Program-made: the position numbers and the translations under genes
Assembly: GCF_003253745.1 (NCBI RefSeq)
Contig: NZ_MZXV01000013.1
Coordinates: 310,001-374,000 of the forward strand
Direction: 5' to 3'
DNA: 64,000 nucleotides
Source: Mesorhizobium kowhaii
Lineage (GTDB): Bacteria; Pseudomonadota; Alphaproteobacteria; Rhizobiales; Rhizobiaceae
In this document: piece by piece, positions 1 through 64,000 of the stretch
Position numbering within the stretch: position 1 is the first letter of the stretch
Layout of the letters: each line of letters opens with the position of its first letter
The notes under the pieces: generated by a model
Database searches by the model: none
Told to the model about the DNA's origin: nothing
The model's input: only the letters and a program-made list of their open reading frames with translations

Positions 1-1341
1 CCCGCGATCCTTCTTATCGACATAGCGTGGCTGGTCGACCATGGCGCCATACCCCGAATGCGCTTCGAGCCGCTGGCCGTCCGGCAGGTAGACGGTTCCT
101 GCGCTGATATCATAGACGGCGACGCCGTTGCCGGCTCCGCTCCTGGAGCCTCCTGGCCCGTTGAACAGGTTCCTGAATGCCTGGCCGAGGCCGCCCGAAG
201 GGGTGTCCGGCTTGGCATAGGCCAGCACCTCGCCGCCATCGGCCGGTCTGCCTTGCCGCGCCGGCTTGGACGGCTGGGCCTGCTGAACCGTCTCACGTGC
301 CGGTTTCTGCTGCTGGACGGGCTTCGACTGCTGCACAACGACGGGCTTCGACGGCTGTACGACCTTGGGCTGTTGCGGGGCGTCCAATTGCGGGCGCCGG
401 GTCGGCAATGGCACGTCGTCGGTCAGCGCATCCGGCAGCGAGGCGGCATCGCCGGGCTGTTCCTGTTGGGTTTCGACCGGCGAAACCGCTACATCGGCCG
501 ACGATTCCTCAATCGGCAGCGGTGAGGCGAACGCCTCGTCGTCGACTGGCAGCGACTGGACGAGGGCAAGCGCCAACTGCGCGTTGTCTGGCGTCTCCCC
601 ATCCGACTGGGCAAAGCCCCTCGGCTGCGGTGCCGTCTGCACGACCGCGGAGCCGGTATCCATCCGGGCGAAGCGCTCCGCCGCGGGAGCCGGCATGTCA
701 TCCGACAGGCTGGCCATGACCTCGACGGATGGCACCAGCGAGGCCTCGGCAATTTGCGGCGCGACAGCAGAAATGACCGGGTGCGCGGATGCGTCGACCG
801 CGACGACCGGTTTTCCGGCGCCGGCAAAGGCCGCGGCGAGCCTGGTCGGCGACAGCGACGCCTCCATGCGTTCGAAACGCTCCTGCGATTTCGATTTTAC
901 GACCATCGGGGCTGGCTTTGCCTGCGCCACGAGGCGAGCGGATTTCTCCGCTTGCGGGCTCCCCCCGGCCAGCTTGAAGCAGTTGGCGCCGCACTGCACG
1001 GCATGGTCATGCAGCGCCTGCGCGCCGCCATTGGCATTGGCCAGCACGAACGGCGCCGAAGATGTCAGGAAACGCTGCTTCAGAGGATCGGCAAGGGCAA
1101 GCGACCGCGGCATCGAAAGCGTCTGCGGCAGGCCACCTGATGTCGCCGACAGCGAGGCGCCGACGGAACTCAGGCCGGCCATGGTGCCGACCAGCCACAG
1201 GCCAATGGCCGCGCTGACGCCGGGCACCGCGACCCAGCGGACGATCCGTTCAGGGTTGAAGGAAGAGGAACGCGGCGCGTCGCAGGCGGTCTCGCCGTCC
1301 CAACGCCCGTCCCCGACAATTTTTTTACTCAAGAACGCCAT
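1..1341 (-). CDS. Tlde1/DUF2778-domain protein, C-terminus cut by window edge
   Basis: The reading frame opens with ATG at 1341 and stays open for 447 codons to the window edge. An N-terminal segment (about residues 30-60) has one hydrophobic stretch, which suggests an inner-membrane anchor with the rest periplasmic. A long low-complexity linker rich in Pro, Gln, Lys and Val follows (about 270-390). The last 50 visible residues contain VAVYDISAGTVYLPDGQ and LEAHSGYGAMVDQPRYV, which match the start of the DUF2778/Tlde1 domain, related to L,D-transpeptidases. The catalytic part lies outside the window. Family knowledge points to peptidoglycan modification; whether this is a housekeeping enzyme or a toxin-like effector cannot be told. 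It is divergent from the methyltransferase at 1857. Confidence 0.8.
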   Translation of the reverse strand, partial: MAFLSKKIVGDGRWDGETACDAPRSSSFNPERIVRWVAVPGVSAAIGLWLVGTMAGLSSVGASLSATSGGLPQTLSMPRSLALADPLKQRFLTSSAPFVLANANGGAQALHDHAVQCGANCFKLAGGSPQAEKSARLVAQAKPAPMVVKSKSQERFERMEASLSPTRLAAAFAGAGKPVVAVDASAHPVISAVAPQIAEASLVPSVEVMASLSDDMPAPAAERFARMDTGSAVVQTAPQPRGFAQSDGETPDNAQLALALVQSLPVDDEAFASPLPIEESSADVAVSPVETQQEQPGDAASLPDALTDDVPLPTRRPQLDAPQQPKVVQPSKPVVVQQSKPVQQQKPARETVQQAQPSKPARQGRPADGGEVLAYAKPDTPSGGLGQAFRNLFNGPGGSRSGAGNGVAVYDISAGTVYLPDGQRLEAHSGYGAMVDQPRYVDKKDRG

Positions 1342-1856
1342 GCAACCAATCTTGCTCCAATCGGCTCCCACGTCCGCGGCTGTGATAGCCGCGACGACCA
1401 TTCTGTGAGTGATCCCAGGTGGTCCCCGACGCGTTTGCCGCGCCTGTCGTTAGTTGCCGATTGCTTCAAAATATGGACAAAGTTGGTTAATCAATCCCTC
1501 TCAAAACCAAACGAGAGACGTGGACTTTGTGCCCTAGAAGGCTTGTCCACGACCATGAACGCGGTATTGGAGCCCCTCCAATGCTGTTTTGCTGCCTGTT
1601 TTTGCCGTCCAAGTCAAGCAAAACAGCTCTTGCTAATTTTCCAAAAGGCCGTTCAGCGAGTCATGCGACAACGGCGCTCGCCATTGAGTGTTGCCGAATC
1701 AGCCGCCAGCACCGGCAAAACTGTTGCCCGCCGGCCACAATTTCACCGTCCGGACGGTCGCCTCTCGACGGCCATTGACTCGTTTTGGGAGGCAGTGCAA
1801 TCGGATCGAAGTGCTTGGTTTTGGGGTGGCAAAGGCCACTTCTGGAGGCTTTTTCC
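1342..1856. other. intergenic region between divergent genes
   Basis: No credible gene is seen here: the short open frames have no family resemblance and poor ribosome-binding sites. It must hold the promoters of the Tlde1-type gene (minus) and the methyltransferase (plus). The middle part (1460-1620) is AT-richer than the flanks. A perfect 14-bp palindrome, ACCGTCCGGACGGT, lies at 1745-1758, about 100 bp before the methyltransferase start. A strong GGAGG at 1844-1848 serves the ATG at 1857. Confidence 0.5.
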
Positions 1857-2725
1857 ATGAAGCGTCGGGACTTCTTGGCGCTGTCGGCGGGGGCTGCGGC
1901 GTTTTCCATTGTTCCGGCCGCCGTCAAGGCTGGCGTGCCGGTGCCTTACGACCGCAACGCTGAAGTGCCGGTGAACGACAAAAAGTCGTTCATCGAGTGG
2001 ATGGTGGCCAATCGTGGCGAGGACCCGAAGTTGCTGGCCGAGCGGTTCGATCGCTTCCAGATCATGGTCTTCAACAAGGACGTGCTGGACGATCGCAACA
2101 AGCGCGCCTTCCTGTTGACGCCGCGCGAAGAATTCGTCCTGCCGCAGAATCTGGGGCGCGCCTATGATCACGCCTTCCTCGACATCGGCTATGGCGTGAC
2201 CATTTCCGGCCCGCACCTGGTCGGCCGCATGACGACGGCCATCGACGTGAAGCTCGGCGAATCCGTGCTCGAGATCGGCACCGGCTCCGGCTACCAGTCG
2301 GCCTATCTGGCCAATCTGACCGACAAGTGCACACGATCGAGATCATCAATCCGCTGGCGCAGCGCACCCGCCGCACCTATGACGCGCTGATCGAGCGCGG
2401 CTACAGCGAGTTCGGCTCGGTCACCAGCCGCAATGCCGACGGTTACTATGGCTGGGAAAGCGTCGGCCCGTTCGACAAGATCATCGTCACCTGCGGCATC
2501 GACCACATTCCGCCGTCGCTGTTGCAGCAGCTCAAGCCGAATGGCGTCATGGTCATCCCGGTCGGCCCGCCGGGCGCCCAGCACGTACTCAAGGTGATCA
2601 AAGAGCAGCTCGCCGACGGCACCTTCAACATCGTCCGCTCCGACATCTACAATGGCAAGGTGGTGCCTTTCGTGCCCTTCACCAAGCTGGAAGGCGACCA
2701 GATCGTCGGCACGCATAACAGCTGA
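1857..2725 (+). pseudogene. Tat-exported protein-L-isoaspartate O-methyltransferase-like protein, single-base frameshift
   Basis: The gene starts at ATG 1857 behind GGAGG. The N-terminus MKRRDFLALSAGAAAF is a textbook twin-arginine signal, so the folded protein should be exported. The first frame carries the SAM-binding motif VLEIGTGSGYQSAYLA and runs out of register at about 2327. The second frame then supplies HTIEIINPLAQRTRR and the rest of a PCMT-type domain, ending at 2725. Restoring one G at 2327 (AAG-GTG-CAC for AAGTGCAC) joins the halves into a protein of about 289 residues with no other damage. PCMT enzymes methylate isoaspartyl residues for repair; a Tat-exported member would act on periplasmic proteins. 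A sequencing error and a real frameshift are both possible. The membrane enzyme at 2775 follows on the same strand. Confidence 0.8.
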
Positions 2726-2774
2726 GCTGGCCGTTTGGTAAGGCCTTGCTGAACCGCCAGATGAAAAGGCCCGC

Positions 2775-5477
2775 ATGGCAGCCGTCGCATCGATCTCCCG
2801 ACCAAGCATAGCCTCGCTGGAGGCGCCTCGTCTCGCGCACTATTTTGCAATCGGGCTGATCGCCGGCGCCATCATCGCGCTGCAGATATCCGTCATGCGG
2901 GTGTTCGCCGTCGGCAGCTGGTCGCATTTCGGCTCGCTGGTGGTCAGCCTCGCCATGCTTGGCTTCTCGCTGTCCAGCGTCGTCATCTTCGCCGGCAAGG
3001 ACTGGTTCAATCGGCACTGGCAAGGGGCCGCCACGGCGGCCCTGCTGCTGGTCGGCCCGCTTGCCGTCGCTTCCAACCTCGTTGCCCAGATGGTGCCGTT
3101 CAACGCCATCTTCCTTGTCTCCGACCCCGCGCAGAAATGGCGGCTGCTGGCCAACTTCCTGCTCTATCTCCTGCCGTTCCTGGCCGGCGCGTTCTTCCTC
3201 GGCATCGTCTTCCTGAAAAGCCGCACCGCCTTCGGCCGCGTCTATTTCGCCGACCTCACCGGCTCCGGGCTCGCCGGCCTCGTCGTGCTGGTGTCGATGT
3301 ATCTGTTCGCACCGGAAACCATCATCGTCGTGCCGCTGCTGTTGTGGGCCGCCGGTTCGCTGCTGTGGTTCTTCGCCTTCGGCGCCTGGAAGAACGTCGT
3401 CGCGGGCGCGGTTGTCGCAGCGCTGTCGATCGCCGGGTACCTGATGCTGCCCGGCCTGCTCGGCATACCCGACATTGCGGTGTCGCAGTACAAGGGCGTC
3501 GCCTATGCCCGCAACTTCCCGGACGGCAAACGCATTTACCGCAGCGTTTCGCCGTTTGGCGACCTGCAGGTCTATGCCAGCTCCTACATGCATTTCGCGC
3601 CGGGCCTGAGCGACAATGCCGCCTTCGGCATGCCCGAGGTTCCGGCCAACACCTATGTCGGCATGTATCGCGACGGAGACGGGCCGGAAGGCATCATGCG
3701 CAACCTGGCGCCGGCCGAGCAGGTCTATTTCCGCTATCTGCCGATGCATTACCCCTATGTCATCAAGGCGAAGCCGAAGACCTTCGTCGTGCAGTTCGGC
3801 GGCGGCATCTCCACCCAGGCCGCGCTCAATGCCGGCTCGACCTCGGTGACCGTCGCCGAGAGCAACCCGATGACATTGCGGGCGTTCCGCGACCCGATCC
3901 TGAAAGACGTCACCGGCGATATCCTGGCCGAGCCGCGCCTCAAGGTGATCGACTATGACGGGCGCCTGTTCCTCGCCAACACCGGCGAGCGCTACGACGT
4001 CATCGACCTCAGCCTCGCCGACAGTGTCGGCCTGTCCAATCCGGGCGGCTTCGCCATCGCGGAGAAATACGCCTACACGCACGAGGCGATGCTGAGCTAC
4101 ATGCATGCGTTGGCCGATGGCGGCGTGCTGTCGGTGACCTTGTGGAACAAGGAAGAGCCGCCGAAATCGGTGCTGAAGCTTTATTCGACCGTCGCCGAGG
4201 CGGCCCGGACGTTCGATCCGCAAGGTGCCGCCAACGACATCTTCGCCGTGTCGAGCTATCTCTCGACCACCACGGTGCTGTTCAAGCGCGGCGGCTTCAG
4301 CGCGGCGGAAATCAAGACCTTGCGCGACTACACCAAGTCGATGTCGTGGGAGGAGGTCTACTACCCCGGCATGCCTTATGACGGCTCGACGGCACAAAAA
4401 ATCCTCGACGATTATCGCGCCTCGATCTTTGGCAGCGGACAGGATGCGACGCTGACCCAGCCCGCCGCCGATGCGACGGCGCCGGCCGATCCGACCGCTC
4501 CGAACGCAGCTTGCGACCCGACAACGCCGGCCGATCCGACCCTCGATGCCTGCGCCGATGCTGGCGGCAATGCAGGGCCCGATGTGCTGCCGGCCACCGC
4601 GCTGCAGCGCATGACCTGGCACGCGCTTTTGACCGGCGGCTGGGCGAAGCTTACCAGCGATTATGTCTTTGACGTGCGTCCGCTGAGCAACGACCAGCCC
4701 TACTTCGCCGCCTATGTGAAGGTCGCCGACCTGCCGCTGACGCTGGACCGGCTCGACCTGTTCCAGGATGACTGGGGCTATCTGCTGATCTGGGCGACGC
4801 TCGGCATCGCCTGCATCACGGCGGCATCGTTGGTGCTGCTGCCGGTCATCTTCGGCTGGCGCATCGTGTTCTCGCGCTCGCGCGGCAAGCTCGGCACCAT
4901 CCTCTATTTCGCGTGCCTCGGCCTCGGCTACATCATGGTCGAGGTCGGGCTGATCAGCCGGTTCACCGTGGCGCTCGCCAATCCGACCGTGTCGGCCTCG
5001 GTGCTGATCTCGTCGATGCTGGTGTTTTCCGGTCTCGGCAGCCTGTTTGCCGCGCGCATCTTCGACCGCGCCAGCACGCTGTTGCCTGTCGTGCTGTTGG
5101 CAATCTGCGTGCTGCTGCTGGCCTACGGCTTCACCCTGTCGCCGGTGCTCGACTGGATCGGCGCCTATCCCTATGCCGCCCGGCTGCTGCTCTGCTTCTT
5201 GCTGGTATCGCCGCCGGCCTTCCTGATGGGCATGCCGATGGCGACCGCCATGACCTGGCTGGCGCGGCTCGGCAAGGAGCATTTGTTCGTCTGGGCCTGG
5301 GGCATCAATGGCTGCTTTTCAGTGATTGGCTCGGCCGCCGTGCCGATCGTCGCCACCAGCTTCGGCCTCAGCGCCGTGCTGCAATGGGCGGCGATCGCCT
5401 ATCTCATCGCCATCCCCGCGTTCTTTGCCGTGCTGTTACCGTCGAAGGCGCCGGCCATCCGGCTGGTGACGGCCTGA
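2775..5477 (+). CDS. polytopic membrane protein with internal spermidine-synthase-like domain
   Basis: This 900-residue protein has about seven hydrophobic segments in residues 20-230, a soluble central region (about 235-650) and a second membrane block (about 665-890). The central part has a Rossmann nucleotide-binding signature (FVVQFGGGIS, then AESNP as the acidic strand end, about 335-367) like SpeE-type aminopropyl- or methyltransferases. An Ala/Pro/Asp-rich insert lies at about 560-600. The architecture matches proteins annotated as fused MFS/spermidine synthase, whose substrates are mostly unknown; I do not claim polyamine synthesis. A weak AAGG precedes the ATG. It starts 49 bp after the methyltransferase, and its TGA overlaps the next start (TGATG), which indicates translational coupling. 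Confidence 0.72.
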   Translation: MAAVASISRPSIASLEAPRLAHYFAIGLIAGAIIALQISVMRVFAVGSWSHFGSLVVSLAMLGFSLSSVVIFAGKDWFNRHWQGAATAALLLVGPLAVASNLVAQMVPFNAIFLVSDPAQKWRLLANFLLYLLPFLAGAFFLGIVFLKSRTAFGRVYFADLTGSGLAGLVVLVSMYLFAPETIIVVPLLLWAAGSLLWFFAFGAWKNVVAGAVVAALSIAGYLMLPGLLGIPDIAVSQYKGVAYARNFPDGKRIYRSVSPFGDLQVYASSYMHFAPGLSDNAAFGMPEVPANTYVGMYRDGDGPEGIMRNLAPAEQVYFRYLPMHYPYVIKAKPKTFVVQFGGGISTQAALNAGSTSVTVAESNPMTLRAFRDPILKDVTGDILAEPRLKVIDYDGRLFLANTGERYDVIDLSLADSVGLSNPGGFAIAEKYAYTHEAMLSYMHALADGGVLSVTLWNKEEPPKSVLKLYSTVAEAARTFDPQGAANDIFAVSSYLSTTTVLFKRGGFSAAEIKTLRDYTKSMSWEEVYYPGMPYDGSTAQKILDDYRASIFGSGQDATLTQPAADATAPADPTAPNAACDPTTPADPTLDACADAGGNAGPDVLPATALQRMTWHALLTGGWAKLTSDYVFDVRPLSNDQPYFAAYVKVADLPLTLDRLDLFQDDWGYLLIWATLGIACITAASLVLLPVIFGWRIVFSRSRGKLGTILYFACLGLGYIMVEVGLISRFTVALANPTVSASVLISSMLVFSGLGSLFAARIFDRASTLLPVVLLAICVLLLAYGFTLSPVLDWIGAYPYAARLLLCFLLVSPPAFLMGMPMATAMTWLARLGKEHLFVWAWGINGCFSVIGSAAVPIVATSFGLSAVLQWAAIAYLIAIPAFFAVLLPSKAPAIRLVTA

Positions 5478-6409
5478 TGCCCGACCGGCGCGCCATCGTC
5501 GCCGGACTGCTGGCCGCGGCGGCGTTCCCGGCGGCGGGCGAGGGCGCGCGCTTGCACAAGGCCATATCGACGATCGTGCCGTTCAAGACGTCACCCTTTC
5601 CCTATCGGGGAAAGCTGCCGGATGGCTCTGGGCCATTTCTCGACGTGACGGCCAACGGCCGGCGCGGCCACACCTCGCCACGCGGCGGCATTTATTGGGA
5701 AGACGAGACCTATTCCGACCGCAGCACGCTGCTGGCGGCGCCCCGAGGTTTCGATCCGGCCAAGCCGGCGGTCATCGTGGTGTTCTTCCATGGCAATGGC
5801 GCGACCTTGCAGCGCGATGTGGTCGGCCGCCAGCGGGTTGTCGCGCAGGTCGAATCGTCCGGCCTCAACGCCGTGCTGGTGGCGCCGCAATTCGCCAGCA
5901 ACGCGCTGGATTCGAGCGCCGGCAATTTCTGGACGCCAGGCCATTTTGCGACGTTCATGGCCGAGGCGGCGCAAGGCCTGGGCAAGTTGACCGGCGCCAA
6001 GGCGGCAAGATTCGACGCCATGCCGGTGGTGCTCGTCGCCTATAGTGGCGGCTATAATCCCGCAGCCTTCGTGCTCAGGAACGACGACATCGGCGGCCGC
6101 CTGCTCGGCGTCATCCTGCTCGACGCCGTGTTTGACGAGGCCGACATTTTCGCCGGTTGGATCGCAAGCCACAGGAAGAACTTCTTCGTCAGCGCCTTTG
6201 GCCAATCTTCCGTCTCCGGCAATGCGCAGATCCGACAATTGCTGGCAGGCCAGGGCATCGACGCCAGCTCGGATCCGCCGCGTCGCCTCGAAGCCGGCAC
6301 CGTCGCCCTCCTTGCCTCGGATGCCGCCCACGATACGTTCGTCACTCGGGCGTTCGTCGCCAATCCGCTGCAATGGCTGCTTGGCAGGCTGCAAGGTTTT
6401 CCGCGTTAG
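5477..6409 (+). CDS. Tat-signal alpha/beta-hydrolase-like exported protein
   Basis: The start ATG at 5477 overlaps the TGA of the upstream membrane protein by one base. The N-terminus MPDRRAIVAGLLAAAAFPAAG looks like a twin-arginine signal with an Ala cleavage region. The mature part shows an alpha/beta-hydrolase pattern: VIVVFFHGNGAT as the strand and oxyanion region, and VAYSGGYNP as a nucleophile elbow with Ser near residue 190. A late Asp/His pair in SDAAHDTF could complete a triad. The family's substrates are unknown. Because it is coupled to the membrane enzyme and downstream of a Tat-exported methyltransferase, a shared periplasmic task is likely (inference). Its stop overlaps the convergent gene's tail by four bases (6406-6409). 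Confidence 0.68.
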   Translation: MPDRRAIVAGLLAAAAFPAAGEGARLHKAISTIVPFKTSPFPYRGKLPDGSGPFLDVTANGRRGHTSPRGGIYWEDETYSDRSTLLAAPRGFDPAKPAVIVVFFHGNGATLQRDVVGRQRVVAQVESSGLNAVLVAPQFASNALDSSAGNFWTPGHFATFMAEAAQGLGKLTGAKAARFDAMPVVLVAYSGGYNPAAFVLRNDDIGGRLLGVILLDAVFDEADIFAGWIASHRKNFFVSAFGQSSVSGNAQIRQLLAGQGIDASSDPPRRLEAGTVALLASDAAHDTFVTRAFVANPLQWLLGRLQGFPR

Positions 6410-7662
6410 TTGAACCACAGGGCAAAGGTCAGGAACCCTACGCCGCCGAACTGGCGCTGGATCTGGTCGAAATCGTCGCTGGTCAGGATCTTGCCGCTTT
6501 CGAGATAGGGCGCGATGGCCGGGCCGGTGATCGACAGCACGAGGTCGAAGGGTTTTGGCTCGTCGAAGAAGCGCTTCATGTTGATGCCCTTGTCGGTGAT
6601 GCGGAAATGCGGCAGCAGCAAGCGGCCTTCCAGGAGATCCTCGGCCATGGTCAAGGTGGCGAGCCAGGCCTCGACCTGCTCCTCGCCGACTTCGAGGCCG
6701 GTGAGCGGGTTCTCGCCCTTTTGCTGCGGTCCGGGCAACCATTCGCGATCATTGTCGGTCTCGGCGCGGATCGCCTTCCAGTCCTCGCGCGACAGCCGGA
6801 TCATTTCGAGCAGATGGCGACGCGCCGCTTGCCGGCGCTCGGGTTCGACCACCGGCCAGTTGACCAGATGCACCAGCGAGATGAAATCGGCGATGCGCCA
6901 TTCCGACGAGAAGATGCTGCTGCCCATGTCGCTGCTCGGCGGCACGAGAATGTCCTGCAGCGGCAGTTTGGCGCGCGGGAACAGCATGTGGAACGACCCG
7001 TCGAAGGTGCTCCTGAAATCATGCGCGAGCCAGAAATCGGCCTGCGCCATCAGGAATTCGGCATAGCCCTGCAGCCAATAGCCGTCGGCGCGATCGAAGC
7101 GGAAGGTCAGAGACGGAGCTGCATCGTCCGGCGCGCTGCCGCCGCGCGACAGCGAGGCCATGATGGCAGCCATGCTCTCATCCGGCGTGATCGCGCCGTC
7201 CTCGTTGAGGTCAATGCCGACATGGGTGAGGTCGAGCACCATGCCGATATCGGCATTGGCCGGGACCGAGGCCAGCGTGGCGGCGGATTTCTCCAACCGG
7301 TCACGGAAGCCGACCAGAATGGCGCGGAACTGCTCATAGGTCAGCGGCTCGGGGTTGGGATTGTCCGGCACCGGCAGCCGCATCAACGGTAGCACGATGG
7401 ATTGCGGGCTTTCGAAACCATGGCGGTGCAGGCCACTGGCCAGCAGCTCCAGCGCGGTGAAGAACTCGCCGGCGCCGGCCGCGTAGGCTGACGCCGGATC
7501 TTTTGGCGCGGCAGCCTCCAGCGTCGACAGGGCCGTGTCGCGCGCGGCCACGGTCTTGGCCTCGAACAAGGCGGTTGCCGCTTCGGGCATTGCGGCCGAG
7601 GCGGAAGACAAAGGCACAAGCAGAATGAAAGCGGATGCCAGCAGGCTTGCTATTCGTGCCAT
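6406..7662 (-). CDS. exported protein with EF-hand-like calcium-binding loop
   Basis: I chose ATG 7662 because GGGAGGAAAAG sits just upstream and the N-terminus MARIASLLASAFILLVPLSSASA is a clean Sec signal peptide; an upstream in-frame start would put odd residues before it. The mature protein (about 395 residues) is not a family I recognise. One segment, DLNEDGAITPDE near residue 170, fits the canonical EF-hand loop spacing with Asp, Asn and Asp ligands and a terminal Glu, so calcium binding is plausible. The rest looks mostly helical, with many Trp and acidic residues. It is convergent with the hydrolase gene and divergent from the CapA-like gene. Confidence 0.65.
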   Translation of the reverse strand: MARIASLLASAFILLVPLSSASAAMPEAATALFEAKTVAARDTALSTLEAAAPKDPASAYAAGAGEFFTALELLASGLHRHGFESPQSIVLPLMRLPVPDNPNPEPLTYEQFRAILVGFRDRLEKSAATLASVPANADIGMVLDLTHVGIDLNEDGAITPDESMAAIMASLSRGGSAPDDAAPSLTFRFDRADGYWLQGYAEFLMAQADFWLAHDFRSTFDGSFHMLFPRAKLPLQDILVPPSSDMGSSIFSSEWRIADFISLVHLVNWPVVEPERRQAARRHLLEMIRLSREDWKAIRAETDNDREWLPGPQQKGENPLTGLEVGEEQVEAWLATLTMAEDLLEGRLLLPHFRITDKGINMKRFFDEPKPFDLVLSITGPAIAPYLESGKILTSDDFDQIQRQFGGVGFLTFALWFN

Positions 7663-7814
7663 CTTTTCCTCCCATGCGTTGGTCGCGCCAGCGAACATAC
7701 ACATATTTGCGGCGCCGCGCCTGTCAGCGCCGGGGCGGCAGACCGCCATCGTTGCACGATTGTCGACGGATGCGCTTCAACCCTTGAGGCCGACGGTCTA
7801 CACAGGGCAAACGA

Positions 7815-8885
7815 TTGGGCATAGGCGTGTCGAACTATCCGCTTTCCTACAAACTGTCCTGGCTGCCGCGCTTTCTGAAGCCTTCGCTCGGCGGTGATGC
7901 CAATGGTTTCGCGCCGATGGCCGGGTCGACGATGACACCGCCGCCGAAGCAGACGGTGCGGCTCGCCTTCATCGGCGACATCTCGGCGGTGGCCAACCGC
8001 GGCGCGCCAGACTGCGATTCGGCGATCGCAAAGCTGCTTGGCTCCGCCGACCTGGTGATTGGCAATTGCGAAAGCCCGATCGTGGACGGACCAAGTGCGG
8101 CGCTGGGAACAAAACTCGGCACGCATCATGCGATGAGCGAGCGCTTTCTGGTCGAGGCGTTGGCGGCAGTGGGTATTGCTCGCGAAAAGCTGGTGCTGTC
8201 GCTGGCCAACAATCATGTGCTCGACCAGGGCGTCGCCGGTTTCGACGCGACGGTGGCGGCGCTGAAGCGGCTCGGTATCCGCACCATCGGCCTGGCTGCC
8301 AATGGTCCGGTGATGCCGGCCCAAGTCGGGCCGCTGACATTCGGCTTCGCTGCCTTCACGCTGTGGCGCAACGCCGATGAAAACCTGTTTGCCGGCCGCG
8401 TGTCGATGGAAAGCGATCCAGCGCATTGGCCGCGCGATGCTGTCGATCTTCTCTGCGCGGTGCCGCACTGGGACTGGGAGTTCCGGCATTTTCCAAGGGC
8501 CGAGACGCGGGTGCTGGCCGGGCGGCTGGCCGGGCAGGGCGTGGGTCTGATCGCCGGCCATCACGCCCATGTCATGCAGCCGGTGGACCGGATCGGCAGG
8601 ACGATCGTCGCTTATGGGCTCGGCGATTTTCTCGGCACCGCCCTTGCCCGCCAGCCATGGCCGGGTCGTATCGGTGGCATATTCGTTGTCGATGTCAGTA
8701 CCGATGCCGATACGCGCGGCACCGTTGCGTCTTACCGGCTGCATCCCTTTGTGCGGCTGCGCACCGGCGATCATGAGCGACTGGTCCTGGTGGAAGGGGT
8801 GAAGGGGCGAATGCGCGGCAAGGTCGAAGGTCGGCTGAGAGCGATCTTTCCCTCTCCCCCAAGCCAAGACGGTGTCACCGCCTAA
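7815..8885 (+). CDS. CapA-family (PGA_cap) metallophosphatase-like protein
   Basis: The protein has the ordered motifs of the CapA/PGA_cap calcineurin-like fold: FIGDIS near the start of the domain, IGNCESP, LANNHVLDQG, PHWDWEF and GHHAHVMQP, ending in YGLGDFLG. These supply the Asp, Asn and His ligands of a dinuclear metal site. There is no clear signal peptide. The start is uncertain: TTG 7815 gives 356 residues, but GTG 7827 and ATG 7917 are also in frame and none has a strong ribosome-binding site. CapA proteins were first tied to poly-gamma-glutamate capsule export, but most rhizobial members stand alone without capB/capC, as here, so the substrate is open. Confidence 0.75.
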   Translation: MGIGVSNYPLSYKLSWLPRFLKPSLGGDANGFAPMAGSTMTPPPKQTVRLAFIGDISAVANRGAPDCDSAIAKLLGSADLVIGNCESPIVDGPSAALGTKLGTHHAMSERFLVEALAAVGIAREKLVLSLANNHVLDQGVAGFDATVAALKRLGIRTIGLAANGPVMPAQVGPLTFGFAAFTLWRNADENLFAGRVSMESDPAHWPRDAVDLLCAVPHWDWEFRHFPRAETRVLAGRLAGQGVGLIAGHHAHVMQPVDRIGRTIVAYGLGDFLGTALARQPWPGRIGGIFVVDVSTDADTRGTVASYRLHPFVRLRTGDHERLVLVEGVKGRMRGKVEGRLRAIFPSPPSQDGVTA

Positions 8886-8944
8886 CCGTCTGGCGGCCCC
8901 TGCAAAACCGACTATCATGCGCCGGCAGAGGTAGGCTTGCGGGG

Positions 8945-9919
8945 GTGGCGATGGAAACAGCGGATTTCATGCCGAGCGAGGCGGTCACGGCCGGCATCCG
9001 GAAAGGCATCGAGATCTATGAGGCGGCGAGGGCTTCGGCGGTTCGGCAGGTGCGCTGGCGGGTGCCGCTGTTCGTCGGCCTGGTGCTGGTGTTCGTGGTG
9101 CTGGTCGCTTGGCTGTTCAACAAGGTCGCCGATCCCAACGAGCAATGGTTCTCGACGCCGCATGTGTTTCTCTATGTCATCGGCTTCGCGGCTTCGATCC
9201 TGCTCTACTTCCAGGCCATGAAACCGGCGACGCGGCTGCGGCAATCGTTCCGCGAGACGCTGCTGCCGATCATCTTCGGCTTCATCGCGGATATGCGTTA
9301 CCAGCATGGAGGGAGGCCGAACTCTTTCGACCGGCTGCCGCGCGAGGCGGTCGGGCCGTTCAACCGGCAGTCGTTCGACGATGTCGTTTCGGGCCGCTAC
9401 GAAGAGTTTCCGTTCGAGCTTTACGAAGCAGAACTGCGGGAAGGGTCGGGCAAGGGTTCATCGACAGCCTTCAAGGGTGTCGTCGTCGCTTTCGAAGCGA
9501 TCGAGCCGTTCCCGGGAATATTGGTGGCGACGCGGTGGACCAATGCGGTCGTCGGCTTCTTCCGCGGCATGTTCGCCAGCAAGATGCAGGACTTGTCGTC
9601 CGGTGTGCCCGAGCTCGACGCCGCCTATGAATTCCGCACCGACAACATCGAGGCCGCACGGCCGCTGGTGACCGGCCGCCTGGCGCAGGCACTGAAATGG
9701 CTTGGCGAAACCTGGCCGGACGATCCGGCCCGCGTCGCACTCAACGGCAGCGACGGTTTCCTGCTGTTGCCGCAGACGAAGAATTTCTTCGAGTTGCCGG
9801 CTATCTCGGTGCCGCTCGACTACACCAGGCATGTCGCACCGATGATCGCGGACATGGGCGCCATGCTGGCGACGGCGGCACTGGTGCGCAAGATCGGCGC
9901 GAAGGACGAGATCGGTTGA
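8945..9919 (+). CDS. DUF3137-family membrane protein
   Basis: The protein has about 324 residues. Two hydrophobic helices lie near residues 42-62 and 78-94, flanked by charged residues, and a soluble C-terminal domain of about 220 residues follows. The layout and the motifs RETLLPIIFGFIADMRY and FELYEAEL followed by KGVVVAFE match DUF3137, a family of unknown function. GTG 8945 and ATG 8951 are both possible starts, two codons apart. It lies 60 bp after the CapA-like gene on the same strand and may be cotranscribed. No function is proposed. Confidence 0.7.
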   Translation: MAMETADFMPSEAVTAGIRKGIEIYEAARASAVRQVRWRVPLFVGLVLVFVVLVAWLFNKVADPNEQWFSTPHVFLYVIGFAASILLYFQAMKPATRLRQSFRETLLPIIFGFIADMRYQHGGRPNSFDRLPREAVGPFNRQSFDDVVSGRYEEFPFELYEAELREGSGKGSSTAFKGVVVAFEAIEPFPGILVATRWTNAVVGFFRGMFASKMQDLSSGVPELDAAYEFRTDNIEAARPLVTGRLAQALKWLGETWPDDPARVALNGSDGFLLLPQTKNFFELPAISVPLDYTRHVAPMIADMGAMLATAALVRKIGAKDEIG

Positions 9920-9925
9920 TCGCTG

Positions 9926-10420
9926 TCAGCAGTCGAAGCCGTATTTGTCGCGCATGTAATCTGCTTCTTCTTTCGACATTTTCTTGAACATCACACAGAC
10001 GGTGAAGCTACCGACCTGACGCCCACCGCTTCTGTATCCCCAGTCGGAAATGTCGTCCCTGGTGAATTCTATATTCTGGCCGAGGACGACGGTGTGCACT
10101 TCCTCCGGCTGGTTCGCCAGTATACCGACAAAACCGGTCTCGGTGCGGCGGAACGGTATGACCCAGAAGTGTTCGGTGACATTCCCGTCCCGCACCTTGA
10201 CCTTCAGTTTGAACCTGTCTGTCCCAGGGGGAGGAGCCTCGGACAAGGCGAGGAATTCATCCAGTCTGGCGCGCGCCTTCGCGGTAGCCAGAGCCATATC
10301 GGGATCGTCGGGGGTAAAGATGACCGTTTTGTCGTCGCCCGGATCCGTGGCTTGTGCGCCGGCCAATCCCGGAGCAAACGCCAGCATCAGGCCTATCATG
10401 GTCCGGACTGCAAACTTCAT
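9926..10420 (-). CDS. exported DUF2314-domain protein
   Basis: The start ATG 10420 follows AGGGGG at a good distance. Residues 1-23 form a Sec signal peptide ending at AGA-QA. The mature region carries the DUF2314 pattern: EHFWVIPFRR, GFVGILANQPEEV, GQNIEF and DDISDWGYRSGGRQVGSFT. A conserved Cys-containing tail ends in YGFDC. The function of the family is unknown; the signal peptide places this member in the periplasm. It is convergent with the DUF3137 gene, with six bases between the stops. Confidence 0.75.
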   Translation of the reverse strand: MKFAVRTMIGLMLAFAPGLAGAQATDPGDDKTVIFTPDDPDMALATAKARARLDEFLALSEAPPPGTDRFKLKVKVRDGNVTEHFWVIPFRRTETGFVGILANQPEEVHTVVLGQNIEFTRDDISDWGYRSGGRQVGSFTVCVMFKKMSKEEADYMRDKYGFDC

Positions 10421-10863
10421 CGAAGGCCCCCTTTATCGCAACGGTCGACACCATCCTGCATCCATTCCTGGTTTGCAACCGGAGCGCGAGTTTCATCCGC
10501 TTTGGGGGGCGATCGAACTGATCCTTGAAACAAAATTTGTACCGATGACCGGTCAGCAGTCTGTTTCGTGATGCCGCCCGAGATGGATTGCGGCGGCTGC
10601 GTGGTGATCGAATGCCGCCCGCCACAATCAGCCAAGTGACTCTTTTCGTGGAAGGAAGTGCGCTTGTTGGGGGAAACCGAAGTGGCCAGAAGTTGCATCG
10701 ACAGCGAGCAATGTGTCGGAATTAAGCCTATGATATTGTTTGCAAAAATCACTCAACGTGATTTGCGCGGGCCGAGCTTTCCGGTCCAGTTTCGGGTTGT
10801 TCGGTGCTGTCGTTTCTCAAGGTGGCAGCCCCGGAAAACCGAAACAGCACGGAGTGCTTACCG
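10421..10863. other. intergenic region, no gene seen
   Basis: These 443 bp separate the minus-strand DUF2314 gene and the plus-strand DUF1344 gene and must contain both promoters. The longest open frames are not protein-like and lack ribosome-binding sites. AT-rich tracts at 10720-10765 are the best place for the DUF1344 promoter. I see no repeat copy and no strong terminator. Confidence 0.4.
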
Positions 10864-11106
10864 ATGAAGAAGACCCTCGCAACCACCGTCGCTCTGCTCG
10901 CCTTCCTCGGCACGGCCTATGCCGCGACCGTTCAGGGCACCATCCAGTCGGTCGATCCGACGACCAAGTCGATCACCCTCGACGACGGCAAGATCTACCA
11001 GCTGTCGCCGGACGCGACTGTCGGAAAACTGAAGGTCGGCGCCAAGGTGGCGGTGACTGTCGATGACAAGACCGGCATGGTGACATCCATCAAGAAGGCT
11101 TCGTAG
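10864..11106 (+). CDS. small exported DUF1344-domain protein
   Basis: An 80-residue protein with a Sec signal peptide (MKKTLATTVALLAFLGTAYA) and a short OB-like beta domain. The pattern TVQGTIQSVDPTTKSITLDDG, broken after the first residues by conserved Gly/Asp turns, and the final VTVDDKTGMVTSI match DUF1344, common in Rhizobiales and of unknown function. It is probably periplasmic. It stands alone and is followed by a strong terminator at 11165-11194, so it is likely a monocistronic transcript. Confidence 0.82.
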   Translation: MKKTLATTVALLAFLGTAYAATVQGTIQSVDPTTKSITLDDGKIYQLSPDATVGKLKVGAKVAVTVDDKTGMVTSIKKAS

Positions 11107-11164
11107 ACGCGAGTGCGTCAGCAGACCTGCTGACCGAACTTTTCAGACCCAGTTCTACACTTCT

Positions 11165-11194
11165 TGGCCGGTTCCTTCGGGGATCGGCCATTTT
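11165..11194 (+). terminator. intrinsic terminator after DUF1344 gene
   Basis: An 11-bp stem (TGGCCGGTTCC with GGGATCGGCCA, two wobble pairs) closes a TTCG tetraloop and is followed by TTTT. It lies 58 bp after the stop codon. Confidence 0.8.
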
Positions 11195-11225
11195 CATCGT
11201 CTTCGCCACTCAACACCAGGCGACC

Positions 11226-11351
11226 AGAGCGGTTCACCGTTTCACGGAAACGCCGAACCGCTCTATCTCTTTGTTTAACGCAATTCCCTGAGGGAAACCG
11301 CTACGCGCTTTTCCCGGGAAAACCGTTTCACACTTTTCCAGGAATCGCTCT
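11226..11351 (+). repeat. palindromic intergenic repeat, family B (copy 1)
   Basis: The element opens with a perfect 10-bp inverted pair, AGAGCGGTTC (11226) and GAACCGCTCT. A second part with ACGCAATTCCCTGAGGGAA, then CGCTTTTCCCGGGAAAACCG and TTTCACACTTTTCCAGGAA, follows. The second part recurs in the opposite orientation, twice in tandem, at 60679-60813 and in degenerate form at 47890-47940. It sits in the promoter-proximal space of the FAD oxidoreductase at 11430. Short palindromic intergenic mosaics of this kind are known from rhizobial genomes. Confidence 0.75.
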
Positions 11352-11429
11352 GGGCGGAACGCGGTCCCGACAGCGCCGCTATGGTTTTTGCCAAAGAGCC
11401 GCGCTATCCCTTGGCCAACGGGGGCGTTC

Positions 11430-13052
11430 ATGGCCGAGGAACAAAAAGGGTTTCGCCTGTCGCGGCGATTGCTGCTGGGTGCGGCTGTCTTCGGCGGCGC
11501 GGTGCTGTGGGGCGGCACCACCGTGGCGCGGCTGGCGCGAGGGCCTTCGGGACCGAAGAACGCCGGACGCATCGCGGATATCGACGGCATCGCGCTGCCG
11601 CTGAAGCCAATCGCCAGCCCGCCGGCCTTTGATCCTTCGCTGCCCTGGTCGGCCAAGGGTGGCGATATCAACGATGCCAGCGGCCTGTCGAAGACGCCGG
11701 TCTATGGCGTGGTCGAGGTTGGCGAGGAAGACCACATCGCCAAGGCGCTGGCCTTCGCGCGCGCCAACGGGCTGAAAATCTCGCTGGCCGCCATCCGCCA
11801 TTCGATGGGCGGGCATGCCTTCGACGACAACGCATTGGTGCTCGACCTCAGAAAGTTCAACAAGGTCACCGTGGATGCCGCGGCGAAGACCATGACCCTG
11901 CAACCGGGTGCGCGCTGGCACGACATCCAGAATCTCTTACATCCGCGCTTTGCGGTGAAGGCGATGCAATCGACCGACATCTTCTCGGTCGGCGGTTCGC
12001 TGTCGGTCAATGCGCATGGCATGGACCACCAGGCCGGTTCGGTGGGAGGCTCGATCCGCTCGATGCGGGTGATGCTGGCCGATGGTTCGGTGACAACCTG
12101 CTCGCCAACCGAGAACATCGACCTGTTCCGCCACGTCGTTGGCGGCTACGGCCTGTTCGGCGTGGTGCTGGAGGCAACGCTCGATATCGTCGACAACACG
12201 GTCTACCGCACCTCGCGCGAGATCATCAAATCGGACGATTTCCCAAAATTCTTCGCCGATGTGCTGGAGCCGAACAAGGAGATCGGCCTGTTCTACGGCC
12301 ATCTGTCGACGGCGCCGGGCAATTTCCTCGAGGACATGATCGTCTATCGCTATGACAAGGTGGCCGACCAGCCGCCGGCCGACCAGCCTGAGATCGGCGA
12401 GCCGGGTTCGGTGGGGCTGAAGCGGGTGATCATCAATCTGGCGAAATGGGGCAGCCTGTTCCAGGAGCTGAAATGGTTCACCGAAAAGACGCTGGAGCCG
12501 AAATTCGAAAGCTGCACGGTGGCGCGCACTTCAGCCATGGCCGAGGGCGAGGCCTGTCTCGTCACCCGCAACAACCCGATGCATGATTCGGTGCCCTATC
12601 TCTTCAACGACCTGATGGATGAGACCGACATCCTGCACGAATATTTCATCCCGCGCGCCGCCTATATCGAGTTCATCACCGAAGCCCGCGAAATCCTGCG
12701 CAACCAGAAGCTGCCGGTGCTCAACGCCTCGGTGCGCATCGTCCACAAGGAGGATGTCGCGCTGACCTACGCGCCGGAGCCGGCCTATTCGCTGGTACTC
12801 TACATCAACCAGCCGACCGATGCCGACGGCAATGCGAAAATGCGGGCGCTGACACGGGCGCTGATCGACGTGACGATCAAGCATGGCGGGCGGTTCTTCC
12901 TGCCCTACCAACTGCATTACACCGCCAGGGAGTTGCTGGCCTCCTATCCCGAGTTGCCGGCCTTCCTGGCGGCGAAGCGGCAATATGACCCGACGGAACT
13001 GTTTTCCTCGACCTTCTACCGTGCCATCAAGGCGCTGAGCGGAGTGGCGTAG
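11430..13052 (+). CDS. Tat-signal FAD-binding (PCMH-type) oxidoreductase
   Basis: I chose ATG 11430 because it places a twin-arginine signal (FRLSRRLLLGAAVFGGA) about 10 residues in. The PCMH/FAD_binding_4 domain spans about residues 85-270: VYGVVEVGEEDHIAKAL, IRHSMGGHAF (the position where covalent-flavin family members have GGGH), the TLQPGARWHDI segment, and SVGGSLSVNAHGMD followed by VGGYGLFGVV. The C-terminal half resembles the substrate-binding cap of aldonolactone or alditol oxidases, ending in KRQYDPTELFSSTFYR. The substrate is unknown; periplasmic or membrane-surface oxidation is likely from the Tat signal. The exported protein at 13071 follows within 18 bp, so the two are probably cotranscribed. 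Confidence 0.78.
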   Translation: MAEEQKGFRLSRRLLLGAAVFGGAVLWGGTTVARLARGPSGPKNAGRIADIDGIALPLKPIASPPAFDPSLPWSAKGGDINDASGLSKTPVYGVVEVGEEDHIAKALAFARANGLKISLAAIRHSMGGHAFDDNALVLDLRKFNKVTVDAAAKTMTLQPGARWHDIQNLLHPRFAVKAMQSTDIFSVGGSLSVNAHGMDHQAGSVGGSIRSMRVMLADGSVTTCSPTENIDLFRHVVGGYGLFGVVLEATLDIVDNTVYRTSREIIKSDDFPKFFADVLEPNKEIGLFYGHLSTAPGNFLEDMIVYRYDKVADQPPADQPEIGEPGSVGLKRVIINLAKWGSLFQELKWFTEKTLEPKFESCTVARTSAMAEGEACLVTRNNPMHDSVPYLFNDLMDETDILHEYFIPRAAYIEFITEAREILRNQKLPVLNASVRIVHKEDVALTYAPEPAYSLVLYINQPTDADGNAKMRALTRALIDVTIKHGGRFFLPYQLHYTARELLASYPELPAFLAAKRQYDPTELFSSTFYRAIKALSGVA

Positions 13053-13070
13053 AAGGCAGGAGAACAACCA

Positions 13071-13694
13071 ATGCGGATGGTATCAGCGGCGGCACTTACC
13101 CTCATCGCGCTGTGCGCTGGACCGGCCGGAGCCGAGGATCTCAAGGCTTTCAAGCTGACGATCGACGGCGTGACGGTCGACATCGATCCCGGCGAGAGCG
13201 CAAACGTAACGCTGCCCGGCGGCAAGCAGAGCAAAGTGACGCTCGAGCGCAACGACTTCGCCACCTTTTCCGGCGGCAGTTTCTCCTTCGTCCATCCGAG
13301 CAACATTTCGGTGACCAAGACCGATCTCGGCGAAAACATCACGCAGTATCTGATGGCGTCGGCACTGGGCACGATCGTCGTCGTGCAGGAATACGGCAAG
13401 ATGAATCCGGTGTTCCTCAACCAGCTGATGCTGCAGGAGATGACCAAGGAATCGGTGCAGGCTGGAGCTGCGCTGACGCAGGAGCCGACGACGCGCAAGC
13501 TCGCCGACGGCAAGGAATTGACTGGCATTCTCGCCAAGGTGACGACACGCACCGACACCGCCGATTTCGAGATCGTCGGCTTCGGCCATGCCGATCAGGG
13601 GCTGCTGTTCATCACCCGCGTTGCCGGCGAGGACGCGGCGACCGAAAAGCCGTTGATCGACAAGTTCTGGCAGAGCCTGAAAGTCAAATTGTAG
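13071..13694 (+). CDS. exported protein of unknown function
   Basis: AGGAGA precedes the ATG. Residues 1-21 form a Sec signal peptide ending AGA-ED. The 186-residue mature part is a beta-rich, Lys/Thr-rich sequence without Cys and without a motif I recognise. Its close spacing after the Tat-exported FAD oxidoreductase suggests a shared transcript and a periplasmic accessory role, but that is inference only. Its stop is five bases from the stop of the convergent gene at 13700. Confidence 0.6.
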   Translation: MRMVSAAALTLIALCAGPAGAEDLKAFKLTIDGVTVDIDPGESANVTLPGGKQSKVTLERNDFATFSGGSFSFVHPSNISVTKTDLGENITQYLMASALGTIVVVQEYGKMNPVFLNQLMLQEMTKESVQAGAALTQEPTTRKLADGKELTGILAKVTTRTDTADFEIVGFGHADQGLLFITRVAGEDAATEKPLIDKFWQSLKVKL

Positions 13695-13699
13695 AAGGG

Positions 13700-14221
13700 C
13701 TACAGGCCTTTCGGCACCAGGCCGGTCAGCCAGTTGGCCGACCGTTTTGCCATGTCGGCGGTCGCCGACACGGCGCGGCCAAGATCGGTCTTGACCACGG
13801 CGTAGCCGTTCTTCGTGCGATAGAGCACGCCGGTTCCGCCATCGACCACTTGTTCATAGGCGACGGGCCGGGCGGCGGCCGCTTCCATGGCCGTGGTCGG
13901 CGAGCCGACCGGGACGCTCGGCCGATGGCTCAATTCCGGCGGCAGCGGGTTTTCAATTTTAACGACCCTGCTGACGGGCTTCAGCTCCGGGCGCGACGCG
14001 GTCGCGGCCAGTTGCGCGGAGGACGACGAGCCCTTCGCGCGGCAGATGCCGGAGATGAGCGGGTAGTTGAAATTGCGCTCGTGCAGCATCTGGCTTTTCA
14101 TCGCCGCTTCGCACTCGGCGATGGTCGACCACTTGGCCGGCGTCTCGCCGATATATTCGCAAAGCTTGGCGTCGCAGTCGCAGCCGACAATAGTCATGGC
14201 GACAAGGGCGGTCTTGATCAC
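13700..14221 (-). CDS. small Cys-containing exported or lipid-anchored protein, unknown function
   Basis: GTG 14221 is preferred: AAGGGA lies about 8 bases upstream and the translation begins MIKTALVAMTIVGCDCDAKL, a short hydrophobic leader ending in a Cys pair that could act as a lipobox. The N-terminal 60 residues hold four to five Cys (CDCDAKLCEYIG, then AECEAAM and ISGICRA), a pattern suggesting disulfides. The C-terminal half is Ala/Pro-rich and ends in a helix. ATG 14194 is also in frame, but it would remove most of the leader. I do not recognise the family. Confidence 0.55.
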   Translation of the reverse strand: MIKTALVAMTIVGCDCDAKLCEYIGETPAKWSTIAECEAAMKSQMLHERNFNYPLISGICRAKGSSSSAQLAATASRPELKPVSRVVKIENPLPPELSHRPSVPVGSPTTAMEAAAARPVAYEQVVDGGTGVLYRTKNGYAVVKTDLGRAVSATADMAKRSANWLTGLVPKGL

Positions 14222-14263
14222 GGTCTTGTCCCTTCGAGATGCCCCCCGGCAGCCCATTTAGGC

Positions 14264-14331
14264 GCATGTCGTGGTCCCAAAACCGGTTCCACCTCGGGTC
14301 GAGCCCGTGGGCATGCTTTTGGGCGACATGC
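14264..14331 (+). repeat. palindromic intergenic repeat, family A (copy 1)
   Basis: Outer arms GCATGTCG and CGACATGC, with inner CCCAAAACCG and CTTTTGGG, form an imperfect hairpin. The same arms recur at 34511-34554, 52075-52120 and, inverted, 63169-63206. It occupies most of the gap between two minus-strand genes. Confidence 0.8.
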
Positions 14332-14410
14332 AAACAACCCATCGCGCGCGAACAAGGCGGGATTTGGCCGCGATTGTGGAATGAGCGTGGCGGAGCGCCG
14401 AACAGTCGAT

Positions 14411-15409
14411 CTATCGCGTGGCCGGCGAGATCCGTTTGAGGAAATTCGCGATCAGCCGCACCACATCGTGCGGATGTTCAACCTGCGGGATGTGGTTGAC
14501 GCCATCGAGAACCGCCAGTTCGGCGTGCGGAAACAGCGAGGCAATCTCTTTACCCTGTTCGAGGGGCGTGGTCGTATCGTCTCGTCCCCAGATGACGAGA
14601 ACGGGCGGCGTGAAGGTGCGATAGTTCGCGGGGTTGGCGGCAAGGGATTTTCGTTCGTCGTTGAACAGGCCGCTGAACAGCCAATGGCCGACCGCATTGG
14701 TGGTGCCTTCAACATTGAGTGGCCGTGCGTAGATCGCGATACGTTCGGCGGTGACCACGTCGTCGTTCTCAATGAAAGAGCGCAGACCCGGTCCGACCAT
14801 AAGCGGGTTGGTGAAGGTCGAAGCGGTCAGCAATTGGCGTGGCCAGTCGCTGTTCAGGAAGGATGCGAACGGCAAGGCCGGCGCCTCGGTCCGGCCGAGG
14901 CCAAGTGCAACGTCGAGCAGGATCAGCGAGTCGATGCGAGCCGGGGCCGAGAAGGCGGCTTCGATCACGCCACCGCCGCCATAGGAGTGGACACCGACAC
15001 TGAAATGGCGAAGGCCGAGCGCGTCGGCGAAACCGAGTACGCGTCTTGCGTGGGAAGCGCGCGAATAATCCTGGTCGGCCGGTCTTTCCGAATAGCCAAA
15101 GGGAGGCATGTCGGGCGCTATGACGCGAAAGCCCTGTTCTCCCAATGGCGCGGCGATATCGCGGTATGTCTCGGCCCAGGAGGCCGTGCCGTGGAACAGA
15201 AGCAGCGGCGGCCCGTCCTGCGGTCCCCAGACCTGATAGTGGATCTTCAGGCCATCGACGGTGGCAAACAGCGCTCCCGCCGGGGCTGCTTCCTCGGGTG
15301 ACAGGTTCTCTCGCAGCGCCGCCGCGCCGCGAAAGCCGACAAGCGCGACCACAATGAGCATGATCAGCGTGAGCGCGAGCCAGCCGACGATGCGGATCAG
15401 TCTGCGCAT
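14411..15409 (-). CDS. membrane-anchored alpha/beta hydrolase
   Basis: A 332-residue protein with one N-terminal membrane helix (about residues 8-28), so the enzyme domain is probably anchored at the inner membrane facing the periplasm. The fold motifs are clear: LLLFHGTASWAETY (oxyanion region), DMPPFGYSERP, VGVHSYGGGG with the nucleophile Ser near residue 142, VIWGRDDTTTP with the acid Asp, and DGVNHIPQVEHP with the His. The nucleophile elbow reads V-H-S-Y-G-G rather than G-x-S-x-G. Family membership includes esterases and haloalkane-dehalogenase relatives; the substrate is unknown. It lies 15 bp downstream of the gene ending at 15425, on the same strand. Confidence 0.78.
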   Translation of the reverse strand: MRRLIRIVGWLALTLIMLIVVALVGFRGAAALRENLSPEEAAPAGALFATVDGLKIHYQVWGPQDGPPLLLFHGTASWAETYRDIAAPLGEQGFRVIAPDMPPFGYSERPADQDYSRASHARRVLGFADALGLRHFSVGVHSYGGGGVIEAAFSAPARIDSLILLDVALGLGRTEAPALPFASFLNSDWPRQLLTASTFTNPLMVGPGLRSFIENDDVVTAERIAIYARPLNVEGTTNAVGHWLFSGLFNDERKSLAANPANYRTFTPPVLVIWGRDDTTTPLEQGKEIASLFPHAELAVLDGVNHIPQVEHPHDVVRLIANFLKRISPATR

Positions 15410-15424
15410 TGCCTGGCTATCGTC

Positions 15425-16555
15425 TCAATAGTCATAGACGTGTTCGAGCTTGGCGCCTGACTTGATCAGCGCCGGTAGCACCAGATGCAGCTTGCGCACG
15501 GCGACGGTCAGCCCGGTGCGGCGCGTCGACGGGTCAGCCGGCAGCGGATAGCTGAACAGAATGCGGATGCCTTCGGGAACGGCGATCGAATCGGTGGAAA
15601 GCATGGTGACCATGATCTCGTCATTGCCGCCGATCTCGACGAAGGAGACGCCCTTGTCGATCAGGCGCGGGATCATCTCAGTAAACACCTGATAGCGCTT
15701 GGTGACGAAGACGGTGCCGTCGGCGCCGTAGTCGCGCTCAAGCAAGGTGTCGGGCTCGTTGTGCGTTGCTTCGCCGACCGGCCCCTTGGCCCAGACATGA
15801 ATATCGAGGAAGGCTGGTGGGGACGTGGCTGCGAGTGCCTTGGTGATCAGGTCGGCGTAGCCCTGCTTGATGGTGTCGGCGAGGCCGAAGGCAAGCTTGC
15901 GTTCGCTGGTGCGGATGGAGCTGTCGCCCGGCGCCGGCTGCACAGCAAACAGGCCGGCGCGCTTCTCGGCATAGGGAAATTGATACCACGGCACCTGGTC
16001 GAGGAAAGCGGCATAGTCGGCCGCCACCTTGGCCTGATAGATGTCGGCGGCGGTGCGCTTGCCTGATGTCGCCTCGGTGATGCGGCCGACCGTGTTCTCA
16101 TAGGCCCATTGCAGGATATGTTCGATGCTGTGGCTGGTGCCGATGATGACCAGCATCTGGTGGTTGGCGAAGTTGAACTTGTAGGCAGAACTGGCGCGGA
16201 TCACCATGGCGTAGTCCTGCCAGAAGCGGCCGACATAGGACCAATAGGGAAAGCCGCTCGGCTGGTTCTTGTCGACGAAGCCGGCATATTCGCGCGCGGC
16301 GTAGACGATCGCCCATTCCGGGTAGGTGAGGAAGGTCGATTCCTCCGGCCGCTGGTAGCCGGGGATTTCGGCGCGAACCTTGTCGGCCAGCGCCTTGGGC
16401 GGTGCGCCATCGGCAATGCCGGGCAGCGGCGCCTTGTCGAGTGACGACGTGGTCAGGAAGCCATAGCTCAGCCCGACGATCGGGATCAGGATGACGATGA
16501 CGATCAGCCACAGGATCGTCTTGACGATGCGCTTCAGCCAGCGAAACAGGAACAT
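15425..16555 (-). CDS. single-pass membrane protein of unknown function
   Basis: ATG 16555 gives 376 residues beginning MFLFRWLKRIVKTILWLIVI, a strongly hydrophobic anchor at about residues 9-33. The rest is soluble and well ordered in composition, with conserved-looking segments such as FLTYPEWAIVYAAREYAGF, WQDYAMVIRA and a His-bearing stretch, TSHSIEHILQWAYEN. I do not recognise a family. A longer frame continues upstream, but its Ser/Pro-rich translation overlaps the next gene and is not protein-like. It lies 7 bp downstream of the four-helix membrane gene, so the two are very likely one operon. Confidence 0.6.
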   Translation of the reverse strand: MFLFRWLKRIVKTILWLIVIVILIPIVGLSYGFLTTSSLDKAPLPGIADGAPPKALADKVRAEIPGYQRPEESTFLTYPEWAIVYAAREYAGFVDKNQPSGFPYWSYVGRFWQDYAMVIRASSAYKFNFANHQMLVIIGTSHSIEHILQWAYENTVGRITEATSGKRTAADIYQAKVAADYAAFLDQVPWYQFPYAEKRAGLFAVQPAPGDSSIRTSERKLAFGLADTIKQGYADLITKALAATSPPAFLDIHVWAKGPVGEATHNEPDTLLERDYGADGTVFVTKRYQVFTEMIPRLIDKGVSFVEIGGNDEIMVTMLSTDSIAVPEGIRILFSYPLPADPSTRRTGLTVAVRKLHLVLPALIKSGAKLEHVYDY

Positions 16556-16562
16556 GGCCGGG

Positions 16563-16997
16563 TCAGGCCGTGGCGAAGTGGTCGTGTATGCGCTTCGACA
16601 GCCAGAAGCCGACATAGACGGCGAAGCCGCCGATGACGATGTGCGGCAGGTTGGCGAAGAAGCGGGCCGGGAATTCGATATCGTTGAGGGAGCGGAAGCC
16701 GTTGATGAAGATGCCGGCATCGAGGCAGCCGGAACCGGTGATCAGGCCAAGCACGCCGTCGAACAGATAGACTGAGCCGAACAGCTTGAAATAGAACACC
16801 GCCTGACGGTGCGAGATGAAGGCGGCGGCCAGCGCCCAGACGCCGGAGAAGGCGTGCAGCAGGTCGTCATACCATTGCAGCGAGAACAGGCCGAACAGAT
16901 TGCCGTTGGCATCGTTGAACGCCGGTATGTAGCCGATGGCGACGACGCCGAAGAACAGGAAAGCATAGGCAACGGCAAGCTTCTGGATCAACGTCAT
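16563..16997 (-). CDS. small polytopic membrane protein (DUF4383-like)
   Basis: 144 residues with four predicted membrane helices (about 7-25, 45-65, 68-85 and 112-132) joined by short loops. It resembles the DUF4383 type in length and layout (LLHAFSGVWALAAAF, then FKLFGSVYLFDGVLGLITG), but the assignment is tentative. A GGGGG stretch precedes the ATG. It is probably the first gene of a minus-strand set with the genes at 15425 and 14411. A possible -10 hexamer (TACAAT on the minus strand) lies at 17077-17082. Confidence 0.55.
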   Translation of the reverse strand: MTLIQKLAVAYAFLFFGVVAIGYIPAFNDANGNLFGLFSLQWYDDLLHAFSGVWALAAAFISHRQAVFYFKLFGSVYLFDGVLGLITGSGCLDAGIFINGFRSLNDIEFPARFFANLPHIVIGGFAVYVGFWLSKRIHDHFATA

Positions 16998-17696
16998 GAA
17001 GTATCCCCCTTCAAGTGACGCCGAACGTTAGCTGATTTTAGCGCCGGTTGCAGCCCTATCCGGAAACAGCGTAAAAATTGTAGGGGATAGCCAAAAAGAC
17101 AGTCGGCGCCGGGATTTCTCCCAGCGCCTCCCTGTCAGATCAGGACACGGTCGCGGCAGCAACTTCCGTAAAGTCGTCGCGCCATGCCGGCCTTGATTTT
17201 GACGGTCCTGCCAGTCCGCCACCCGAGAGCAGCGTCCGTTCGGGACCACGCCGGTCTCCACCCTTGCGAGCTTTGCCCTGCGCACCATCGAAGGTTTTTG
17301 CCGTCCTTCATGGCAGCATCGGTCCGCCGTCGGCGTTGGCACGCTTTCCGCGGCCCCGTAGGTCTCGGCATCCGCCCCTCGAACAGGCAAGCCTGCTCTC
17401 GCTCTGGGCCGTACGGGCCTCAGGAAATCCGCCTTTCACTTCGCCTTTCGGCTGGGCGATCGGTAGCCGCCTGAGATGGGTTGAACTTACGCCGGGTAAG
17501 GGTTGTGGGGAATGGCCGCGGGCCTGTGGATAGCGGGATTATCGGGGATCAATCAATGACAGCGGGATTTTCCGGTCCGCCATGATGGGCGGCAGCGGCG
17601 GACATTCGGCGCTTGCCCTGCCGGCGGGCGCGGGTTTCAATGCCGGCAAAGGATTCGAGGCGCCGGGCGCATTGGTGTCCTTGCGGGAGGGTGTGC
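16998..17696. other. long intergenic region, no gene recognised
   Basis: Nearly 700 bp between divergent genes. Short open frames exist on both strands but have Arg/Pro-rich, non-protein-like translations. I searched by eye for RNase P RNA, tmRNA and 6S RNA cores and found none. The region is GC-rich with several short dyads, so an unrecognised structured RNA is not excluded. It must hold the promoter of the membrane-protein operon (minus) and that of the lipid kinase (plus). Confidence 0.4.
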
Positions 17697-18635
17697 TTGA
17701 AAGTCGGGGTGGTTCTCAATCCGATTGCCGGTGGCGGCCGGCTGAAACGGCATTGGCCGGAGGTCGCCGCATCGCTGAAAAAGCATTTCGGCGAATTCGA
17801 GCTGCGCGAAACGCAGGCCGAGGGTGATGCCGAACGGCTGGCGATCGACCTCGCGGCAAACGGCTTCGACCTGGTGATCGCGGCCGGCGGCGACGGCACC
17901 GCCAGCGAGGTGGCCGACGGGCTGCTGCAGGCGTCCGAGGAAGGCCGCAGGACAACCGAGCTTGGCCTCTTGCCGTGCGGCACCGGCATCGATTTTGCGC
18001 GCGGGCTTGGCCTGCCGCGCGAGATGGATGCGGTGCTGAAGCATATCGCCGAGGCCAAGGGACGCAAGGTCGACGCCGGACGCATCTGCTACATCGACGA
18101 CCATGGCGCGCTGGCCAGCCGCCACTTCATCAACATCGCCAGCCTCGGCCTGTCAGGCGCCACCGACCGTGCCGTCAATGCCGACAAGCGCAAGGGCAAG
18201 ATGTCGGCCAAGGCGTTGTTCCTGTGGCGCACCGTGGTCGAGTTCATCCGCTACCGCTTCCAGGATGTCAGGATCACGGTCGACGACGGCGCGCCGGTCG
18301 AAGCGCGCATGGCGCTGGTGGCGGTGGCCAATGGCAAGTTCTTCGGCGGCGGCATGATGATCGCGCCGGATGCCGAGCTGGCCGACGGGCAGTTCGACAT
18401 CGTCATCCTGCGCGCGGCCGGCAAGCTGAAGCTGATCTGGGACATCCGCCTGCTCTATGGCGGCCGGCACCGCAACCACCCGGCGATCACCATCCTGCGC
18501 GGCAAAAAAGTGGTGGTCGAGCCGCTGGGCGATGTCGAGAAGAACGGCGCGCTGGTCGACATAGACGGCGAGTCGCCGGGACGCATACCGGCGACCTTCG
18601 AGATCCTGCCCGGCGCGCTGACGCTCAGATATTGA
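17697..18635 (+). CDS. YegS/diacylglycerol-kinase-family lipid kinase
   Basis: TTG 17697 is chosen because GGGAGG ends seven bases upstream; the in-frame GTG at 17691 is too close to it. The 312-residue protein begins MKVGVVLNPIAGGGRLKRHW (the N-P-x-A-G-G phosphate-binding turn) and has the catalytic GGDGT motif (VIAAGGDGTASEV, about residue 68), then LPCGTGIDFARGL and a C-terminal beta-sandwich with FFGGGMMIAPDAELADG. These are the hallmarks of the DAGK_cat fold, which phosphorylates diacylglycerol, sphingoid or related lipids at the inner membrane. Rhizobia recycle diacylglycerol formed during phosphate-free lipid and glucan synthesis, but the exact substrate cannot be read from sequence. 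Confidence 0.85.
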   Translation: MKVGVVLNPIAGGGRLKRHWPEVAASLKKHFGEFELRETQAEGDAERLAIDLAANGFDLVIAAGGDGTASEVADGLLQASEEGRRTTELGLLPCGTGIDFARGLGLPREMDAVLKHIAEAKGRKVDAGRICYIDDHGALASRHFINIASLGLSGATDRAVNADKRKGKMSAKALFLWRTVVEFIRYRFQDVRITVDDGAPVEARMALVAVANGKFFGGGMMIAPDAELADGQFDIVILRAAGKLKLIWDIRLLYGGRHRNHPAITILRGKKVVVEPLGDVEKNGALVDIDGESPGRIPATFEILPGALTLRY

Positions 18636-18715
18636 ATCAAGTCGTTAACAGATCGATTCAGGTGAATCCGGCGATGAAACCAACCCACTGAAATCGCTTG
18701 ATTTCTTGCCTGGTA

Positions 18716-19633
18716 TCAAACGTCGAGCTTGGCCGGAAAACCGGGCGCGCGCAGGTCGGTGCCGACGGTATCTTCCAGCAACTTGACGATCTGGGTCGAC
18801 CAGGCGCCGCCGCCATAGGCTTCTCTGCCTTGCTCAAAAATCGCGTTGACGCGCGTGGCAAGTTCGAGCGGCACGCCTGACTGTTCGCCCATGGCGAGCG
18901 CGAAGCCGAGGTCCTTCAGCGCCAGGTCCATGGTGAAGCCGATGTCGTAGGAGCCGTTGAGAATGAGCTGGCTTTCGGTCTCATGGACGAAGCTGTTGCC
19001 GGAGGAGGCAACGATGGCGTGGTAGGATTGGGCGAGGTCGAGCCCGCCTTGTTTGGCCAGCATCAATGCCTCGCCGGCGGCGACGAGATGGATGAAGGCC
19101 AGCATGTTGGTGATGACCTTGATCACCGCCGCCGAGCCGACCGGACCCATCAGGAACGACTTCGCGCACATCACTTCAATGGCCGAGCGATGACGCGCAT
19201 AGAGCGCTGCATCGCCACCGACCAGCGCGGTTATTTTTCCGACCGCCGCCAGATGCACGCCGCCGGTGACCGGGCATTCCAACGTCTCGATGCCCTTGAC
19301 CGAGGCGAGCGCGGCCAGACGGACGATCTCGTCGCGGCCGTTGGTCGACATCTCGATCCAGGTGCCGCCTTCGGGCAGGCCTTCGAGCAAGCCGCCAGGA
19401 CCAGCCAGCACCGCTTCGCTGACTTTGGGCGAGGGCAGGCAGGTGATGGCGTTGCCGGCTCTGGCGGCAGCCTCGGCGGGACTGTTGGCGGCTGTGGCGC
19501 CGAGCGCGACGAGGCGCTCGACGGCGGCCGGGTCGCGGTCGAAGACAGTGACCGCAAAACCGTTGCGGATCAGGTTGGCGGCAAGGTTGCCGCCGAGATG
19601 GCCGAGGCCGATGAAGGCGTAGCTTTCGCTCAC
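18716..19633 (-). CDS. NAD(P)-dependent beta-hydroxyacid dehydrogenase (3-HIBADH family)
   Basis: GTG 19633 overlaps the upstream TGA (GTGA), giving 305 residues. The N-terminal Rossmann domain starts YAFIGLGHLGGNLAANLIRNG with D in VFDRDP, which suggests NAD preference. The signature PVTGGVHLAAVGKIT and the catalytic Lys region (AAVIKVITNMLAF, about residue 168) follow. The C-terminal helical domain contains DLALKDLGFALAMGEQSGVP. Members oxidise 3-hydroxyisobutyrate, tartronate semialdehyde or gluconate-type acids. Being last in a coupled operon with a GMC oxidoreductase and an enolase-superfamily protein, it probably acts on a sugar-acid-derived intermediate (inference). Confidence 0.85.
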   Translation of the reverse strand: MSESYAFIGLGHLGGNLAANLIRNGFAVTVFDRDPAAVERLVALGATAANSPAEAAARAGNAITCLPSPKVSEAVLAGPGGLLEGLPEGGTWIEMSTNGRDEIVRLAALASVKGIETLECPVTGGVHLAAVGKITALVGGDAALYARHRSAIEVMCAKSFLMGPVGSAAVIKVITNMLAFIHLVAAGEALMLAKQGGLDLAQSYHAIVASSGNSFVHETESQLILNGSYDIGFTMDLALKDLGFALAMGEQSGVPLELATRVNAIFEQGREAYGGGAWSTQIVKLLEDTVGTDLRAPGFPAKLDV

Positions 19634-20841
19634 GGCATCAACGGCGTCTGCATCATCTGCAGGTGCAGTTCCTTGCCGGTGTAGGGATGCGCGTCGCAGA
19701 CCGCTTCGTTGAGCTCGACGCCGAGGCCGGGCTCCTTCGACGGGATGACGTTGCCGTCCTGCCACTCGATCTTCTTCGTAAGCAGCGTCGCGTGGAAACC
19801 GTCCCACTGCTTCAGCGATTCGAGAATGAGGAAGTTGGGCAGCGTCACCGCCAGCTGGATGTTGGCAGCACCGACGATCGGCCCGCAATAGCAGTGCGGG
19901 GCGACCTGGATGTGATAGGCCTCGGCCATAGCGGCGATCTTCTTGGTTTCGAGAATGCCGCCGGAGCGGCCGAGGTCGGGCTGCAGGATGGTCGCGGCGC
20001 GGTTCTCGATGACACGGGCGAATTCGAACTTGGTCGTCAGCCGCTCGCCGGTGGCGATCGGGATCGACGTGCCTCGCGCCACCTGCGCCATCACTTCTGG
20101 CATGTCAGGCGGCACCGGCTCCTCGAACCACAGCGGATCATAGGGTTCGATGGCACGCGCCATGCGCAATGCGCCCGAGGCGGTGAACTGGCCATGGGTG
20201 CCGAACAGGATGTCGGCGCGGGTGCCGACCGCTTCGCGGATCGCCTTGATCATGCGGGCGGAGAGATCGATGTCGACAAGGCGCGGCTGGTGGCCGTCGA
20301 AGGCGGTGTAGGGGCCGGCCGGGTCGAGCTTGACCGCGTTGAAACCCTGCTCGACATATTCGAGCGCGCAGGCTGCGGCGAGATCGGGGTCGTTGTAGAC
20401 ATTCTTGCCGCGCGCATCCTCGGAGTGGATGCTGCCGGAGTGCGGATAGAGATAGGTGTAGGAGCGCAGCGTCTCGTGCACCTGGCCGCCGAGCAATTTG
20501 TAGACCGGCTTGTTGGCCTCCTTGCCGATAATGTCCCAGCAGGCCATTTCGAGCGCCGAGAAGCAGCCCATGCCGGACACATCCGGGCGCTGGGTGAAGC
20601 CGGAGGAATAAGCGCGGCGGAAGAAGTTCTCGATGTCGTGCGGATCGCGGCCGACGAGATAGCGCTCGGCCATATCCTCGACCATCTTCGCCGTGACATG
20701 GGCGGAGAAGGTGGCGTTGTAGGCCTCGCCATAGCCGACGACACCGCCATCGGTGGTCAGCTTGACGAAGATGAAATATTTGCCGCCGATACCGGGCGGC
20801 GGGTTGCCGACAACCCAGGTCTTGACGTCGGTGATTTTCAT
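19630..20841 (-). CDS. mandelate racemase/muconate lactonizing enzyme family protein
   Basis: ATG 20841 overlaps the upstream gene's stop (ATGA); GGAGG precedes it. The 403-residue protein has the N-terminal capping domain (VGYGEAYNATFS, then MACWDIIGKEANKPVYKLLGG) and the TIM-barrel domain. Enolase-superfamily features: K171 in VKLDP, E240/E241 in LWFEEPVPPD, E266 in ATGERLTTKFEFARV, QPDLGRSGGILE, and a late His in VAPHCYCGP. At the strand-3 end, where the first metal-ligand Asp is expected, it reads ILFGTHGQFT (211-220), so that Asp seems absent. Family members dehydrate or epimerise sugar acids. The substrate is unknown. Confidence 0.82.
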   Translation of the reverse strand: MKITDVKTWVVGNPPPGIGGKYFIFVKLTTDGGVVGYGEAYNATFSAHVTAKMVEDMAERYLVGRDPHDIENFFRRAYSSGFTQRPDVSGMGCFSALEMACWDIIGKEANKPVYKLLGGQVHETLRSYTYLYPHSGSIHSEDARGKNVYNDPDLAAACALEYVEQGFNAVKLDPAGPYTAFDGHQPRLVDIDLSARMIKAIREAVGTRADILFGTHGQFTASGALRMARAIEPYDPLWFEEPVPPDMPEVMAQVARGTSIPIATGERLTTKFEFARVIENRAATILQPDLGRSGGILETKKIAAMAEAYHIQVAPHCYCGPIVGAANIQLAVTLPNFLILESLKQWDGFHATLLTKKIEWQDGNVIPSKEPGLGVELNEAVCDAHPYTGKELHLQMMQTPLMP

Positions 20842-22454
20842 TTTTGGTCCTCCAGAACCAGTTCGGCACCCTTCCAACCGGTCATGATCGAGGCGGCGTT
20901 GGTGTTGCCGGTGATATTGTCGGGAAAGATCGAGGCGTCGATGACACGCAGGCCCTCGATACCGTGCACCTTGAGGCGTGGGTCGACGACGGCGCGCGAG
21001 GGATCAGGTCCCATGCGGCAGGTCGAGACCGGGTGATAGACGGTGCCCGAGCGTTTCCTGAAATCCTGGATCAGATCTGCGTCCGAACTGATCGATGGGC
21101 CGGGCAGGACCTCTTCCTCGATGATCTCGGCCATATCAGGCATCGAGGCGATCTTGCGCACGAACTTCACAGCGTCGAGCATCTCGGCGACATCGGCCTC
21201 GGTCGAATAGGCATTGGCTGATATCCTGGGATAGTCGCGCGGGTTGCTGGTGCGGATCATGATCTCGCCACGGCTCGACGGGCGGCAGTTGGACAGGCCG
21301 ATGGAAAAGCCGGGCCATGGGTCGGGCGTCAGGATCGGGCGCTCGCCGCTCTTCGGAATAACGGTCGAGAAGGCCTGGAAATAAAGTTGCATGTTGGGGC
21401 GGGTTGCCGCCGGATCAGTGCGGAAGAAGCCGCCGGCATTGTTCATCGACAGCGACAGCGGCCCGGAGCGCGTCAGGATGTATTGCATGCCGACCAGCAG
21501 CTTGCCCCACCAGGGACGCAGCGTCTGGTTGAGCGTCGGCAGCCTGCCCTTGAAGGTGTAGTTGATGCCGACATGGTCCTGCAGATGCGCACCGACATTC
21601 TCGTTGGCATGGACGACGGGGATGCCAAGCCCCTTGAGCAGCGCAGAGGGGCCGACGCCGGACAGCTGCAGCAGCTGCGGCGAGTTGACCGAGCCGCCCG
21701 ACAGAATGACCTCCCGGCCGGCACGCGCCGTCTTGGTCTCGCCGTTCTGCAAATATTCGACACCGACGGCGCGCCTGCCTTCGAACAGCACCCGGGTCGC
21801 CAACGCATTCGTCGCAACGCGGACATTCTTGCGCTTCATCGCCGGGCGCAGGAAGGCGCGCGCCGCCGACATGCGGCGGCCGTTCTTGGTCGAGATCTGG
21901 TAGACGCCGACGCCTTCCTGGGCGGCACCGTTGAAATCCGGATTGAGCGGCAGGCCGGCCTGCTGGCCGGCGGCTAGGTAGCGCTTGGTCAGCGGGTGGA
22001 CGGCGTCCGAACAGTCGGTGACATGCAGCGGGCCGCCGACACCGCGCCATGCGTCGGCACCGGCCTGGTTGTCCTCCAGCGCCTTGAAGACGGGCAGCAG
22101 GTCGTCATAACCCCAGCCGGGATTGCCGGCGGCGGCCCAGGCATCGAAATCCTCGCGCGCGCCCCTGATCCAGACCATGGCGTTGATCGAACTCGAACCG
22201 CCAAGCAGCTTGCCGCGCGGCCAGTGGTCGGCATTGCCGGCGAGGCCCGGGTCCGGCTCGGCCTTGTAGTTCCAGTTGACCGCCGGATCGAAGAAGGTCT
22301 TGCCGTAGCCGAGCGGCATCTGCACGTAGAAGCGGCGGTCGGTGCCGCCGGCTTCCAGCAGCAGCACGGAAAAGCGCCCGGAGGCCGACAGTTTGTCCGC
22401 CAGGACCGAGCCGGCCGAGCCGGAGCCGACGATGATGAAGTCATAGGTCTGCAT
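20838..22454 (-). CDS. GMC-family FAD oxidoreductase (choline/alcohol dehydrogenase-like)
   Basis: ATG 22454 gives 538 residues, the normal GMC length. The frame continues upstream without a stop but only into sequence antisense to purC. The ADP-binding motif is at the N-terminus (DFIIVGSGSAGSVLADKL), followed by GGSSSINAMVWIRG (GMC signature 1), VILSGGSVNSPQLLQLSGVG (signature 2), the catalytic His in YHPVSTCRMG and the closing GNTNAASIMTGWKG. There is no signal peptide, so it is cytoplasmic. It probably oxidises a primary or polyol alcohol and is first in an operon with overlapping ATGA and GTGA junctions to a sugar-acid-type enolase-superfamily protein and a beta-hydroxyacid dehydrogenase. 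Confidence 0.88.
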   Translation of the reverse strand: MQTYDFIIVGSGSAGSVLADKLSASGRFSVLLLEAGGTDRRFYVQMPLGYGKTFFDPAVNWNYKAEPDPGLAGNADHWPRGKLLGGSSSINAMVWIRGAREDFDAWAAAGNPGWGYDDLLPVFKALEDNQAGADAWRGVGGPLHVTDCSDAVHPLTKRYLAAGQQAGLPLNPDFNGAAQEGVGVYQISTKNGRRMSAARAFLRPAMKRKNVRVATNALATRVLFEGRRAVGVEYLQNGETKTARAGREVILSGGSVNSPQLLQLSGVGPSALLKGLGIPVVHANENVGAHLQDHVGINYTFKGRLPTLNQTLRPWWGKLLVGMQYILTRSGPLSLSMNNAGGFFRTDPAATRPNMQLYFQAFSTVIPKSGERPILTPDPWPGFSIGLSNCRPSSRGEIMIRTSNPRDYPRISANAYSTEADVAEMLDAVKFVRKIASMPDMAEIIEEEVLPGPSISSDADLIQDFRKRSGTVYHPVSTCRMGPDPSRAVVDPRLKVHGIEGLRVIDASIFPDNITGNTNAASIMTGWKGAELVLEDQK

Positions 22455-22613
22455 GATTGGTGGGCGGCTCCGGAAATCCGGCTGCAGCCTAGACGCGGCG
22501 GCGCTCCCAAGTCGCGGCGCCTTCCGGCATGCGTTGTGAAAAAAGCGACTGCCGACGCTGGTTTGAATTGAGAGGCTGACAATCCTGCTTGATATGCCGG
22601 GGGTCGAGGGCTT

Positions 22614-23567
22614 ATGCGATGGCCTATGCGCACCCTTCCTGATGCTTTCATTCCTGAACTGCCGGGCCACTACAGCGGCAAGGTCCGCGAAAACTACGAC
22701 CTGCCGGACGGCAGGCGCATCATCATCGCCACAGACCGTCTCAGTGCCTTCGACACCATCCTGACCTCGATCCCGTTCAAGGGAGAGATCCTCACCCAGA
22801 CGGCCAGGTACTGGTTCGAGGAAACCGCCGATATCTGCCCGAACCATGTTCTCGAATACCCTGACCCAAACGTCGTCGTCGGCACCCGGCTCGACATCCT
22901 GCCGGTCGAGATCGTCGTGCGTGGCTATTTGGCGGGAACCACCAGCACCTCGATCCTGACAAGGTACCGGCGCGGTGATCGGGACATGTATGGAATGACC
23001 CTGCCGGACGGCCTGCGCGACAATGAAAAACTGGCCGAGCCGATCATCACGCCGACCAGCAAGGCCCTCCACGGTGGCCATGACGAGCCTCTGTCCAAGG
23101 CCGAGATCCTTGAACAGGGCCTTCTCACACAGGCGCAGTGGGACACCGTATCGGGTTACGCCTTGCAGCTGTTCGCCCGCGGCCAGCAGCGCGCCGCCGA
23201 ACGTGGCCTCATCCTCGCCGATACGAAATACGAATTCGGCACCGACAAGAACGGGACCATAATCCTTGCCGACGAGATCCACACGCCGGACAGCAGCCGG
23301 TACTGGATCGCCAAGAGCTATGAGGAAGCCCTTGCCAGCGGCAGCCGGCCGGAGAGCTTCGACAAGGATTTCATCCGGTCGTGGGTGTCGGCAAGGTGCG
23401 ATCCTTACAGCGAACCGATTCCTGACATACCCGACGAGATCGTCGAACAGGCATCGCGTGTCTATGCGCAGGCTTACGAGGCAATCACGGGCAGAGAATT
23501 CTCTCCTGACGTTTCCGGGCATAGCGTCCTGGATCGCATTCGTTCGAACCTCGAGCGTTACTTCTAG
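22614..23567 (+). CDS. purC: phosphoribosylaminoimidazole-succinocarboxamide synthase (SAICAR synthetase)
   Basis: 317 residues; catalyses ATP-dependent joining of CAIR and aspartate in purine synthesis. SAICAR synthetase motifs are in order: [63 protein letters not shown] and [13 protein letters not shown] (signature 2), with KDFIRSW near the end. The length and the [12 protein letters not shown] form are those of the long yeast-like type rather than the 240-residue type that usually sits beside purS/purQ. GAGGG precedes ATG 22614; ATG 22626 is an alternative. It stands alone here, away from other pur genes, so a second purC elsewhere is plausible but not shown. Confidence 0.9.
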
Positions 23568-23657
23568 CGGCAAGCGAGCTTCGTTAGGTGGCGCGTTGAC
23601 GCGTCACCGCCATGACGCTACGGGATCGAGGGCAATTGACCTCGAAGGATTTCCCCC

Positions 23658-24053
23658 ATGGTGCACTACGCAGATGGACGGCCGCTCGGCGATCTGACGC
23701 TGCGCACGCTGGCCATGCCTTCGGATGCCAATGCGGCGGGCGACATCTTCGGCGGCTGGGTGATGGCGCAGATGGACCTTGCCTGCGGCATCCGTGCGGC
23801 CGAGCGCGCCAAGGGCCGCGTGGTGACGGCGGCGGTCAAGGAAATGTCGTTCGCCAAGCCGATGAAGATCGGCGACACGCTGTGTATCTACACCCATGTC
23901 GAGCGCGTCGGCCGCACCTCTATGACGCTCAAGGTCGAGGCCTGGGCGCAGCGCTACCTCTCCGACCTGATGGAGAAGGTCACCCATGCCGATTTCGTCA
24001 TGGTGGCGCTGGATGGCGAGGGCAAACCAAAGGCGGTTCCGGCGGAAGGCTGA
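23658..24053 (+). CDS. acyl-CoA thioesterase, YciA-type hotdog fold
   Basis: 131 residues with the single hotdog domain of the YciA/acyl-CoA hydrolase group. LRTLAMPSDANAAGDIFGGW contains the conserved N-x-x-G-D-I-F-G-G-W loop with the catalytic Asp, followed by MDLACGIRAAERA, VVTAAVKEMSFAKPMKIGD and HADFVMVALD. It hydrolyses acyl-CoA to free acid and CoA in the cytoplasm. A Gly/Asn-rich N-terminal loop and the lack of a second domain distinguish it from the longer BACH enzymes. It stands alone, about 90 bp after purC. Confidence 0.87.
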   Translation: MVHYADGRPLGDLTLRTLAMPSDANAAGDIFGGWVMAQMDLACGIRAAERAKGRVVTAAVKEMSFAKPMKIGDTLCIYTHVERVGRTSMTLKVEAWAQRYLSDLMEKVTHADFVMVALDGEGKPKAVPAEG

Positions 24054-24323
24054 CCGGGGCTTCGGCGCACAGCCATGCCGGGTAACACGCGGCAGATGCG
24101 AAATGGGCCGCCGCACGGTCTTTTGATTGTGTTGGTTGCGACTGGGACGAAGACAATCAGTCAACGATCGCTGAACGCCGCGCTGGCAGGTGTCGCTGCG
24201 GCTTTGCCTTGTCTGCTGACGGCGTCTGTCTGAAAAGCCAGAACCGAAACGGATCAACAGCCGCCGACGGAATGCAATGTCGCTAGCGCAGCCATCGGCG
24301 AAAACCCTTGCAATACAAAGGCT

Positions 24324-24692
24324 TCAGGCATGCGTGGCGTCGAATTTCTCACGTGCTGCCCGCACGCGCGTGGTGTTGATGCGCGCCCATTCGCCGAGTG
24401 CGCTGACCGGGATCAGCAATTCATGGCCGAGTTCGGTCAGCTCGTAATCGACGCGCGGCGGAATGGTTGGGAATACGGTGCGGGTAACGAAGCCGTCACG
24501 CTCCAATCCGCGCAAAGTGGTGGTCAGCATCTTCTGCGAAATGCCGCCGACAGCGGCGCGCAACTCATTGAATCGCAACGGTCCTTGGCCGAGCTTGCCG
24601 ACCACGAGAACGGTCCATTTGTCGCCGACGCGCTGCAGGATTTCCGAAACGGCGCGGCAATCTTCGGTGTTAAGCGGGTTCCTCAGTAACAA
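24324..24692 (-). CDS. HxlR-family transcriptional regulator
   Basis: TTG 24692 is preferred: AGGAGG lies eight bases upstream, whereas ATG 24731 has no ribosome-binding site and overlaps a repeated operator half-site. The 122-residue product has the HxlR winged helix: VGDKWTVLVVGKLGQGPLRF, ELRAAVGGISQKMLTTTLRGL (recognition helix) and the wing TIPPRVDYELTELG. A Cys near the N-terminus (EDCRAV) precedes the HTH as in redox- or quinone-sensing HxlR proteins. It is divergent from the FMN reductase at 24780 with a perfect dyad between them, so autoregulation and control of that gene are likely. Confidence 0.85.
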   Translation of the reverse strand: MLLRNPLNTEDCRAVSEILQRVGDKWTVLVVGKLGQGPLRFNELRAAVGGISQKMLTTTLRGLERDGFVTRTVFPTIPPRVDYELTELGHELLIPVSALGEWARINTTRVRAAREKFDATHA

Positions 24693-24739
24693 AAAGGTGC
24701 CTCCTTGCGCATCGAGTTGACAGTATCTCATATAGCGCC

Positions 24740-24756
24740 GGTATCTAAATGATACC
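24740..24756. promoter_or_regulatory. probable HxlR operator between divergent genes
   Basis: A perfect inverted repeat GGTATC-TAAAT-GATACC lies 23 bp before the FMN reductase ATG. An extra half-site, GTATCT, occurs at 24723-24728. Position and symmetry suit the adjacent HxlR regulator. Confidence 0.65.
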
Positions 24757-24779
24757 AGCTTTACTTATGGAGAGCCCCC

Positions 24780-25385
24780 ATGTCAAAACCAAAAATCGCC
24801 ATCATCGTCGGTTCGACGCGCGCCGCGCGCTTCGCCGATGTGCCGACCCAATGGATCGCCAAGATCGCCAAAGCGCATGCCGATATCGACGTCGAAGTCG
24901 TCGACCTGCGCGACTTCCCGCTGCCGTTCTTCGACGAGGTCGCATCCTCCGCCTGGGCGCCGTCGCAGAACGAAGTAGCGAAGCGCTGGCAGAAGAAGGT
25001 CGCCGAATATGACGGCTTCATCTTCACCGCCGCCGAATACAATCATGGCCCGACGGCCGTGCTGAAGAACGCCATCGACTACGCCGCCAACGAATGGAAC
25101 AAGAAGCCGGCCGGCTTCGTCGGCTATGGCAGCGTCGGCGGCGCCCGCGCCGTCGAGCAGCTCCGCATGCACGCGGTCGAATTGCAGATGGCGCCGGTCA
25201 AGTCGGCCGTCCATATCGCCTGGGGCGACTTCCTCGCCGTCCGCCAGGGCGAGAAGAAGCTCGAAGACCTCGAGCATCTGAACCAGGCTGCCACGGCGCT
25301 GGTCAACGACGTCGCCTGGTGGGCCAAGGCGCTCAAGGCAGCGCGTCAGGCCGACGCCATCACCGAGGAAGTCAAGGCGGCCTAA
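24780..25385 (+). CDS. NADPH-dependent FMN reductase family protein
   Basis: 201 residues with a flavodoxin-like fold. The FMN phosphate loop is IIVGSTRAARFADVPTQW, followed by the family segment FFDEVASSAW, then FIFTAAEYNHGPTAVLKNAID, the conserved loop of the NAD(P)H:FMN/quinone reductase group, and VGYGSVGGARAVEQLR. These cytoplasmic enzymes reduce FMN, quinones or azo compounds with NAD(P)H. The divergent HxlR regulator and shared dyad suggest induction by an electrophile or quinone (inference). A strong terminator follows at 25418. Confidence 0.87.
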   Translation: MSKPKIAIIVGSTRAARFADVPTQWIAKIAKAHADIDVEVVDLRDFPLPFFDEVASSAWAPSQNEVAKRWQKKVAEYDGFIFTAAEYNHGPTAVLKNAIDYAANEWNKKPAGFVGYGSVGGARAVEQLRMHAVELQMAPVKSAVHIAWGDFLAVRQGEKKLEDLEHLNQAATALVNDVAWWAKALKAARQADAITEEVKAA

Positions 25386-25417
25386 CCGTCGGTTCGAGTT
25401 ATCCTCCCAAGGATTCG

Positions 25418-25442
25418 GGGCGGCGCTTGCGCCGCCCTTTTT
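25418..25442 (+). terminator. intrinsic terminator after FMN reductase gene
   Basis: A perfect 9-bp stem, GGGCGGCGC / GCGCCGCCC, with a TT loop is followed by TTTTT. It sits between the convergent reductase and HxlR genes; the T-run serves the plus strand only. Confidence 0.9.
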
Positions 25443-25855
25443 CAATTGTGGGAGGCGTGCGTCTCCCGCGTCGGCCTTGGGCGGATGATGCAATCGGCGA
25501 GGCGATCCATCTCGTTGAGTTCGTCGGCGTGATGCTGGCCCCATTGGCAGAGCGCCAGCAGGATCGGCTCGAGACTGAGGCCGAGACTTGTCGCGGAATA
25601 TTCGACGCGGGAGGGCACTTCGGCAAAGATCTCGCGGCTGACGAGGCCGTGTTCCTCCATTTCCCGAAGCTGCTGGATCAGCACTTTCTGGGTGATGCCT
25701 GAAATCATCGCCTTCAGTGCGGACAGCCGTCGCGGGCCATCGAACAGATGGTAGAGAATGACCGCCTTCCAGCGCCCCGCGATCACTTTCAGCGCACGTT
25801 CCGCCGGCAGCATCGGCAGTCTCTTGATGGGCATTCTCTTGCTCAGATTGGCCAT
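25442..25855 (-). CDS. HxlR-family transcriptional regulator (second)
   Basis: ATG 25855 follows AGGAGGTGACC, an excellent ribosome-binding site; the frame upstream of it is spurious. The 137-residue protein has a winged helix with IAGRWKAVILYHLFDGPRRL, LKAMISGITQKVLIQQLREM and the wing EVPSRVEYSATSLG. There is no Cys before the HTH, unlike the HxlR at 24324, so it may respond differently. It is divergent from the quinone oxidoreductase at 25953, its likely target. The two HxlR genes flank the FMN reductase on opposite strands. Confidence 0.85.
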   Translation of the reverse strand: MANLSKRMPIKRLPMLPAERALKVIAGRWKAVILYHLFDGPRRLSALKAMISGITQKVLIQQLREMEEHGLVSREIFAEVPSRVEYSATSLGLSLEPILLALCQWGQHHADELNEMDRLADCIIRPRPTRETHASHN

Positions 25856-25952
25856 GGTCACCTCCTGGTCAGCAGGGGACAAATGAGTGTGTAGTCGAGG
25901 CTCCGCAGATAGTGGCAAACCGTGACCGATGCCAATGCGATCGGAGTTTGCC

Positions 25953-26933
25953 ATGAAAGCCATTCAACTCAGCCGCTTCGGCGGTCCCGACGTGCTTGAG
26001 GTGGTTGACCTGCCATCGCCGGTGCCGCAGGCTGGCGAAGTGCTGGTTCGCGTCCACGCCGCCGGGATCAATTTCTTCGAAGTGCTGATGCGCAGGGATG
26101 GCTACGCGGTGACGCCGCAGCTGCCGATGATCCCCGGCGTCGAGGCAGCGGGCTTCGTCGAGGCTGTTGGACACGGGGTGGATGCATCGCTGCTGGGAAC
26201 CCGCGTCGCCGCGCCGCTGTTCGTGTCACAGCGTCCTCACAGCGGCTATGCCGAGCAGGTGACGATCGACGCTGATCTGATCGTGCCACTGCCGGACGCC
26301 TTGTCGTTCGAGGATGCGACGGCGTTGATGGTGCAAGGCCTTACAGCCCTTCACCTGCTTCGGCAAAGCCCGCCGGACGGCAAGTCGGTGCTGGTGCCGG
26401 CCGCGTCGGGTGGCGTCGGTTCGTTGCTTGTCCAACTGGCCAGGCTGAAGGGCGCACGCAAGGTGATCGCGGCCGCCGGCGGCAAGGCCAAGCTCGATCT
26501 CGCTTTGTCGCTCGGCGCCGATGCCGCCGTCGACTATATCAAGCCGGATTGGCCCGCCCGCGTCCGCGACATCACTGGCGGCGGGGGCGCCGACATCATC
26601 TACGACACCGTCGGCGGCGCACTGACGGCGGCGTCGCTGCAGGCGCTGGCGCCCGGCGGCGAACTGGTGTTTGCAGCACTAGGCCGCTATGCACTCGGGG
26701 CTTCAGACCTGGAAGCGATGATCGGCCGCAACCAGTCGCTGAGAGGTTTCGCGCTGCTGCCGCTGCTCTCCCCCGACGTGCTGAAAGCCAGCCTGTCCGA
26801 GCTGTTCCAGCTGGCGGCGAGCGGCCGGCTGCACGTTGCGATCGGCGGCCGCTTCCCGCTCGACCAAGCGGGAGAAGCGCACCGGCTGCTGGACGAGCGC
26901 CGCTCGACGGGCAAGGTTGTGCTGATGCCCTAG
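25953..26933 (+). CDS. zinc-type alcohol dehydrogenase-like / quinone oxidoreductase (MDR family)
   Basis: ATG 25953 gives 326 residues. The medium-chain dehydrogenase fold is clear: MKAIQLSRFGGPDVLEVVDL at the N-terminus, AAGINFFEVLMRRDGY, LPMIPGVEAAG, and the Rossmann VLVPAASGGVGSLLVQLARL, in which AASGGVG matches quinone oxidoreductases. The catalytic zinc ligands of alcohol dehydrogenases (Cys/His) are absent, so it belongs to the zinc-independent NADPH:quinone reductase or crotonyl-reductase branch. It is divergent from an HxlR regulator 97 bp away. TGGCAAAC at 25913-25920 and GTTTGCCA at 25946-25953 form a long-spaced inverted pair just before and over the start codon. Confidence 0.86.
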   Translation: MKAIQLSRFGGPDVLEVVDLPSPVPQAGEVLVRVHAAGINFFEVLMRRDGYAVTPQLPMIPGVEAAGFVEAVGHGVDASLLGTRVAAPLFVSQRPHSGYAEQVTIDADLIVPLPDALSFEDATALMVQGLTALHLLRQSPPDGKSVLVPAASGGVGSLLVQLARLKGARKVIAAAGGKAKLDLALSLGADAAVDYIKPDWPARVRDITGGGGADIIYDTVGGALTAASLQALAPGGELVFAALGRYALGASDLEAMIGRNQSLRGFALLPLLSPDVLKASLSELFQLAASGRLHVAIGGRFPLDQAGEAHRLLDERRSTGKVVLMP

Positions 26934-27056
26934 TGTTGTGGTCGCCTGCAGGCCGATCTCGAATTTGTCTGCTTGCGCAAGGAACGGGCTTTCTAGCTCT
27001 GGGGCGACGTTGGCGCGGCACGCAGACTGAGACGTGAACGCCCCTGCCATTTTTTC

Positions 27057-28064
27057 CTAGTGGACAACGATAGGGGGCAACCTTTGGGCCTCCAGCAACG
27101 CCGAACGTCCCTTGCGCCAGGTACCAGGTGGAACGCCAACGAACTTTTTGAAGGCGCGATTGAAGGCGGCTTCCGATTCATAGCCGACCTCAGCACCTGC
27201 TTGCGCGATGCTCACATCAGGTCGTTCGAGGAGGCGTCCCGCCAGTTGCAGACGCCACCGAGCAAGATAGTGCATCGGCGAGACCTCGACATAATGGGTA
27301 AAGCGGCCCGCAAATGCAGTGCGCGAGAGCCCTACTTCGCGGGCGAGTCGGTCCAAAGTCCATTCCTCCCTGGGGCGTGCGTGAATGAGCCGGAGCGCCT
27401 CGCCGACGTGTGGATCCCGAAGGCCTGACAGCCACCCCCGCGAATTGTCGGGGAGGGTCTCGAGATGACGGCGGATGATCTCGACAAACATCAGCTCGCT
27501 CAGCTTGGCGAGGATCGTTTCACCGCCCGCCCGCCCACTGCCACCCTCTGCCAGCGCCAGCCGAAAGAGGTCGATAACCCAGCTGCTTCCATCGACGGGC
27601 TTGCGGGCGCACAGTATGGCCGGCAACGCGGCGAGGAGGGGATTGAAAGGACGCGCATCGCAGCCAAGGTACCCGCAAATGAACCGCGTCCGCTCGTCTC
27701 CCCCACCACCATGAATCACCGCGAACGGCAGGTGCTCGTCTATCGGCCGATAATACATTGCCATGTTGGGTTCGCCCCGCGCCCCGGGCGACGAGCTCAA
27801 GACATTCGGAACACCACCGGGGAAGACCACGACATCACCGGCGTTCACGCGCACTGGGGGCACGGAGCCGTCTCCCAGCGCGGCCCAGCACGAGCCTGAC
27901 ATCACGGCATGAAACGAAATGATGTGCTCTGCCTCTGGCATGATGGCGGCGGCAATCTCGGCCGTGCCCGGCGACTCACCGACCCAGGGAGAACTGGCGT
28001 CGACGTCGAAATAGATCGCACCCGTGAGGCGAACGGCTCGGAGCACATCGGAAAGGACATCCAT
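27057..28064 (-). CDS. AraC-family transcriptional regulator (cupin_6 sensor)
   Basis: 335 residues, ATG 28064 behind GGAGGTG. Residues 1-190 form the cupin-like sensor of the AraC_binding_2/cupin_6 group: HAVMSGSCWAALG and VNAGDVVVFPGGVPNVLSS. The C-terminal about 100 residues are a double HTH: WTLDRLAREVGLSRTAFAGRF, SPMHYLARWRLQLAGRLL and AQAGAEVGYESEAAFNRAFKK. Regulators of this group commonly sit next to the oxidoreductase they control. Here the BBE flavoprotein is divergent, with two perfect palindromes in the gap, so it is the likely target. Confidence 0.88.
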   Translation of the reverse strand: MDVLSDVLRAVRLTGAIYFDVDASSPWVGESPGTAEIAAAIMPEAEHIISFHAVMSGSCWAALGDGSVPPVRVNAGDVVVFPGGVPNVLSSSPGARGEPNMAMYYRPIDEHLPFAVIHGGGGDERTRFICGYLGCDARPFNPLLAALPAILCARKPVDGSSWVIDLFRLALAEGGSGRAGGETILAKLSELMFVEIIRRHLETLPDNSRGWLSGLRDPHVGEALRLIHARPREEWTLDRLAREVGLSRTAFAGRFTHYVEVSPMHYLARWRLQLAGRLLERPDVSIAQAGAEVGYESEAAFNRAFKKFVGVPPGTWRKGRSALLEAQRLPPIVVH

Positions 28065-28140
28065 GCACTACACCTCCGGAAACGATCGACTACTCCCTTA
28101 ATGACGAATTTTTCGGCCAGACATCCCGAACTATCCAGCA

Positions 28141-28174
28141 ATATGGCCATATGAGCAAGCGCGCATATGCGCGC
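28141..28174. promoter_or_regulatory. two palindromes in the AraC / flavoprotein divergent promoter
   Basis: ATATGGCCATAT (28141-28152) and GCGCGCATATGCGCGC (28159-28174) are both perfect dyads, centred 20 bp apart (about two helical turns), midway between the divergent starts. They could be a regulator site or a hairpin in the leader. Confidence 0.5.
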
Positions 28175-28284
28175 TCCTACTCTGAACGATCGGGCAACAG
28201 AATTGGACGATGTGACATTTTCGCGAGCACGGGATGGGGTTAGCGTCCATCGATCGGCCGACAGGTTCGGTAGGGAGGAATATC

Positions 28285-29667
28285 ATGAACGACGAAGACA
28301 TTACCAAATTCGCAGCAAGCCTCCGGGGCGAAGTCATCCGCACCGGCGACGCCAGCTATGACGAAGCCCGCAAGCTCTACAACGGCATGATCGACAAGCG
28401 GCCGCTGATCATCGCTCGCTGTGTCGACGTCGCCGACGTGATCGCAGCGGTGAATTTCGGCCGCGACAACAATTTGCTGGTTGCGGTACGTGGCGGCGGC
28501 CATAACGGACCGGGATTAGGGAGCTGCGACGACGGTCTGGTGATCGACCTGTCAGCGATGAACGGCGTGCGCGTCGATCCGGATGCCCGTACGGCGCGGG
28601 TAGGGGCGGGCTGCACCCAGGGCGACGTCGACCACGCCACCCATGCTTTTGGTCTGGCCGTACCGGCGGGCATCATCTCGACCACCGGGGTCGCTGGACT
28701 GACGCTGAGTGGCGGCCACGGCTATCTGACGCGCAAATATGGTCTGACCATCGACAATCTGATCGAGGCCGACGTCGTGCTTGCCGACGGAAGCTTCATT
28801 ACCGCCAGCAAGGAACGGAACCCCAACCTGTTCTGGGCACTTCGCGGCGGTGGCGGCAATTTCGGCGTCGTCACCAGTTTTGTGTTCCAGCTTCACCCGG
28901 TCAACATGGTCTTTGCGGGGCCGATCGCATGGGATCAGGACCAAGCCCGCACCATTATGCAGCGTTATCGCGAGTTCCTGCCGCGCGCACCCGAGGAACT
29001 CGGGATCTTCCTCGGGCTCAAGACGATCCTCTCAAGCGCGCCGTTCCCCGAAGAGTTTTGGGGAAAACGGATGTGTCTTCTGATGTGTTGCTACAACGGT
29101 TCGGAGGAAAAAGGTAGAGAGGCGCTAGCCCCGCTCATCGATGCGCTCCCCGCGCCTTGGTTCAATTGGATGGGAACGATGCCCTATCCCGCCGTGCAGA
29201 GCATGTTCGATGGGCTCTACCCGAAGGGGATGCAGTGGTATTGGCGGGGCGATTTCGTCAAGACACTGTCTGACGCGGCGATTGACGCCCATCTCGAGCA
29301 GGCGGCGAAGACGCCGAGCGAGCTATCGCTCATGCATCTCTATCCAATCGATGGCGCCGTCCAACGCATCGGCAAAGAGGAGACGGCTTGGAATTGCCGC
29401 GATGCGACATGGTCGATGGTCATCGCAGGGATCGATCCGAACCCGCAGAAAGCGGGGCCGGTCACGCGCTGGACCAAGGCCTATTGGGAGGCGGTGCATC
29501 CGTTCGATCTGGGTGGCGCCTACCCGAACTTCATGATGGATGACGAGGGCGATGCAAGACTCAAGGCGGCCTATGGGGACAACTACGATCGCTTAGCTAC
29601 CCTGAAGAAAAAATATGACCCGACCAACCTCTTCCGGGTCAACCAAAACATCCGGCCTGCGGCCTGA
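28285..29667 (+). CDS. FAD-binding oxidoreductase with BBE domain
   Basis: ATG 28285 follows AGGGAGGAATATC. The 460-residue protein has the FAD_binding_4 domain: AVRGGGHNGPGLGSCDDGL (the GGGH His is the usual covalent flavin attachment), VGAGCTQGDVDHATHAFGL with the second Cys attachment position (V-G-A-G-C), and GVAGLTLSGGHGYLTRKYGL, ending with the BBE domain signature KKKYDPTNLFRVNQNI. It is therefore probably bicovalently flavinylated, with a wide active site for bulky alcohols or oligosaccharides. There is no signal peptide. It is regulated in all likelihood by the divergent AraC protein. The substrate is unknown. Confidence 0.88.
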   Translation: MNDEDITKFAASLRGEVIRTGDASYDEARKLYNGMIDKRPLIIARCVDVADVIAAVNFGRDNNLLVAVRGGGHNGPGLGSCDDGLVIDLSAMNGVRVDPDARTARVGAGCTQGDVDHATHAFGLAVPAGIISTTGVAGLTLSGGHGYLTRKYGLTIDNLIEADVVLADGSFITASKERNPNLFWALRGGGGNFGVVTSFVFQLHPVNMVFAGPIAWDQDQARTIMQRYREFLPRAPEELGIFLGLKTILSSAPFPEEFWGKRMCLLMCCYNGSEEKGREALAPLIDALPAPWFNWMGTMPYPAVQSMFDGLYPKGMQWYWRGDFVKTLSDAAIDAHLEQAAKTPSELSLMHLYPIDGAVQRIGKEETAWNCRDATWSMVIAGIDPNPQKAGPVTRWTKAYWEAVHPFDLGGAYPNFMMDDEGDARLKAAYGDNYDRLATLKKKYDPTNLFRVNQNIRPAA

Positions 29668-29822
29668 CGGGCGGTCGCACGTCAGGCCGCCACGTGCTTG
29701 TGCCGGATCGGCTACGGGCCAACGAGGGCCCGGCCGATACGATGAGGCTGGTCAAGACGCTCGCTGGCCTGCACGCGCGATAGTCGGCCGCGCCCAAGGC
29801 CGATTCAGCCTGCGTTGCTTAG

Positions 29823-30938
29823 TTAGAATTCGTCGCTAAGCGCGCGCTCGTTGGGATCGATCGGACCCAGGTTCTTCACAACCCGGAATCGACCGCCCTG
29901 CGCCTGCGCGATGTACATGTTCATGCGAACATGGTGCTGGCCGGGAACCATTTCGGCCGGGCCGCCCGGTCCCTCGCTTATGCGGGCGTGATCGAGCGCC
30001 CGGATGACCGCGTCGCGCTCCACAGTGCCGGCCTCCTTCACCGCCGCTTCCCACATCCTGATCGCCCGGTAGTGGCCGGTGCACCCGCTGCCCGCGGTCA
30101 ACATGGCACTGCCGGAGAACCGTTCGCTGTAGCGGCGCAAGAGCGCGCGACCGAACGGATCGTCGAGTTCCTGGTAGTAGTCGAGGCAGCTGTAGAGGCC
30201 CTCGATCTGCTCGAACGGCACCAGATTGAAGAAGTTCTCGTCGAAGTAGGTGCAGACGATCTTGCCGCCGCGTTTGCCGAAACCGGCCCTGTGCAGTTCT
30301 TCAAGGAACGGTGTCAGGCCCGGCGGAACGATGGTGTTGAAAACCACGTCGGTGCCGCTCGCCATGATCTGCTGCACCGTCCGCCGGAAATCGACGGTAT
30401 CCAGCGGAAAATACTCCTCACCGACGATCTCGCCGCCATTGGCGCGCACCACGCGGCTCGCGGCCTTGTTCAGCAAATGGGGCCAGATGTAGTCGGCCGA
30501 CGGCAAATAAAACCTTTTCGCGCCGGTGCTGTTCATGAGCCATGGTATCAGCGGTTCAACCTGCTGCGCGGGCACGGGCCCCGTGCAGAAGATCAGGGGA
30601 TCGTTTTCCTGTCCCTCGTACTGTTCGGTGTAGATGTAGAGCGTCCTGCCCCGCGTAACCGCCTCGCTCTTGATGGCCTGGCGGGTCGAGCTGTAGATAC
30701 CGCCGACGACCACATCGACCTTGTCGACGTCGATCAGTTTCGCGGTCCTTGCCTTGGCGACGCCGTCGATGGTTTCGCCATCCTCGATGACAAGCTCCAG
30801 CGGCCGGCCGAGCAAACCGCCCTTGGCGTTGATATCGTCGACGAGCATGGTGGTGAGGTTCGCATTTGCGACGCCCATGAAAGACAACGGGCCGGTGAGT
30901 TCGGCGATAAGGCCGATCTTGATGGGTTTCGGATCCAT
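29823..30938 (-). CDS. AmiC/UrtA-like type I periplasmic-binding-fold protein without signal peptide
   Basis: 371 residues, ATG 30938 behind GGAGA. It starts directly with the fold (PIKIGLIAELTGPLSFMGVAN), followed by INAKGGLLGRPLELVIEDGE, VVVGGIYSSTRQAI, a ligand-pocket segment YIYTEQYEGQENDPLIFCTG, and AKRFYLPSADYIWPH. These match Peripla_BP_5 proteins such as UrtA, FmdD and AmiC. No signal peptide is visible and no in-frame upstream start adds one, so it is probably cytoplasmic, as AmiC is. No ABC transporter genes are nearby. Together with the HD/LuxR regulator this suggests a ligand sensor rather than a transporter subunit (inference). Confidence 0.78.
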   Translation of the reverse strand: MDPKPIKIGLIAELTGPLSFMGVANANLTTMLVDDINAKGGLLGRPLELVIEDGETIDGVAKARTAKLIDVDKVDVVVGGIYSSTRQAIKSEAVTRGRTLYIYTEQYEGQENDPLIFCTGPVPAQQVEPLIPWLMNSTGAKRFYLPSADYIWPHLLNKAASRVVRANGGEIVGEEYFPLDTVDFRRTVQQIMASGTDVVFNTIVPPGLTPFLEELHRAGFGKRGGKIVCTYFDENFFNLVPFEQIEGLYSCLDYYQELDDPFGRALLRRYSERFSGSAMLTAGSGCTGHYRAIRMWEAAVKEAGTVERDAVIRALDHARISEGPGGPAEMVPGQHHVRMNMYIAQAQGGRFRVVKNLGPIDPNERALSDEF

Positions 30939-31010
30939 TTGATTTCTCCAAATCTGGGGGTTGGTCGGGCGCGCCGTCGCCGGGCGGCGGGCGGCGCGCA
31001 GGGCGGGACC

Positions 31011-31283
31011 TCAGGCCTCGTAGTGGCCGAGCAGCAGTGCCGCCTGCGGCTTGCCGACATGGCCGGCTTCCTGCAGGATCGCGGGCACCTCCGGATCCGA
31101 CACGAAATTCTTCCAGCCCTCGGCGTCCCAGTCGAAGATCGCCCAGACGCGGTCGGGCTCGCTGGGGTCGCGGAAGACGGTTGCGCCGTTCGAGCCGTGC
31201 AGCCGGCGCTTGTCGGCGCCCTTGGTCGAAAAGATACGGATGAAGTGGTCGACATCAGCCACTTTGGTCGTTGCGAGAAGCAT
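31011..31283 (-). CDS. small ferredoxin-fold (ABM-like) protein
   Basis: 90 residues, ATG 31283 behind GGAGG. The sequence pattern (MLLATTKVADVDHFIRIFST, a central RVWAIFDWDAEGW strand, and FVSDPEVPAILQEAG) suits the dimeric alpha/beta-barrel superfamily of antibiotic-biosynthesis monooxygenase-like proteins. No catalytic residue can be named. It lies between the AmiC-like gene and the HD/LuxR regulator on the same strand, with gaps of 72 and 91 bp, so it could have its own promoter; a dyad GGGTGGATTCCC occurs at 31364-31375. Confidence 0.55.
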   Translation of the reverse strand: MLLATTKVADVDHFIRIFSTKGADKRRLHGSNGATVFRDPSEPDRVWAIFDWDAEGWKNFVSDPEVPAILQEAGHVGKPQAALLLGHYEA

Positions 31284-31374
31284 TTGATTTCCTCCTTGTC
31301 AGTCGCGGCCACCATTGGTCCGTCGACAGGATCACGATGCGCGCCCCGGAGCGGGTGCACATGGGGTGGATTCC

Positions 31375-32952
31375 CTATGCCTGCGTTTCACCCGGTCGGA
31401 TAAGGCCGTGCTCGACCGCATAGAGCGCGGCCGCGGCGCGGGTGGTCACGCCGATCTTGGAATAGACGCTCTGGATATGGTGGTCCGCGGTCTTGGGCGA
31501 GATATCGAGCTTGCGTGCCGCCTCCTTCGCCGTCAGTCCGGCGGCGATCAGGCGCAGCACCTCGATTTCGCGCGGCGTCATGCCGGCTAGCGCCCGCGGC
31601 AAAGCCCGGCGCGACTGCTGCCCCGCGAAAGACAACACGGCCTCTGCGGCGTCGGGGCAGATACAACCGTCACGCACAGCGGCGCGCAGCTGTGTCGCCG
31701 CCGCCTCGCTGGACAGCGCCTTGCGGTGCGGACGTTCCTCTCGCCACGTCTGGAAGGCTTCGGCAGCGGCCAGGATCCTTGCAGCCGGGGACAGATCGGA
31801 GCCGCCGACCTTGCGGTGATAGCCCGAGCCATCCAGGCGTTCGTGATGGCGAAGCACGAGGGCGGCCATCGCGTCGCCCTCGCGGCCGAACGAGGCCAGC
31901 GCCCGTTCGCCGTAATAGGCGTGCAGCTGTGCCGCGTCGCGCTCGCGGACAGACAGCGGGCCGTTGCGCATCCAGGTCGCCACCGGCACCACCAGTTCGC
32001 CGATATCATGGATGCAGCCCGACCAGCGCAGCGCGCGAACGTCAGGGTCCGGCAGCCCGATCCGTTTCCCCGCACCCGTGGCCAGTTCCGACACCATCCT
32101 CGAATGGCCCTGCGTAAACGGCATGCGCATGTCGATCATGTCGGCTATGGCCAGGAACGCTTCATCGCAAGCCCCCTCATCCAGCGTCACCGGCGGATCG
32201 GGCTCAAGCGCCAAAATGGTCTCGCGGTCGACCGTCGCGCCGATGCCCTCCATCAGGACCGCCGCGTTGGCCGAGACGAGCCGGGCCAGATCCGCTTCGT
32301 ATGGGCCGTCGCCGCGGCTGGCGATGGTTTCGGCCATCTCGTCGATGCCGAGGGCATCGCTGAGCGCAATCGCATCCTGCGCCAATGTGATCAGGCGCAC
32401 GGCGGGCAGGACATCCTCACCACTCAGCCCACGCGGCAGGCCTTTGCCGTCCCAGCGTTCGTAGATCTGTCCAAGATTGCGCCGGATCTCGTCGGACAGG
32501 CCGAGCCGCTCGCCGATCCGCTGCGCGACCTCGCAATGCGCTGTGAGCACCGGGCGGGCCACCGCGAGCGCCTGCGACATCGCGGCCTCGATCGCCCTGG
32601 CCTGCGCGTCAGGCTCGAGATCGTAGTAGAACCGCTTGAAGGCCTGCACGAAGACCCTGCCCAGTTCCGCACGATTGCCCATGTCGAGACCGACAAGATC
32701 CTGGCGGAGCGCGATTTCGTCGCCGAAGGTGGCCGACAGAAGGTCCGTGTCGGCATTGCAGCCGACATAGCGCAGCATCGACTGTTGGTAGGCATTGCGC
32801 CGAACCTCATCGGAAACACCCGCAAGCTCGGCGATCCGCATTGCAAGCACGCAGGATTTCAGCGCGAAGTCGCGAGAATGGCCGGTGGCAAGGTCCGAAG
32901 CATAGGCGAGGACCATCATAAAGTCCGCCCGGCGGATCGAGACGTTTGTCAT
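31375..32952 (-). CDS. HD-GYP-type phosphohydrolase fused to LuxR-type HTH
   Basis: 525 residues. The N-terminal half has HD-related helices and a GYP-like segment, IYERWDGKGLPRGLSGEDVL (about residues 165-185). The C-terminal half has HSRMVSELATGAGKRIGL, the metal-binding CIHDIGELVVP (HD at about 315) and LRHHERLDGSGYHRKVGG, the HD-GYP-like core. Residues about 457-525 are a LuxR HTH: MTPREIEVLRLIAAGLTAKE, then LDISPKTADHHIQSVYSKIG. It therefore pairs a nucleotide-phosphohydrolase-type sensor with DNA binding. Whether it hydrolyses c-di-GMP or only binds a ligand is unknown. It is upstream of the small ABM-like and AmiC-like genes on the same strand, which may be its targets. Confidence 0.8.
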   Translation of the reverse strand: MTNVSIRRADFMMVLAYASDLATGHSRDFALKSCVLAMRIAELAGVSDEVRRNAYQQSMLRYVGCNADTDLLSATFGDEIALRQDLVGLDMGNRAELGRVFVQAFKRFYYDLEPDAQARAIEAAMSQALAVARPVLTAHCEVAQRIGERLGLSDEIRRNLGQIYERWDGKGLPRGLSGEDVLPAVRLITLAQDAIALSDALGIDEMAETIASRGDGPYEADLARLVSANAAVLMEGIGATVDRETILALEPDPPVTLDEGACDEAFLAIADMIDMRMPFTQGHSRMVSELATGAGKRIGLPDPDVRALRWSGCIHDIGELVVPVATWMRNGPLSVRERDAAQLHAYYGERALASFGREGDAMAALVLRHHERLDGSGYHRKVGGSDLSPAARILAAAEAFQTWREERPHRKALSSEAAATQLRAAVRDGCICPDAAEAVLSFAGQQSRRALPRALAGMTPREIEVLRLIAAGLTAKEAARKLDISPKTADHHIQSVYSKIGVTTRAAAALYAVEHGLIRPGETQA

Positions 32953-32980
32953 CGCCCACCTCCCAGTGGGCTTATGCTAG

Positions 32981-33015
32981 CCCTGGGTGCCGCAAATACC
33001 TAGGGGAAAAATCCC
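32981..33015. promoter_or_regulatory. dyads upstream of the HD/LuxR regulator
   Basis: CCCTGGGT (32981) and ACCTAGGG (32998-33005) are inverted with one mismatch around a 9-bp spacer. GGGGAAAAATCCC (33003-33015) is a second, overlapping dyad. They lie 30-63 bp before the start of the regulator gene. A similar GGGTGGATTCCC is at 31364-31375. Confidence 0.45.
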
Positions 33016-33101
33016 AAGCCTGATGCACTATCCCGCGAGAAACAGAACTTCCGGGGTGGGTCAAAAAGCTGACCCTCGAATGGTCTACATTGCGTTGATC
33101 G

Positions 33102-34412
33102 TCAGCGCACCGCCTCGCGGTGGGCGCCGGGCAGGCGGGTGGCGATCAGCTTGTCGATGCGGCGGCCGTCGAGATCGACCACTTCGAAACGCCAGCCCTG
33201 CGCGTCGACGCATTCGCCGGTCGCCGGCAGATGATGCATGTGTGACAGCACATAGCCTGCGACGGTCTCGTAGTCGCGGTTTTCCGGGAGGTCGATGCCG
33301 AGAATGTCGGCCATCTCGTCGGCCTGCATGTAGCCGGCGAGCAGCCATGAGCCGTCCTCGCGCTTGACGGCATTCTCCTCGTCGCCGGCGTCGATATCCG
33401 CCCGGAAGACGCCGGTGATGGCTTCGAGAATGTCGGCCGGGGTGACGATGCCTTCGAAATGGCCATATTCGTCATGCACCAGCGCCATCGGCACATCGGA
33501 TTCCTTGAGCTTCTGCAGCACATCCAGCGCGTCGGCCTGATCATAGACGATGGGCGCGGCGCGCACATGCCGGCGCGGGTCGAGCACACGACCGGCAAGC
33601 AGTGCTGCGAGCACGTCGCGCGTCTGGACGACGCCGACCATGACATCGACGCCGCCATCGCCCGCCGGCAAGCGCGAATGCTGGGTTTCCATCAAAAGCT
33701 TGCGGATGGCGCTCTCGTCGGACTGCAGATTGATCCAGTCAACCTCGGTGCGCGGTGTCATCACGGCGCGTACGGCGCGGTCGCCAAGCCGCATGACGCC
33801 GGCGATCATGCGCCGCTCGTCGGATTCGATGGTGCCGTGATGCTCGGCCTCGGCGACCAGCATCTTGATCTCCTCGTCGGTGACCTTCTCCTCGCTTTCG
33901 CCGCGCTGGCCGAGCAGCCACAATATGGCGCGGCCGGAAATGTCGAGCAGGAAGACCAGAGGGGCCGAGACGGTGGCAAGGATGGTCATTGCCGGGGCCG
34001 CCCGCGCGGCCACGCGTTCAGGATCGCGCAAGGCGATCTGCTTGGGCACCAGCTCGCCAACGATCAGCGAGAAATAGGTGATGATGGCGACGACGATGCC
34101 GACGCCAAGCGGATCGGCGACGTTTTCGCGCATGCCGTTCGAGACCAGGAAGGTGGCAAGCCGGTCGCCCAGCGTGGCGCCGGAAAACGCGCCGGAGAGA
34201 ACGCCGACCAAAGTGATGCCGATCTGCACCGAGGACAGGAATTTGCCGGGATTGGAGCCAAGCTCAAGGGCACGACCGGCGCCGTTGACGCCGCGGTCGA
34301 TCATCGCCTTGAGCCTGGCCGGGCGCGACGAGACAATGGCGAGCTCGGACATCGACAAAAGGCCGTTCACACAGATGAGGACGACCACGATAGCGATTTC
34401 AACGTATAGCAT
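33102..34412 (-). CDS. hemolysin C/CorC-family membrane protein (DUF21-CBS-CorC_HlyC)
   Basis: 436 residues with the standard order for the family. A DUF21 membrane domain spans about residues 1-190, with four hydrophobic helices and SMSELAIVSSRPARLKAMID and SLIVGELVPKQIALRDP. A CBS pair lies at about 205-330 (AVMTPRTEVDWIN, MALVHDEYGHFEGIVTPADI). The CorC_HlyC domain occupies about 345-430. The family is named after hemolysins but is now linked to magnesium or cobalt handling and membrane ion transport. It sits in the inner membrane with cytoplasmic CBS domains that may bind adenine nucleotides. It is apparently monocistronic. Confidence 0.88.
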   Translation of the reverse strand: MLYVEIAIVVVLICVNGLLSMSELAIVSSRPARLKAMIDRGVNGAGRALELGSNPGKFLSSVQIGITLVGVLSGAFSGATLGDRLATFLVSNGMRENVADPLGVGIVVAIITYFSLIVGELVPKQIALRDPERVAARAAPAMTILATVSAPLVFLLDISGRAILWLLGQRGESEEKVTDEEIKMLVAEAEHHGTIESDERRMIAGVMRLGDRAVRAVMTPRTEVDWINLQSDESAIRKLLMETQHSRLPAGDGGVDVMVGVVQTRDVLAALLAGRVLDPRRHVRAAPIVYDQADALDVLQKLKESDVPMALVHDEYGHFEGIVTPADILEAITGVFRADIDAGDEENAVKREDGSWLLAGYMQADEMADILGIDLPENRDYETVAGYVLSHMHHLPATGECVDAQGWRFEVVDLDGRRIDKLIATRLPGAHREAVR

Positions 34413-34451
34413 GAGCGGTCAATAGCATTGCGGCGCGGTTTTCGAAAATAG

Positions 34452-34556
34452 CTAAAGCGCGTCGCCTTTAAACGGATCCGGGCGTCGCGCTTTTAAGTCT
34501 TTGTTCTGATGCATGTCGTTGTCCCAGAACCGGAACCACTTTTGGGCAAATGATCT
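34452..34556 (+). repeat. palindromic intergenic repeat, family A (copy 2, extended form)
   Basis: It begins with an imperfect dyad, AAAGCGCGTCGCC and GGGCGTCGCGCTTTTA, followed by GCATGTCG, GTCCCAGAACCGG and TTTTGGGCAAATGAT, the family A hairpin. It fills the gap between two minus-strand genes. Confidence 0.7.
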
Positions 34557-35263
34557 CATGGCAGTTGTTTCAACACGCCGACAACTGCCTCGCCGTCGGT
34601 GAAATAGGGATCGCCGCCGCCATTGCGCCCGGTGCTGGTGGCGCCGATGCCGGCCATGTCGCTGGTCGAGATCAGCGTGCCGGCGGTGGCCAGATCGCGC
34701 ATCAGGAAATTGCGTTCGGCATCGATGTCGGGGCCGATATGATGGGTGATGGCGCCGGTATCGTGGCTCAGCCCCACGCCGCGATCGAAGCTGGCAGAAC
34801 CAAGCCATAGCGGCCGGCCGTCATCGCCGGTCGCGCCGGTCTGCCAGAGGCGGACATGATGACGCCGGTCGGCGCTGGCTCCCACCGGTTTTTCGAAAGC
34901 AAGATCCTGGGCGCGGCCGTCGAACAGCAGCCGGCTGACCGGCGCATCCGGATAGGGATGGTCGAACAGCACGCTTTCACCGATCTCGATCGCGGTCTTC
35001 AAGGTTACGGCGTCGGCAGTGTCCCAGCCGGCGACGGCGAAGGCATGGACCACCTCCTTCTGCGTGCCGACAAGGCCGACATTGATCGGATCACCCGGAA
35101 TGCCCTGCGGCGTGTGCGTCACCATCTCGAAGCGATGGGTGCGAAAGCCGCGATCCCGGAATGTCCAGAATTCCGGCGCGGCGAAATAGGCGAGCGCCAG
35201 ATAGGCGGCCAACAAGGCCGCCACCCAGATTGCAACGCGTCGCCGAAAACTTCGCTGGCTCAT
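34556..35263 (-). CDS. LssY_C-domain membrane-anchored protein
   Basis: 235 residues: an N-terminal anchor at about residues 10-28, then a soluble domain with the LssY C-terminal pattern: PINVGLVGTQKEVVHAFAVAGW, VSRLLFDGRAQDLAFEKPVG, HHVRLWQTG, PLWLGSASFDRGVGLSH and ITHHIGPDIDAERNFLMRDL. The domain occurs alone or fused to PAP2/DedA-type proteins and has no assigned activity. The anchor suggests the domain faces the periplasm. It stands alone between family A repeat DNA and the divergent chaC gene. Confidence 0.8.
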   Translation of the reverse strand: MSQRSFRRRVAIWVAALLAAYLALAYFAAPEFWTFRDRGFRTHRFEMVTHTPQGIPGDPINVGLVGTQKEVVHAFAVAGWDTADAVTLKTAIEIGESVLFDHPYPDAPVSRLLFDGRAQDLAFEKPVGASADRRHHVRLWQTGATGDDGRPLWLGSASFDRGVGLSHDTGAITHHIGPDIDAERNFLMRDLATAGTLISTSDMAGIGATSTGRNGGGDPYFTDGEAVVGVLKQLP

Positions 35264-35373
35264 GAAGGAGGCTCGATCTGTGCGGTATCTGTTGCCTGAC
35301 GAACCCTGGAAATCAATGGCCAGGCGCGCGCAGTCGGTCTATCGTCAGCCATCGTTTTTGTGAGGGGGCAGGA

Positions 35374-36093
35374 ATGAAGCGAAAGCCGGCAGGCCAAAGA
35401 TCGATGGCGTTGACCGCCGACCTCGTCGCCAAGGTCGATCGTATCGAGCCTGATCCCGGTCCAGAGCCTGGAACCAGCGAGCATACCGACGCGGAGTTCG
35501 ATGACCTTGTCGAACAGCTGCTTGTCGAATACCAGCCCGAAACGCTGTGGGTCTTTGCCTACGGTTCGCTAATCTGGAATCCCGAATTCGTCCATGTCGA
35601 ACAGCGCCCGGCCACGGCGCAAGGGTGGCACCGCTCATTCTGCCTGAAGCTGACGCGCTGGCGCGGAACCCGCGATTTGCCGGCCCTGATGTTGGCCCTC
35701 GACCGTGGTGGCAGTTGCAACGGCATTGTTTACCGACTGCCGGCCGAAGATCATTTCGGACAGCTCGGCCAATTGCTGCGCCGGGAGATCGATGCGAACC
35801 CGCCAACCAACGTGCCGCGCTGGATCAAGGTCGGGACCAAGGAGGGTCCGCTGATCGCCCTGGCTTTCGTCGCCGCGCCAGACGGCAGGGCCTACGCCGG
35901 CCGGCAGCCGTTGGAACAGGTTGCCGACACGCTGGCCCGGGCTGCCGGACATTGGGGCTCGTCGGCGCAGTATCTGTTCCGGACCGTCGGCAAACTTGAG
36001 GAGAGCGGTATTCGCGACAGGAATTTGTGGCATATCCAGGATCTGGTGGCGCGCCAAATCATCGCTTCCACCGGTGGCGCTGATCCCGCCTGA
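35374..36093 (+). CDS. chaC: glutathione-specific gamma-glutamylcyclotransferase (ChaC family)
   Basis: 239 residues. ChaC-type enzymes cleave glutathione to 5-oxoproline and Cys-Gly in the cytosol. The gamma-glutamylcyclotransferase loop VFAYGSLIWNPEF (about residue 63) is present, followed by QGWHRSFCLKLTRWRGTRD, GGSCNGIVYRLPAED, a conserved RREI segment that holds the usual catalytic Glu position, and YLFRTVGKLEESGIRDRNLW. About 50 extra N-terminal residues precede the domain. A run of G and A (GAGGGGGCAGG) precedes the ATG. It is a stand-alone gene. Confidence 0.87.
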   Translation: MKRKPAGQRSMALTADLVAKVDRIEPDPGPEPGTSEHTDAEFDDLVEQLLVEYQPETLWVFAYGSLIWNPEFVHVEQRPATAQGWHRSFCLKLTRWRGTRDLPALMLALDRGGSCNGIVYRLPAEDHFGQLGQLLRREIDANPPTNVPRWIKVGTKEGPLIALAFVAAPDGRAYAGRQPLEQVADTLARAAGHWGSSAQYLFRTVGKLEESGIRDRNLWHIQDLVARQIIASTGGADPA

Positions 36094-36152
36094 TCTTTTG
36101 CTAGAGTCTGTCCCATGCCGATGGAATCGGGATGGGCTCTATCTCGGTGTTT

Positions 36153-36199
36153 GAGCACGATCTTTTCCGAAGCCGGTATCCACTTTTCGGGATCGTGCC
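36153..36199. repeat. palindromic intergenic repeat, family D
   Basis: An imperfect palindrome with GAGCACGATC and GATCGTGC as outer arms and CTTTTCCGAAGCCGG and CCACTTTTCGG as inner parts. This form is common between Rhizobiales genes. It sits between the convergent chaC and extensin-like genes and may end transcription of both. Confidence 0.65.
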
Positions 36200-37006
36200 C
36201 TAGCGGCAGGCGCGATAACCGTTCCTGCGGTTCTTGATGTCGAAGTGGAAGTGGTTGCGGTGGTCGTAATTGTAGCCGGGGCCAAGCACTGTGGTGAAAT
36301 ACTGGCAGCCGTCGGCGCGCACATTGTTGAGGAAACCGCGGGTGCGGAAGGCAAACAGACCGGGTTTGCGCACGTCGATGTCGTCGCCATTGTTGAGTTC
36401 GATGCTCATGACGTCGAGCGCGTTGCCCTTGCCGTGCTCCGACAGCACGCCTTCGCCGGCGATGTTGCGGCAGGAATAGCTGGAGCCCTGGTGGATGGTC
36501 TTGACGCCGGAGAAATAGCGCCAGCGGGCGGAGGGAACGAGTTCGTTCTTGGTCCAGCCGGCGAAGGTGGCGGCCATATCGCAGGTCAGCGTCGCCGCGG
36601 GTTTCATCTGGATGCTGCCGATGGCCGAGACCTTGACCGGGTAGTCGATGCCGCACTGGCCTTCATGGATCGGCGCCAGGTCGGTGTAGGCGACATCGAG
36701 GCGCTTCAGCTGCTGGCGGCAGTCGGTTTCGCTGGCCGGCATCTGCTCGACCGGCGACATCGGCTCATCCATGCGCGGATAGGCGGCCGTCGTCATGTAG
36801 GGATTGGAGGGAACAAGCTTCTGCATGCCCGTATATTGCGGCACGGCAGCCGTCTGGGAGCCGACATCAACGGCCGGTTCAAGCGACAGCACGCTGCCGG
36901 TGTTGCAAGCCGAAACCGCCGCGAGGGCAAGGCCGGCGGCCACCATCGCTGCACGTTTCGATTGGCGCGCGGCGGCTGAAAAAACGGCGCGAAATTTGCC
37001 GGCCAT
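36200..37006 (-). CDS. extensin-like C-terminal domain lipoprotein
   Basis: ATG 37006 is preferred over GTG 37024. The N-terminus has a hydrophobic leader ending LALAAVSAC, a lipobox, so the protein is probably lipid-anchored in the envelope. After a Pro/Thr-rich stretch, residues about 95-268 form the extensin-like C-terminal domain: DCRQQLKRLDVAYTDL, CGIDYPVKVSAIG, LTCDMAATFAGW, SYSCRNIAGEGVLSEHGKGN, ALDVMSIELNNGD, and YNYDHRNHFHFDI. SEHGKGNALD and HFHFD resemble the metal-binding His/Asp sites of the LAS/VanY peptidase fold, so peptidoglycan hydrolysis is plausible. A paralogue lies 116 bp upstream. Confidence 0.83.
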   Translation of the reverse strand: MAGKFRAVFSAAARQSKRAAMVAAGLALAAVSACNTGSVLSLEPAVDVGSQTAAVPQYTGMQKLVPSNPYMTTAAYPRMDEPMSPVEQMPASETDCRQQLKRLDVAYTDLAPIHEGQCGIDYPVKVSAIGSIQMKPAATLTCDMAATFAGWTKNELVPSARWRYFSGVKTIHQGSSYSCRNIAGEGVLSEHGKGNALDVMSIELNNGDDIDVRKPGLFAFRTRGFLNNVRADGCQYFTTVLGPGYNYDHRNHFHFDIKNRRNGYRACR

Positions 37007-37122
37007 TGGCGGAATCCCATTCACGGATATCCGGCATTTTAACGATCAAGGGTAAAGGAAAACTCAGCGCCCGCGTTCATGCCTGCGGCCGAATTGCGGC
37101 ACGCGGTCTCGGCCGACCATGC

Positions 37123-38271
37123 TCACTGGCAGAAGGTGCCGCCATGGCGGCGCGGTTCGAGATCGAGATGGAAATGCAAGGCATGGTCGGGGTCGGCGCC
37201 TGGTCCGAGCACGGTCTTGAACGGTCCGCAGGCTGCCTTGCGCACGGCGTTGAGGAATTTCGCGTCCTTTTCCGGCGGCGTCGGGCCGACTTCGACCTTC
37301 TTGCCGTCCGACAGCGTGAAGCTGGCGATGTCGAGCGCGTTGCCGAAGGCGTGTTCCGACAGTTTTCGTGTACCGTGACGCGGCCGGCAGACAAAGGCCG
37401 ATGCCTGGCCGATCGATTTCAGATCGGCGCCGAAATCGGCTTTCGCGGCCGGCTGGATGACATTTGCGGCAAAACGCGCCGCCACCTCGGCCATCGGGCA
37501 ATTGAGCTCGGTGCCGGGGGCGATGGCGATTGACTTGCCAAGTGTCTTCAGGACGATCGGGTAGGGGATCGAGCAGCCGATTTCGGGATTGCTTTCCGCC
37601 TTGTGTTCCTCGAACTCGACGCCGAGCGTTTTCAGCCGCTCGCGGCAAGCGACTTCCTCTTCCGGCATTTTCGCGTCGGGAAGATCGGCCGAGCGCGGGT
37701 CGGGGAGCATTTTCTTGTCGCCTGCATCGGCCGGCTTTTGCGGCGGCTGCGGGGCGATGGGCGGCGGCTGAACCTCAGGTTCTGCGGTGTCGGGCTTTTG
37801 TGGCGGCGTCGGCGCTACAGCCGGGGGCTCCGGCTCGCTTTCCGTATTGGCCGATGGTTCGGGGCGGGCCTGCTTTTTTTGATGGGATTTTTCTTCATTG
37901 AACCGGCCCGCTGCGCCGCTCCCTGGAGCTTCCGTCTTCTGGTCGCCCTCGGTCTTTGAAGCGTCGGCCTTCGGCGCGTCTACGGGACGTGGCTGAGGCA
38001 CCGGAACATCGGCAGGCGATGGCAGCGGCTCCTGCGTTTTCTGCTGTGTCTGGCTCGGCTTGACCTGCTGCTCGCTCCGCCGTTTCAGCGGCCGCTCGCC
38101 CCGCCGTTTCAGCGGCTGGTCGACCCGCGGTGTCAGCGGCTGCTCCACATGCGGCGCACGCAGCTTGTGGTGCCGGTGCCGATGCCTGGCGTCGGCTGGC
38201 GCAACCAGCAAAGCCGTGACGGCCACGACCAATGCTACTCTGCAGGTTTGGGAAAAGACAAACGACGCCAT
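37123..38271 (-). CDS. extensin-like C-terminal domain protein with proline-rich linker
   Basis: ATG 38271 gives 382 residues with a Sec signal peptide ending APADA-RH. An unusual low-complexity region follows (about residues 30-190): His/Arg-rich at first, with tandem PLKRRGERPLKRR units, then Pro/Glu/Lys-rich with several P-P-Q-K-P units. The domain (about 200-382) has ACRERLKTLGVEFEEHK, GCSIPYPIVLKTLGKS, LSEHAFGNALDIASF and DHALHFHLDLEPR, the same His/Asp pattern as its neighbour. The linker could span the cell wall. It is tandem with the extensin-like lipoprotein on the same strand. Confidence 0.82.
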   Translation of the reverse strand: MASFVFSQTCRVALVVAVTALLVAPADARHRHRHHKLRAPHVEQPLTPRVDQPLKRRGERPLKRRSEQQVKPSQTQQKTQEPLPSPADVPVPQPRPVDAPKADASKTEGDQKTEAPGSGAAGRFNEEKSHQKKQARPEPSANTESEPEPPAVAPTPPQKPDTAEPEVQPPPIAPQPPQKPADAGDKKMLPDPRSADLPDAKMPEEEVACRERLKTLGVEFEEHKAESNPEIGCSIPYPIVLKTLGKSIAIAPGTELNCPMAEVAARFAANVIQPAAKADFGADLKSIGQASAFVCRPRHGTRKLSEHAFGNALDIASFTLSDGKKVEVGPTPPEKDAKFLNAVRKAACGPFKTVLGPGADPDHALHFHLDLEPRRHGGTFCQ

Positions 38272-38334
38272 CGCCGTCAACGGCGCCAACGCAAGGAGGT
38301 TGCCTGCGCCCCATCACGAACGGTAACCACGGCG

Positions 38335-38760
38335 TTACGCGCCGATCGCTTCCAGCCCTTCCTCCAGCCAGTCGGCAAGCAGCGGCATGCCAAGCAGATA
38401 CTTTGCCGTGCGCTTGTTGGCGCGTTCGCGCGCCGCGGCAAGCGCGTCCACCCATTCGGCGGCGTCGTAGTCGCCGCGACCGACCCAGGCCAGTGCGACC
38501 AGTTCGGCTGCTTCATCGACATTGAGGTCGTTGATCAGCTCGCGCAGCTCTTCCTCGGTGAGGTTTTCGGAACTCTCCTCGGCGAGGCCGTCATGATGGT
38601 GGTTGGCATGCGCCTCGCCATCGAGTTCGACCTCATGCTCGGCGCCATCGGCATAATCCTCGTTGACGGCGGCACTCAGTGCCTTGGCCTTGAGGATAAA
38701 CAGGCGCACGGTGTCGGGGCCGATCGAAAGCTCCCAGTCCTTTTCAAGCCGCCGCTGCAC
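38335..38760 (-). CDS. DUF3775-domain protein
   Basis: 141 residues, GTG 38760 with GGAGACGG upstream. A His/Glu-rich middle (EAHANHHHDGLAEE) separates the N-terminal LSIGPDTVRLFILKAKALS from the domain core LTEEELRELINDLNVDEAAE, followed by LVALAWVGRGDYDAAEW. This matches DUF3775, a small soluble Rhizobiales family without known function. The LNVDEAAELVALAWVGRG segment is the most conserved part. It is upstream of, and on the same strand as, the extensin-like pair. Confidence 0.78.
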   Translation of the reverse strand: MQRRLEKDWELSIGPDTVRLFILKAKALSAAVNEDYADGAEHEVELDGEAHANHHHDGLAEESSENLTEEELRELINDLNVDEAAELVALAWVGRGDYDAAEWVDALAAARERANKRTAKYLLGMPLLADWLEEGLEAIGA

Positions 38761-38904
38761 GGGCCGTCTCCGTCAGGTCGTTTGCTTGGATGATAGCGGA
38801 TTTACAGCATCCGTCACCTGATGTTCTGCCGTATGCTTTTTTCCGGGATGAAACCCAGGCCGTCCGGCGTTAGTGTTGCATTCTCACCCCTCAAGGAGGC
38901 TTCG

Positions 38905-39441
38905 ATGCATAAAAGAATGCTGATCCAGGCGGCGACTGCCCTTGTCGCGCTGCAGTTCCTTGCCGTTCCGGCGTTCGCCGCCGGCAGCAGCGGTGGCAGC
39001 GATCAGACTGTCACCCAGTGCAAGAAGGGCGAAGTCTGGGACAAGAAGAAGAAAAAGTGCGTCGCACCCCAGGAAGGCATGCTGGACGACGACAGCATCT
39101 ATGATGCAGGCCATTCGCTGGCGCTGGCCGGGCGCTATGACGAGGCGATCGCCGTGCTCAGCCTCGCCGCCAACAAGCAGGATCCGCGCATCCTCAACTA
39201 TCTCGGTTATTCGCACCGCCATTCCGGCCGCGTCACCGTCGGCCTCGGCTATTACGAGGAAGCGCTGCGTATCGATCCCAACTATACACTGGTGCGCGAG
39301 TATCTCGGCGAGGCGCATCTGCAGATCGGCGATCTGGCCGGCGCCCAGCAGCAGTTGATGGAGATCGAGAAGCGGACCGGCAAGGGGTCGCGAGAATACG
39401 GCATGCTGTCGGAGCAGATCGATCATTTCATGCGGAGCTGA
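38905..39441 (+). CDS. exported tetratricopeptide-repeat protein
   Basis: ATG 38905 follows AAGGAGG. A Sec signal peptide (MHKRMLIQAATALVALQFLA, cleaved near AFA-AG) is followed by a short Cys/Lys-rich segment, TQCKKGEVWDKKKKKCV. TPR units follow: YDAGHSLALAGRYDEAIAVL, RILNYLGYSHRHSGRVTVGL, YYEEALRIDPNYTLVREYLG and QIGDLAGAQQQLMEI. TPRs are protein-interaction scaffolds; a periplasmic site is predicted and the partner is unknown. A strong terminator at 39463 ends the unit. Confidence 0.82.
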   Translation: MHKRMLIQAATALVALQFLAVPAFAAGSSGGSDQTVTQCKKGEVWDKKKKKCVAPQEGMLDDDSIYDAGHSLALAGRYDEAIAVLSLAANKQDPRILNYLGYSHRHSGRVTVGLGYYEEALRIDPNYTLVREYLGEAHLQIGDLAGAQQQLMEIEKRTGKGSREYGMLSEQIDHFMRS

Positions 39442-39462
39442 TTCGGCTCCCTGTGCTTCTCA

Positions 39463-39495
39463 ATCCGGCCGCGAGCGATCGCGGCCGGATTTTTG
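39463..39495 (+). terminator. intrinsic terminator after TPR gene
   Basis: A perfect 12-bp stem, ATCCGGCCGCGA / TCGCGGCCGGAT, with a GCGA loop is followed by a T-run, 22 bp after the stop. Confidence 0.92.
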
Positions 39496-39620
39496 TTGCC
39501 GGCCATCCGCAATTGGCATTTGACCCGACGGCATTTGCGAAAGCAGCGATGGCATTTGTGAAAGCGGTAGATGATTTTTGCAAAACCGTTTTTTTGGCGT
39601 GAAAAACCCGCGAAGATTGC

Positions 39621-39685
39621 TATATTCAAGGAAATTGCGGTGAAACGGTTCCGTTAGCCCGAGGCTGTCGGACCGTTTTCTTTTT
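39621..39685 (+). promoter_or_regulatory. greA leader with candidate -10 and intrinsic terminator (possible attenuator)
   Basis: TATATT at 39621-39626 is a reasonable -10. From 39643, AAACGGTTCCG pairs with CGGACCGTTT (one bulge), with an inner AGCC/GGCT pair, and a TCTTTTTG tail follows at 39679-39686. The hairpin lies 60 bp before the greA ATG, so a promoter upstream would give a short terminated transcript of about 50-60 nt unless read through. Three GGCATTTG direct repeats lie further upstream (39515, 39530, 39551). Confidence 0.55.
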
Positions 39686-39745
39686 GTACCCATCGACAAG
39701 GCTTTCCCCGAAACGCGGGGGTGGCGGCAGGAAAGGTCAGGCATC

Positions 39746-40219
39746 ATGAACAAGGTCCCGATGACAGGCGAGGGGTTCGCGTCATTGAAGGAAGAGCTGC
39801 GCTGGCGCCAGCAGGAAGAGCGGCCACGCATCATCGAGGCCATCTCCGAGGCGCGCTCGCATGGCGACCTTTCCGAAAATGCCGAATACCATGCCGCCAA
39901 AGAGGCGCAGAGCCTCAATGAGGGCCGGGTCAACGAGCTTGAAGATTATATCGCGCGCGCCGAAGTGATCGATGTCAGCAAGCTCAGCGGCGACAAGGTC
40001 AAGTTCGGCGCCACCGTGGTGCTGGTCGACGAGGACACCGAGGAAAAGAAGACCTACCGGATCGTCGGCGACCAGGAAGCCGACGTGAAGTCCGGCCGCA
40101 TCTCGATCTCCTCGCCAATCGCGCGCGCGCTCATCGGCAAGGAAGTCGGCGACGCCATCGAGGTCAACGCGCCAGGCGGTGCCAGGGGGTATGAGATCGT
40201 CCAGGTGCAGTTTATTTAG
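39746..40219 (+). CDS. greA: transcription elongation factor GreA
   Basis: 157 residues, the normal GreA length. The N-terminal coiled coil spans about residues 1-75: [36 protein letters not shown] (with the acidic tip Asp and Glu that act in the RNA polymerase secondary channel), and [20 protein letters not shown]. The C-terminal FKBP-like domain has [20 protein letters not shown] and [18 protein letters not shown]. GreA stimulates cleavage of backtracked RNA. AGGAAAGG precedes the ATG. The leader contains a terminator, so read-through probably controls expression. Confidence 0.96.
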
Positions 40220-40260
40220 GGATCCAAAGCGGGGGCCTTTGTTTCAATCCCGAACGCCGC

Positions 40261-40432
40261 GCCGCCCCTCATCTGGCTGCCGCCATCTTCTCCCCGTGAA
40301 CGGGGAGAAGGACGCCTTCATCAATAATTTCGCCAATTTTTAGCGTTGCAAGTAAGGCGTTGGCGTTGCGGCCAGCTTCTTTCTCCCCGTCACTATACGG
40401 GGAGAAATGCCGGCAGGGCAATGAGGGGCGGC
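40261..40432. repeat. 172-bp inverted-repeat element with two inner hairpins, family E
   Basis: Perfect 12-bp ends, GCCGCCCCTCAT (40261) and ATGAGGGGCGGC (40421-40432). Inside lie two copies of one hairpin, TTCTCCCCGT / ACGGGGAGAA, at 40288-40309 and 40381-40406. The layout is that of a non-autonomous palindromic repeat. It lies between the convergent greA and waaC genes and may terminate both. Confidence 0.75.
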
Positions 40433-40464
40433 GCCAACGTTTCCAATTGAATTGATTGAATAAA

Positions 40465-41445
40465 TCAATCTCTGCCGGTACTGGTCCGACCAAGCTCCAG
40501 CAGCCTCTCTGCCTCGCCCACCACTTCCGCCGGCGTTACACGCTCCCCGGGTGCGGCCAAGAGCGTCGACGCATAGGGCCCGCGCGGGCCGGTGAGGCCT
40601 GGCTCGGTCGCCAGGAACACCGCAACCGTCGGCAGACCGAAGGCGCTGGCGAGATGGGTCAGCCCGGTGTCGGCGCCGACGACCAGCGTCGAGCGGCCGA
40701 TGATCGCGGCGATGTCGGCCAGTGGTGATTTTGGGACTACGATCGTTGACGGTACGGCGTTCGCGATCGCTTCGGCCGCCGCCTTTTCGCGCTCGTTCGA
40801 CCATGTGGTGAACGGCGTCATTTCTCTTTCAACCAGCAGGCGGGCGGTTTCGATCCAGTCTTGGACCGGCCATTTCTTGTCCTCACGGCTGGTGCCGTGC
40901 AGCAGGAAGGCGATTTTTCCGGCGATGCCGGCCAGATTGCCGGGCGGCGGGACGATGCCGGAGTCCAGTCTCGAAAGATCGGGCCGATAGCCGAGCGCCA
41001 GCCCGAACAGCCGCCGCGTTCGTTCGATGGCGTGCAGGTCGCGCGGCACGGCGTAGGTGACGTCGTAGAACAGCGTCGCTGAAGGTTCGCGCGCGCTCGA
41101 CCGGTCGAAGCCGGCGATCGGTGCGCCCGCCTGTCGTGCCACCAGGGCTGATTTCAGCAGGCCCTGCGCATCGATGACGAGGTCGTAGCGGCATTCGCGC
41201 AAGGTGCGGCGCAAGGCGGCCGCTTCGCGCCAGGTGCCGCCGTCGAGCAGTGCCTTGCGCCAGCGCCGGATCGCCACCGTGTGGATCCTGTCGATCGCCG
41301 GATGCAGCGTCACGATGCCGGCGAATGCCTCTTCCACGCACCAGTCGAAGGATACGTCCGGCCTGACAAGGCGGGCATCCTCGACGGCCGGAAAGGTGTG
41401 GATGACATCGCCCATCGACGACGTCTTGACGATGAGGACCTTCAT
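40465..41445 (-). CDS. waaC: lipopolysaccharide heptosyltransferase I
   Basis: 326 residues, GT9 family. Transfers the first L-glycero-D-manno-heptose onto Kdo of the LPS inner core at the cytoplasmic face. Features: the N-terminal [20 protein letters not shown] (acceptor-side loop with the SMGDV Asp), FDWCVEEAFAGIV, LVIDAQGLLKSALVARQAG, the nucleotide-sugar half with FLLHGTSREDKKWP, and VVGADTGLTHLASAFGLPTV with the H-x-x-x-x-x-G-x-P of GT9. Its ATG overlaps the waaF stop by four bases (ATGA), and it is last in hldD-waaF-waaC. Confidence 0.92.
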   Translation of the reverse strand: MKVLIVKTSSMGDVIHTFPAVEDARLVRPDVSFDWCVEEAFAGIVTLHPAIDRIHTVAIRRWRKALLDGGTWREAAALRRTLRECRYDLVIDAQGLLKSALVARQAGAPIAGFDRSSAREPSATLFYDVTYAVPRDLHAIERTRRLFGLALGYRPDLSRLDSGIVPPPGNLAGIAGKIAFLLHGTSREDKKWPVQDWIETARLLVEREMTPFTTWSNEREKAAAEAIANAVPSTIVVPKSPLADIAAIIGRSTLVVGADTGLTHLASAFGLPTVAVFLATEPGLTGPRGPYASTLLAAPGERVTPAEVVGEAERLLELGRTSTGRD

Positions 41446-42449
41446 GCGGCTGCCGGGATTTCCAGCAGGCGTTTCGCCGCCGCCGCGACCTGCTGGACTT
41501 CAAGCGTCTTCAGGCAGTTGAGGTGGCCGAGCGGGCAGACCTTCTGGTGGCAAGGCGAACAGGACAGGCCGAGCCAGACCAGTTCGCGCCGTTCGGCCAG
41601 CGGCGGCGTATTTTGCGGCGAGGTCGAGCCATAGACGGCAACGATCGGCGTGCCGACGGCGGCGGCGACATGCATCAGCCCGCTGTCGTTGGACACCGCC
41701 AGCCTTGCCACTGATATCAGGTCGATGGCGTCCTCCAGCCTCGTCTGGCCGGCGAGGTCGACAACGCCGGGGGCGAGGGCGGCTATCTCCGCCGTCACGT
41801 CGCGGTCGTTCTTCGAGCCGAACAGCGCGACCTTCAAACCCTTCGCCATAAAATCACGGGCAAGCCCGGCATAGCTTTCGCTCGGCCAGCGCTTGGCCGG
41901 GCCGAACTCGGCGCCAGGCATCAGGGCGACGAATTTCTGCGGCGCCAGCCCGAAGCGGTCGAGCAGGGCGACCTGGTTTTTCGCGTCCACGGTCAGCCGT
42001 GGCGCCCGGAAGCCGCCGCCCTGGGCGAGGCCGAAATAGGCCTGCGCCGTGCGTCGCTTGACGCTGTCGGGCAGCGGCACGATGTCGGTCAAGAGGCCAT
42101 AGCGCATTTCGCGCAAATGACCGAAACGGCGCGGAATGCGGGCAAAGAACGGAATCAGTGCCGATTTCCAGCTGCCCGGCAGGACATAGGCCATGTCGTA
42201 GCGGCCGCGCAGCAGGCGGCCGAAGCGGCGGCGATGGGTGAATTCGAGCGCGCCGGGTTTCAGCGGAAAGTCGATCTGCTGGCGGATTTCGGGCATGCGC
42301 TTGACCAGCGGTGCGGCCCAGGCAGGCGCCAGCACATCGATCGCTGCGTTGGGATGCAGCTCTTTCAGCGCCGAAAACAGGCACTGCGCCATCACCATGT
42401 CGCCCACCCAGCGTGGGCCGATCACGAGGATCGTTGGGCTTTCAGCCAT
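41442..42449 (-). CDS. waaF: lipopolysaccharide heptosyltransferase II
   Basis: 335 residues, GT9 family; adds the second heptose to the LPS inner core. Features: [20 protein letters not shown] at the N-terminus (the WVGDMVM loop typical of WaaF), [40 protein letters not shown], and [20 protein letters not shown] with [11 protein letters not shown]. Four Cys near the end ([18 protein letters not shown]) match the conserved Cys-rich C-terminal segment of WaaF. It overlaps hldD by 28 bases at the start and waaC by four at the end, a tightly coupled set. Confidence 0.94.
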
Positions 42450-43372
42450 TCGACATAGTCTCTGACACCGGTTTCCACTGTCCGGAATTGGCCATTGTAA
42501 CCGACTGCGCGCAAACGGGACATATCAGCTTGTGTAAAGCTCTGGTAGCTGCCCTTGAGATGGTCGGGGAATTCGATGAACTCGATCTCGCCTTTACCCA
42601 ACGTGTCGATCACCGTTTCGGCGATGGCGCGGAACGGCTGGGCGCGGCCGGTGCCGCAATTGAAGATGCCACTCGAGCCGCGCTTCCACAGCCACAGATT
42701 GACGTCGGCGACATCGCCGACATGGATGAAGTCGCGGCTTTGTTCGCCGGGTCCGAACCCATCATAGGCGCCGAACAGTTTTGGGTTCTCGCCCCGTTCG
42801 ACCTGGTTGAACAGATGGAAGGCGACCGAAGCCATGGCGCCCTTGTGCGCCTCGCGCGGGCCATAGACGTTGAAGTAGCGCAGGCCTGCAACCTGCGAAT
42901 GGTCGGTATCGAAGATGGTGCGCCTGATATAGTCGTCGAACAGCTTCTTGGAATAGGCATAGACGTTAAGCGGCCGCTCCAGCGCCGGGTCCTCGCGAAA
43001 ATCGGCGCCGCCGCCGTAAACGGAGGCCGAGGAAGCGTAGAGGAAGGGCACGCGCAGCGCCTGGCTGGCATGCAGCAGCCGCTTCGAGAAGGCGTAGTTC
43101 ACCTCCATCATGAACTTGCCGTTCCACTCGGTGGTGGTCGAGCAGGCGCCCTGATGGAAGACGGCCTCGATGCGGCCGAGCGAGCCGGCCTCCATGCGGG
43201 GCAGCAAATCGTCCTTGTCGAGATAGTCGGCTATCCGCAAATCGGCGAGATTGGAAATCTTGTGGCCGTCGGTGAGGTCGTCGACGACCAGGATGTCGTC
43301 ATGGCCTTCGGCGTTGAGCGCGGCGACGATGTTGGAGCCGATCATGCCGGCGCCGCCCGTGACGATGATCAT
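42422..43372 (-). CDS. hldD: ADP-glyceromanno-heptose 6-epimerase
   Basis: 316 residues, SDR family. Converts ADP-D-glycero- to ADP-L-glycero-D-manno-heptose, the last step before WaaC and WaaF. Features: the Rossmann motif [20 protein letters not shown], the acidic strand end [28 protein letters not shown], the catalytic Ser region [12 protein letters not shown], the YxxxK pair in [12 protein letters not shown], and [19 protein letters not shown]. It is the first gene of the minus-strand LPS set, so the epimerase and both transferases are made from one transcript, while the earlier heptose steps are encoded on the plus strand at 44.3-47 kb. Confidence 0.95.
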
Positions 43373-43535
43373 GTTGTTGGCCCTGATACGCGTTTCGCTT
43401 GCCGATTCCGGCCCTTATAAGGGAGGCAAGGTGGGCTGTCGATAAAGCAGGCAACGGAGCGGATGTCACAGTGGCGCCGCAAAGCTTCCGCTTCAGTCGG
43501 TTTGTGCAGCCCGGCATGATCGTGAGGGACAAAGA

Positions 43536-44168
43536 ATGCCGTCGACCGAACTGCTCATCGCGTTTTTCGCCACCACGGCGATCTTCGCCTACATTCCCGG
43601 CCCGGCCATGCTCTATGCCGCAGCGCAGACGATGGCGCGCGGTCGCTGGTCCGGGCTGACCGCGGCGCTTGGCATCCACTTGGGCGGCTACGTGCATGTC
43701 TTCGCCGCTGCCGCCGGCCTGTCGGTGCTGTTCCACGCCGTGCCGACGCTCTACATGGCGGTCAAGCTGGTCGGCGCGCTCTACCTGATCTGGCTCGGCG
43801 TCTCGCTGTTCCGCAAGCGCGTGGAGGGCGATGCGGCGCTGCCCGCGATCGAGCGGAAATCGGCGCGGCGCGCCTTTTTCGAGAGCATCACCGTCGAGGT
43901 GCTCAATCCGAAGACGGCAATCTTCTTCATGGCCTTCCTGCCGCAGTTCATCGATGCCTCGGCGGCATTTCCGGTCTGGCTGCAGTTCGTCGTGTTGGGC
44001 ACCATCGTCAATCTGATGTTTTCTTCGGCAGATGTCGTCTGCGTGTTCCTGGCGGGTGCCGTGATCGGCCGGCTGCGGCGTTCGAGCCGCGCACAGCGCC
44101 TGATGCAGCGGGCCGGCGGCGCGGTGCTGGTCGGGCTGGGTGTCCATGTCGCCTTGCAGAAGAGCTGA
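43536..44168 (+). CDS. LysE/RhtB-family amino-acid exporter
   Basis: 210 residues with about six hydrophobic helices. The LysE signature region is YIPGPAMLYAAAQTMARGRW, with GLTAALGIHLGGYVHVFAAA, then KLVGALYLIWLGVSLFRKR and the conserved EVLNPKTAIFFMAFLPQFID. The family exports amino acids or homoserine lactone-type compounds across the inner membrane using the proton gradient; the substrate here is unknown. GAGGGA precedes the ATG. It lies between the two LPS heptose blocks but has no evident link to them. Confidence 0.88.
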   Translation: MPSTELLIAFFATTAIFAYIPGPAMLYAAAQTMARGRWSGLTAALGIHLGGYVHVFAAAAGLSVLFHAVPTLYMAVKLVGALYLIWLGVSLFRKRVEGDAALPAIERKSARRAFFESITVEVLNPKTAIFFMAFLPQFIDASAAFPVWLQFVVLGTIVNLMFSSADVVCVFLAGAVIGRLRRSSRAQRLMQRAGGAVLVGLGVHVALQKS

Positions 44169-44309
44169 CCGCCTGGGCCATCGCGGCCATGGCCAGCCGT
44201 TGCGCTACGTGGATTTGCGGTATATCGGCTTCGCCATGAACGATCCGGCCCGTCGATTGATGATACCCTGCAAGATTGAAATCGGCCTTTTCCAAGCGTT
44301 GCCAGTGAC

Positions 44310-45803
44310 ATGATCAAGCACAATCCGCCTTCTCCCGAACCCCTGCACCGCGCCATTGCGCGGTTCGGCCAGGCCACCGTGCTGGTGGTCGGCGACTTCA
44401 TCCTCGACCGCTTCGTCAACGGCGTCATCGAACGGATCTCGCCGGAAGCGCCGATCCCGGTGCTGCACGGGCGCGGCGAAACCTCGACGATGGGCGGCGC
44501 CGGCAATGTCGTCGCCAACATCGTCTCGCTCGGCGCATCCGCGGTTCCCGTGTCGGTGATCGGCACTGACGCCGCCGGAGACAATCTCGTGCGCATGCTG
44601 CGCGAACTCGGCGCCGACACGGTGGGCCTGGCGCAGGAGCGTGGCCGCATGACCTCGTCGAAGAGCCGTTTCAGCGCGCTCAACCAGCAGGTGCTGCGCT
44701 TCGACGAGGAGGAGATCAAGCCGCTCGGCGCCGCAGAGCGCGCCGGTTTGATCCAGCATTTCCGCGCGGCGCTGACGCGCGCCGACATCGTCATCCTGTC
44801 CGACTACGGCAAGGGCATATTGCTCGACGGCGTCGCCGGCGACCTGATCGCCATCTGCCGCGAGGCGGGAAAGCCGGTGCTGGTCGATCCCAAGGGCCGC
44901 GACTATGTGCGCTATGCCGGGGCGACCGCCATCACCCCCAACCGCAAGGAGCTTGGCGAAGCCGTCGGCCATGCCGTGTTCGCCGATGACGAGATTGTTG
45001 CGGCGGCGCGCCAGCTGATTTCGGCGCATGGCTTCGACTTCGTCGTTGCGACGCGCAGCGAAAAGGGCATGAGCGTGGTCGGCCCGACCGAGGCGCGCCA
45101 CATCGCGACCCAGGCGCGCGAAGTGTTCGACGTTTCGGGCGCCGGCGATACGGTGATCGCGAGCTTTGCATTGGCGCTGGCGGCCGGTGCCGACCCCGTC
45201 GCGGCGGCCTCGATCGCCAATGCCGCCGGCGGCGTCGTGGTGGGAAAACGCGGCACAGCGCGGCTGACGGTCGAGGAACTCACCGGTGCGCTGTTCCGCT
45301 CGCACGGGCCGACCGCCCACAAGGACGCCATCCTCGATGCCACGTCAGCCGCACGCATGGTGGCGGCGTGGAAGGAAGAGGGCTTGAGCGTCGGCTTCAC
45401 CAATGGCTGCTTCGACATCCTGCATGCCGGTCATGTCAGTCTCTTGCACGCGGCGCGCAGCCAGTGCGACCGGCTGGTGCTCGGCCTCAACAGCGATGCC
45501 TCGGTGCGGCGGCTGAAGGGTGCCGGGCGGCCGGTCAACGACCAGCATGACCGCGCCTGTGTGCTCGCAGCCCTTGCCTCGGTCGATGCGGTCGTGGTGT
45601 TCGAGGAAGACACGCCCTTGGCGCTGATCGAAGTGCTGCTGCCCGACATATTGGTCAAGGGCGCCGACTACACGATCGACACCGTGGTCGGTGCCGATGT
45701 GGTGAAGAAAGCGGGCGGACGCGTCGTGCTGGTCGATCTCGTCGCCGGCAAAAGCACCACCAGCACCATTGGCAAATTGCGCGCTGGCGGCACCACCAAC
45801 TGA
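44310..45803 (+). CDS. hldE: bifunctional heptose-7-phosphate kinase / heptose-1-phosphate adenylyltransferase
   Basis: 497 residues, a full-length two-domain HldE (RfaE). Residues about 1-335 are the PfkB-type kinase: ATVLVVGDFILDRFVNGVI, GGAGNVVANIVSLGA, LSDYGKGIL and the catalytic GAGDTVIASFALAL. Residues about 355-497 are the adenylyltransferase: VGFTNGCFDILHAGHVSLLH, VLGLNSDASVRRLKG and VLVKGADYTIDTVVGADVV. It makes ADP-D-glycero-beta-D-manno-heptose in two of the steps, with GmhB acting in between. It is followed by gmhA and gmhB, so the three-gene set supplies the substrate for HldD. Confidence 0.96.
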   Translation: MIKHNPPSPEPLHRAIARFGQATVLVVGDFILDRFVNGVIERISPEAPIPVLHGRGETSTMGGAGNVVANIVSLGASAVPVSVIGTDAAGDNLVRMLRELGADTVGLAQERGRMTSSKSRFSALNQQVLRFDEEEIKPLGAAERAGLIQHFRAALTRADIVILSDYGKGILLDGVAGDLIAICREAGKPVLVDPKGRDYVRYAGATAITPNRKELGEAVGHAVFADDEIVAAARQLISAHGFDFVVATRSEKGMSVVGPTEARHIATQAREVFDVSGAGDTVIASFALALAAGADPVAAASIANAAGGVVVGKRGTARLTVEELTGALFRSHGPTAHKDAILDATSAARMVAAWKEEGLSVGFTNGCFDILHAGHVSLLHAARSQCDRLVLGLNSDASVRRLKGAGRPVNDQHDRACVLAALASVDAVVVFEEDTPLALIEVLLPDILVKGADYTIDTVVGADVVKKAGGRVVLVDLVAGKSTTSTIGKLRAGGTTN

Positions 45804-45810
45804 GGAATTC

Positions 45811-46383
45811 ATGTCTAACTTGAACGACTACCTGGTCCGCTCGGCGGCCGCGATTTCCGCCATGGTCGAGCGCGACCTGACCAGCGAGATGGAGCGGGCA
45901 GTGAGCGCCGTCGTGACGGCTCTTTCGCAGGGCAAAGCCTTCCTGATCTGCGGCAATGGCGGCTCGGCCAGCGATGCCATCCACATCGCCGGCGAACTGG
46001 TCGGCCGCTTCCTCAAGGAGCGTAAGGCCTACAATGTCATCGCGCTGCCGGCCAATGCCGCTGTGCTGACCGCCTGGGGCAATGATTATGGCTTCGACAC
46101 GGTGTTTTCGCGCCAGGTCGAGGCGCATGGCTCGGCGGGCGGCGTGCTGCTGGCAATCTCGACCAGCGGCAATTCGCCGAGCATTCTCGCCGCCGCCGAA
46201 CAGGCGCGGATGATGGACATGACGGTGATCGGCCTGACCGGCGACACCGGCGGCAAGCTCAAGCCGCTGTCCGACATCCTGCTCAACGTGCCCTCGACCT
46301 CGACGCCGATCATCCAGCAGGGGCATCTGTGCCTCTATCACCATCTGTGCGAAGTGGTCGAAGCGCGTCTCAGCAATGGCTGA
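45811..46383 (+). CDS. gmhA: D-sedoheptulose 7-phosphate isomerase
   Basis: ATG 45811 lies seven bases after the hldE stop, with GAGG upstream. The 190-residue SIS-domain protein catalyses the first step of heptose synthesis. It has AFLICGNGGSASDAIHIAGE (phosphosugar-binding loop with conserved Ser), LVGRFLKERKAYNVIALP, LAISTSGNSPSILAAAEQAR, VIGLTGDTGGKLKPLSDI and the Gln-bearing IIQQGHLCLYHHLCEVVE with the zinc-ligand His residues. The length and motifs are normal for GmhA. Confidence 0.95.
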   Translation: MSNLNDYLVRSAAAISAMVERDLTSEMERAVSAVVTALSQGKAFLICGNGGSASDAIHIAGELVGRFLKERKAYNVIALPANAAVLTAWGNDYGFDTVFSRQVEAHGSAGGVLLAISTSGNSPSILAAAEQARMMDMTVIGLTGDTGGKLKPLSDILLNVPSTSTPIIQQGHLCLYHHLCEVVEARLSNG

Positions 46384-46395
46384 CGGGACGCTGTC

Positions 46396-47037
46396 GTGAA
46401 GCCCGAACCCTATCCGCTCCAGGAGCCCGGCCTATGGGTCGAGCGGGTCGGCTCGAAGATGTTTCCCGCCGGCACTCCGGCGCTGTTCTTTGACCGCGAC
46501 GGCACCATCAATGTCGATACCGGCTATCCCGATGATCCGGCCGAAATGGTCCTGCGCGAGGATATCGCTGCGGCGATCGGTGCCGCCAATCGGGCTGGCA
46601 TTCCCGTCATCATCGTCACCAACCAGTCGGGCATCGCGCGCGGTTATTACGGCTGGGGCGATTTCGCCGCCGTCAACGGCCGCGTGCTCGACCTGCTGCG
46701 CGCCGACAACGCGTTCGTGGATATGGTCCTTGCCTGCGCCTATCACGAGGCGGGCGAGGGGCCGCTTGCGATCGCCGATCATCCGATGCGCAAGCCCAAT
46801 CCGGGCATGCTGCTGGAGGCGGGCAGACGTTTCGGGCTCGATCTGCAGCGCTCGCTGATCGTCGGCGACAAGCCGGCGGACATGGAGGCGGGACAGCGTG
46901 CCGGCCTCTCGCAGGGCTGGCTGGTCGACGGCGAAGCGGTTGTTCAATCGGGCTTCGCGGTCAGGCCCTGGCGCGATCGCGAGGATTTTGGCGGCCTGCT
47001 CGCCGCAATAGCGACACTCGGCGCAGGCGAGCCGTGA
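46396..47037 (+). CDS. gmhB: D-glycero-beta-D-manno-heptose-1,7-bisphosphate 7-phosphatase
   Basis: 213 residues, HAD-IIIA subfamily; GTG start, 12 bp after the gmhA stop. HAD motifs: ALFFDRDGTINVDTGYP (nucleophile Asp and general acid), IIVTNQSGIARGYYGW, RKPNPGMLLEAGRRFG and IVGDKPADMEAGQRAG. Most GmhB proteins bind zinc through C-x-H ... C-x-C before the RKP motif. Here the first part is CAYHEAG, but the second reads ADHPMRKP, with no Cys pair, so the structural zinc site appears lost. Its stop lies four bases from the stop of the convergent glycosyltransferase. Confidence 0.92.
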   Translation: MKPEPYPLQEPGLWVERVGSKMFPAGTPALFFDRDGTINVDTGYPDDPAEMVLREDIAAAIGAANRAGIPVIIVTNQSGIARGYYGWGDFAAVNGRVLDLLRADNAFVDMVLACAYHEAGEGPLAIADHPMRKPNPGMLLEAGRRFGLDLQRSLIVGDKPADMEAGQRAGLSQGWLVDGEAVVQSGFAVRPWRDREDFGGLLAAIATLGAGEP

Positions 47038-47041
47038 CGGC

Positions 47042-47836
47042 TCACGCCGGGTCGTTGTCTCGCCAAGCTTCATAAAGCTTGGCCTCGGTGGCGAACGAAT
47101 ACACCATCACCATCATCGAATAGACGAAGCCGTGCCGGCCGCACAGGAAGTAGCGCTTGGCCAGATAGAATTTCAGGAAGTTGCCGAGCGGCGACAGGAC
47201 CAGCCTTATCAAGCCGGGCTTCTTGCCTCTCTCGACCAGCGTGGCAACCTTGAGGCTGGAGTAGGTGTTGGCCCTTGCCAGGTCCTCCGCGATGGTCATT
47301 TCGCGGCGATGCAGCAACACGCCATTTTTAATCGTACCGGTTTCGCCCGGCACCTCGAACGATTCGTGGACCCGCAGGTCAATGTCCATGGTGGCCTTGT
47401 CGCGGCGGAAAAGACGCAGCAGCCTGTTGTGCAGCACCCAGCGGTGCGCATAGCCATAGCCTTTCAGCTTGTCGCGGCGTCTTACGTACCATCCGTCGAT
47501 GGTGTCATTCCGAGGCTGCGTCACGGTCATGATCGACTGCCTGAGTAGGTCGTCGACGGCCTCATCGGCTTCAATCGAAAGGCACCATGGCTGCGTCGCT
47601 TGATCAAGCGCGAATTGCCGCTGCCGTGGAAAACCCGGCCAGTCGTTGTGAAACAGCCTTATCGGGTAGCCCTTGGCGATGAACGCTTGAATGACGTCCA
47701 GGGTGTTATCCGTCGAACCTGAATCGACGACGATGATCTCGGCGCAGAAGTCGACGCTTTCCAGGCAAGGGCCGATCATGTCGGCTTCGTTCATGCAGAT
47801 GATAAGCGCCGAAACCGGGCTAGAAAATCGAGTCAT
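47042..47836 (-). CDS. family 2 glycosyltransferase, LPS-core type (WaaE/KdtX-like)
   Basis: ATG 47836 gives 264 residues; GTG 47854 is a possible longer start without a ribosome-binding site. The GT2 fold is shown by VSALIICMNEADMIGPCLES, EIIVVDSGSTDNTLDVIQAF and the DxD-like WCLSIEADEAVDDLL. The C-terminal half has VRRRDKLKGYGYAHRWVLHN, RLLRLFRRDKATMDIDLRVH and HRREMTIAEDLARANTYSSL, close to WaaE/KdtX-type enzymes that add glucose to the inner-core heptose. It is convergent with gmhB, so core assembly is its likely role. A helical tail near residue 225 may associate with the membrane. Confidence 0.82.
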   Translation of the reverse strand: MTRFSSPVSALIICMNEADMIGPCLESVDFCAEIIVVDSGSTDNTLDVIQAFIAKGYPIRLFHNDWPGFPRQRQFALDQATQPWCLSIEADEAVDDLLRQSIMTVTQPRNDTIDGWYVRRRDKLKGYGYAHRWVLHNRLLRLFRRDKATMDIDLRVHESFEVPGETGTIKNGVLLHRREMTIAEDLARANTYSSLKVATLVERGKKPGLIRLVLSPLGNFLKFYLAKRYFLCGRHGFVYSMMVMVYSFATEAKLYEAWRDNDPA

Positions 47837-47889
47837 GATCCCACTCTGCGGCACACTGTTCTGGGAAATTATGCTGCTTGCGCCAACTG

Positions 47890-47940
47890 TTTTTTACGCA
47901 ATCCCGGACGAAAAACCGTACACGCTTTCCTGAAATTGCC
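47890..47940 (-). repeat. degenerate copy of intergenic repeat family B (copy 2)
   Basis: TTTTTTACGCAATCCCGGACG, broken by small changes, then AAAAACCGTACACGCTTTCC and TGAAATTGCC. This is recognisably the same unit as 60679-60813 in the other orientation, with several substitutions and a missing stretch. Confidence 0.6.
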
Positions 47941-48088
47941 TTAGGAAACCAACATGGCGGCCATGACAGGCAGAATGCCACCGCTTTCTACACCAGAGCC
48001 TGTCGAATGCGAAAGCGGCCCTGGTAAGGCGAAGCCGGGAATTCGCCTCGACCGGGCACGCTCGATGTGGTGCTGCCGTCCACCGGCC

Positions 48089-48568
48089 TCAAGGCTGTGC
48101 AAACGAGACCAGTCCTTCGTCCTTGATCCGGCGGATGGTGAGTGCGGTGCGCACCGTGTCGACATTCGGGGTCGAGGTCAGTTCCTCGATGACGAAGGTC
48201 TGGAAGGCACCGAGGTCGCTCGCCACGCAATGCAGCAGGAAATCGGATTCCCCCGACACCATCCAGGCGTCGCGCACGATCGGCCAGCCGCGGGTGCGCT
48301 CGGCAAAGGTGCGCAGCTCGGCATCGGCCTGGTGATGCAGGCCGATCAGGCAGAAGGCGACGACATCGAGGCCAAGCGCCGGCGCGTTGAGCAGGGCACG
48401 GTAGCCGCGGATGATGCCGGCTTCCTCCAGCCGCTTGACGCGGCGCAGGCACGGCGGCGCCGAAATGCCAACGCGGTTCGACAGTTCGACATTGGTCATG
48501 CGCCCATCGGCCTGAAGTTCGCGCAGGATCTTCCAGTCGATGGCGTCGAGATCGGCCTTGAGCGGCAT
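48089..48568 (-). CDS. lrp: Lrp/AsnC-family transcriptional regulator
   Basis: ATG 48568 gives 159 residues. The N-terminal HTH: LDAIDWKILRELQADGRMTN, VELSNRVGISAPPCLRRVKR and LEEAGIIRGYRALLNAPALG. The C-terminal AsnC ligand (RAM) domain: VVAFCLIGLHHQADAELRTF, DAWMVSGESDFLLHCVASDL and VDTVRTALTIRRIKDEGLV. It is divergent from trxB, with a perfect dyad 28 bp before its own start. The lrp-trxB-lysR arrangement is conserved in Rhizobiales (from memory of Sinorhizobium), so the gene corresponds to the chromosomal Lrp of that block. Confidence 0.9.
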   Translation of the reverse strand: MPLKADLDAIDWKILRELQADGRMTNVELSNRVGISAPPCLRRVKRLEEAGIIRGYRALLNAPALGLDVVAFCLIGLHHQADAELRTFAERTRGWPIVRDAWMVSGESDFLLHCVASDLGAFQTFVIEELTSTPNVDTVRTALTIRRIKDEGLVSFAQP

Positions 48569-48595
48569 GAGGGCTCTCGATAAGTCAGGGGCAAC

Positions 48596-48612
48596 ACGCA
48601 AGAATCTTGCGT
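48596..48612. promoter_or_regulatory. perfect dyad in the lrp / trxB divergent promoter
   Basis: ACGCAAGA-A-TCTTGCGT is a perfect 17-bp inverted repeat starting 28 bp upstream of the lrp ATG, followed by an AT-rich run TGATTTTGTAATTAAACG. Probable Lrp operator. Confidence 0.6.
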
Positions 48613-48819
48613 GATTTTGTAATTAAACGACTTCGCTGTCCATTCCATCCCTCGCTCGGAATATTTCGGAGGATCAAAGCAGCGACAGGGTGCGACAAAG
48701 CTTTCCGGGGACGAATGCCAACTTGCCTTGCTGGCGTCGTGGGCAACACTTACATTACGCGCGATATCGACGAGTTTTCCATGCCGCAATTGCCGGCAGC
48801 CCTCCGCAGAGGCTTCCAG

Positions 48820-49794
48820 ATGAACACCAAGCATGCGCCCGTTCTCATCATCGGTTCCGGCCCGGCCGGCTATACGGCGGCGGTCTACGCCGCGCGCGCC
48901 ATGCTGAAGCCGATGCTGGTCGCCGGCCTGCAGCAGGGCGGCCAGTTGATGATCACCACCGATGTCGAGAACTATCCCGGCTTCGCCGACCCCATCCAGG
49001 GTCCGTGGCTGATGGAGCAGATGCTGAAGCAGGCCGAACACGTCGGCACCGACATCATCAACGACATCATCACCGAGGTCGACCTCAATGTGCGACCGTT
49101 CCGCGCCAAGGGCGATTCCGGCACCACCTACACCGCCGACGCGCTGATCATCGCCACCGGCGCGCAAGCCAAATGGCTGGGCATCCCGACCGAACAGACC
49201 TTCATGGGCTTCGGCGTCTCGGCCTGCGCCACCTGCGACGGCTTCTTCTACCGCGGCAAGGATGTCGCGGTGATCGGCGGCGGCAATTCGGCGGTGGAAG
49301 AAGCGCTCTATCTGTCGAACTTGGCCAAGAGCGTGACCGTCATCCACAGGCGCAACGATTTCCGCGCCGAGCGGATCCTGCGCGAGCGGCTCCTGAAGAA
49401 GGACAATGTCCGTGTCATCTGGGACACGATCGTCGACGAGATCACCGGCCGTCCCGGCAAGGCGCCCCTGCCGCCTTCGGTCGAAGGCCTGAAGTTGCGC
49501 AATGCGGTGACCGGCCAGGAAACGCATCTCAAGGTCGACGGCGTGTTCGTGGCCATCGGCCACGCGCCGGCGGTCGAGCTGTTTGCCGGCAAGCTGAAGC
49601 AGAAGCCGAACGGCTATCTGTGGACGGCGCCGGATTCGACCCGCACCGACGTTCCCGGCGTGTTCGCGGCGGGCGACGTGACCGACGACATCTACCGCCA
49701 GGCGGTGACGGCGGCAGGGCTCGGCTGCATGGCGGCACTCGAGGCGGAGAAGTATCTGGCCGGCATCGAAGTGCTCCGCGAAGCGGCGGAGTAG
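48820..49794 (+). CDS. trxB: thioredoxin-disulfide reductase
   Basis: ATG 48820, behind AGAGG, gives 324 residues; the open frame upstream is not part of the protein. FAD motif VLIIGSGPAGYTAAVYAARA, then GGQLMITTDVENYPGFAD, the redox-active SACATCDGFFYRGKDVAVIG (C-A-T-C), the NADPH motif VIGGGNSAVEEALYLSNLAK with IHRRNDFRA, and the closing GVFAAGDVTDDIYRQAVTAA. It reduces thioredoxin with NADPH in the cytoplasm. It is divergent from lrp and 81 bp upstream of lsrB on the same strand. Confidence 0.97.
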   Translation: MNTKHAPVLIIGSGPAGYTAAVYAARAMLKPMLVAGLQQGGQLMITTDVENYPGFADPIQGPWLMEQMLKQAEHVGTDIINDIITEVDLNVRPFRAKGDSGTTYTADALIIATGAQAKWLGIPTEQTFMGFGVSACATCDGFFYRGKDVAVIGGGNSAVEEALYLSNLAKSVTVIHRRNDFRAERILRERLLKKDNVRVIWDTIVDEITGRPGKAPLPPSVEGLKLRNAVTGQETHLKVDGVFVAIGHAPAVELFAGKLKQKPNGYLWTAPDSTRTDVPGVFAAGDVTDDIYRQAVTAAGLGCMAALEAEKYLAGIEVLREAAE

Positions 49795-49875
49795 AGAGAG
49801 TTCAGAAAGCGGCTTATAAAGGCCGTGTAAAAGCCTGATTTTTCATTCAGACGCCAAAACGGAACGAGGGGAATC

Positions 49876-50772
49876 ATGGCGTTGGACTGGGACAAGCTAC
49901 GCGTGTTTCACGCTGCGGCGGAGGCGGGGTCGTTTACCCATGCGGCCGAGACATTGCATCTGTCGCAATCGGCGATCTCGCGGCAGGTCAGCGCGCTCGA
50001 GCATGATGTCGGCGTGCCGCTGTTCAACCGCCACGCCCGCGGGCTGGTGCTGACCGAGCAGGGCGAAATGCTGTTCCGCACGGCGCATGACGTGCTGATG
50101 AAGCTCGAAACCATCAAGTCGCGGCTGACCGAGACCAAGGACCGCCCCTCCGGCGTGCTCAGGGTGACGACCACCGTCGGGCTGGGCGCCGGCTGGCTGA
50201 CCGAGCGGGTCCAGGAGTTCATCGAGCTCTATCCAGAAATCAGCCTGCAGCTGATCCTCGCCAACGAGGAACTGGACCTGACCATGCGCCAGGCCGATTG
50301 CGCCATCCGGCTGCGCCAGCCGCAGCAGCCGGACCTGATCCAACGCCGCCTGTTCACCGTGCATTTCCACCTCTATGCCTCACCCACCTATGTCGCCAAG
50401 CACGGCAAGCCGGCTTCCGTGGCCGAACTGAAGAGCCATCGCATTGTCACCTTCGGCGTGCCGGTGCCGTCGCATCTGTCGGAGCTGAACTGGCTGGAAA
50501 CGGTTGGCGATTTCGAAGGCGGACAAAGGGTGCCGACGCTGCAGATCAACGACATATTGTCGATCAAGCGTGCGGTGCAGGGCGGCGCCGGCATCGCCAT
50601 GCTGCCCGACTATGTGATCAGCAAGGACTCCGACCTGGTGCAATTGCTGCCGGCGACCGAAGTGCCGTCCTTCGACACCTATTTCGCTTATCCGGACGCG
50701 ATGAAGAACCAGGCCAAGCTGCATGTCTTTCGCGATTTCATCATTGCCAAGGCCCGAAGCTGGTCTTTTTGA
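49876..50772 (+). CDS. lsrB: LysR-family regulator LsrB/VtlR
   Basis: 298 residues. N-terminal LysR HTH: LDWDKLRVFHAAAEAGSFTH, AAETLHLSQSAISRQVSALE and FNRHARGLVLTEQGEMLFRT. A periplasmic-binding-fold effector domain follows. The sequence ends with DAMKNQAKLHVFRDFIIAKA. In S. meliloti and Brucella the LysR gene next to trxB is lsrB/vtlR, which controls stress response, LPS and AbcR small RNAs; the assignment here rests on the trxB neighbourhood and the AbcR-type sRNA 0.8 kb downstream. A 12-bp inverted repeat begins at the last base of its stop codon. Confidence 0.85.
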   Translation: MALDWDKLRVFHAAAEAGSFTHAAETLHLSQSAISRQVSALEHDVGVPLFNRHARGLVLTEQGEMLFRTAHDVLMKLETIKSRLTETKDRPSGVLRVTTTVGLGAGWLTERVQEFIELYPEISLQLILANEELDLTMRQADCAIRLRQPQQPDLIQRRLFTVHFHLYASPTYVAKHGKPASVAELKSHRIVTFGVPVPSHLSELNWLETVGDFEGGQRVPTLQINDILSIKRAVQGGAGIAMLPDYVISKDSDLVQLLPATEVPSFDTYFAYPDAMKNQAKLHVFRDFIIAKARSWSF

Positions 50773-50817
50773 GGGCATGTCGATCGGTCCGGCCTGACCT
50801 GAATCTCGACATGCCCT
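50772..50817. repeat. short inverted-repeat element at lsrB 3' end, family C-related (copy 3)
   Basis: Perfect 12-bp arms, AGGGCATGTCGA (50772) and TCGACATGCCCT (to 50817), enclose GGCCTGACCTGAATC, a segment shared with the larger elements at 58126 and 63026. It could fold into a hairpin that stops lsrB transcription, but it has no T-run. Confidence 0.65.
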
Positions 50818-50844
50818 GGAACGGCGCAGCTTGGTTTCTTCGGC

Positions 50845-51342
50845 TCACCCGCGCCAGGGCGTCAGCCGAGGCAGCCAGCCGGGCACAGCGTGGCGATAGG
50901 CTTCGTATTGCGCGCCGTAGCGGCGGGCCAATGTCGGCTCCTCATAGAGCCTGACGAACGACACCATGGCGATCGCGCCGATGACGGCGTAGGCGGCAAG
51001 CGTCCAGCTCGAGAACAGCAGCGCCTGGCCGAGGATGATCGACAGCACCGCGACATACATCGGGTTGCGGACATGGCGGTAGATGCCGCCGATCACCAGT
51101 CTCTCGGTCGGCGCGACCGGAGCGGGCGTGCCCAGCCCCTCGAGCGCAAAGCGGCCAAAGGCATGCAGCAGCGCAGCTGTCGCGGCGACGATCAGGAGCC
51201 CGCCAACAGGGACGAAGCCCGGCAGGCTCGACCATGGCAAGCCCCAGCGATCGGTCAACAGCCAGGGCACCAGCCCGGCTACCACGCCGGGTGCGGCGAT
51301 GAAGAACGCTGCGCTGCCGGCGATCGCCGAAAACGTCCGCAT
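50845..51342 (-). CDS. ICMT-like integral membrane methyltransferase family protein
   Basis: ATG 51342 follows AGGGAGGAAG. The 165-residue protein has about four hydrophobic helices (6-30, 45-65, 98-120, 122-140). The isoprenylcysteine carboxyl methyltransferase / PEMT-type signature is LVIGGIYRHVRNPMYVAVLS, followed by YEEPTLARRYGAQYEAYRHA and PGWLPR at the C-terminus, which together form the SAM-binding loop of this family. Bacterial members rarely methylate prenylcysteine; the substrate is unknown. It lies between lsrB and the AbcR-type sRNA, on the opposite strand to both. Confidence 0.8.
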   Translation of the reverse strand: MRTFSAIAGSAAFFIAAPGVVAGLVPWLLTDRWGLPWSSLPGFVPVGGLLIVAATAALLHAFGRFALEGLGTPAPVAPTERLVIGGIYRHVRNPMYVAVLSIILGQALLFSSWTLAAYAVIGAIAMVSFVRLYEEPTLARRYGAQYEAYRHAVPGWLPRLTPWRG

Positions 51343-51541
51343 TGGGTGCTTCCTCCCTGACTGCCTGAGAAATGAACGGTTGCTGCCTGCTTCCACGTCA
51401 TTACGCGTTTTTGGCATTTGGGGACAGAAACCGATCGCGATTGGTGATTCTGTAGTGAGAATCGCGTCTCCGTGCGCTCCGTTTCGTTGATTTTGCTGGT
51501 CCTATCGGCTCTCGGAATGGGTTAGACCACAGCCTGCGTCT

Positions 51542-51564
51542 TTTTGCATGCGTGTGTTGCAAAA
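51542..51564. promoter_or_regulatory. LysR-type dyad upstream of AbcR-type sRNA
   Basis: TTTTGCA and TGCAAAA form a perfect 7-bp inverted repeat with a 9-bp spacer, compatible with a T-N11-A LysR box. The centre is about 55 bp before the predicted sRNA 5' end. Candidate -35 TTGTTT (51572-51577) and -10 TATATA (51597-51602) lie downstream with a 19-bp spacer. Confidence 0.55.
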
Positions 51565-51607
51565 TAGATGCTTGTTTCTTGGGCATGATGAGCAGATATA
51601 TAGATCA

Positions 51608-51722
51608 TCTCCTGGGCGCGTTCTCCTCCCATTAGCGCCCTAGAGTGTTCCCCTCTGGAGGTTAGCCTTAACAGGCACTTCCAATCAAACTCAGCCGGAT
51701 CTTCGTTGATCCGGCTTTTTTG
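51608..51722 (+). ncRNA. abcR: AbcR (alpha-r15 family) trans-acting sRNA
   Basis: The predicted transcript begins near 51608, after a candidate -10 at 51597. Hairpin 1 is GGGCGC (51614) with GCGCCC (51635-51640), and its 15-nt loop contains CTCCTCCC (51623-51630), an anti-Shine-Dalgarno sequence. A second pyrimidine-rich stretch, GTTCCCCTCTGGAGG, follows. The 3' end is an intrinsic terminator (51693-51722). AbcR RNAs in Rhizobiales have this design: an exposed anti-SD loop, a second seed region and a terminator, with Hfq-dependent repression of ABC transporter mRNAs. In S. meliloti they lie beside lsrB, as here. The 5' end is inferred, not seen. Confidence 0.75.
51693..51722 (+). terminator. 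intrinsic terminator of AbcR-type sRNA
   Basis: AGCCGGATC (51693) pairs with GATCCGGCT around a TTCGTT loop and is followed by a run of T. This is a perfect 9-bp stem. Confidence 0.92.
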
Positions 51723-51939
51723 TTGCCCGAGCTCTGCCGGAGCGACTCAAAAATTCATCAGAGTTGCCACGTAACAGTGACATGTAACCTCAGGTAACAT
51801 GACACGGACGCCCGGCACGTGCTATCCAGACGATAGGACGCGGTGTGGTCGTGCGGGAGATGGGGGCATCACTCGGACGGCCCGGGCTCAGGCGGCTACC
51901 GCGTCCGAACCGTTTCTGCCGCCGAAGCTCGACGGCACC

Positions 51940-52026
51940 AATGCGGCGGACCTGCCGTTTTACCTCCCAAGGAAACGGTCCGCAGATAAAACGACGTCCG
52001 GTCCCCGCCGGGCGTCGTTTTCATTT
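51940..52026 (+). ncRNA. candidate second sRNA with CCTCCC loop and terminator
   Basis: CCGTTT (51954) pairs with AAACGG (51973-51978), and the loop contains CCTCCC (51963-51968). A terminator follows: AAAACGACG-T-CCGG pairs with CCGG-G-CGTCGTTTT (51988-52021) around TCCCCG, then CATTT. No coding gene uses this terminator. The 5' end and promoter are not identified; GTAAC direct repeats at 51768-51801 lie upstream. It could be a second AbcR-like or another anti-SD-loop RNA. The GC-rich stretch 51830-51940 holds nothing I recognise. Confidence 0.45.
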
Positions 52027-52028
52027 GG

Positions 52029-52120
52029 CCCCTCGAACCGAGGTTCGAGGGGAACGTGGCATCCTTGTTCTCATGCATGTCGTTGTCCCAAAACCGCTGC
52101 GCAGTTTTGGGCGACATGCA
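52029..52120. repeat. inverted repeat plus intergenic repeat family A (copy 3)
   Basis: A perfect 10-bp stem, CCCCTCGAAC / GTTCGAGGGG (52029-52052), is followed by a family A hairpin (52075-52120) with GCATGTCG, CCCAAAACCG, CAGTTTTGGG and CGACATGC arms. It ends eleven bases before the EF-G-like stop codon. Confidence 0.75.
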
Positions 52121-52130
52121 TCAGATGGAA

Positions 52131-54182
52131 TCAGGCAGCCTTGCCGTTGGTGTTCATCGCCTCGTCGGCGAGACGCCCGGTGAGTTCAGCCATGTGGTCG
52201 AAGACGGCACGGTAGCTGGCGACGCCAGCGGTCGCCGAGCGCAATTCGATGATCAGGTCGCCGATCTCGGCTTGCGGCATGGTTGCCTCGACGACATCCC
52301 ATCCCGGCCAGTCAGGCCGCGCATCATAGCCGAGGATCTGGCCGCGCCGCTGCGGGATGAGCGCGATGATCTTCGAGGTCGCGTCGGAGGGCGTGACGAT
52401 CTCGACCTTCATCACCGGCTCCAGAAGCACCGGTGCGCAGGCGGCCATGCCTTCCTTCATCGCCAGCCTGGCCGCCATCTGGAAGGCCATGTCGGAGGAA
52501 TCAACCGCGTGGTAGGAGCCGTCCGACAGGTTGACGGCGACATCGACGACGGGAAAGCCGAGCGGGCCGGACTTCAGATAGTCACGCACGCCGGTTTCGA
52601 CCGACTGGATATAGGTCTTCGGCACGACGCCGCCGGTGATGGTGTCGGTGAACTGGAAGCCGGAGCCGCGCGGCAGCGGCTTGATCTCGATCACCACGTC
52701 GCCGAACTGGCCATGGCCTCCGGACTGTTTCTTGTGACGGCCGCGCTGCTGCGCCGCTTTGCGGATCGTCTCGCGATAGGGCACCGCCGGCGCATGGCCT
52801 TCGACCGGGATCTGGTTCTTGCCTTCCAGCCGCTCGCGCACGACGCGCAGATGCATCTCGCCATGGCCCGACAGCACGGTCTCGGCCGAGTCTTGGTTGT
52901 GGCGCAGGCTGAGCGAAGGGTCTTCCTCGGCCAGCCGCTGGATGGCGGCCGACATCTTCACTTCGTCCTTGCGCTCCTTGGGGCGCAGCGCGAAAGCGAA
53001 GACCGGCTGCGGCGGCTCGAACTCAAGCAACGGCTTGATGCCGCCCTTGGCCGAACTCAGCGTCTGGCCGGTCTTGACCTCGTCCAGCTTGCCCAGCGCC
53101 ACCGTGTCGCCGGCCTTGGCGATGGTGAGCTTGAACTGGTCCTTGCCGAGCATTCGGTAGATCCCGGAAACCTTCGCCGTGTCGCCGCCGGGCAGCCAGA
53201 GTTCGGAGCCGTCGACGACCTGGCCGGACAGGATGCGCGACACCGACAGCTTGCCGCCATGTGGCGTGTGGATGGTCTTCATCACCTGAGCCACGGTGGC
53301 CGCGCCGTCGGGCGCGCCGAGCCGCTTGCGGGTCGCCTCGATGTCGGGCGCGTCGTGGCGGATCGCCTTCAAGAGGCGCAGCACGCCGTTGCCTTTCTCG
53401 GCGGTGCCGATCAGCACCGGTGTCACCGCGCCATCGCGCAGATCGGCGGCGAGGTCGTCGAAGACGGCGTCCTTGGGCGGCTCGATCTCCTCGAGCAGCT
53501 GTTCCATCAGCTGGTCGTCATGGTCGGCCAGTGTCTCCAGCATGGAGAAGCGCGCCTCCAGTTCGCGCGCCTTGTCGTCGCCCGGTATTTCGGTCACTTC
53601 ACTCTCGGCATATTCGCGATAGATGTAGGCCCGCTCCAGCGCCAGATCGATCGAGCCGATGACGACGCCATCCTTGCGCAGCGGAATCTGGCGCAGCAGC
53701 AACGGCACGGCGCTGGCCGGCTGCAGCATCTTCAGCGTGTCGCGCACGCCGGCGATTGCCTTGTCGACCTTGTTGAGGAACAGGATGCGCGGCACGCCAA
53801 GATCGTCGAGCCTGCGCATGATCAGCTGCAGGGCGGGGATCTTCTTTTCGTCGGCCTCGGCAACGACCACAGCGAGGTCGCAGGCGGCCAGCACCGGCTC
53901 GGCCTCGAAGGCGAATTCGATGGAGCCGGGACAATCGACGAAAGTAAGCTGCTCGCCCATGAATTCGGTGGTGGCGAAGGTCGCCTCGACGCTCATCGCG
54001 TGGGCGCGCGCCTCTGGCGAATGATCTGAAACGGTGTTGCCCGATGAGACGGGATTTTGTCGGGGAATTGAGCCAGTGCGGGCCAATATGGCTTCGAGAA
54101 GTGTCGTCTTACCGCTTGCGAAGGGACCGATTATGGCAATGCATTTCGGTCCCGTGCGTCGTCCTCCGGCGCGAGTACCCAT
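52131..54182 (-). CDS. elongation factor G-like translational GTPase
   Basis: 683 residues, ATG 54182 behind GGAGG. G-domain motifs: IGPFASGKTTLLEAIL (P-loop), FVDCPGS (DxxG) and FLNKVDKA (NKxD). Domain II onwards includes LSGHGEMHLRVVRERLEGK, GGHGQFGDVVIEIKPL (domain IV/V region), VGFPVVD-like GPLGFPVVDVAVNLSDGSYH and a C-terminal MPQAEIGDLIIELRSAT. The architecture is that of EF-G, but the N-terminus is short and divergent (RTGPKCIAIIGPFASGK), so it is the EF-G-like paralogue often named FusA2, not the main factor next to tufA. Its role (translation under stress or ribosome rescue) is unproven. Confidence 0.85.
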   Translation of the reverse strand: MGTRAGGRRTGPKCIAIIGPFASGKTTLLEAILARTGSIPRQNPVSSGNTVSDHSPEARAHAMSVEATFATTEFMGEQLTFVDCPGSIEFAFEAEPVLAACDLAVVVAEADEKKIPALQLIMRRLDDLGVPRILFLNKVDKAIAGVRDTLKMLQPASAVPLLLRQIPLRKDGVVIGSIDLALERAYIYREYAESEVTEIPGDDKARELEARFSMLETLADHDDQLMEQLLEEIEPPKDAVFDDLAADLRDGAVTPVLIGTAEKGNGVLRLLKAIRHDAPDIEATRKRLGAPDGAATVAQVMKTIHTPHGGKLSVSRILSGQVVDGSELWLPGGDTAKVSGIYRMLGKDQFKLTIAKAGDTVALGKLDEVKTGQTLSSAKGGIKPLLEFEPPQPVFAFALRPKERKDEVKMSAAIQRLAEEDPSLSLRHNQDSAETVLSGHGEMHLRVVRERLEGKNQIPVEGHAPAVPYRETIRKAAQQRGRHKKQSGGHGQFGDVVIEIKPLPRGSGFQFTDTITGGVVPKTYIQSVETGVRDYLKSGPLGFPVVDVAVNLSDGSYHAVDSSDMAFQMAARLAMKEGMAACAPVLLEPVMKVEIVTPSDATSKIIALIPQRRGQILGYDARPDWPGWDVVEATMPQAEIGDLIIELRSATAGVASYRAVFDHMAELTGRLADEAMNTNGKAA

Positions 54183-54500
54183 GACTGACCTCCACTCAGG
54201 CGTTTCCCGTAGGACCGACTGGCATGCATGGTTCAGTCGTGGTCAATCGGTCCTGAGCGGCGGCCGGCCTGTTCGACCGTCGCGGGCGGGGTTCTTTTGG
54301 TTTCGCCACCTGCCCAAAGCCATCGTCCCACTTGTTTGCCGGCAGGGCAAGAAAAATAGAGACCTTGCGGCGGCGCGCGAAACGGCCGGTTGCGCCTTGG
54401 ATGATATCGGCCGAGAATGCGTTTTGTCTCAAATGCGGTTTGTCTCAAATGTCGGGCGGCGTTTGTCGCCGATCGCTTCACCAGTTCCAGGATCACCCCG
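54183..54500. other. intergenic region between EF-G-like and cupin genes
   Basis: No gene is seen. It holds the divergent promoters. A 13-bp sequence, TTTGTCTCAAATG, occurs twice as a direct repeat (54423-54435 and 54439-54451, period 16), 50-78 bp before the cupin ATG, and is the best candidate for a regulator site. Confidence 0.5.
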
Positions 54501-54896
54501 ATGAAGATCATTGCCTGCGGCAGCGTGCCGACCATCATAGCGCCGGAAAAGTACTTCACCGGCCGCGTGTTGCAGACGCCGATCATCGAGAAGGAGGCGC
54601 CGGCGCGGCTGCGGGCCACGCTGGTCAGCTTCGAGCCGGGCGCACGCACCCACTGGCACACGCACCCGCTCGGCCAGACGCTCTATGTCACCTCAGGCGC
54701 CGGCCTTGCCCAGACATGGGGCGAGCCGGTCCAGGAGATCAGGGCCGGCGACGTCATCTCGTTCGCGCCTGGCGAAAAGCACTGGCACGGTGCGGCGCCG
54801 AAATCGGCGATGACGCATATCGCCATGCAGGAGGCGCTCGACGGTGTCCACGCCGACTGGCTGGAAGAGGTGACGTCAGTCCAATATGGCGGCTGA
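54501..54896 (+). CDS. cupin-domain protein
   Basis: 131 residues; ATG 54501. The single cupin_2 domain has motif 1 GARTHWHTHPLGQTLYVTSG (His-x-His, metal ligands) and motif 2 VISFAPGEKHWHGAAP with the later His. Preceding residues include VLQTPIIEKEAPARLRATLV. Such proteins bind Fe, Mn or Zn and include small isomerases and sensors, often beside carboxymuconolactone decarboxylases, but no partner is evident here. It ends at the bidirectional terminator at 54931. Confidence 0.83.
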   Translation: MKIIACGSVPTIIAPEKYFTGRVLQTPIIEKEAPARLRATLVSFEPGARTHWHTHPLGQTLYVTSGAGLAQTWGEPVQEIRAGDVISFAPGEKHWHGAAPKSAMTHIAMQEALDGVHADWLEEVTSVQYGG

Positions 54897-54930
54897 GTGC
54901 CGAGCCTGTGAGGAGGCGTCGTTGCCAACA

Positions 54931-54955
54931 AAAACCCGGCCTGAAGCCGGGTTTT
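54931..54955. terminator. bidirectional intrinsic terminator
   Basis: A perfect 10-bp stem, AAAACCCGGC / GCCGGGTTTT, with a CTGAA loop lies between the convergent cupin and aspartate aminotransferase genes. T-runs are present on both strands. Confidence 0.92.
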
Positions 54956-54975
54956 CAATTTCAAGACTGGCTCGA

Positions 54976-56283
<1,308 letters not shown>

Positions 56284-56384
56284 TCAAGGACCCGTGATCG
56301 GCAACAATAAATTCATTAACGGGCGGTAGAGGCTTGCGTGGCAGGATTGCAGTTTTAATCCGCCAGTTTGCGGAGCGAGGAACC

Positions 56385-57281
56385 GTGTCGCGCAGCATCG
56401 GGCTTGCCCACATCATCCGTCAGGACGACGGCACCTCCACCGGTGTCTGGGGCATCTACACGCTGCAAAGCGCCTTCCAGCCGATCTTCGCCTTCAACGA
56501 AGGCAAGCTGTCGGTGGCCGCGTTCGAAGGGCTGATCCGGCCGTTCCGCGACGGCGAGCCGCAATCGCCGATGAGCTTTTTCAGCACCTGTCCGGCCGCT
56601 GACCGTCTGCATGTCGAAGCTCTGACCAGGACGCTGCATCTTCTGAACGCCGGCGCCTGCCTGCCGCAGGAGGCCTCGATCTTCGTCAATTTCGACCCAT
56701 CGGTGTTCACCGAGCGCACCGTTGCCGACAATGCCTTGCGCGAAATGCGGCTGGTGCTGCATGAGGCTGGCATCGATCCGCGCCGGGTGGTCTGCGAGGT
56801 GACCGAGCAGCGGTCGGCGTCGCAGGAGACCCTGCACAGCTTCGTCGCAGCCCTTCGGGCCAACGGCTTTCGCATCGCCGTCGACGATTATGGCGCCGAT
56901 GATTCCGACATCAACCGCGTCAAGGAGCTCAAGCCCGACATCGTCAAGTTCGACGCCTACTGGATCACGCAGCTGATGGAGTCCGGCGCCGGCTTCGCGC
57001 TGCTGACCACCATGGTGAAAAGTTTCGAGGAGCAAGGCATCCGCACGGTGTTCGAGGGCATCGAGGAGGGCTGGCAACTGGAACTCGCCGAGAAATCGGG
57101 AGCGTCGATGGTGCAGGGTTTCGTGCTGGCGCGGCCCGAGCTGGCGCCGACCAGCTTTCGCGTCTTCGGCAAAACCGCGCAGCAACCCGCCCCCGCGGTT
57201 GTTGGAGCCGCGCCTGTCCAACCGGCCTCACCGCATGCGACGCGGCAAGCGAAAGCCTTCGGTCGCAGGGTGGCGCCATGA
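56385..57281 (+). CDS. EAL-domain protein (first of tandem pair)
   Basis: GTG 56385 is chosen because GAGGAACC precedes it; a longer in-frame TTG start at 56334 lacks one. The 298-residue protein is a stand-alone EAL domain: AAFEGLIRPF (EGL instead of EAL), FVNFDPSVF, VVCEVTEQRSAS, VDDYGADDSD, IVKFDAYWI, TVFEGIEEG and MVQGFVLARP. Metal and catalytic acids appear present, but loop 6, usually DFGTGYSS, reads DYGADDSD. The last 35 residues are Pro/Ala-rich. EAL domains hydrolyse c-di-GMP or bind it as sensors. It overlaps the next EAL gene (ATGA). Confidence 0.85.
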   Translation: MSRSIGLAHIIRQDDGTSTGVWGIYTLQSAFQPIFAFNEGKLSVAAFEGLIRPFRDGEPQSPMSFFSTCPAADRLHVEALTRTLHLLNAGACLPQEASIFVNFDPSVFTERTVADNALREMRLVLHEAGIDPRRVVCEVTEQRSASQETLHSFVAALRANGFRIAVDDYGADDSDINRVKELKPDIVKFDAYWITQLMESGAGFALLTTMVKSFEEQGIRTVFEGIEEGWQLELAEKSGASMVQGFVLARPELAPTSFRVFGKTAQQPAPAVVGAAPVQPASPHATRQAKAFGRRVAP

Positions 57282-58126
57282 GGCCCGAGCGGCGGCGCAA
57301 TGTCGGCGATGCGATCTTCGCCGACGAGGTCGGCATCGAGTATGGCGTCCATGGCGAGTTCCGGCTGCGTAGCGCCTATCAGCCGATTTTCGCGCCGCGC
57401 GGCCGCTTCCTTCACGCGGTCGCGGTCGAAGCCCTGATCGAGCCGCACCGTGCCGGCCGCCCCGGGGCGCCGAAGGTGTTTTTCGAAAGCATCGCCGCTT
57501 CGGACCGGCTGTTTGTCGAGACCATGTGCCGCGTGCTTCACCTCAGGAATTTTCGCAACATTGGCGTCGACGGGCTCGATCTGTTCTTCAACTACAATCC
57601 GCTGATCAACGACCATCCCGAGCGGGCGTTGGCCGAGATCCGGCTGATGACCAGGCATCTCGGCGATTTCGGCCTCGCGCCGGCCATGCTGGTCTGCGAA
57701 ATCACCGAACAGGCGGCCGACGACGCGCTTCTCACCCGGCTGGTGCGCGAAATGCGGCGCGACGGCATCCGCATCGCCATCGACGATTTCGGCACCGGCC
57801 ACTCGACAGAGGAGCGGGTCAGCCTGCTCCACCCCGACATCGTCAAGATCGACGGCACCTGGTTCGCCGAGTTCTGCCGCCATGCCGCCGCGGAACGGTT
57901 CTTCCGCCCGCTGGTTTCGACCTTGCACGACCGCGGCGCCAAGGTGCTGGTCGAAGGCATCGAGCAGCCCACCCATCTGCGCGTCGCGCTCGAAGGCGGC
58001 GTCGATCTGCTGCAGGGTTTTCTTCTCGCCCGGCCGGCGCTGGCCGGCACGATCTTCGACGAAGAGTCGCTCGTTATCGATGCGCTGCTTGGCAGGGATA
58101 GCAAGGTTGTGCCGCTGTTCGGCTAG
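57278..58126 (+). CDS. EAL-domain phosphodiesterase (second of tandem pair)
   Basis: 282 residues, starting four bases inside the previous gene's end. All canonical EAL motifs are kept: VAVEALIEPH, LFFNYNPLIN, LVCEITEQAA, AIDDFGTGHSTEERVS (loop 6 intact), PDIVKIDGTW, VLVEGIEQPTHL and LQGFLLARP. It is therefore a likely active c-di-GMP phosphodiesterase. No sensor or membrane domain is attached. Coupling to a paralogue with an altered loop 6 suggests the two proteins form a heteromer or that the first one regulates the second (inference). It is followed directly by a family C repeat. Confidence 0.88.
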   Translation: MRPERRRNVGDAIFADEVGIEYGVHGEFRLRSAYQPIFAPRGRFLHAVAVEALIEPHRAGRPGAPKVFFESIAASDRLFVETMCRVLHLRNFRNIGVDGLDLFFNYNPLINDHPERALAEIRLMTRHLGDFGLAPAMLVCEITEQAADDALLTRLVREMRRDGIRIAIDDFGTGHSTEERVSLLHPDIVKIDGTWFAEFCRHAAAERFFRPLVSTLHDRGAKVLVEGIEQPTHLRVALEGGVDLLQGFLLARPALAGTIFDEESLVIDALLGRDSKVVPLFG

Positions 58127-58268
58127 GGCGCGTTGATATTCAGGTGAGGCCGGCCTGCAAACGGCGGTTTCCTGCGCTTCCGGTGCTCACGTACCAAAAA
58201 GTACGCTCCGTTCCGGTTCTCGGAAGCCACCGTTTTCGACTCGGCCTGACCTGAATCTCAACACGCCC
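58126..58268. repeat. 143-bp palindromic intergenic element, family C (copy 1)
   Basis: The ends GGGCGCGTTGATATTCAGGT and ACCTGAATCTCAACACGCCC form an imperfect terminal inverted repeat. The inside includes GTGCTCACGTACC, GAGAACCGGA-type arms and GGAAGCCACCG. A very similar copy is at 63026-63165, and a deleted form at 50772-50817. It resembles the rhizobial RIME-type intergenic mosaics in size and palindromy. Confidence 0.75.
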
Positions 58269-58390
58269 TTGAGCGCCCTCATACGTTCACACATCAGCGG
58301 CGCTGATGGTCGTGCCAAAATAAATCATTGGTTGAGGACGTCGCCGCTGCGATAATCGCGCCGGCAGAGGCAGCGCACCGGGGAACCGCA

Positions 58391-58999
58391 ATGATACTCT
58401 ACGGCATGATCGACAGCGGCAATTGCTACAAGCCGCGCCTGCTGATGGCCAAGCTTGGCCTCGTGTTCACCAATGTCGAGGTGAGTTCGCACACCGGCGA
58501 GACGCGAAAAGCGGATTATGTCGCCAAGAATCCGAACGCCATGGTGCCGCTGCTCGAGCTCGACGATGGCCGGCGGCTGGCCGAATCCAACGCCATCCTG
58601 CTCTATCTCGCCGAAGGCACGCGCTTCCTGCCGGCGGACAGATATGAGCGAGGGCTGGCCTATCAATGGCTGTTCTTCGAGCAATACAGCCACGAGCCCT
58701 ATATCGCCGTTCGCAAGGCGCTGCTGACCTTTCCCGAACGCGCCAGGGATGCGACGCCGGAGCGGCTGGCGGTGACGCTGGAGCGCGGCAACAAGGCGCT
58801 CGGCGTGATGAACAAGTATCTGGAAAACAATGCCTACTTCGCTGGTGGCGCCTACAGCGTCGCCGACATCGCGCTCTATGCCTATACGCATACGGCAGAG
58901 CAGGGCGGCTTCCAGCTTGATGCTTATCCAGCGGTGGCAGACTGGCTTAGCCGAGTGGAAGCGGATCCGGGGCATGTGCCGATGGAATGGCTTCCATAA
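58391..58999 (+). CDS. glutathione S-transferase family protein
   Basis: ATG 58391 gives 202 residues. N-terminal thioredoxin-like domain: ILYGMIDSGNCYKPRLLMAK, PNAMVPLLELDDGRRLAESN with the conserved cis-Pro and E-S-N (glutathione-binding), then AILLYLAEGTRFL. The C-terminal helical domain includes YFAGGAYSVADIALYAYTHT, with the conserved Asp. The active-site residue would be Ser or Cys near position 9-11. Cytosolic conjugation or detoxification is the default role. It is a stand-alone gene. Confidence 0.88.
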   Translation: MILYGMIDSGNCYKPRLLMAKLGLVFTNVEVSSHTGETRKADYVAKNPNAMVPLLELDDGRRLAESNAILLYLAEGTRFLPADRYERGLAYQWLFFEQYSHEPYIAVRKALLTFPERARDATPERLAVTLERGNKALGVMNKYLENNAYFAGGAYSVADIALYAYTHTAEQGGFQLDAYPAVADWLSRVEADPGHVPMEWLP

Positions 59000-59122
59000 T
59001 TTGTCCTCACGCTGTCGCCGCTTCGCGGCTGCTCCGGACGGGCGCGCCAACAGGCGCGACGCCCGGTCGAGCTTGCGGCCTTCGGCCGAGGGAGCGAGTG
59101 GCTGCCTGGGTTAGGTAATTGG

Positions 59123-59375
59123 CTACTTTAAGAGATGGTCGTAGTCGGTGTGGGTGCCGACCCAAAACCAGATCACGTCTTCATTGTTGCGTATAGCAAC
59201 AGCCCGGTAGTTTTCGTCAACTCGCGCCGACCAGTAGCCCGACCTGTTTGAAATGCAGCGATGGATGAAAAGGATCAGAGCGCAGTCTGGTAAAACGTCT
59301 GTCCGCCTTAGCTTTGATCGACGATGGCAGTTTTTCATAAGCCTCCCAAAATGATGGAGAGGCGACATGATTCAC
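59123..59375 (-). pseudogene. RelE/ParE-type toxin gene with single-base frameshift
   Basis: Starting from GTG 59375, which overlaps the antitoxin stop (GTGA), the first frame gives FWEAYEKLPSSIKAKADRRF and then LRSDPFHPSLHFKQVG. The second frame gives YWSARVDENYRAVAIRNNED and then VIWFWVGTHTDYDHLLK up to the stop at 59123. Together these form a normal RelE/ParE-like toxin of about 83 residues; the total of 253 bp is one base more than a multiple of three, and one extra C at the junction (GGG-C-TAC) explains it. The antitoxin just upstream is intact. Either the toxin is dead or the extra base is a sequencing artefact. Confidence 0.75.
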
Positions 59376-59572
59376 AGGGCTCGGGTCCGGCCAGCGCGAT
59401 GGTCAGCCAGCGCTTGCTCGGCAAGCTTGTCGAATCGACCCGACTTCGCTTCCGCCTCGATCTGCCGATCCCACATATCCGCCTGAAGCGCCTCGAACCA
59501 TGAGGCAAACGCCTTCAGTTCCTCGGGGCTCAGGGCTGCGACGGATTTTTCGATCTGTTCGAGCTTTGTCAT
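59372..59572 (-). CDS. antitoxin of the RelE/ParE-type module
   Basis: 66 residues, very acidic-helical (MTKLEQIEKSVAALSPEELK), with FASWFEALQADMWDRQIEAE and AEQALADHRAGRTRAL. This is a common form of antitoxin paired with ParE/RelE-like toxins. The gene is complete and its stop overlaps the toxin start. TACCAT occurs twice upstream (59583 and 59615, 32 bp apart, about three helical turns), possible operator half-sites. With the toxin broken, the antitoxin may be free to decay or may still act on other modules. Confidence 0.75.
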   Translation of the reverse strand: MTKLEQIEKSVAALSPEELKAFASWFEALQADMWDRQIEAEAKSGRFDKLAEQALADHRAGRTRAL

Positions 59573-59660
59573 GGGTTAATAGTACCATTGCTGGGCTAAA
59601 AAGACCATGACAGGTACCATAAGCCAAGGCAGCGGTGAACCGAAATGCAGACAAACAAAA

Positions 59661-59680
59661 AGGCGGGATAAATCCCGCCT
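59661..59680 (-). terminator. probable terminator downstream of cspA
   Basis: A 9-bp stem, AGGCGGGAT / ATCCCGCCT, with an AA loop; on the minus strand it is followed by TTTTTGTTTG. It lies 168 bp after the cspA stop and just before the antitoxin operon. Confidence 0.75.
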
Positions 59681-59847
59681 TCCCATTTTCGGTAGCCTGA
59701 TCGGGAGCGTCCGGTCCGGGCTGGCAGCTATCTGCTGATCCAGCTTGTCGGGTCTTTCCGCTCCGGCGCGCTTCTCGCGCGACTGTCAGTACATCCGTGA
59801 CTTGCCGCGCGCCCCGGGCTCTCGCCCGGCGCGCGCCATTCGCAAAA

Positions 59848-60060
59848 TCAGGCTGCCTTGCTCAGAGATCCAGCGGACGACTTGCCAGTGCGGCGGTCCT
59901 GCTCGATTTCGAAGTTGATCTTCTGGCCTTCGACCAGGGTCGACAGTCCAGCACGCTCGACAGCGGAGATGTGGACGAAAACGTCCGCGCCGCCCGCGTC
60001 AGGCTGGATGAAGCCGAAGCCCTTGGTGGCGTTGAACCACTTGACCGTTCCAGTTGCCAT
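59848..60060 (-). CDS. cspA: cold-shock protein CspA family
   Basis: 70 residues, a single OB-fold cold-shock domain: [20 protein letters not shown] (RNP-1 KGFGFI), followed by [18 protein letters not shown] (RNP-2 VFVHI) and [20 protein letters not shown]. It binds single-stranded nucleic acid as an RNA chaperone. AAGGA precedes the ATG. The leader of about 60-90 nt is AT-richer than the gene, and a CGCGA-ATA-TCGCG dyad lies at 60148-60160. Confidence 0.95.
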
Positions 60061-60349
60061 TTAGATAGTCCTTCACATTTGCTTTAGATTGACCAGACCG
60101 AGGTCCAGCCGGTGTGTATCGAGATTTTGGAGATAGACGTCAGCAAACGCGAATATCGCGAGGCCCGGATCGATCGGCCGAAATATCAATGGAACGCATA
60201 TAGTCTGCTTTCGCACGAAAAACAAGACTGCGTGAGAAAGCCGTGATCAAAGGGCCGCCCAATGGCCGCCCCAATCGCGTGAGAGCGTCGCAACAGGATC
60301 GGAGCCCTCGCGCGCTCGATCCGCTCGCTTTGGGAGAGGGGAGAGGATC

Positions 60350-60678
60350 ATGAAAACCATTCTGCTTGCCGCCTGCCTGACGCTGGTGGCCGCCGAGGCG
60401 CAGGCGATCTCGCGCTATGATCCGACGCATATGAACTGCGGCAAGGTCCAGTCGACGATCGCGCGCCAGGGCGCCGTCATCCTGCGCTACCAGTCGACGC
60501 GGGTGCCGGGGTTGCCGCTCTACGACCGCTATGTGCAAAGCCAGCAATTCTGCACCATGGCGAGGTGAGGACACGCGCCTACGTGCCGAGCGCCGATACG
60601 AAGTCCTGTCCGGTCTACAACTGCAAGCGGCCGGACAATGATCGGCATTTCCGCCGGCGGTTCTTCCACAACAACTAG
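60350..60678 (+). pseudogene. small exported protein with C-terminal frameshift
   Basis: The first frame (60350-60568) is a 72-residue exported protein: a Sec signal, MKTILLAACLTLVAAEAQA, then YDPTHMNCGKVQSTIARQGA and VILRYQSTRVPGLPLYDRYV, ending CTMAR. Restoring one G in ATGGCGAGGTGAGG would read CTM-GEVRTRAYVPSADTKSCP, then VYNCKRPDNDRHFRR, with a stop at 60676. The extended form adds a Cys-containing tail that completes the conserved Cys pattern (from memory of related short exported proteins in Rhizobiales). The function is unknown. The cause may be a sequencing error or a true mutation. Confidence 0.6.
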
Positions 60679-60813
60679 AGCAATTCCAGGAAAAGTGTGA
60701 AGCGGTTTTCCGTCCGGAATTGCGTCAAAACGAAGGGCAATTCCAGGAAAAGTGTGAAGCGGTTTTGCCGGGAAAAGCGCGTAGCGCTTTCCCTAGGGAA
60801 TTGCGTCAAAACT
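60679..60813 (-). repeat. two tandem units of intergenic repeat family B (copy 3)
   Basis: CAATTCCAGGAAAAGTGTGA and AAGCGGTTTTCCG occur, then again CAATTCCAGGAAAAGTGTGA and GCGGTTTTGCCGGGAAAAGC, each closing near GGAATTGCGTCAAAAC. This is the reverse orientation of the unit at 11226-11351. Confidence 0.8.
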
Positions 60814-60849
60814 AGGCACCTTGCCCGCGCTTGGCTTTGGTGCAGCTGT

Positions 60850-61419
60850 TCAAAACCCGAAGGAAACCTGCGCCGGCGGCGGCGGGCCGACGCGCACGCC
60901 TTCCATGGCCAGCATCTTCTCCTTGGTGTTCGAGCCGCCGGGCGCCGAGAAGCCGCCGATCTTGCCGCCGGCGGCAAGAATGCGATGGCAAGGGATGACC
61001 AGCGGCACCGGATTGGCGCCAAGGGCAGCACCGGTTTCGCGCGGCAGGCCACTATGACCGGCGCGTTTGGCCAACTCGCCATAGGTGGTGGTTTCGCCAT
61101 AGCCGAGCTTTCGCGCCGCGTCATAGATGGCAAGGCGGAAGTCGTCGACGCCGTCGAGATCGACAGGTACGCCAGTGAAGTCGATGTCCTCGCCGGCCGC
61201 ATAGGCCTTGATCGACGCGATCAGGTCGACGACCCATGGCGGCTCGGCGGTGGACGCGGAAACGCCGCCATGGCGCAGCCGCCGCCGCTCCACCGCTTCG
61301 CGGCTGCGTTCGGGCAGGCAGAGCCGGATCAGGCCCTTTTCGCTCCAGGCGATGCCCATGAAGCCGATCACTGTTTCTAACACTGCGTGGCCGGCCGTGA
61401 TCGAAGATGTCGTTTCCAT
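60850..61419 (-). CDS. ogt: methylated-DNA--[protein]-cysteine S-methyltransferase
   Basis: ATG 61419, behind GGAACGC, gives 189 residues. The methyltransferase active site VIPCHRILAAGG has the acceptor Cys in PCHR, preceded by YGETTTYGELAKRAGHSG (the HTH-like DNA-binding part with the Tyr) and LGANPVPLVIPCH. An N-terminal domain of about 90 residues completes the usual Ogt/AdaB shape. It repairs O6-methylguanine by transferring the methyl group to itself. An open frame upstream of 61419 is not protein-like. Confidence 0.94.
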   Translation of the reverse strand: METTSSITAGHAVLETVIGFMGIAWSEKGLIRLCLPERSREAVERRRLRHGGVSASTAEPPWVVDLIASIKAYAAGEDIDFTGVPVDLDGVDDFRLAIYDAARKLGYGETTTYGELAKRAGHSGLPRETGAALGANPVPLVIPCHRILAAGGKIGGFSAPGGSNTKEKMLAMEGVRVGPPPPAQVSFGF

Positions 61420-61600
61420 GATGCGTTCCTTTCCGCAAAGTGGCGAAAACCGGGATTCGTCCCGGTACATATCCAGAACAATATGGCATCCCGGCCAGAG
61501 TCTCGCCACCCGAAAACCACCTGATGGCCCCGATTGCCGGTCGTGAATCGCTGGTGTAAGGAATTTCTTAATAACCCGACAAATCGGACCCGAGCGCGGC

Positions 61601-62530
61601 TTGCCAGCAAAACACACTCTTATCGCGATCGGCGTGATCCTGGCCGCCGCCGGCATGACCGGTTGTACGTCGACCTCGCAGATGAAATCCGCGCCTGCTC
61701 TGACCGAAACAGCGACTGCCGCCGGCGCTGACGCCGGTTTCACCATACCGTTGCCGGAGACGGTTTCGGTGCTGCCGGAATCATCGGGGATCGCGCCCGT
61801 TCAGACCGCTGAATTGACGCCCGGCCCGGCCACGCCGGCACTCGATCCCGCCGTCCAGCCGGCTGCAGCGACCGCAGCCTTTGCCGGATCGACACCGGCG
61901 GCGCCGGCAGTACCCGCCATCATGACCGCCAATGCCTGGCAAGCGCCGCCGCCGGCGACTGCAAGTGAGCCTGTCAAGACGGCCGAGACCTATACGACCG
62001 CCGGGCTCGTGATGCCGGCGACTGCCAAGGGCGACCGGAAAGTCGTGCCTGATGTGCAGCAGGTCGCCTATGTCGTGCCGCAGAATCCGGCTGCCCTCGT
62101 CCAGTTCCCGATGGCACCCGTGGAAGAAGAGCACGCAACTGGCGTGCGCGGTGACGTCGAGCGGCTGATCGAGAAATATGCCGCCCTCTACCAGGTGCCG
62201 GTGGATCTGGTGCGCCATGTCGTCAACCGCGAGAGCACCTTCAACCCGAAAGCCTACAACAATGGCCATTGGGGGCTGATGCAGATCAAGCACGCGACGG
62301 CGCGCGGCATGGGCTATGACGGACCGGCCAAGGGCCTGTTCGACGCCGAGACCAATTTGAAATACGCGGTCAAATATCTGCGTGGCGCCTGGCTGGTGGC
62401 TGGCGGCAACGCCAAGCGGGCCGACTGGCTCTACCAGACCGGCTACTATTTCGACGCCAAGCGCAAGGGCCTGCTCGAGGCGACCGGGCTTGGCCGCGAC
62501 CGCCAGCGCCGCCTGCAGCCCGACGCCTGA
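61601..62530 (+). CDS. lytic transglycosylase lipoprotein (SLT domain)
   Basis: 309 residues. The N-terminus (TTG 61601, no strong ribosome-binding site) has a lipobox, LAAAGMTGC, with the lipidated Cys at about residue 22. A Pro/Ala/Thr-rich linker runs to about residue 180. The SLT domain (about 183-300) shows the catalytic Glu region VVNRESTFNPKAYNNGHWGL, then MQIKHATARGMGYDG and AVKYLRGAWLVAGGN. It would cleave peptidoglycan glycan strands, anchored in the envelope. It is followed by an acetyltransferase gene five bases later. Confidence 0.86.
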   Translation: MPAKHTLIAIGVILAAAGMTGCTSTSQMKSAPALTETATAAGADAGFTIPLPETVSVLPESSGIAPVQTAELTPGPATPALDPAVQPAAATAAFAGSTPAAPAVPAIMTANAWQAPPPATASEPVKTAETYTTAGLVMPATAKGDRKVVPDVQQVAYVVPQNPAALVQFPMAPVEEEHATGVRGDVERLIEKYAALYQVPVDLVRHVVNRESTFNPKAYNNGHWGLMQIKHATARGMGYDGPAKGLFDAETNLKYAVKYLRGAWLVAGGNAKRADWLYQTGYYFDAKRKGLLEATGLGRDRQRRLQPDA

Positions 62531-62535
62531 GCGCG

Positions 62536-63024
62536 ATGCCCGAACCGCGCCCGCCGGCTCTGAACGATATCCGGCTGCGCAAGATCCTCGACGAGACGCT
62601 GGTTCCTGCGCACTGGCCGGAGGGCTTTGTCATGCGCTGCTTCGAGCCCGCTGACGCAGCGCCCCTGCATGCGCTTTTGACCGAAGTGTTCGACGACGGC
62701 GCCGATGGCCCGTTCGAGGATTGGTGGGAGCGTATATCAGGCGATCCTGAATTCGACCCGGCGCTGTGTTTTTTGGTCATCGATGCCAAGGGGCGGCTGG
62801 CGGCGGCCGCACTTTGCTGGACCTCGGCCTTCGTCAAGGACCTCGCCGTCCATCCCGAGGCGCGCGGCAAGGGCATTGCCGAGGCGCTGATGTGGCACGC
62901 CTTCAGCACCTTTCGCGATCGCGGCGCTGATTATGTCGACCTCAAGACCAACACGGTCGAGAATGCCGCCGCCGTCCGGCTCTACGAGCGGCTGGGGATG
63001 AAGCCTGTCGCCTGGGAAGGCTAA
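62536..63024 (+). CDS. GNAT-family N-acetyltransferase
   Basis: 162 residues. The GNAT motif A is VKDLAVHPEARGKGIAEALM (acetyl-CoA pyrophosphate loop in R-G-K-G-I-A), with FLVIDAKGRLAAAALCWTSA before it and VENAAAVRLYERLGMKPVAW after, the latter the usual motif B. The acceptor substrate is unknown. It starts 5 bp after the transglycosylase stop and is probably cotranscribed with it, though no functional link is evident. It ends in a family C repeat. Confidence 0.86.
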   Translation: MPEPRPPALNDIRLRKILDETLVPAHWPEGFVMRCFEPADAAPLHALLTEVFDDGADGPFEDWWERISGDPEFDPALCFLVIDAKGRLAAAALCWTSAFVKDLAVHPEARGKGIAEALMWHAFSTFRDRGADYVDLKTNTVENAAAVRLYERLGMKPVAWEG

Positions 63025-63025
63025 G

Positions 63026-63206
63026 GCTGCGTTGATATTCAGGTGATGCCGGCCTGTAAGCGTCGATTCCCTGTGCTTCTGGTGCTCACGTACTTCAAGG
63101 ACGCTCCGCTCCGGTTCTCGGAAACCACCGCTTCGGCTCGGCCTGACCTGAATCTCAACACACCTAATGCATGTCGCCCAAAAGTGGCCCCGGTTTTGGG
63201 AACCCA
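63026..63206. repeat. family C element (copy 2) followed by inverted family A half (copy 4)
   Basis: 63026-63165 repeats the element at 58126-58268 in the same orientation, including GTTGATATTCAGGTGATGCC, GTGCTCACGTAC and GCCTGACCTGAATCTCAACA. 63169-63206 carries GCATGTCGCCCAAAA and CCGGTTTTGGGAA, the reverse of the family A unit. The pair lies between the acetyltransferase and the sugar-binding protein gene. Confidence 0.78.
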
Positions 63207-63301
63207 AAGCGTTCCTCCGCATTCAATGCAGGGTGGGGTCTGACAATCTGCCGGCGCGTGGGAGGTCTTCCGTTGCCAGCTGCAAAGGGAGATCCATCAC
63301 C

Positions 63302-64000
63302 ATGAAGCTTTTTCACGCATTCCTGGCGCTTGCGGTTGCCGCCATGCTGGCTGGCACGCAGGCGCGGGCCGCCGACCTGTCGATCGTGTCGGGGGACACC
63401 GGCAACGGCATCAAGGTGCTTCGCGAGATACTCGACCGCTACGAGAAGCAGAGCGGCAACAAGGTCACCATCGTCGTCATGCCACCGTCGACGACGGACC
63501 AGTTCGGCCAGTACAGGCTGTGGCTTGCCGCCGGCAATAGCGACATCGACGTCTACCAGACCGATGTCATATGGGCGCCGCAGCTTGCCAGCCAACTCGT
63601 CGACCTGACCGCCGCAACCAAGGATGTCGTCGGCGCCCATTTCCCGTCGATCATCCAGTCGCAGACCGTCAACGGCAAGCTCGTCGCCTTGCCGATCTTC
63701 ACCGATGCGCCGGCGCTCTATTACCGCAAGGATCTTCTCGACAAATACGGCGCCAAGGTGCCGGCCACATGGAAGGAACTGGCCGACACCGCCAAGCTGG
63801 TGATGGACAAGGAGCGTGCAGCGGGCAACAAGGATATCTGGGGCTTCGTCTTTCAGGGCAACGCCTATGAGGGGCTGACCTGCGACGCGCTCGAATGGGT
63901 GGTGTCGAATGGCGGCGGCCAGATCATCGAGCCGGACGGCACCATCTCCATCAACAACCCGCAAGCGGCTGCCGCGCTCGACATGGCCAAGGGATGGGTT
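63302..64000 (+). CDS. ABC transporter sugar-binding protein (SBP_bac_1), 3' end cut by window
   Basis: The frame is open for 233 codons to the window edge. A Sec signal (MKLFHAFLALAVAAMLAGTQ, cleaved near ARA-AD) precedes a family 1 solute-binding fold: LREILDRYEKQSGNKVTIVV, DVYQTDVIWAPQLASQLVDL, NGKLVALPIFTDAPALYYRK and KVPATWKELADTAKLVMD. These match trehalose/maltose-type binding proteins (ThuE/MalE group), but the exact sugar cannot be set from half a protein. Transporter genes probably lie downstream, out of view. GGGAG precedes the ATG. Confidence 0.85.
   Translation, partial: MKLFHAFLALAVAAMLAGTQARAADLSIVSGDTGNGIKVLREILDRYEKQSGNKVTIVVMPPSTTDQFGQYRLWLAAGNSDIDVYQTDVIWAPQLASQLVDLTAATKDVVGAHFPSIIQSQTVNGKLVALPIFTDAPALYYRKDLLDKYGAKVPATWKELADTAKLVMDKERAAGNKDIWGFVFQGNAYEGLTCDALEWVVSNGGGQIIEPDGTISINNPQAAAALDMAKGWV

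Follow-up and report, generated by a model that had tools for sequence, protein, structure and literature searches.

The RNA gene described here lies on the plus strand of the window (the whole stretch of DNA that was analysed, 64 kb in length), downstream of the thioredoxin reductase gene trxB and the LysR-type regulator gene lsrB, in an intergenic region that is closed by a gene for an EF-G-like GTPase. The locus comprises the following features.

48820-49794 (+): trxB, thioredoxin reductase (TIGR01292 above cut-off)
49866-49873 (+): ribosome-binding site of lsrB, GAGGGGAA, the exact complement of aSD2
49876-50772 (+): lsrB, LysR-type regulator (LysR substrate and HTH domains), the proposed activator and possible target of the RNA
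50845-51342 (-): ICMT/PEMT-like methyltransferase gene (PF04191, PF04140)
51546-51558 (+): match to the LsrB box, GCATGCGTGTGTT, at -61, in accordance with the consensus and position given in PMC8844928
51571-51599 (+): sigma70-like core promoter, recognised by eye (CTTGTT at 51571-51576, N17, AGATAT at 51594-51599)
51607-51721 (+): AbcR (αr15) sRNA (Rfam RF02345, fold z-score, locus conservation)
51623-51630 (+): aSD1, CUCCUCCC, in the loop of hairpin 1
51648-51655 (+): aSD2, UUCCCCUC, single-stranded, between hairpins 1 and 2
51693-51721 (+): intrinsic terminator, a 9-pair stem (51693-51716) followed by a T run
51771-51798 (+): operator-like triple GTAAC repeat, with starts 13 and 10 bp apart, 5' of RNA2
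51833-52021 (+): RNA2, a structured RNA with its own terminator at the end (model matches, covariation)
52131-54182 (-): EF-G-like GTPase gene (NF009379)

A preliminary description of this DNA had proposed an AbcR-type sRNA beside lsrB, with a hairpin loop that exposes a seed, a pyrimidine-rich second seed and a terminator, and had called for a search with the αr15 covariance model. That search supports the assignment: RF02345 (ar15) aligns in full (model positions 1-112 of 112) to 51607-51721 (+), scoring 44.8 bits where gathering is 40 (E 6.6e-06 in the 64 kb window); the match begins one base 5' of the start previously given (51608), and it is the sole gathering-level Rfam match within the window. 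The margin over gathering is only 4.8 bits, and scores of 100-127 bits are attained by copies from certain other genera of the family. The fold of 51608-51722 is predicted at -46.5 kcal/mol, compared with a mean of -26.95 for shuffled sequences (z -6.29; 0/200 shuffles as good). In this predicted fold the loop sequence CTCCTCCC (aSD1, 51623-51630) has a mean unpaired probability of 1.00 and the second seed TTCCCCTC (aSD2, 51648-51655) one of 0.96, so both seeds are exposed, and the terminator is present in the form of the stem and T run listed above. Both aSD motifs are identical to the proven motifs of S. meliloti, where they were dissected genetically in AbcR1 and AbcR2 (PMC8844928).

Named genomes were scanned with LsrB and the best 80 loci were taken; 77 carry a Mesorhizobium title. 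In 79 of the 80, lsrB is followed by the RNA with both seeds; the exception (L114) is a contig that ends just before the RNA. These 79 loci and the window make up a set of 80 RNA sequences, and both aSD motifs are present in all of them. An lsrB relative was detected at E <= 1e-80 in 196 of 199 family genomes. Both S. meliloti and A. tumefaciens have AbcR homologues adjoining trxB-lsrB (PMC3712013, PMC7486931), the linkage that the preliminary description had named. It had also described the RNA as separated from lsrB by an ICMT-like gene, and this gene does occupy that position on the opposite strand, both here and in 74 of the 79 loci. It is absent between lsrB and AbcR in the other five (L049, L051, L074, L084 and L094), and must therefore have been gained or lost among close relatives. 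The AbcR identity of the RNA is secure, and as a family member the RNA is ordinary; the less ordinary parts of the locus are RNA2 and the match between the lsrB ribosome-binding site and aSD2. Both go beyond the preliminary description, as do the match to the LsrB consensus and the presence of two paralogues in the genome.

The LsrB box of AbcR1 has been defined as GCAT-N3-TG-N3-T, located at -61 to -49 (PMC8844928). Across the set of 80 sequences the match to this box is exact in 70 (58 at -61, 12 at -62), and the remaining 10 deviate from it at a single base. Of 80 lsrB loci sampled across the family (79 from other genera), 49 (48 from other genera) are followed by an αr15-like pattern; an LsrB box is found 75-85 bases before aSD1 in 32 of these 49 linked loci, as against 0/49 for the reversed string, and 17 of the 49 have none. 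With the published consensus for LsrB binding matched at -61, the RNA is probably activated by LsrB and of the AbcR1 type. The sigma70-like core has the correct N17 spacing, and each of its hexamers agrees by eye at 4/6 positions with the reference core promoter CTTGAC-N17-CTATAT (PMC8844928); a generic promoter scan detected none. The literature on LsrB control in S. meliloti disagrees: PMC7486931 reports no effect of LsrB on AbcR in strain 1021, whereas the later report describes LsrB as indispensable (PMC8844928). By analogy with the proven homologues in Sinorhizobium and Agrobacterium, LsrB would bind the candidate box and recruit RNA polymerase.

AbcR RNAs govern rhizobial nutrient use around roots, with nutrient-uptake genes being switched off. 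On the model of the same homologues, the RNA of about 115 nt would, together with Hfq, pair via aSD1 or aSD2 with the ribosome-binding sites of mRNAs, mostly those for uptake and metabolism, and block their translation; in S. meliloti, the mRNA partners of AbcR correspond to 6% of the protein genes (PMC8844928). We infer with high confidence that 51607-51721 is a chromosomal, LsrB-controlled AbcR1-type αr15 sRNA, taking its AbcR identity jointly with the scheme in which LsrB acts through AbcR to silence mRNAs. Judged by seed match only, substrate-binding proteins account for 7 of 33 genes with a perfect aSD complement, compared with 3 of 26 controls, no significant enrichment (p 0.49). The 33 genes derive from 36 aSD1 and 22 aSD2 pattern matches, of which 15 and 10, respectively, were dropped before the count (frame <80 codons). 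For the control, the first 30 of 44 matches had loci, 4 of the 30 were dropped, and the figure of 3/26 was obtained by manual reading. The seven substrate-binding matches include a tripartite-transporter receptor (L141) and a fragment with an internal-looking start (L136).

Among the candidate targets is lsrB itself. A complement of aSD2 just before an ATG occurs 22 times in the genome, compared with 7 in a backward control, and the lsrB ribosome-binding site (49866-49878) is one of the 22. When lsrB starts were compared (n=81: the 80 named loci and the window), GAGGGGAA was kept in 60 and GAGGGG in 78, against 0/77 trxB starts and 0/78 lrp starts (the lrp start being uncertain). Because the lsrB ribosome-binding site is the complement of aSD2, and because GAGGGG is kept at lsrB (78/81) and not at trxB (0/77), a negative loop is suggested in which LsrB activates AbcR and AbcR represses lsrB. 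Under this proposal, AbcR would silence lsrB via aSD2 at the lsrB ribosome-binding site; if lsrB mRNA is a target of this kind, the circuit would be self-limiting, and the loop back to LsrB would explain the bounded output of a redox regulator. Together with the family comparison below, these sequence patterns make a fair case for the loop, which we rate somewhat below an even chance.

For this feedback step only, a competing explanation holds that the GAGGGG-type site of lsrB is kept for its translation rate and that AbcR has no action there; we judge it to be evenly poised between true and false. The aSD2 complementarity overlaps the complementarity to 16S rRNA, and GAGGGG before an ATG is not rare (349 genome matches compared with 100 in the backward control), while the looser RGGGGA, found at 61 of 81 lsrB sites, is also found at 22 of 77 trxB sites. 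The longer GAGGGGAA, by contrast, is rare (the 22 versus 7 matches given above), which argues against an explanation by translation rate, as do the exclusive retention of GAGGGG at lsrB in the comparison with trxB and lrp and the predicted pairing between aSD2 and the lsrB leader, which only 3 of 500 shuffled leaders equalled. A published statement that lsrB is constitutively expressed in A. tumefaciens (PMC11975290) leans towards translation rate, as does the predicted fold of the lsrB leader, in which the SD is only partly open (unpaired 0.25-0.63). Passages of PMC8844928, PMC7486931, PMC10746234 and PMC11975290, and the literature listings that were searched, mention no sRNA that targets lsrB.

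The two explanations were also compared across the family, using 92 lsrB loci, 91 of them from other genera and several genera represented more than once. The 72 loci of the group with an αr15 match include sub-cut-off matches; the 20 genomes without ar15 come from 14 genera and are those with no search match, in some cases inferred by absence from the match list (28 matchless genomes being unlisted), in a search whose stricter filters can miss weak copies. RGGGGA is present in 47/72 lsrB sites of the former group and 6/20 of the latter (p 0.009, kinship uncorrected), and aSD2 pairing is stronger in the lsrB loci of αr15-positive genomes (p 0.006, kinship uncorrected), whereas no difference between groups was seen for pairing with 16S rRNA (p 0.28), which speaks against translation rate as the reason for the difference. 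A background set of open reading frames, some of them with wrong starts, carries no weight in this comparison. On the other side, aSD1 pairing is likewise stronger with αr15 (p 0.04, kinship uncorrected), and GAGGGG is still present in 4/20 genomes without detected ar15. At <70% LsrB identity the difference in aSD2 pairing is only a trend (p 0.09), and so is that in RGGGGA among distant family loci (16/28 with and 5/18 without αr15, p 0.07), kinship being uncorrected in both cases.

Three gathering-level αr15 copies were identified in the genome, so that the lsrB-linked RNA has two paralogues. One of these (L004, 4917-5003) is preceded by plasmid replication genes and one cold-shock gene (frames read manually), and the same order of repABC, cold-shock gene and αr15 RNA is found on two M. 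huakuii plasmids, with the RNA above gathering. Upstream of copies of this type, GTTGAA-N16-CCCATAT is present in 3/3 sequences (L004; L326:4358-4445; L327:4351-4444), a sequence similar to CTTGAA-N16-CCTATAT, the RpoH1-type promoter that AbcR2 is reported to have (PMC8844928), and no LsrB box was found in any of the three. Based on this RpoH1-like promoter and the missing LsrB box, the genome seems to keep both an LsrB-type and a stress-type AbcR, with the stress-type copy probably on a plasmid. The third copy (L005:5286-5382) is located between 2OG-oxygenase-like and flavin-monooxygenase-like genes (frames read manually), and neither an LsrB box nor an RpoH1-like promoter was found upstream of it. 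One of the two M. huakuii plasmids (L326) is pMHb of strain 7653R (CP006583.2), where the αr15 match at 4358-4445 scores 48.1 bits and is of gathering level; AbcR1/2 have been stated to be undiscovered in this strain (PMC5596092).

With two other gathering-level copies in the genome, a low Rfam score and weak core promoter hexamers, the lsrB-linked RNA could be a decayed, silent copy, with one of the paralogues as the working AbcR; this is very improbable, since the RNA is at least 93% identical in 79 of the 80 named loci (the other being cut by the contig edge) and its aSD motifs are invariant over the 80 sequences while the flanks drift, and since the promoter block 51557-51586 is nearly invariant across the named loci. 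There is just as little to recommend the view that the RNA is NfeR1/αr14-like, related to but distinct from αr15: the aSD loops are similar, NfeR1 is also activated by LsrB (PMC10746234), and cmscan left out one lower-scoring overlapping match to a same-clan Rfam family whose name was not shown, but the best-scoring clan member is ar15, above gathering, the RNA has two different aSD motifs where NfeR1 is described with three identical ones (PMC8844928), and its place at the lsrB locus is that of AbcR1/2 in S. meliloti (PMC3712013).

As an AbcR1-type RNA, it resembles S. meliloti AbcR1 (αr15, Smr15C2) in CUCCUCCC and UUCCCCUC, the 5' hairpin and the terminator, as well as in its place beside lsrB and the equal distance of the LsrB box (PMC8844928, PMC3712013); unlike there, the ICMT-like gene intervenes between the RNA and lsrB in the window. 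A. tumefaciens AbcR1 is similarly located behind trxB-vtlR/lsrB and is VtlR-dependent (PMC7486931). In S. meliloti a second αr15 RNA (AbcR2) follows in tandem, and in A. tumefaciens the tandem AbcR1-AbcR2 is followed by an ArsR-type gene (PMC7486931), whereas here AbcR is followed by a non-αr15 RNA and then by the EF-G-like gene. NfeR1 of S. meliloti offers a parallel to the proposed loop, as an LsrB-activated sRNA of the aSD type that feeds back on the mRNA of a regulator, ntrBC, although the feedback regulator shown in that case is NtrBC and not LsrB (PMC10746234).

The RNA that occupies the place of S. meliloti AbcR2 is RNA2. Conservation resumes 3' of AbcR with the GTAAC operator, followed by the RNA2 hairpins and terminator. 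RNA2 belongs to no Rfam 15 family; of the same-strand matches that span most of the RNA, the best is ncS035 (17.5 of 79 bits, E 0.15). When a model was constructed with 45 sequences taken from the window and the named loci, it matched 79 of the 80 named loci, one of them (L084) more weakly, and the only locus without a match was the truncated L114; an earlier regex for cutting out RNA2 had missed 12/80 sequences. Among the 199 family genomes, RNA2 was detected in 28 at E <= 0.001, including 21 strong matches (E <= 1e-5) in 13 genera; each of the 21 strong loci has an AbcR pattern upstream, and 15 of them also match the regex for the triple GTAAC operator. In an alignment of these sequences (n=21), which was fitted to the model and so favours structure, 95.5% of cells pair and 25 of 46 pairs change on both sides, compared with 9.3 in shuffles (0/500 as high); slid controls gave 6-11 such pairs, with 35.5-43.4% paired. 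From this strong covariation, we regard RNA2 as a genuine RNA gene that has no Rfam family. Its hairpin exposing CCUCCC in the window is more weakly conserved (86% paired in helix 6 and 73% in helix 7), and the C-rich loop of this hairpin is missing in several distant genera.

Several candidate roles and regulators were considered for RNA2 and rejected. The published ChvI motifs (TTGC-N3-GCAA and GCC direct repeats; PMC9731502) do not match the GTAAC repeats, and a literature search for ChvI with a GTAAC motif found no paper; the inverted repeat published for CenR (AgTCAC..GTgAct; PMC9561847) also differs from the operator. An identification with ChvR was set aside, because chvR is described in a figure legend as specific to C. 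crescentus (PMC6237742). For a role as an AbcR sponge, whole-RNA duplex energies were uninformative, and the GGGAG capable of pairing with aSD1 lacks conservation across genera. Taken together with the proposed loop, the lsrB locus of Mesorhizobium and relatives might constitute a self-limiting module that operates via the GAGGGG(AA) ribosome-binding site, into which RNA2 may feed another, GTAAC-read signal; we advance this scheme tentatively, as somewhat more likely to fail than to hold.

A palindromic hairpin, TGCATGTCG...CGACATGCA, is located at 52046-52131 (-) of the window, with a similar one at approximately 5133-5187 of the locus that carries the third αr15 copy (L005). The hairpin at 52046-52131 (-) gives a sub-threshold match to Brucella BASRCI27 (30.5 of 59.8 bits), and the element common to the two sites looks like a dispersed repeat.
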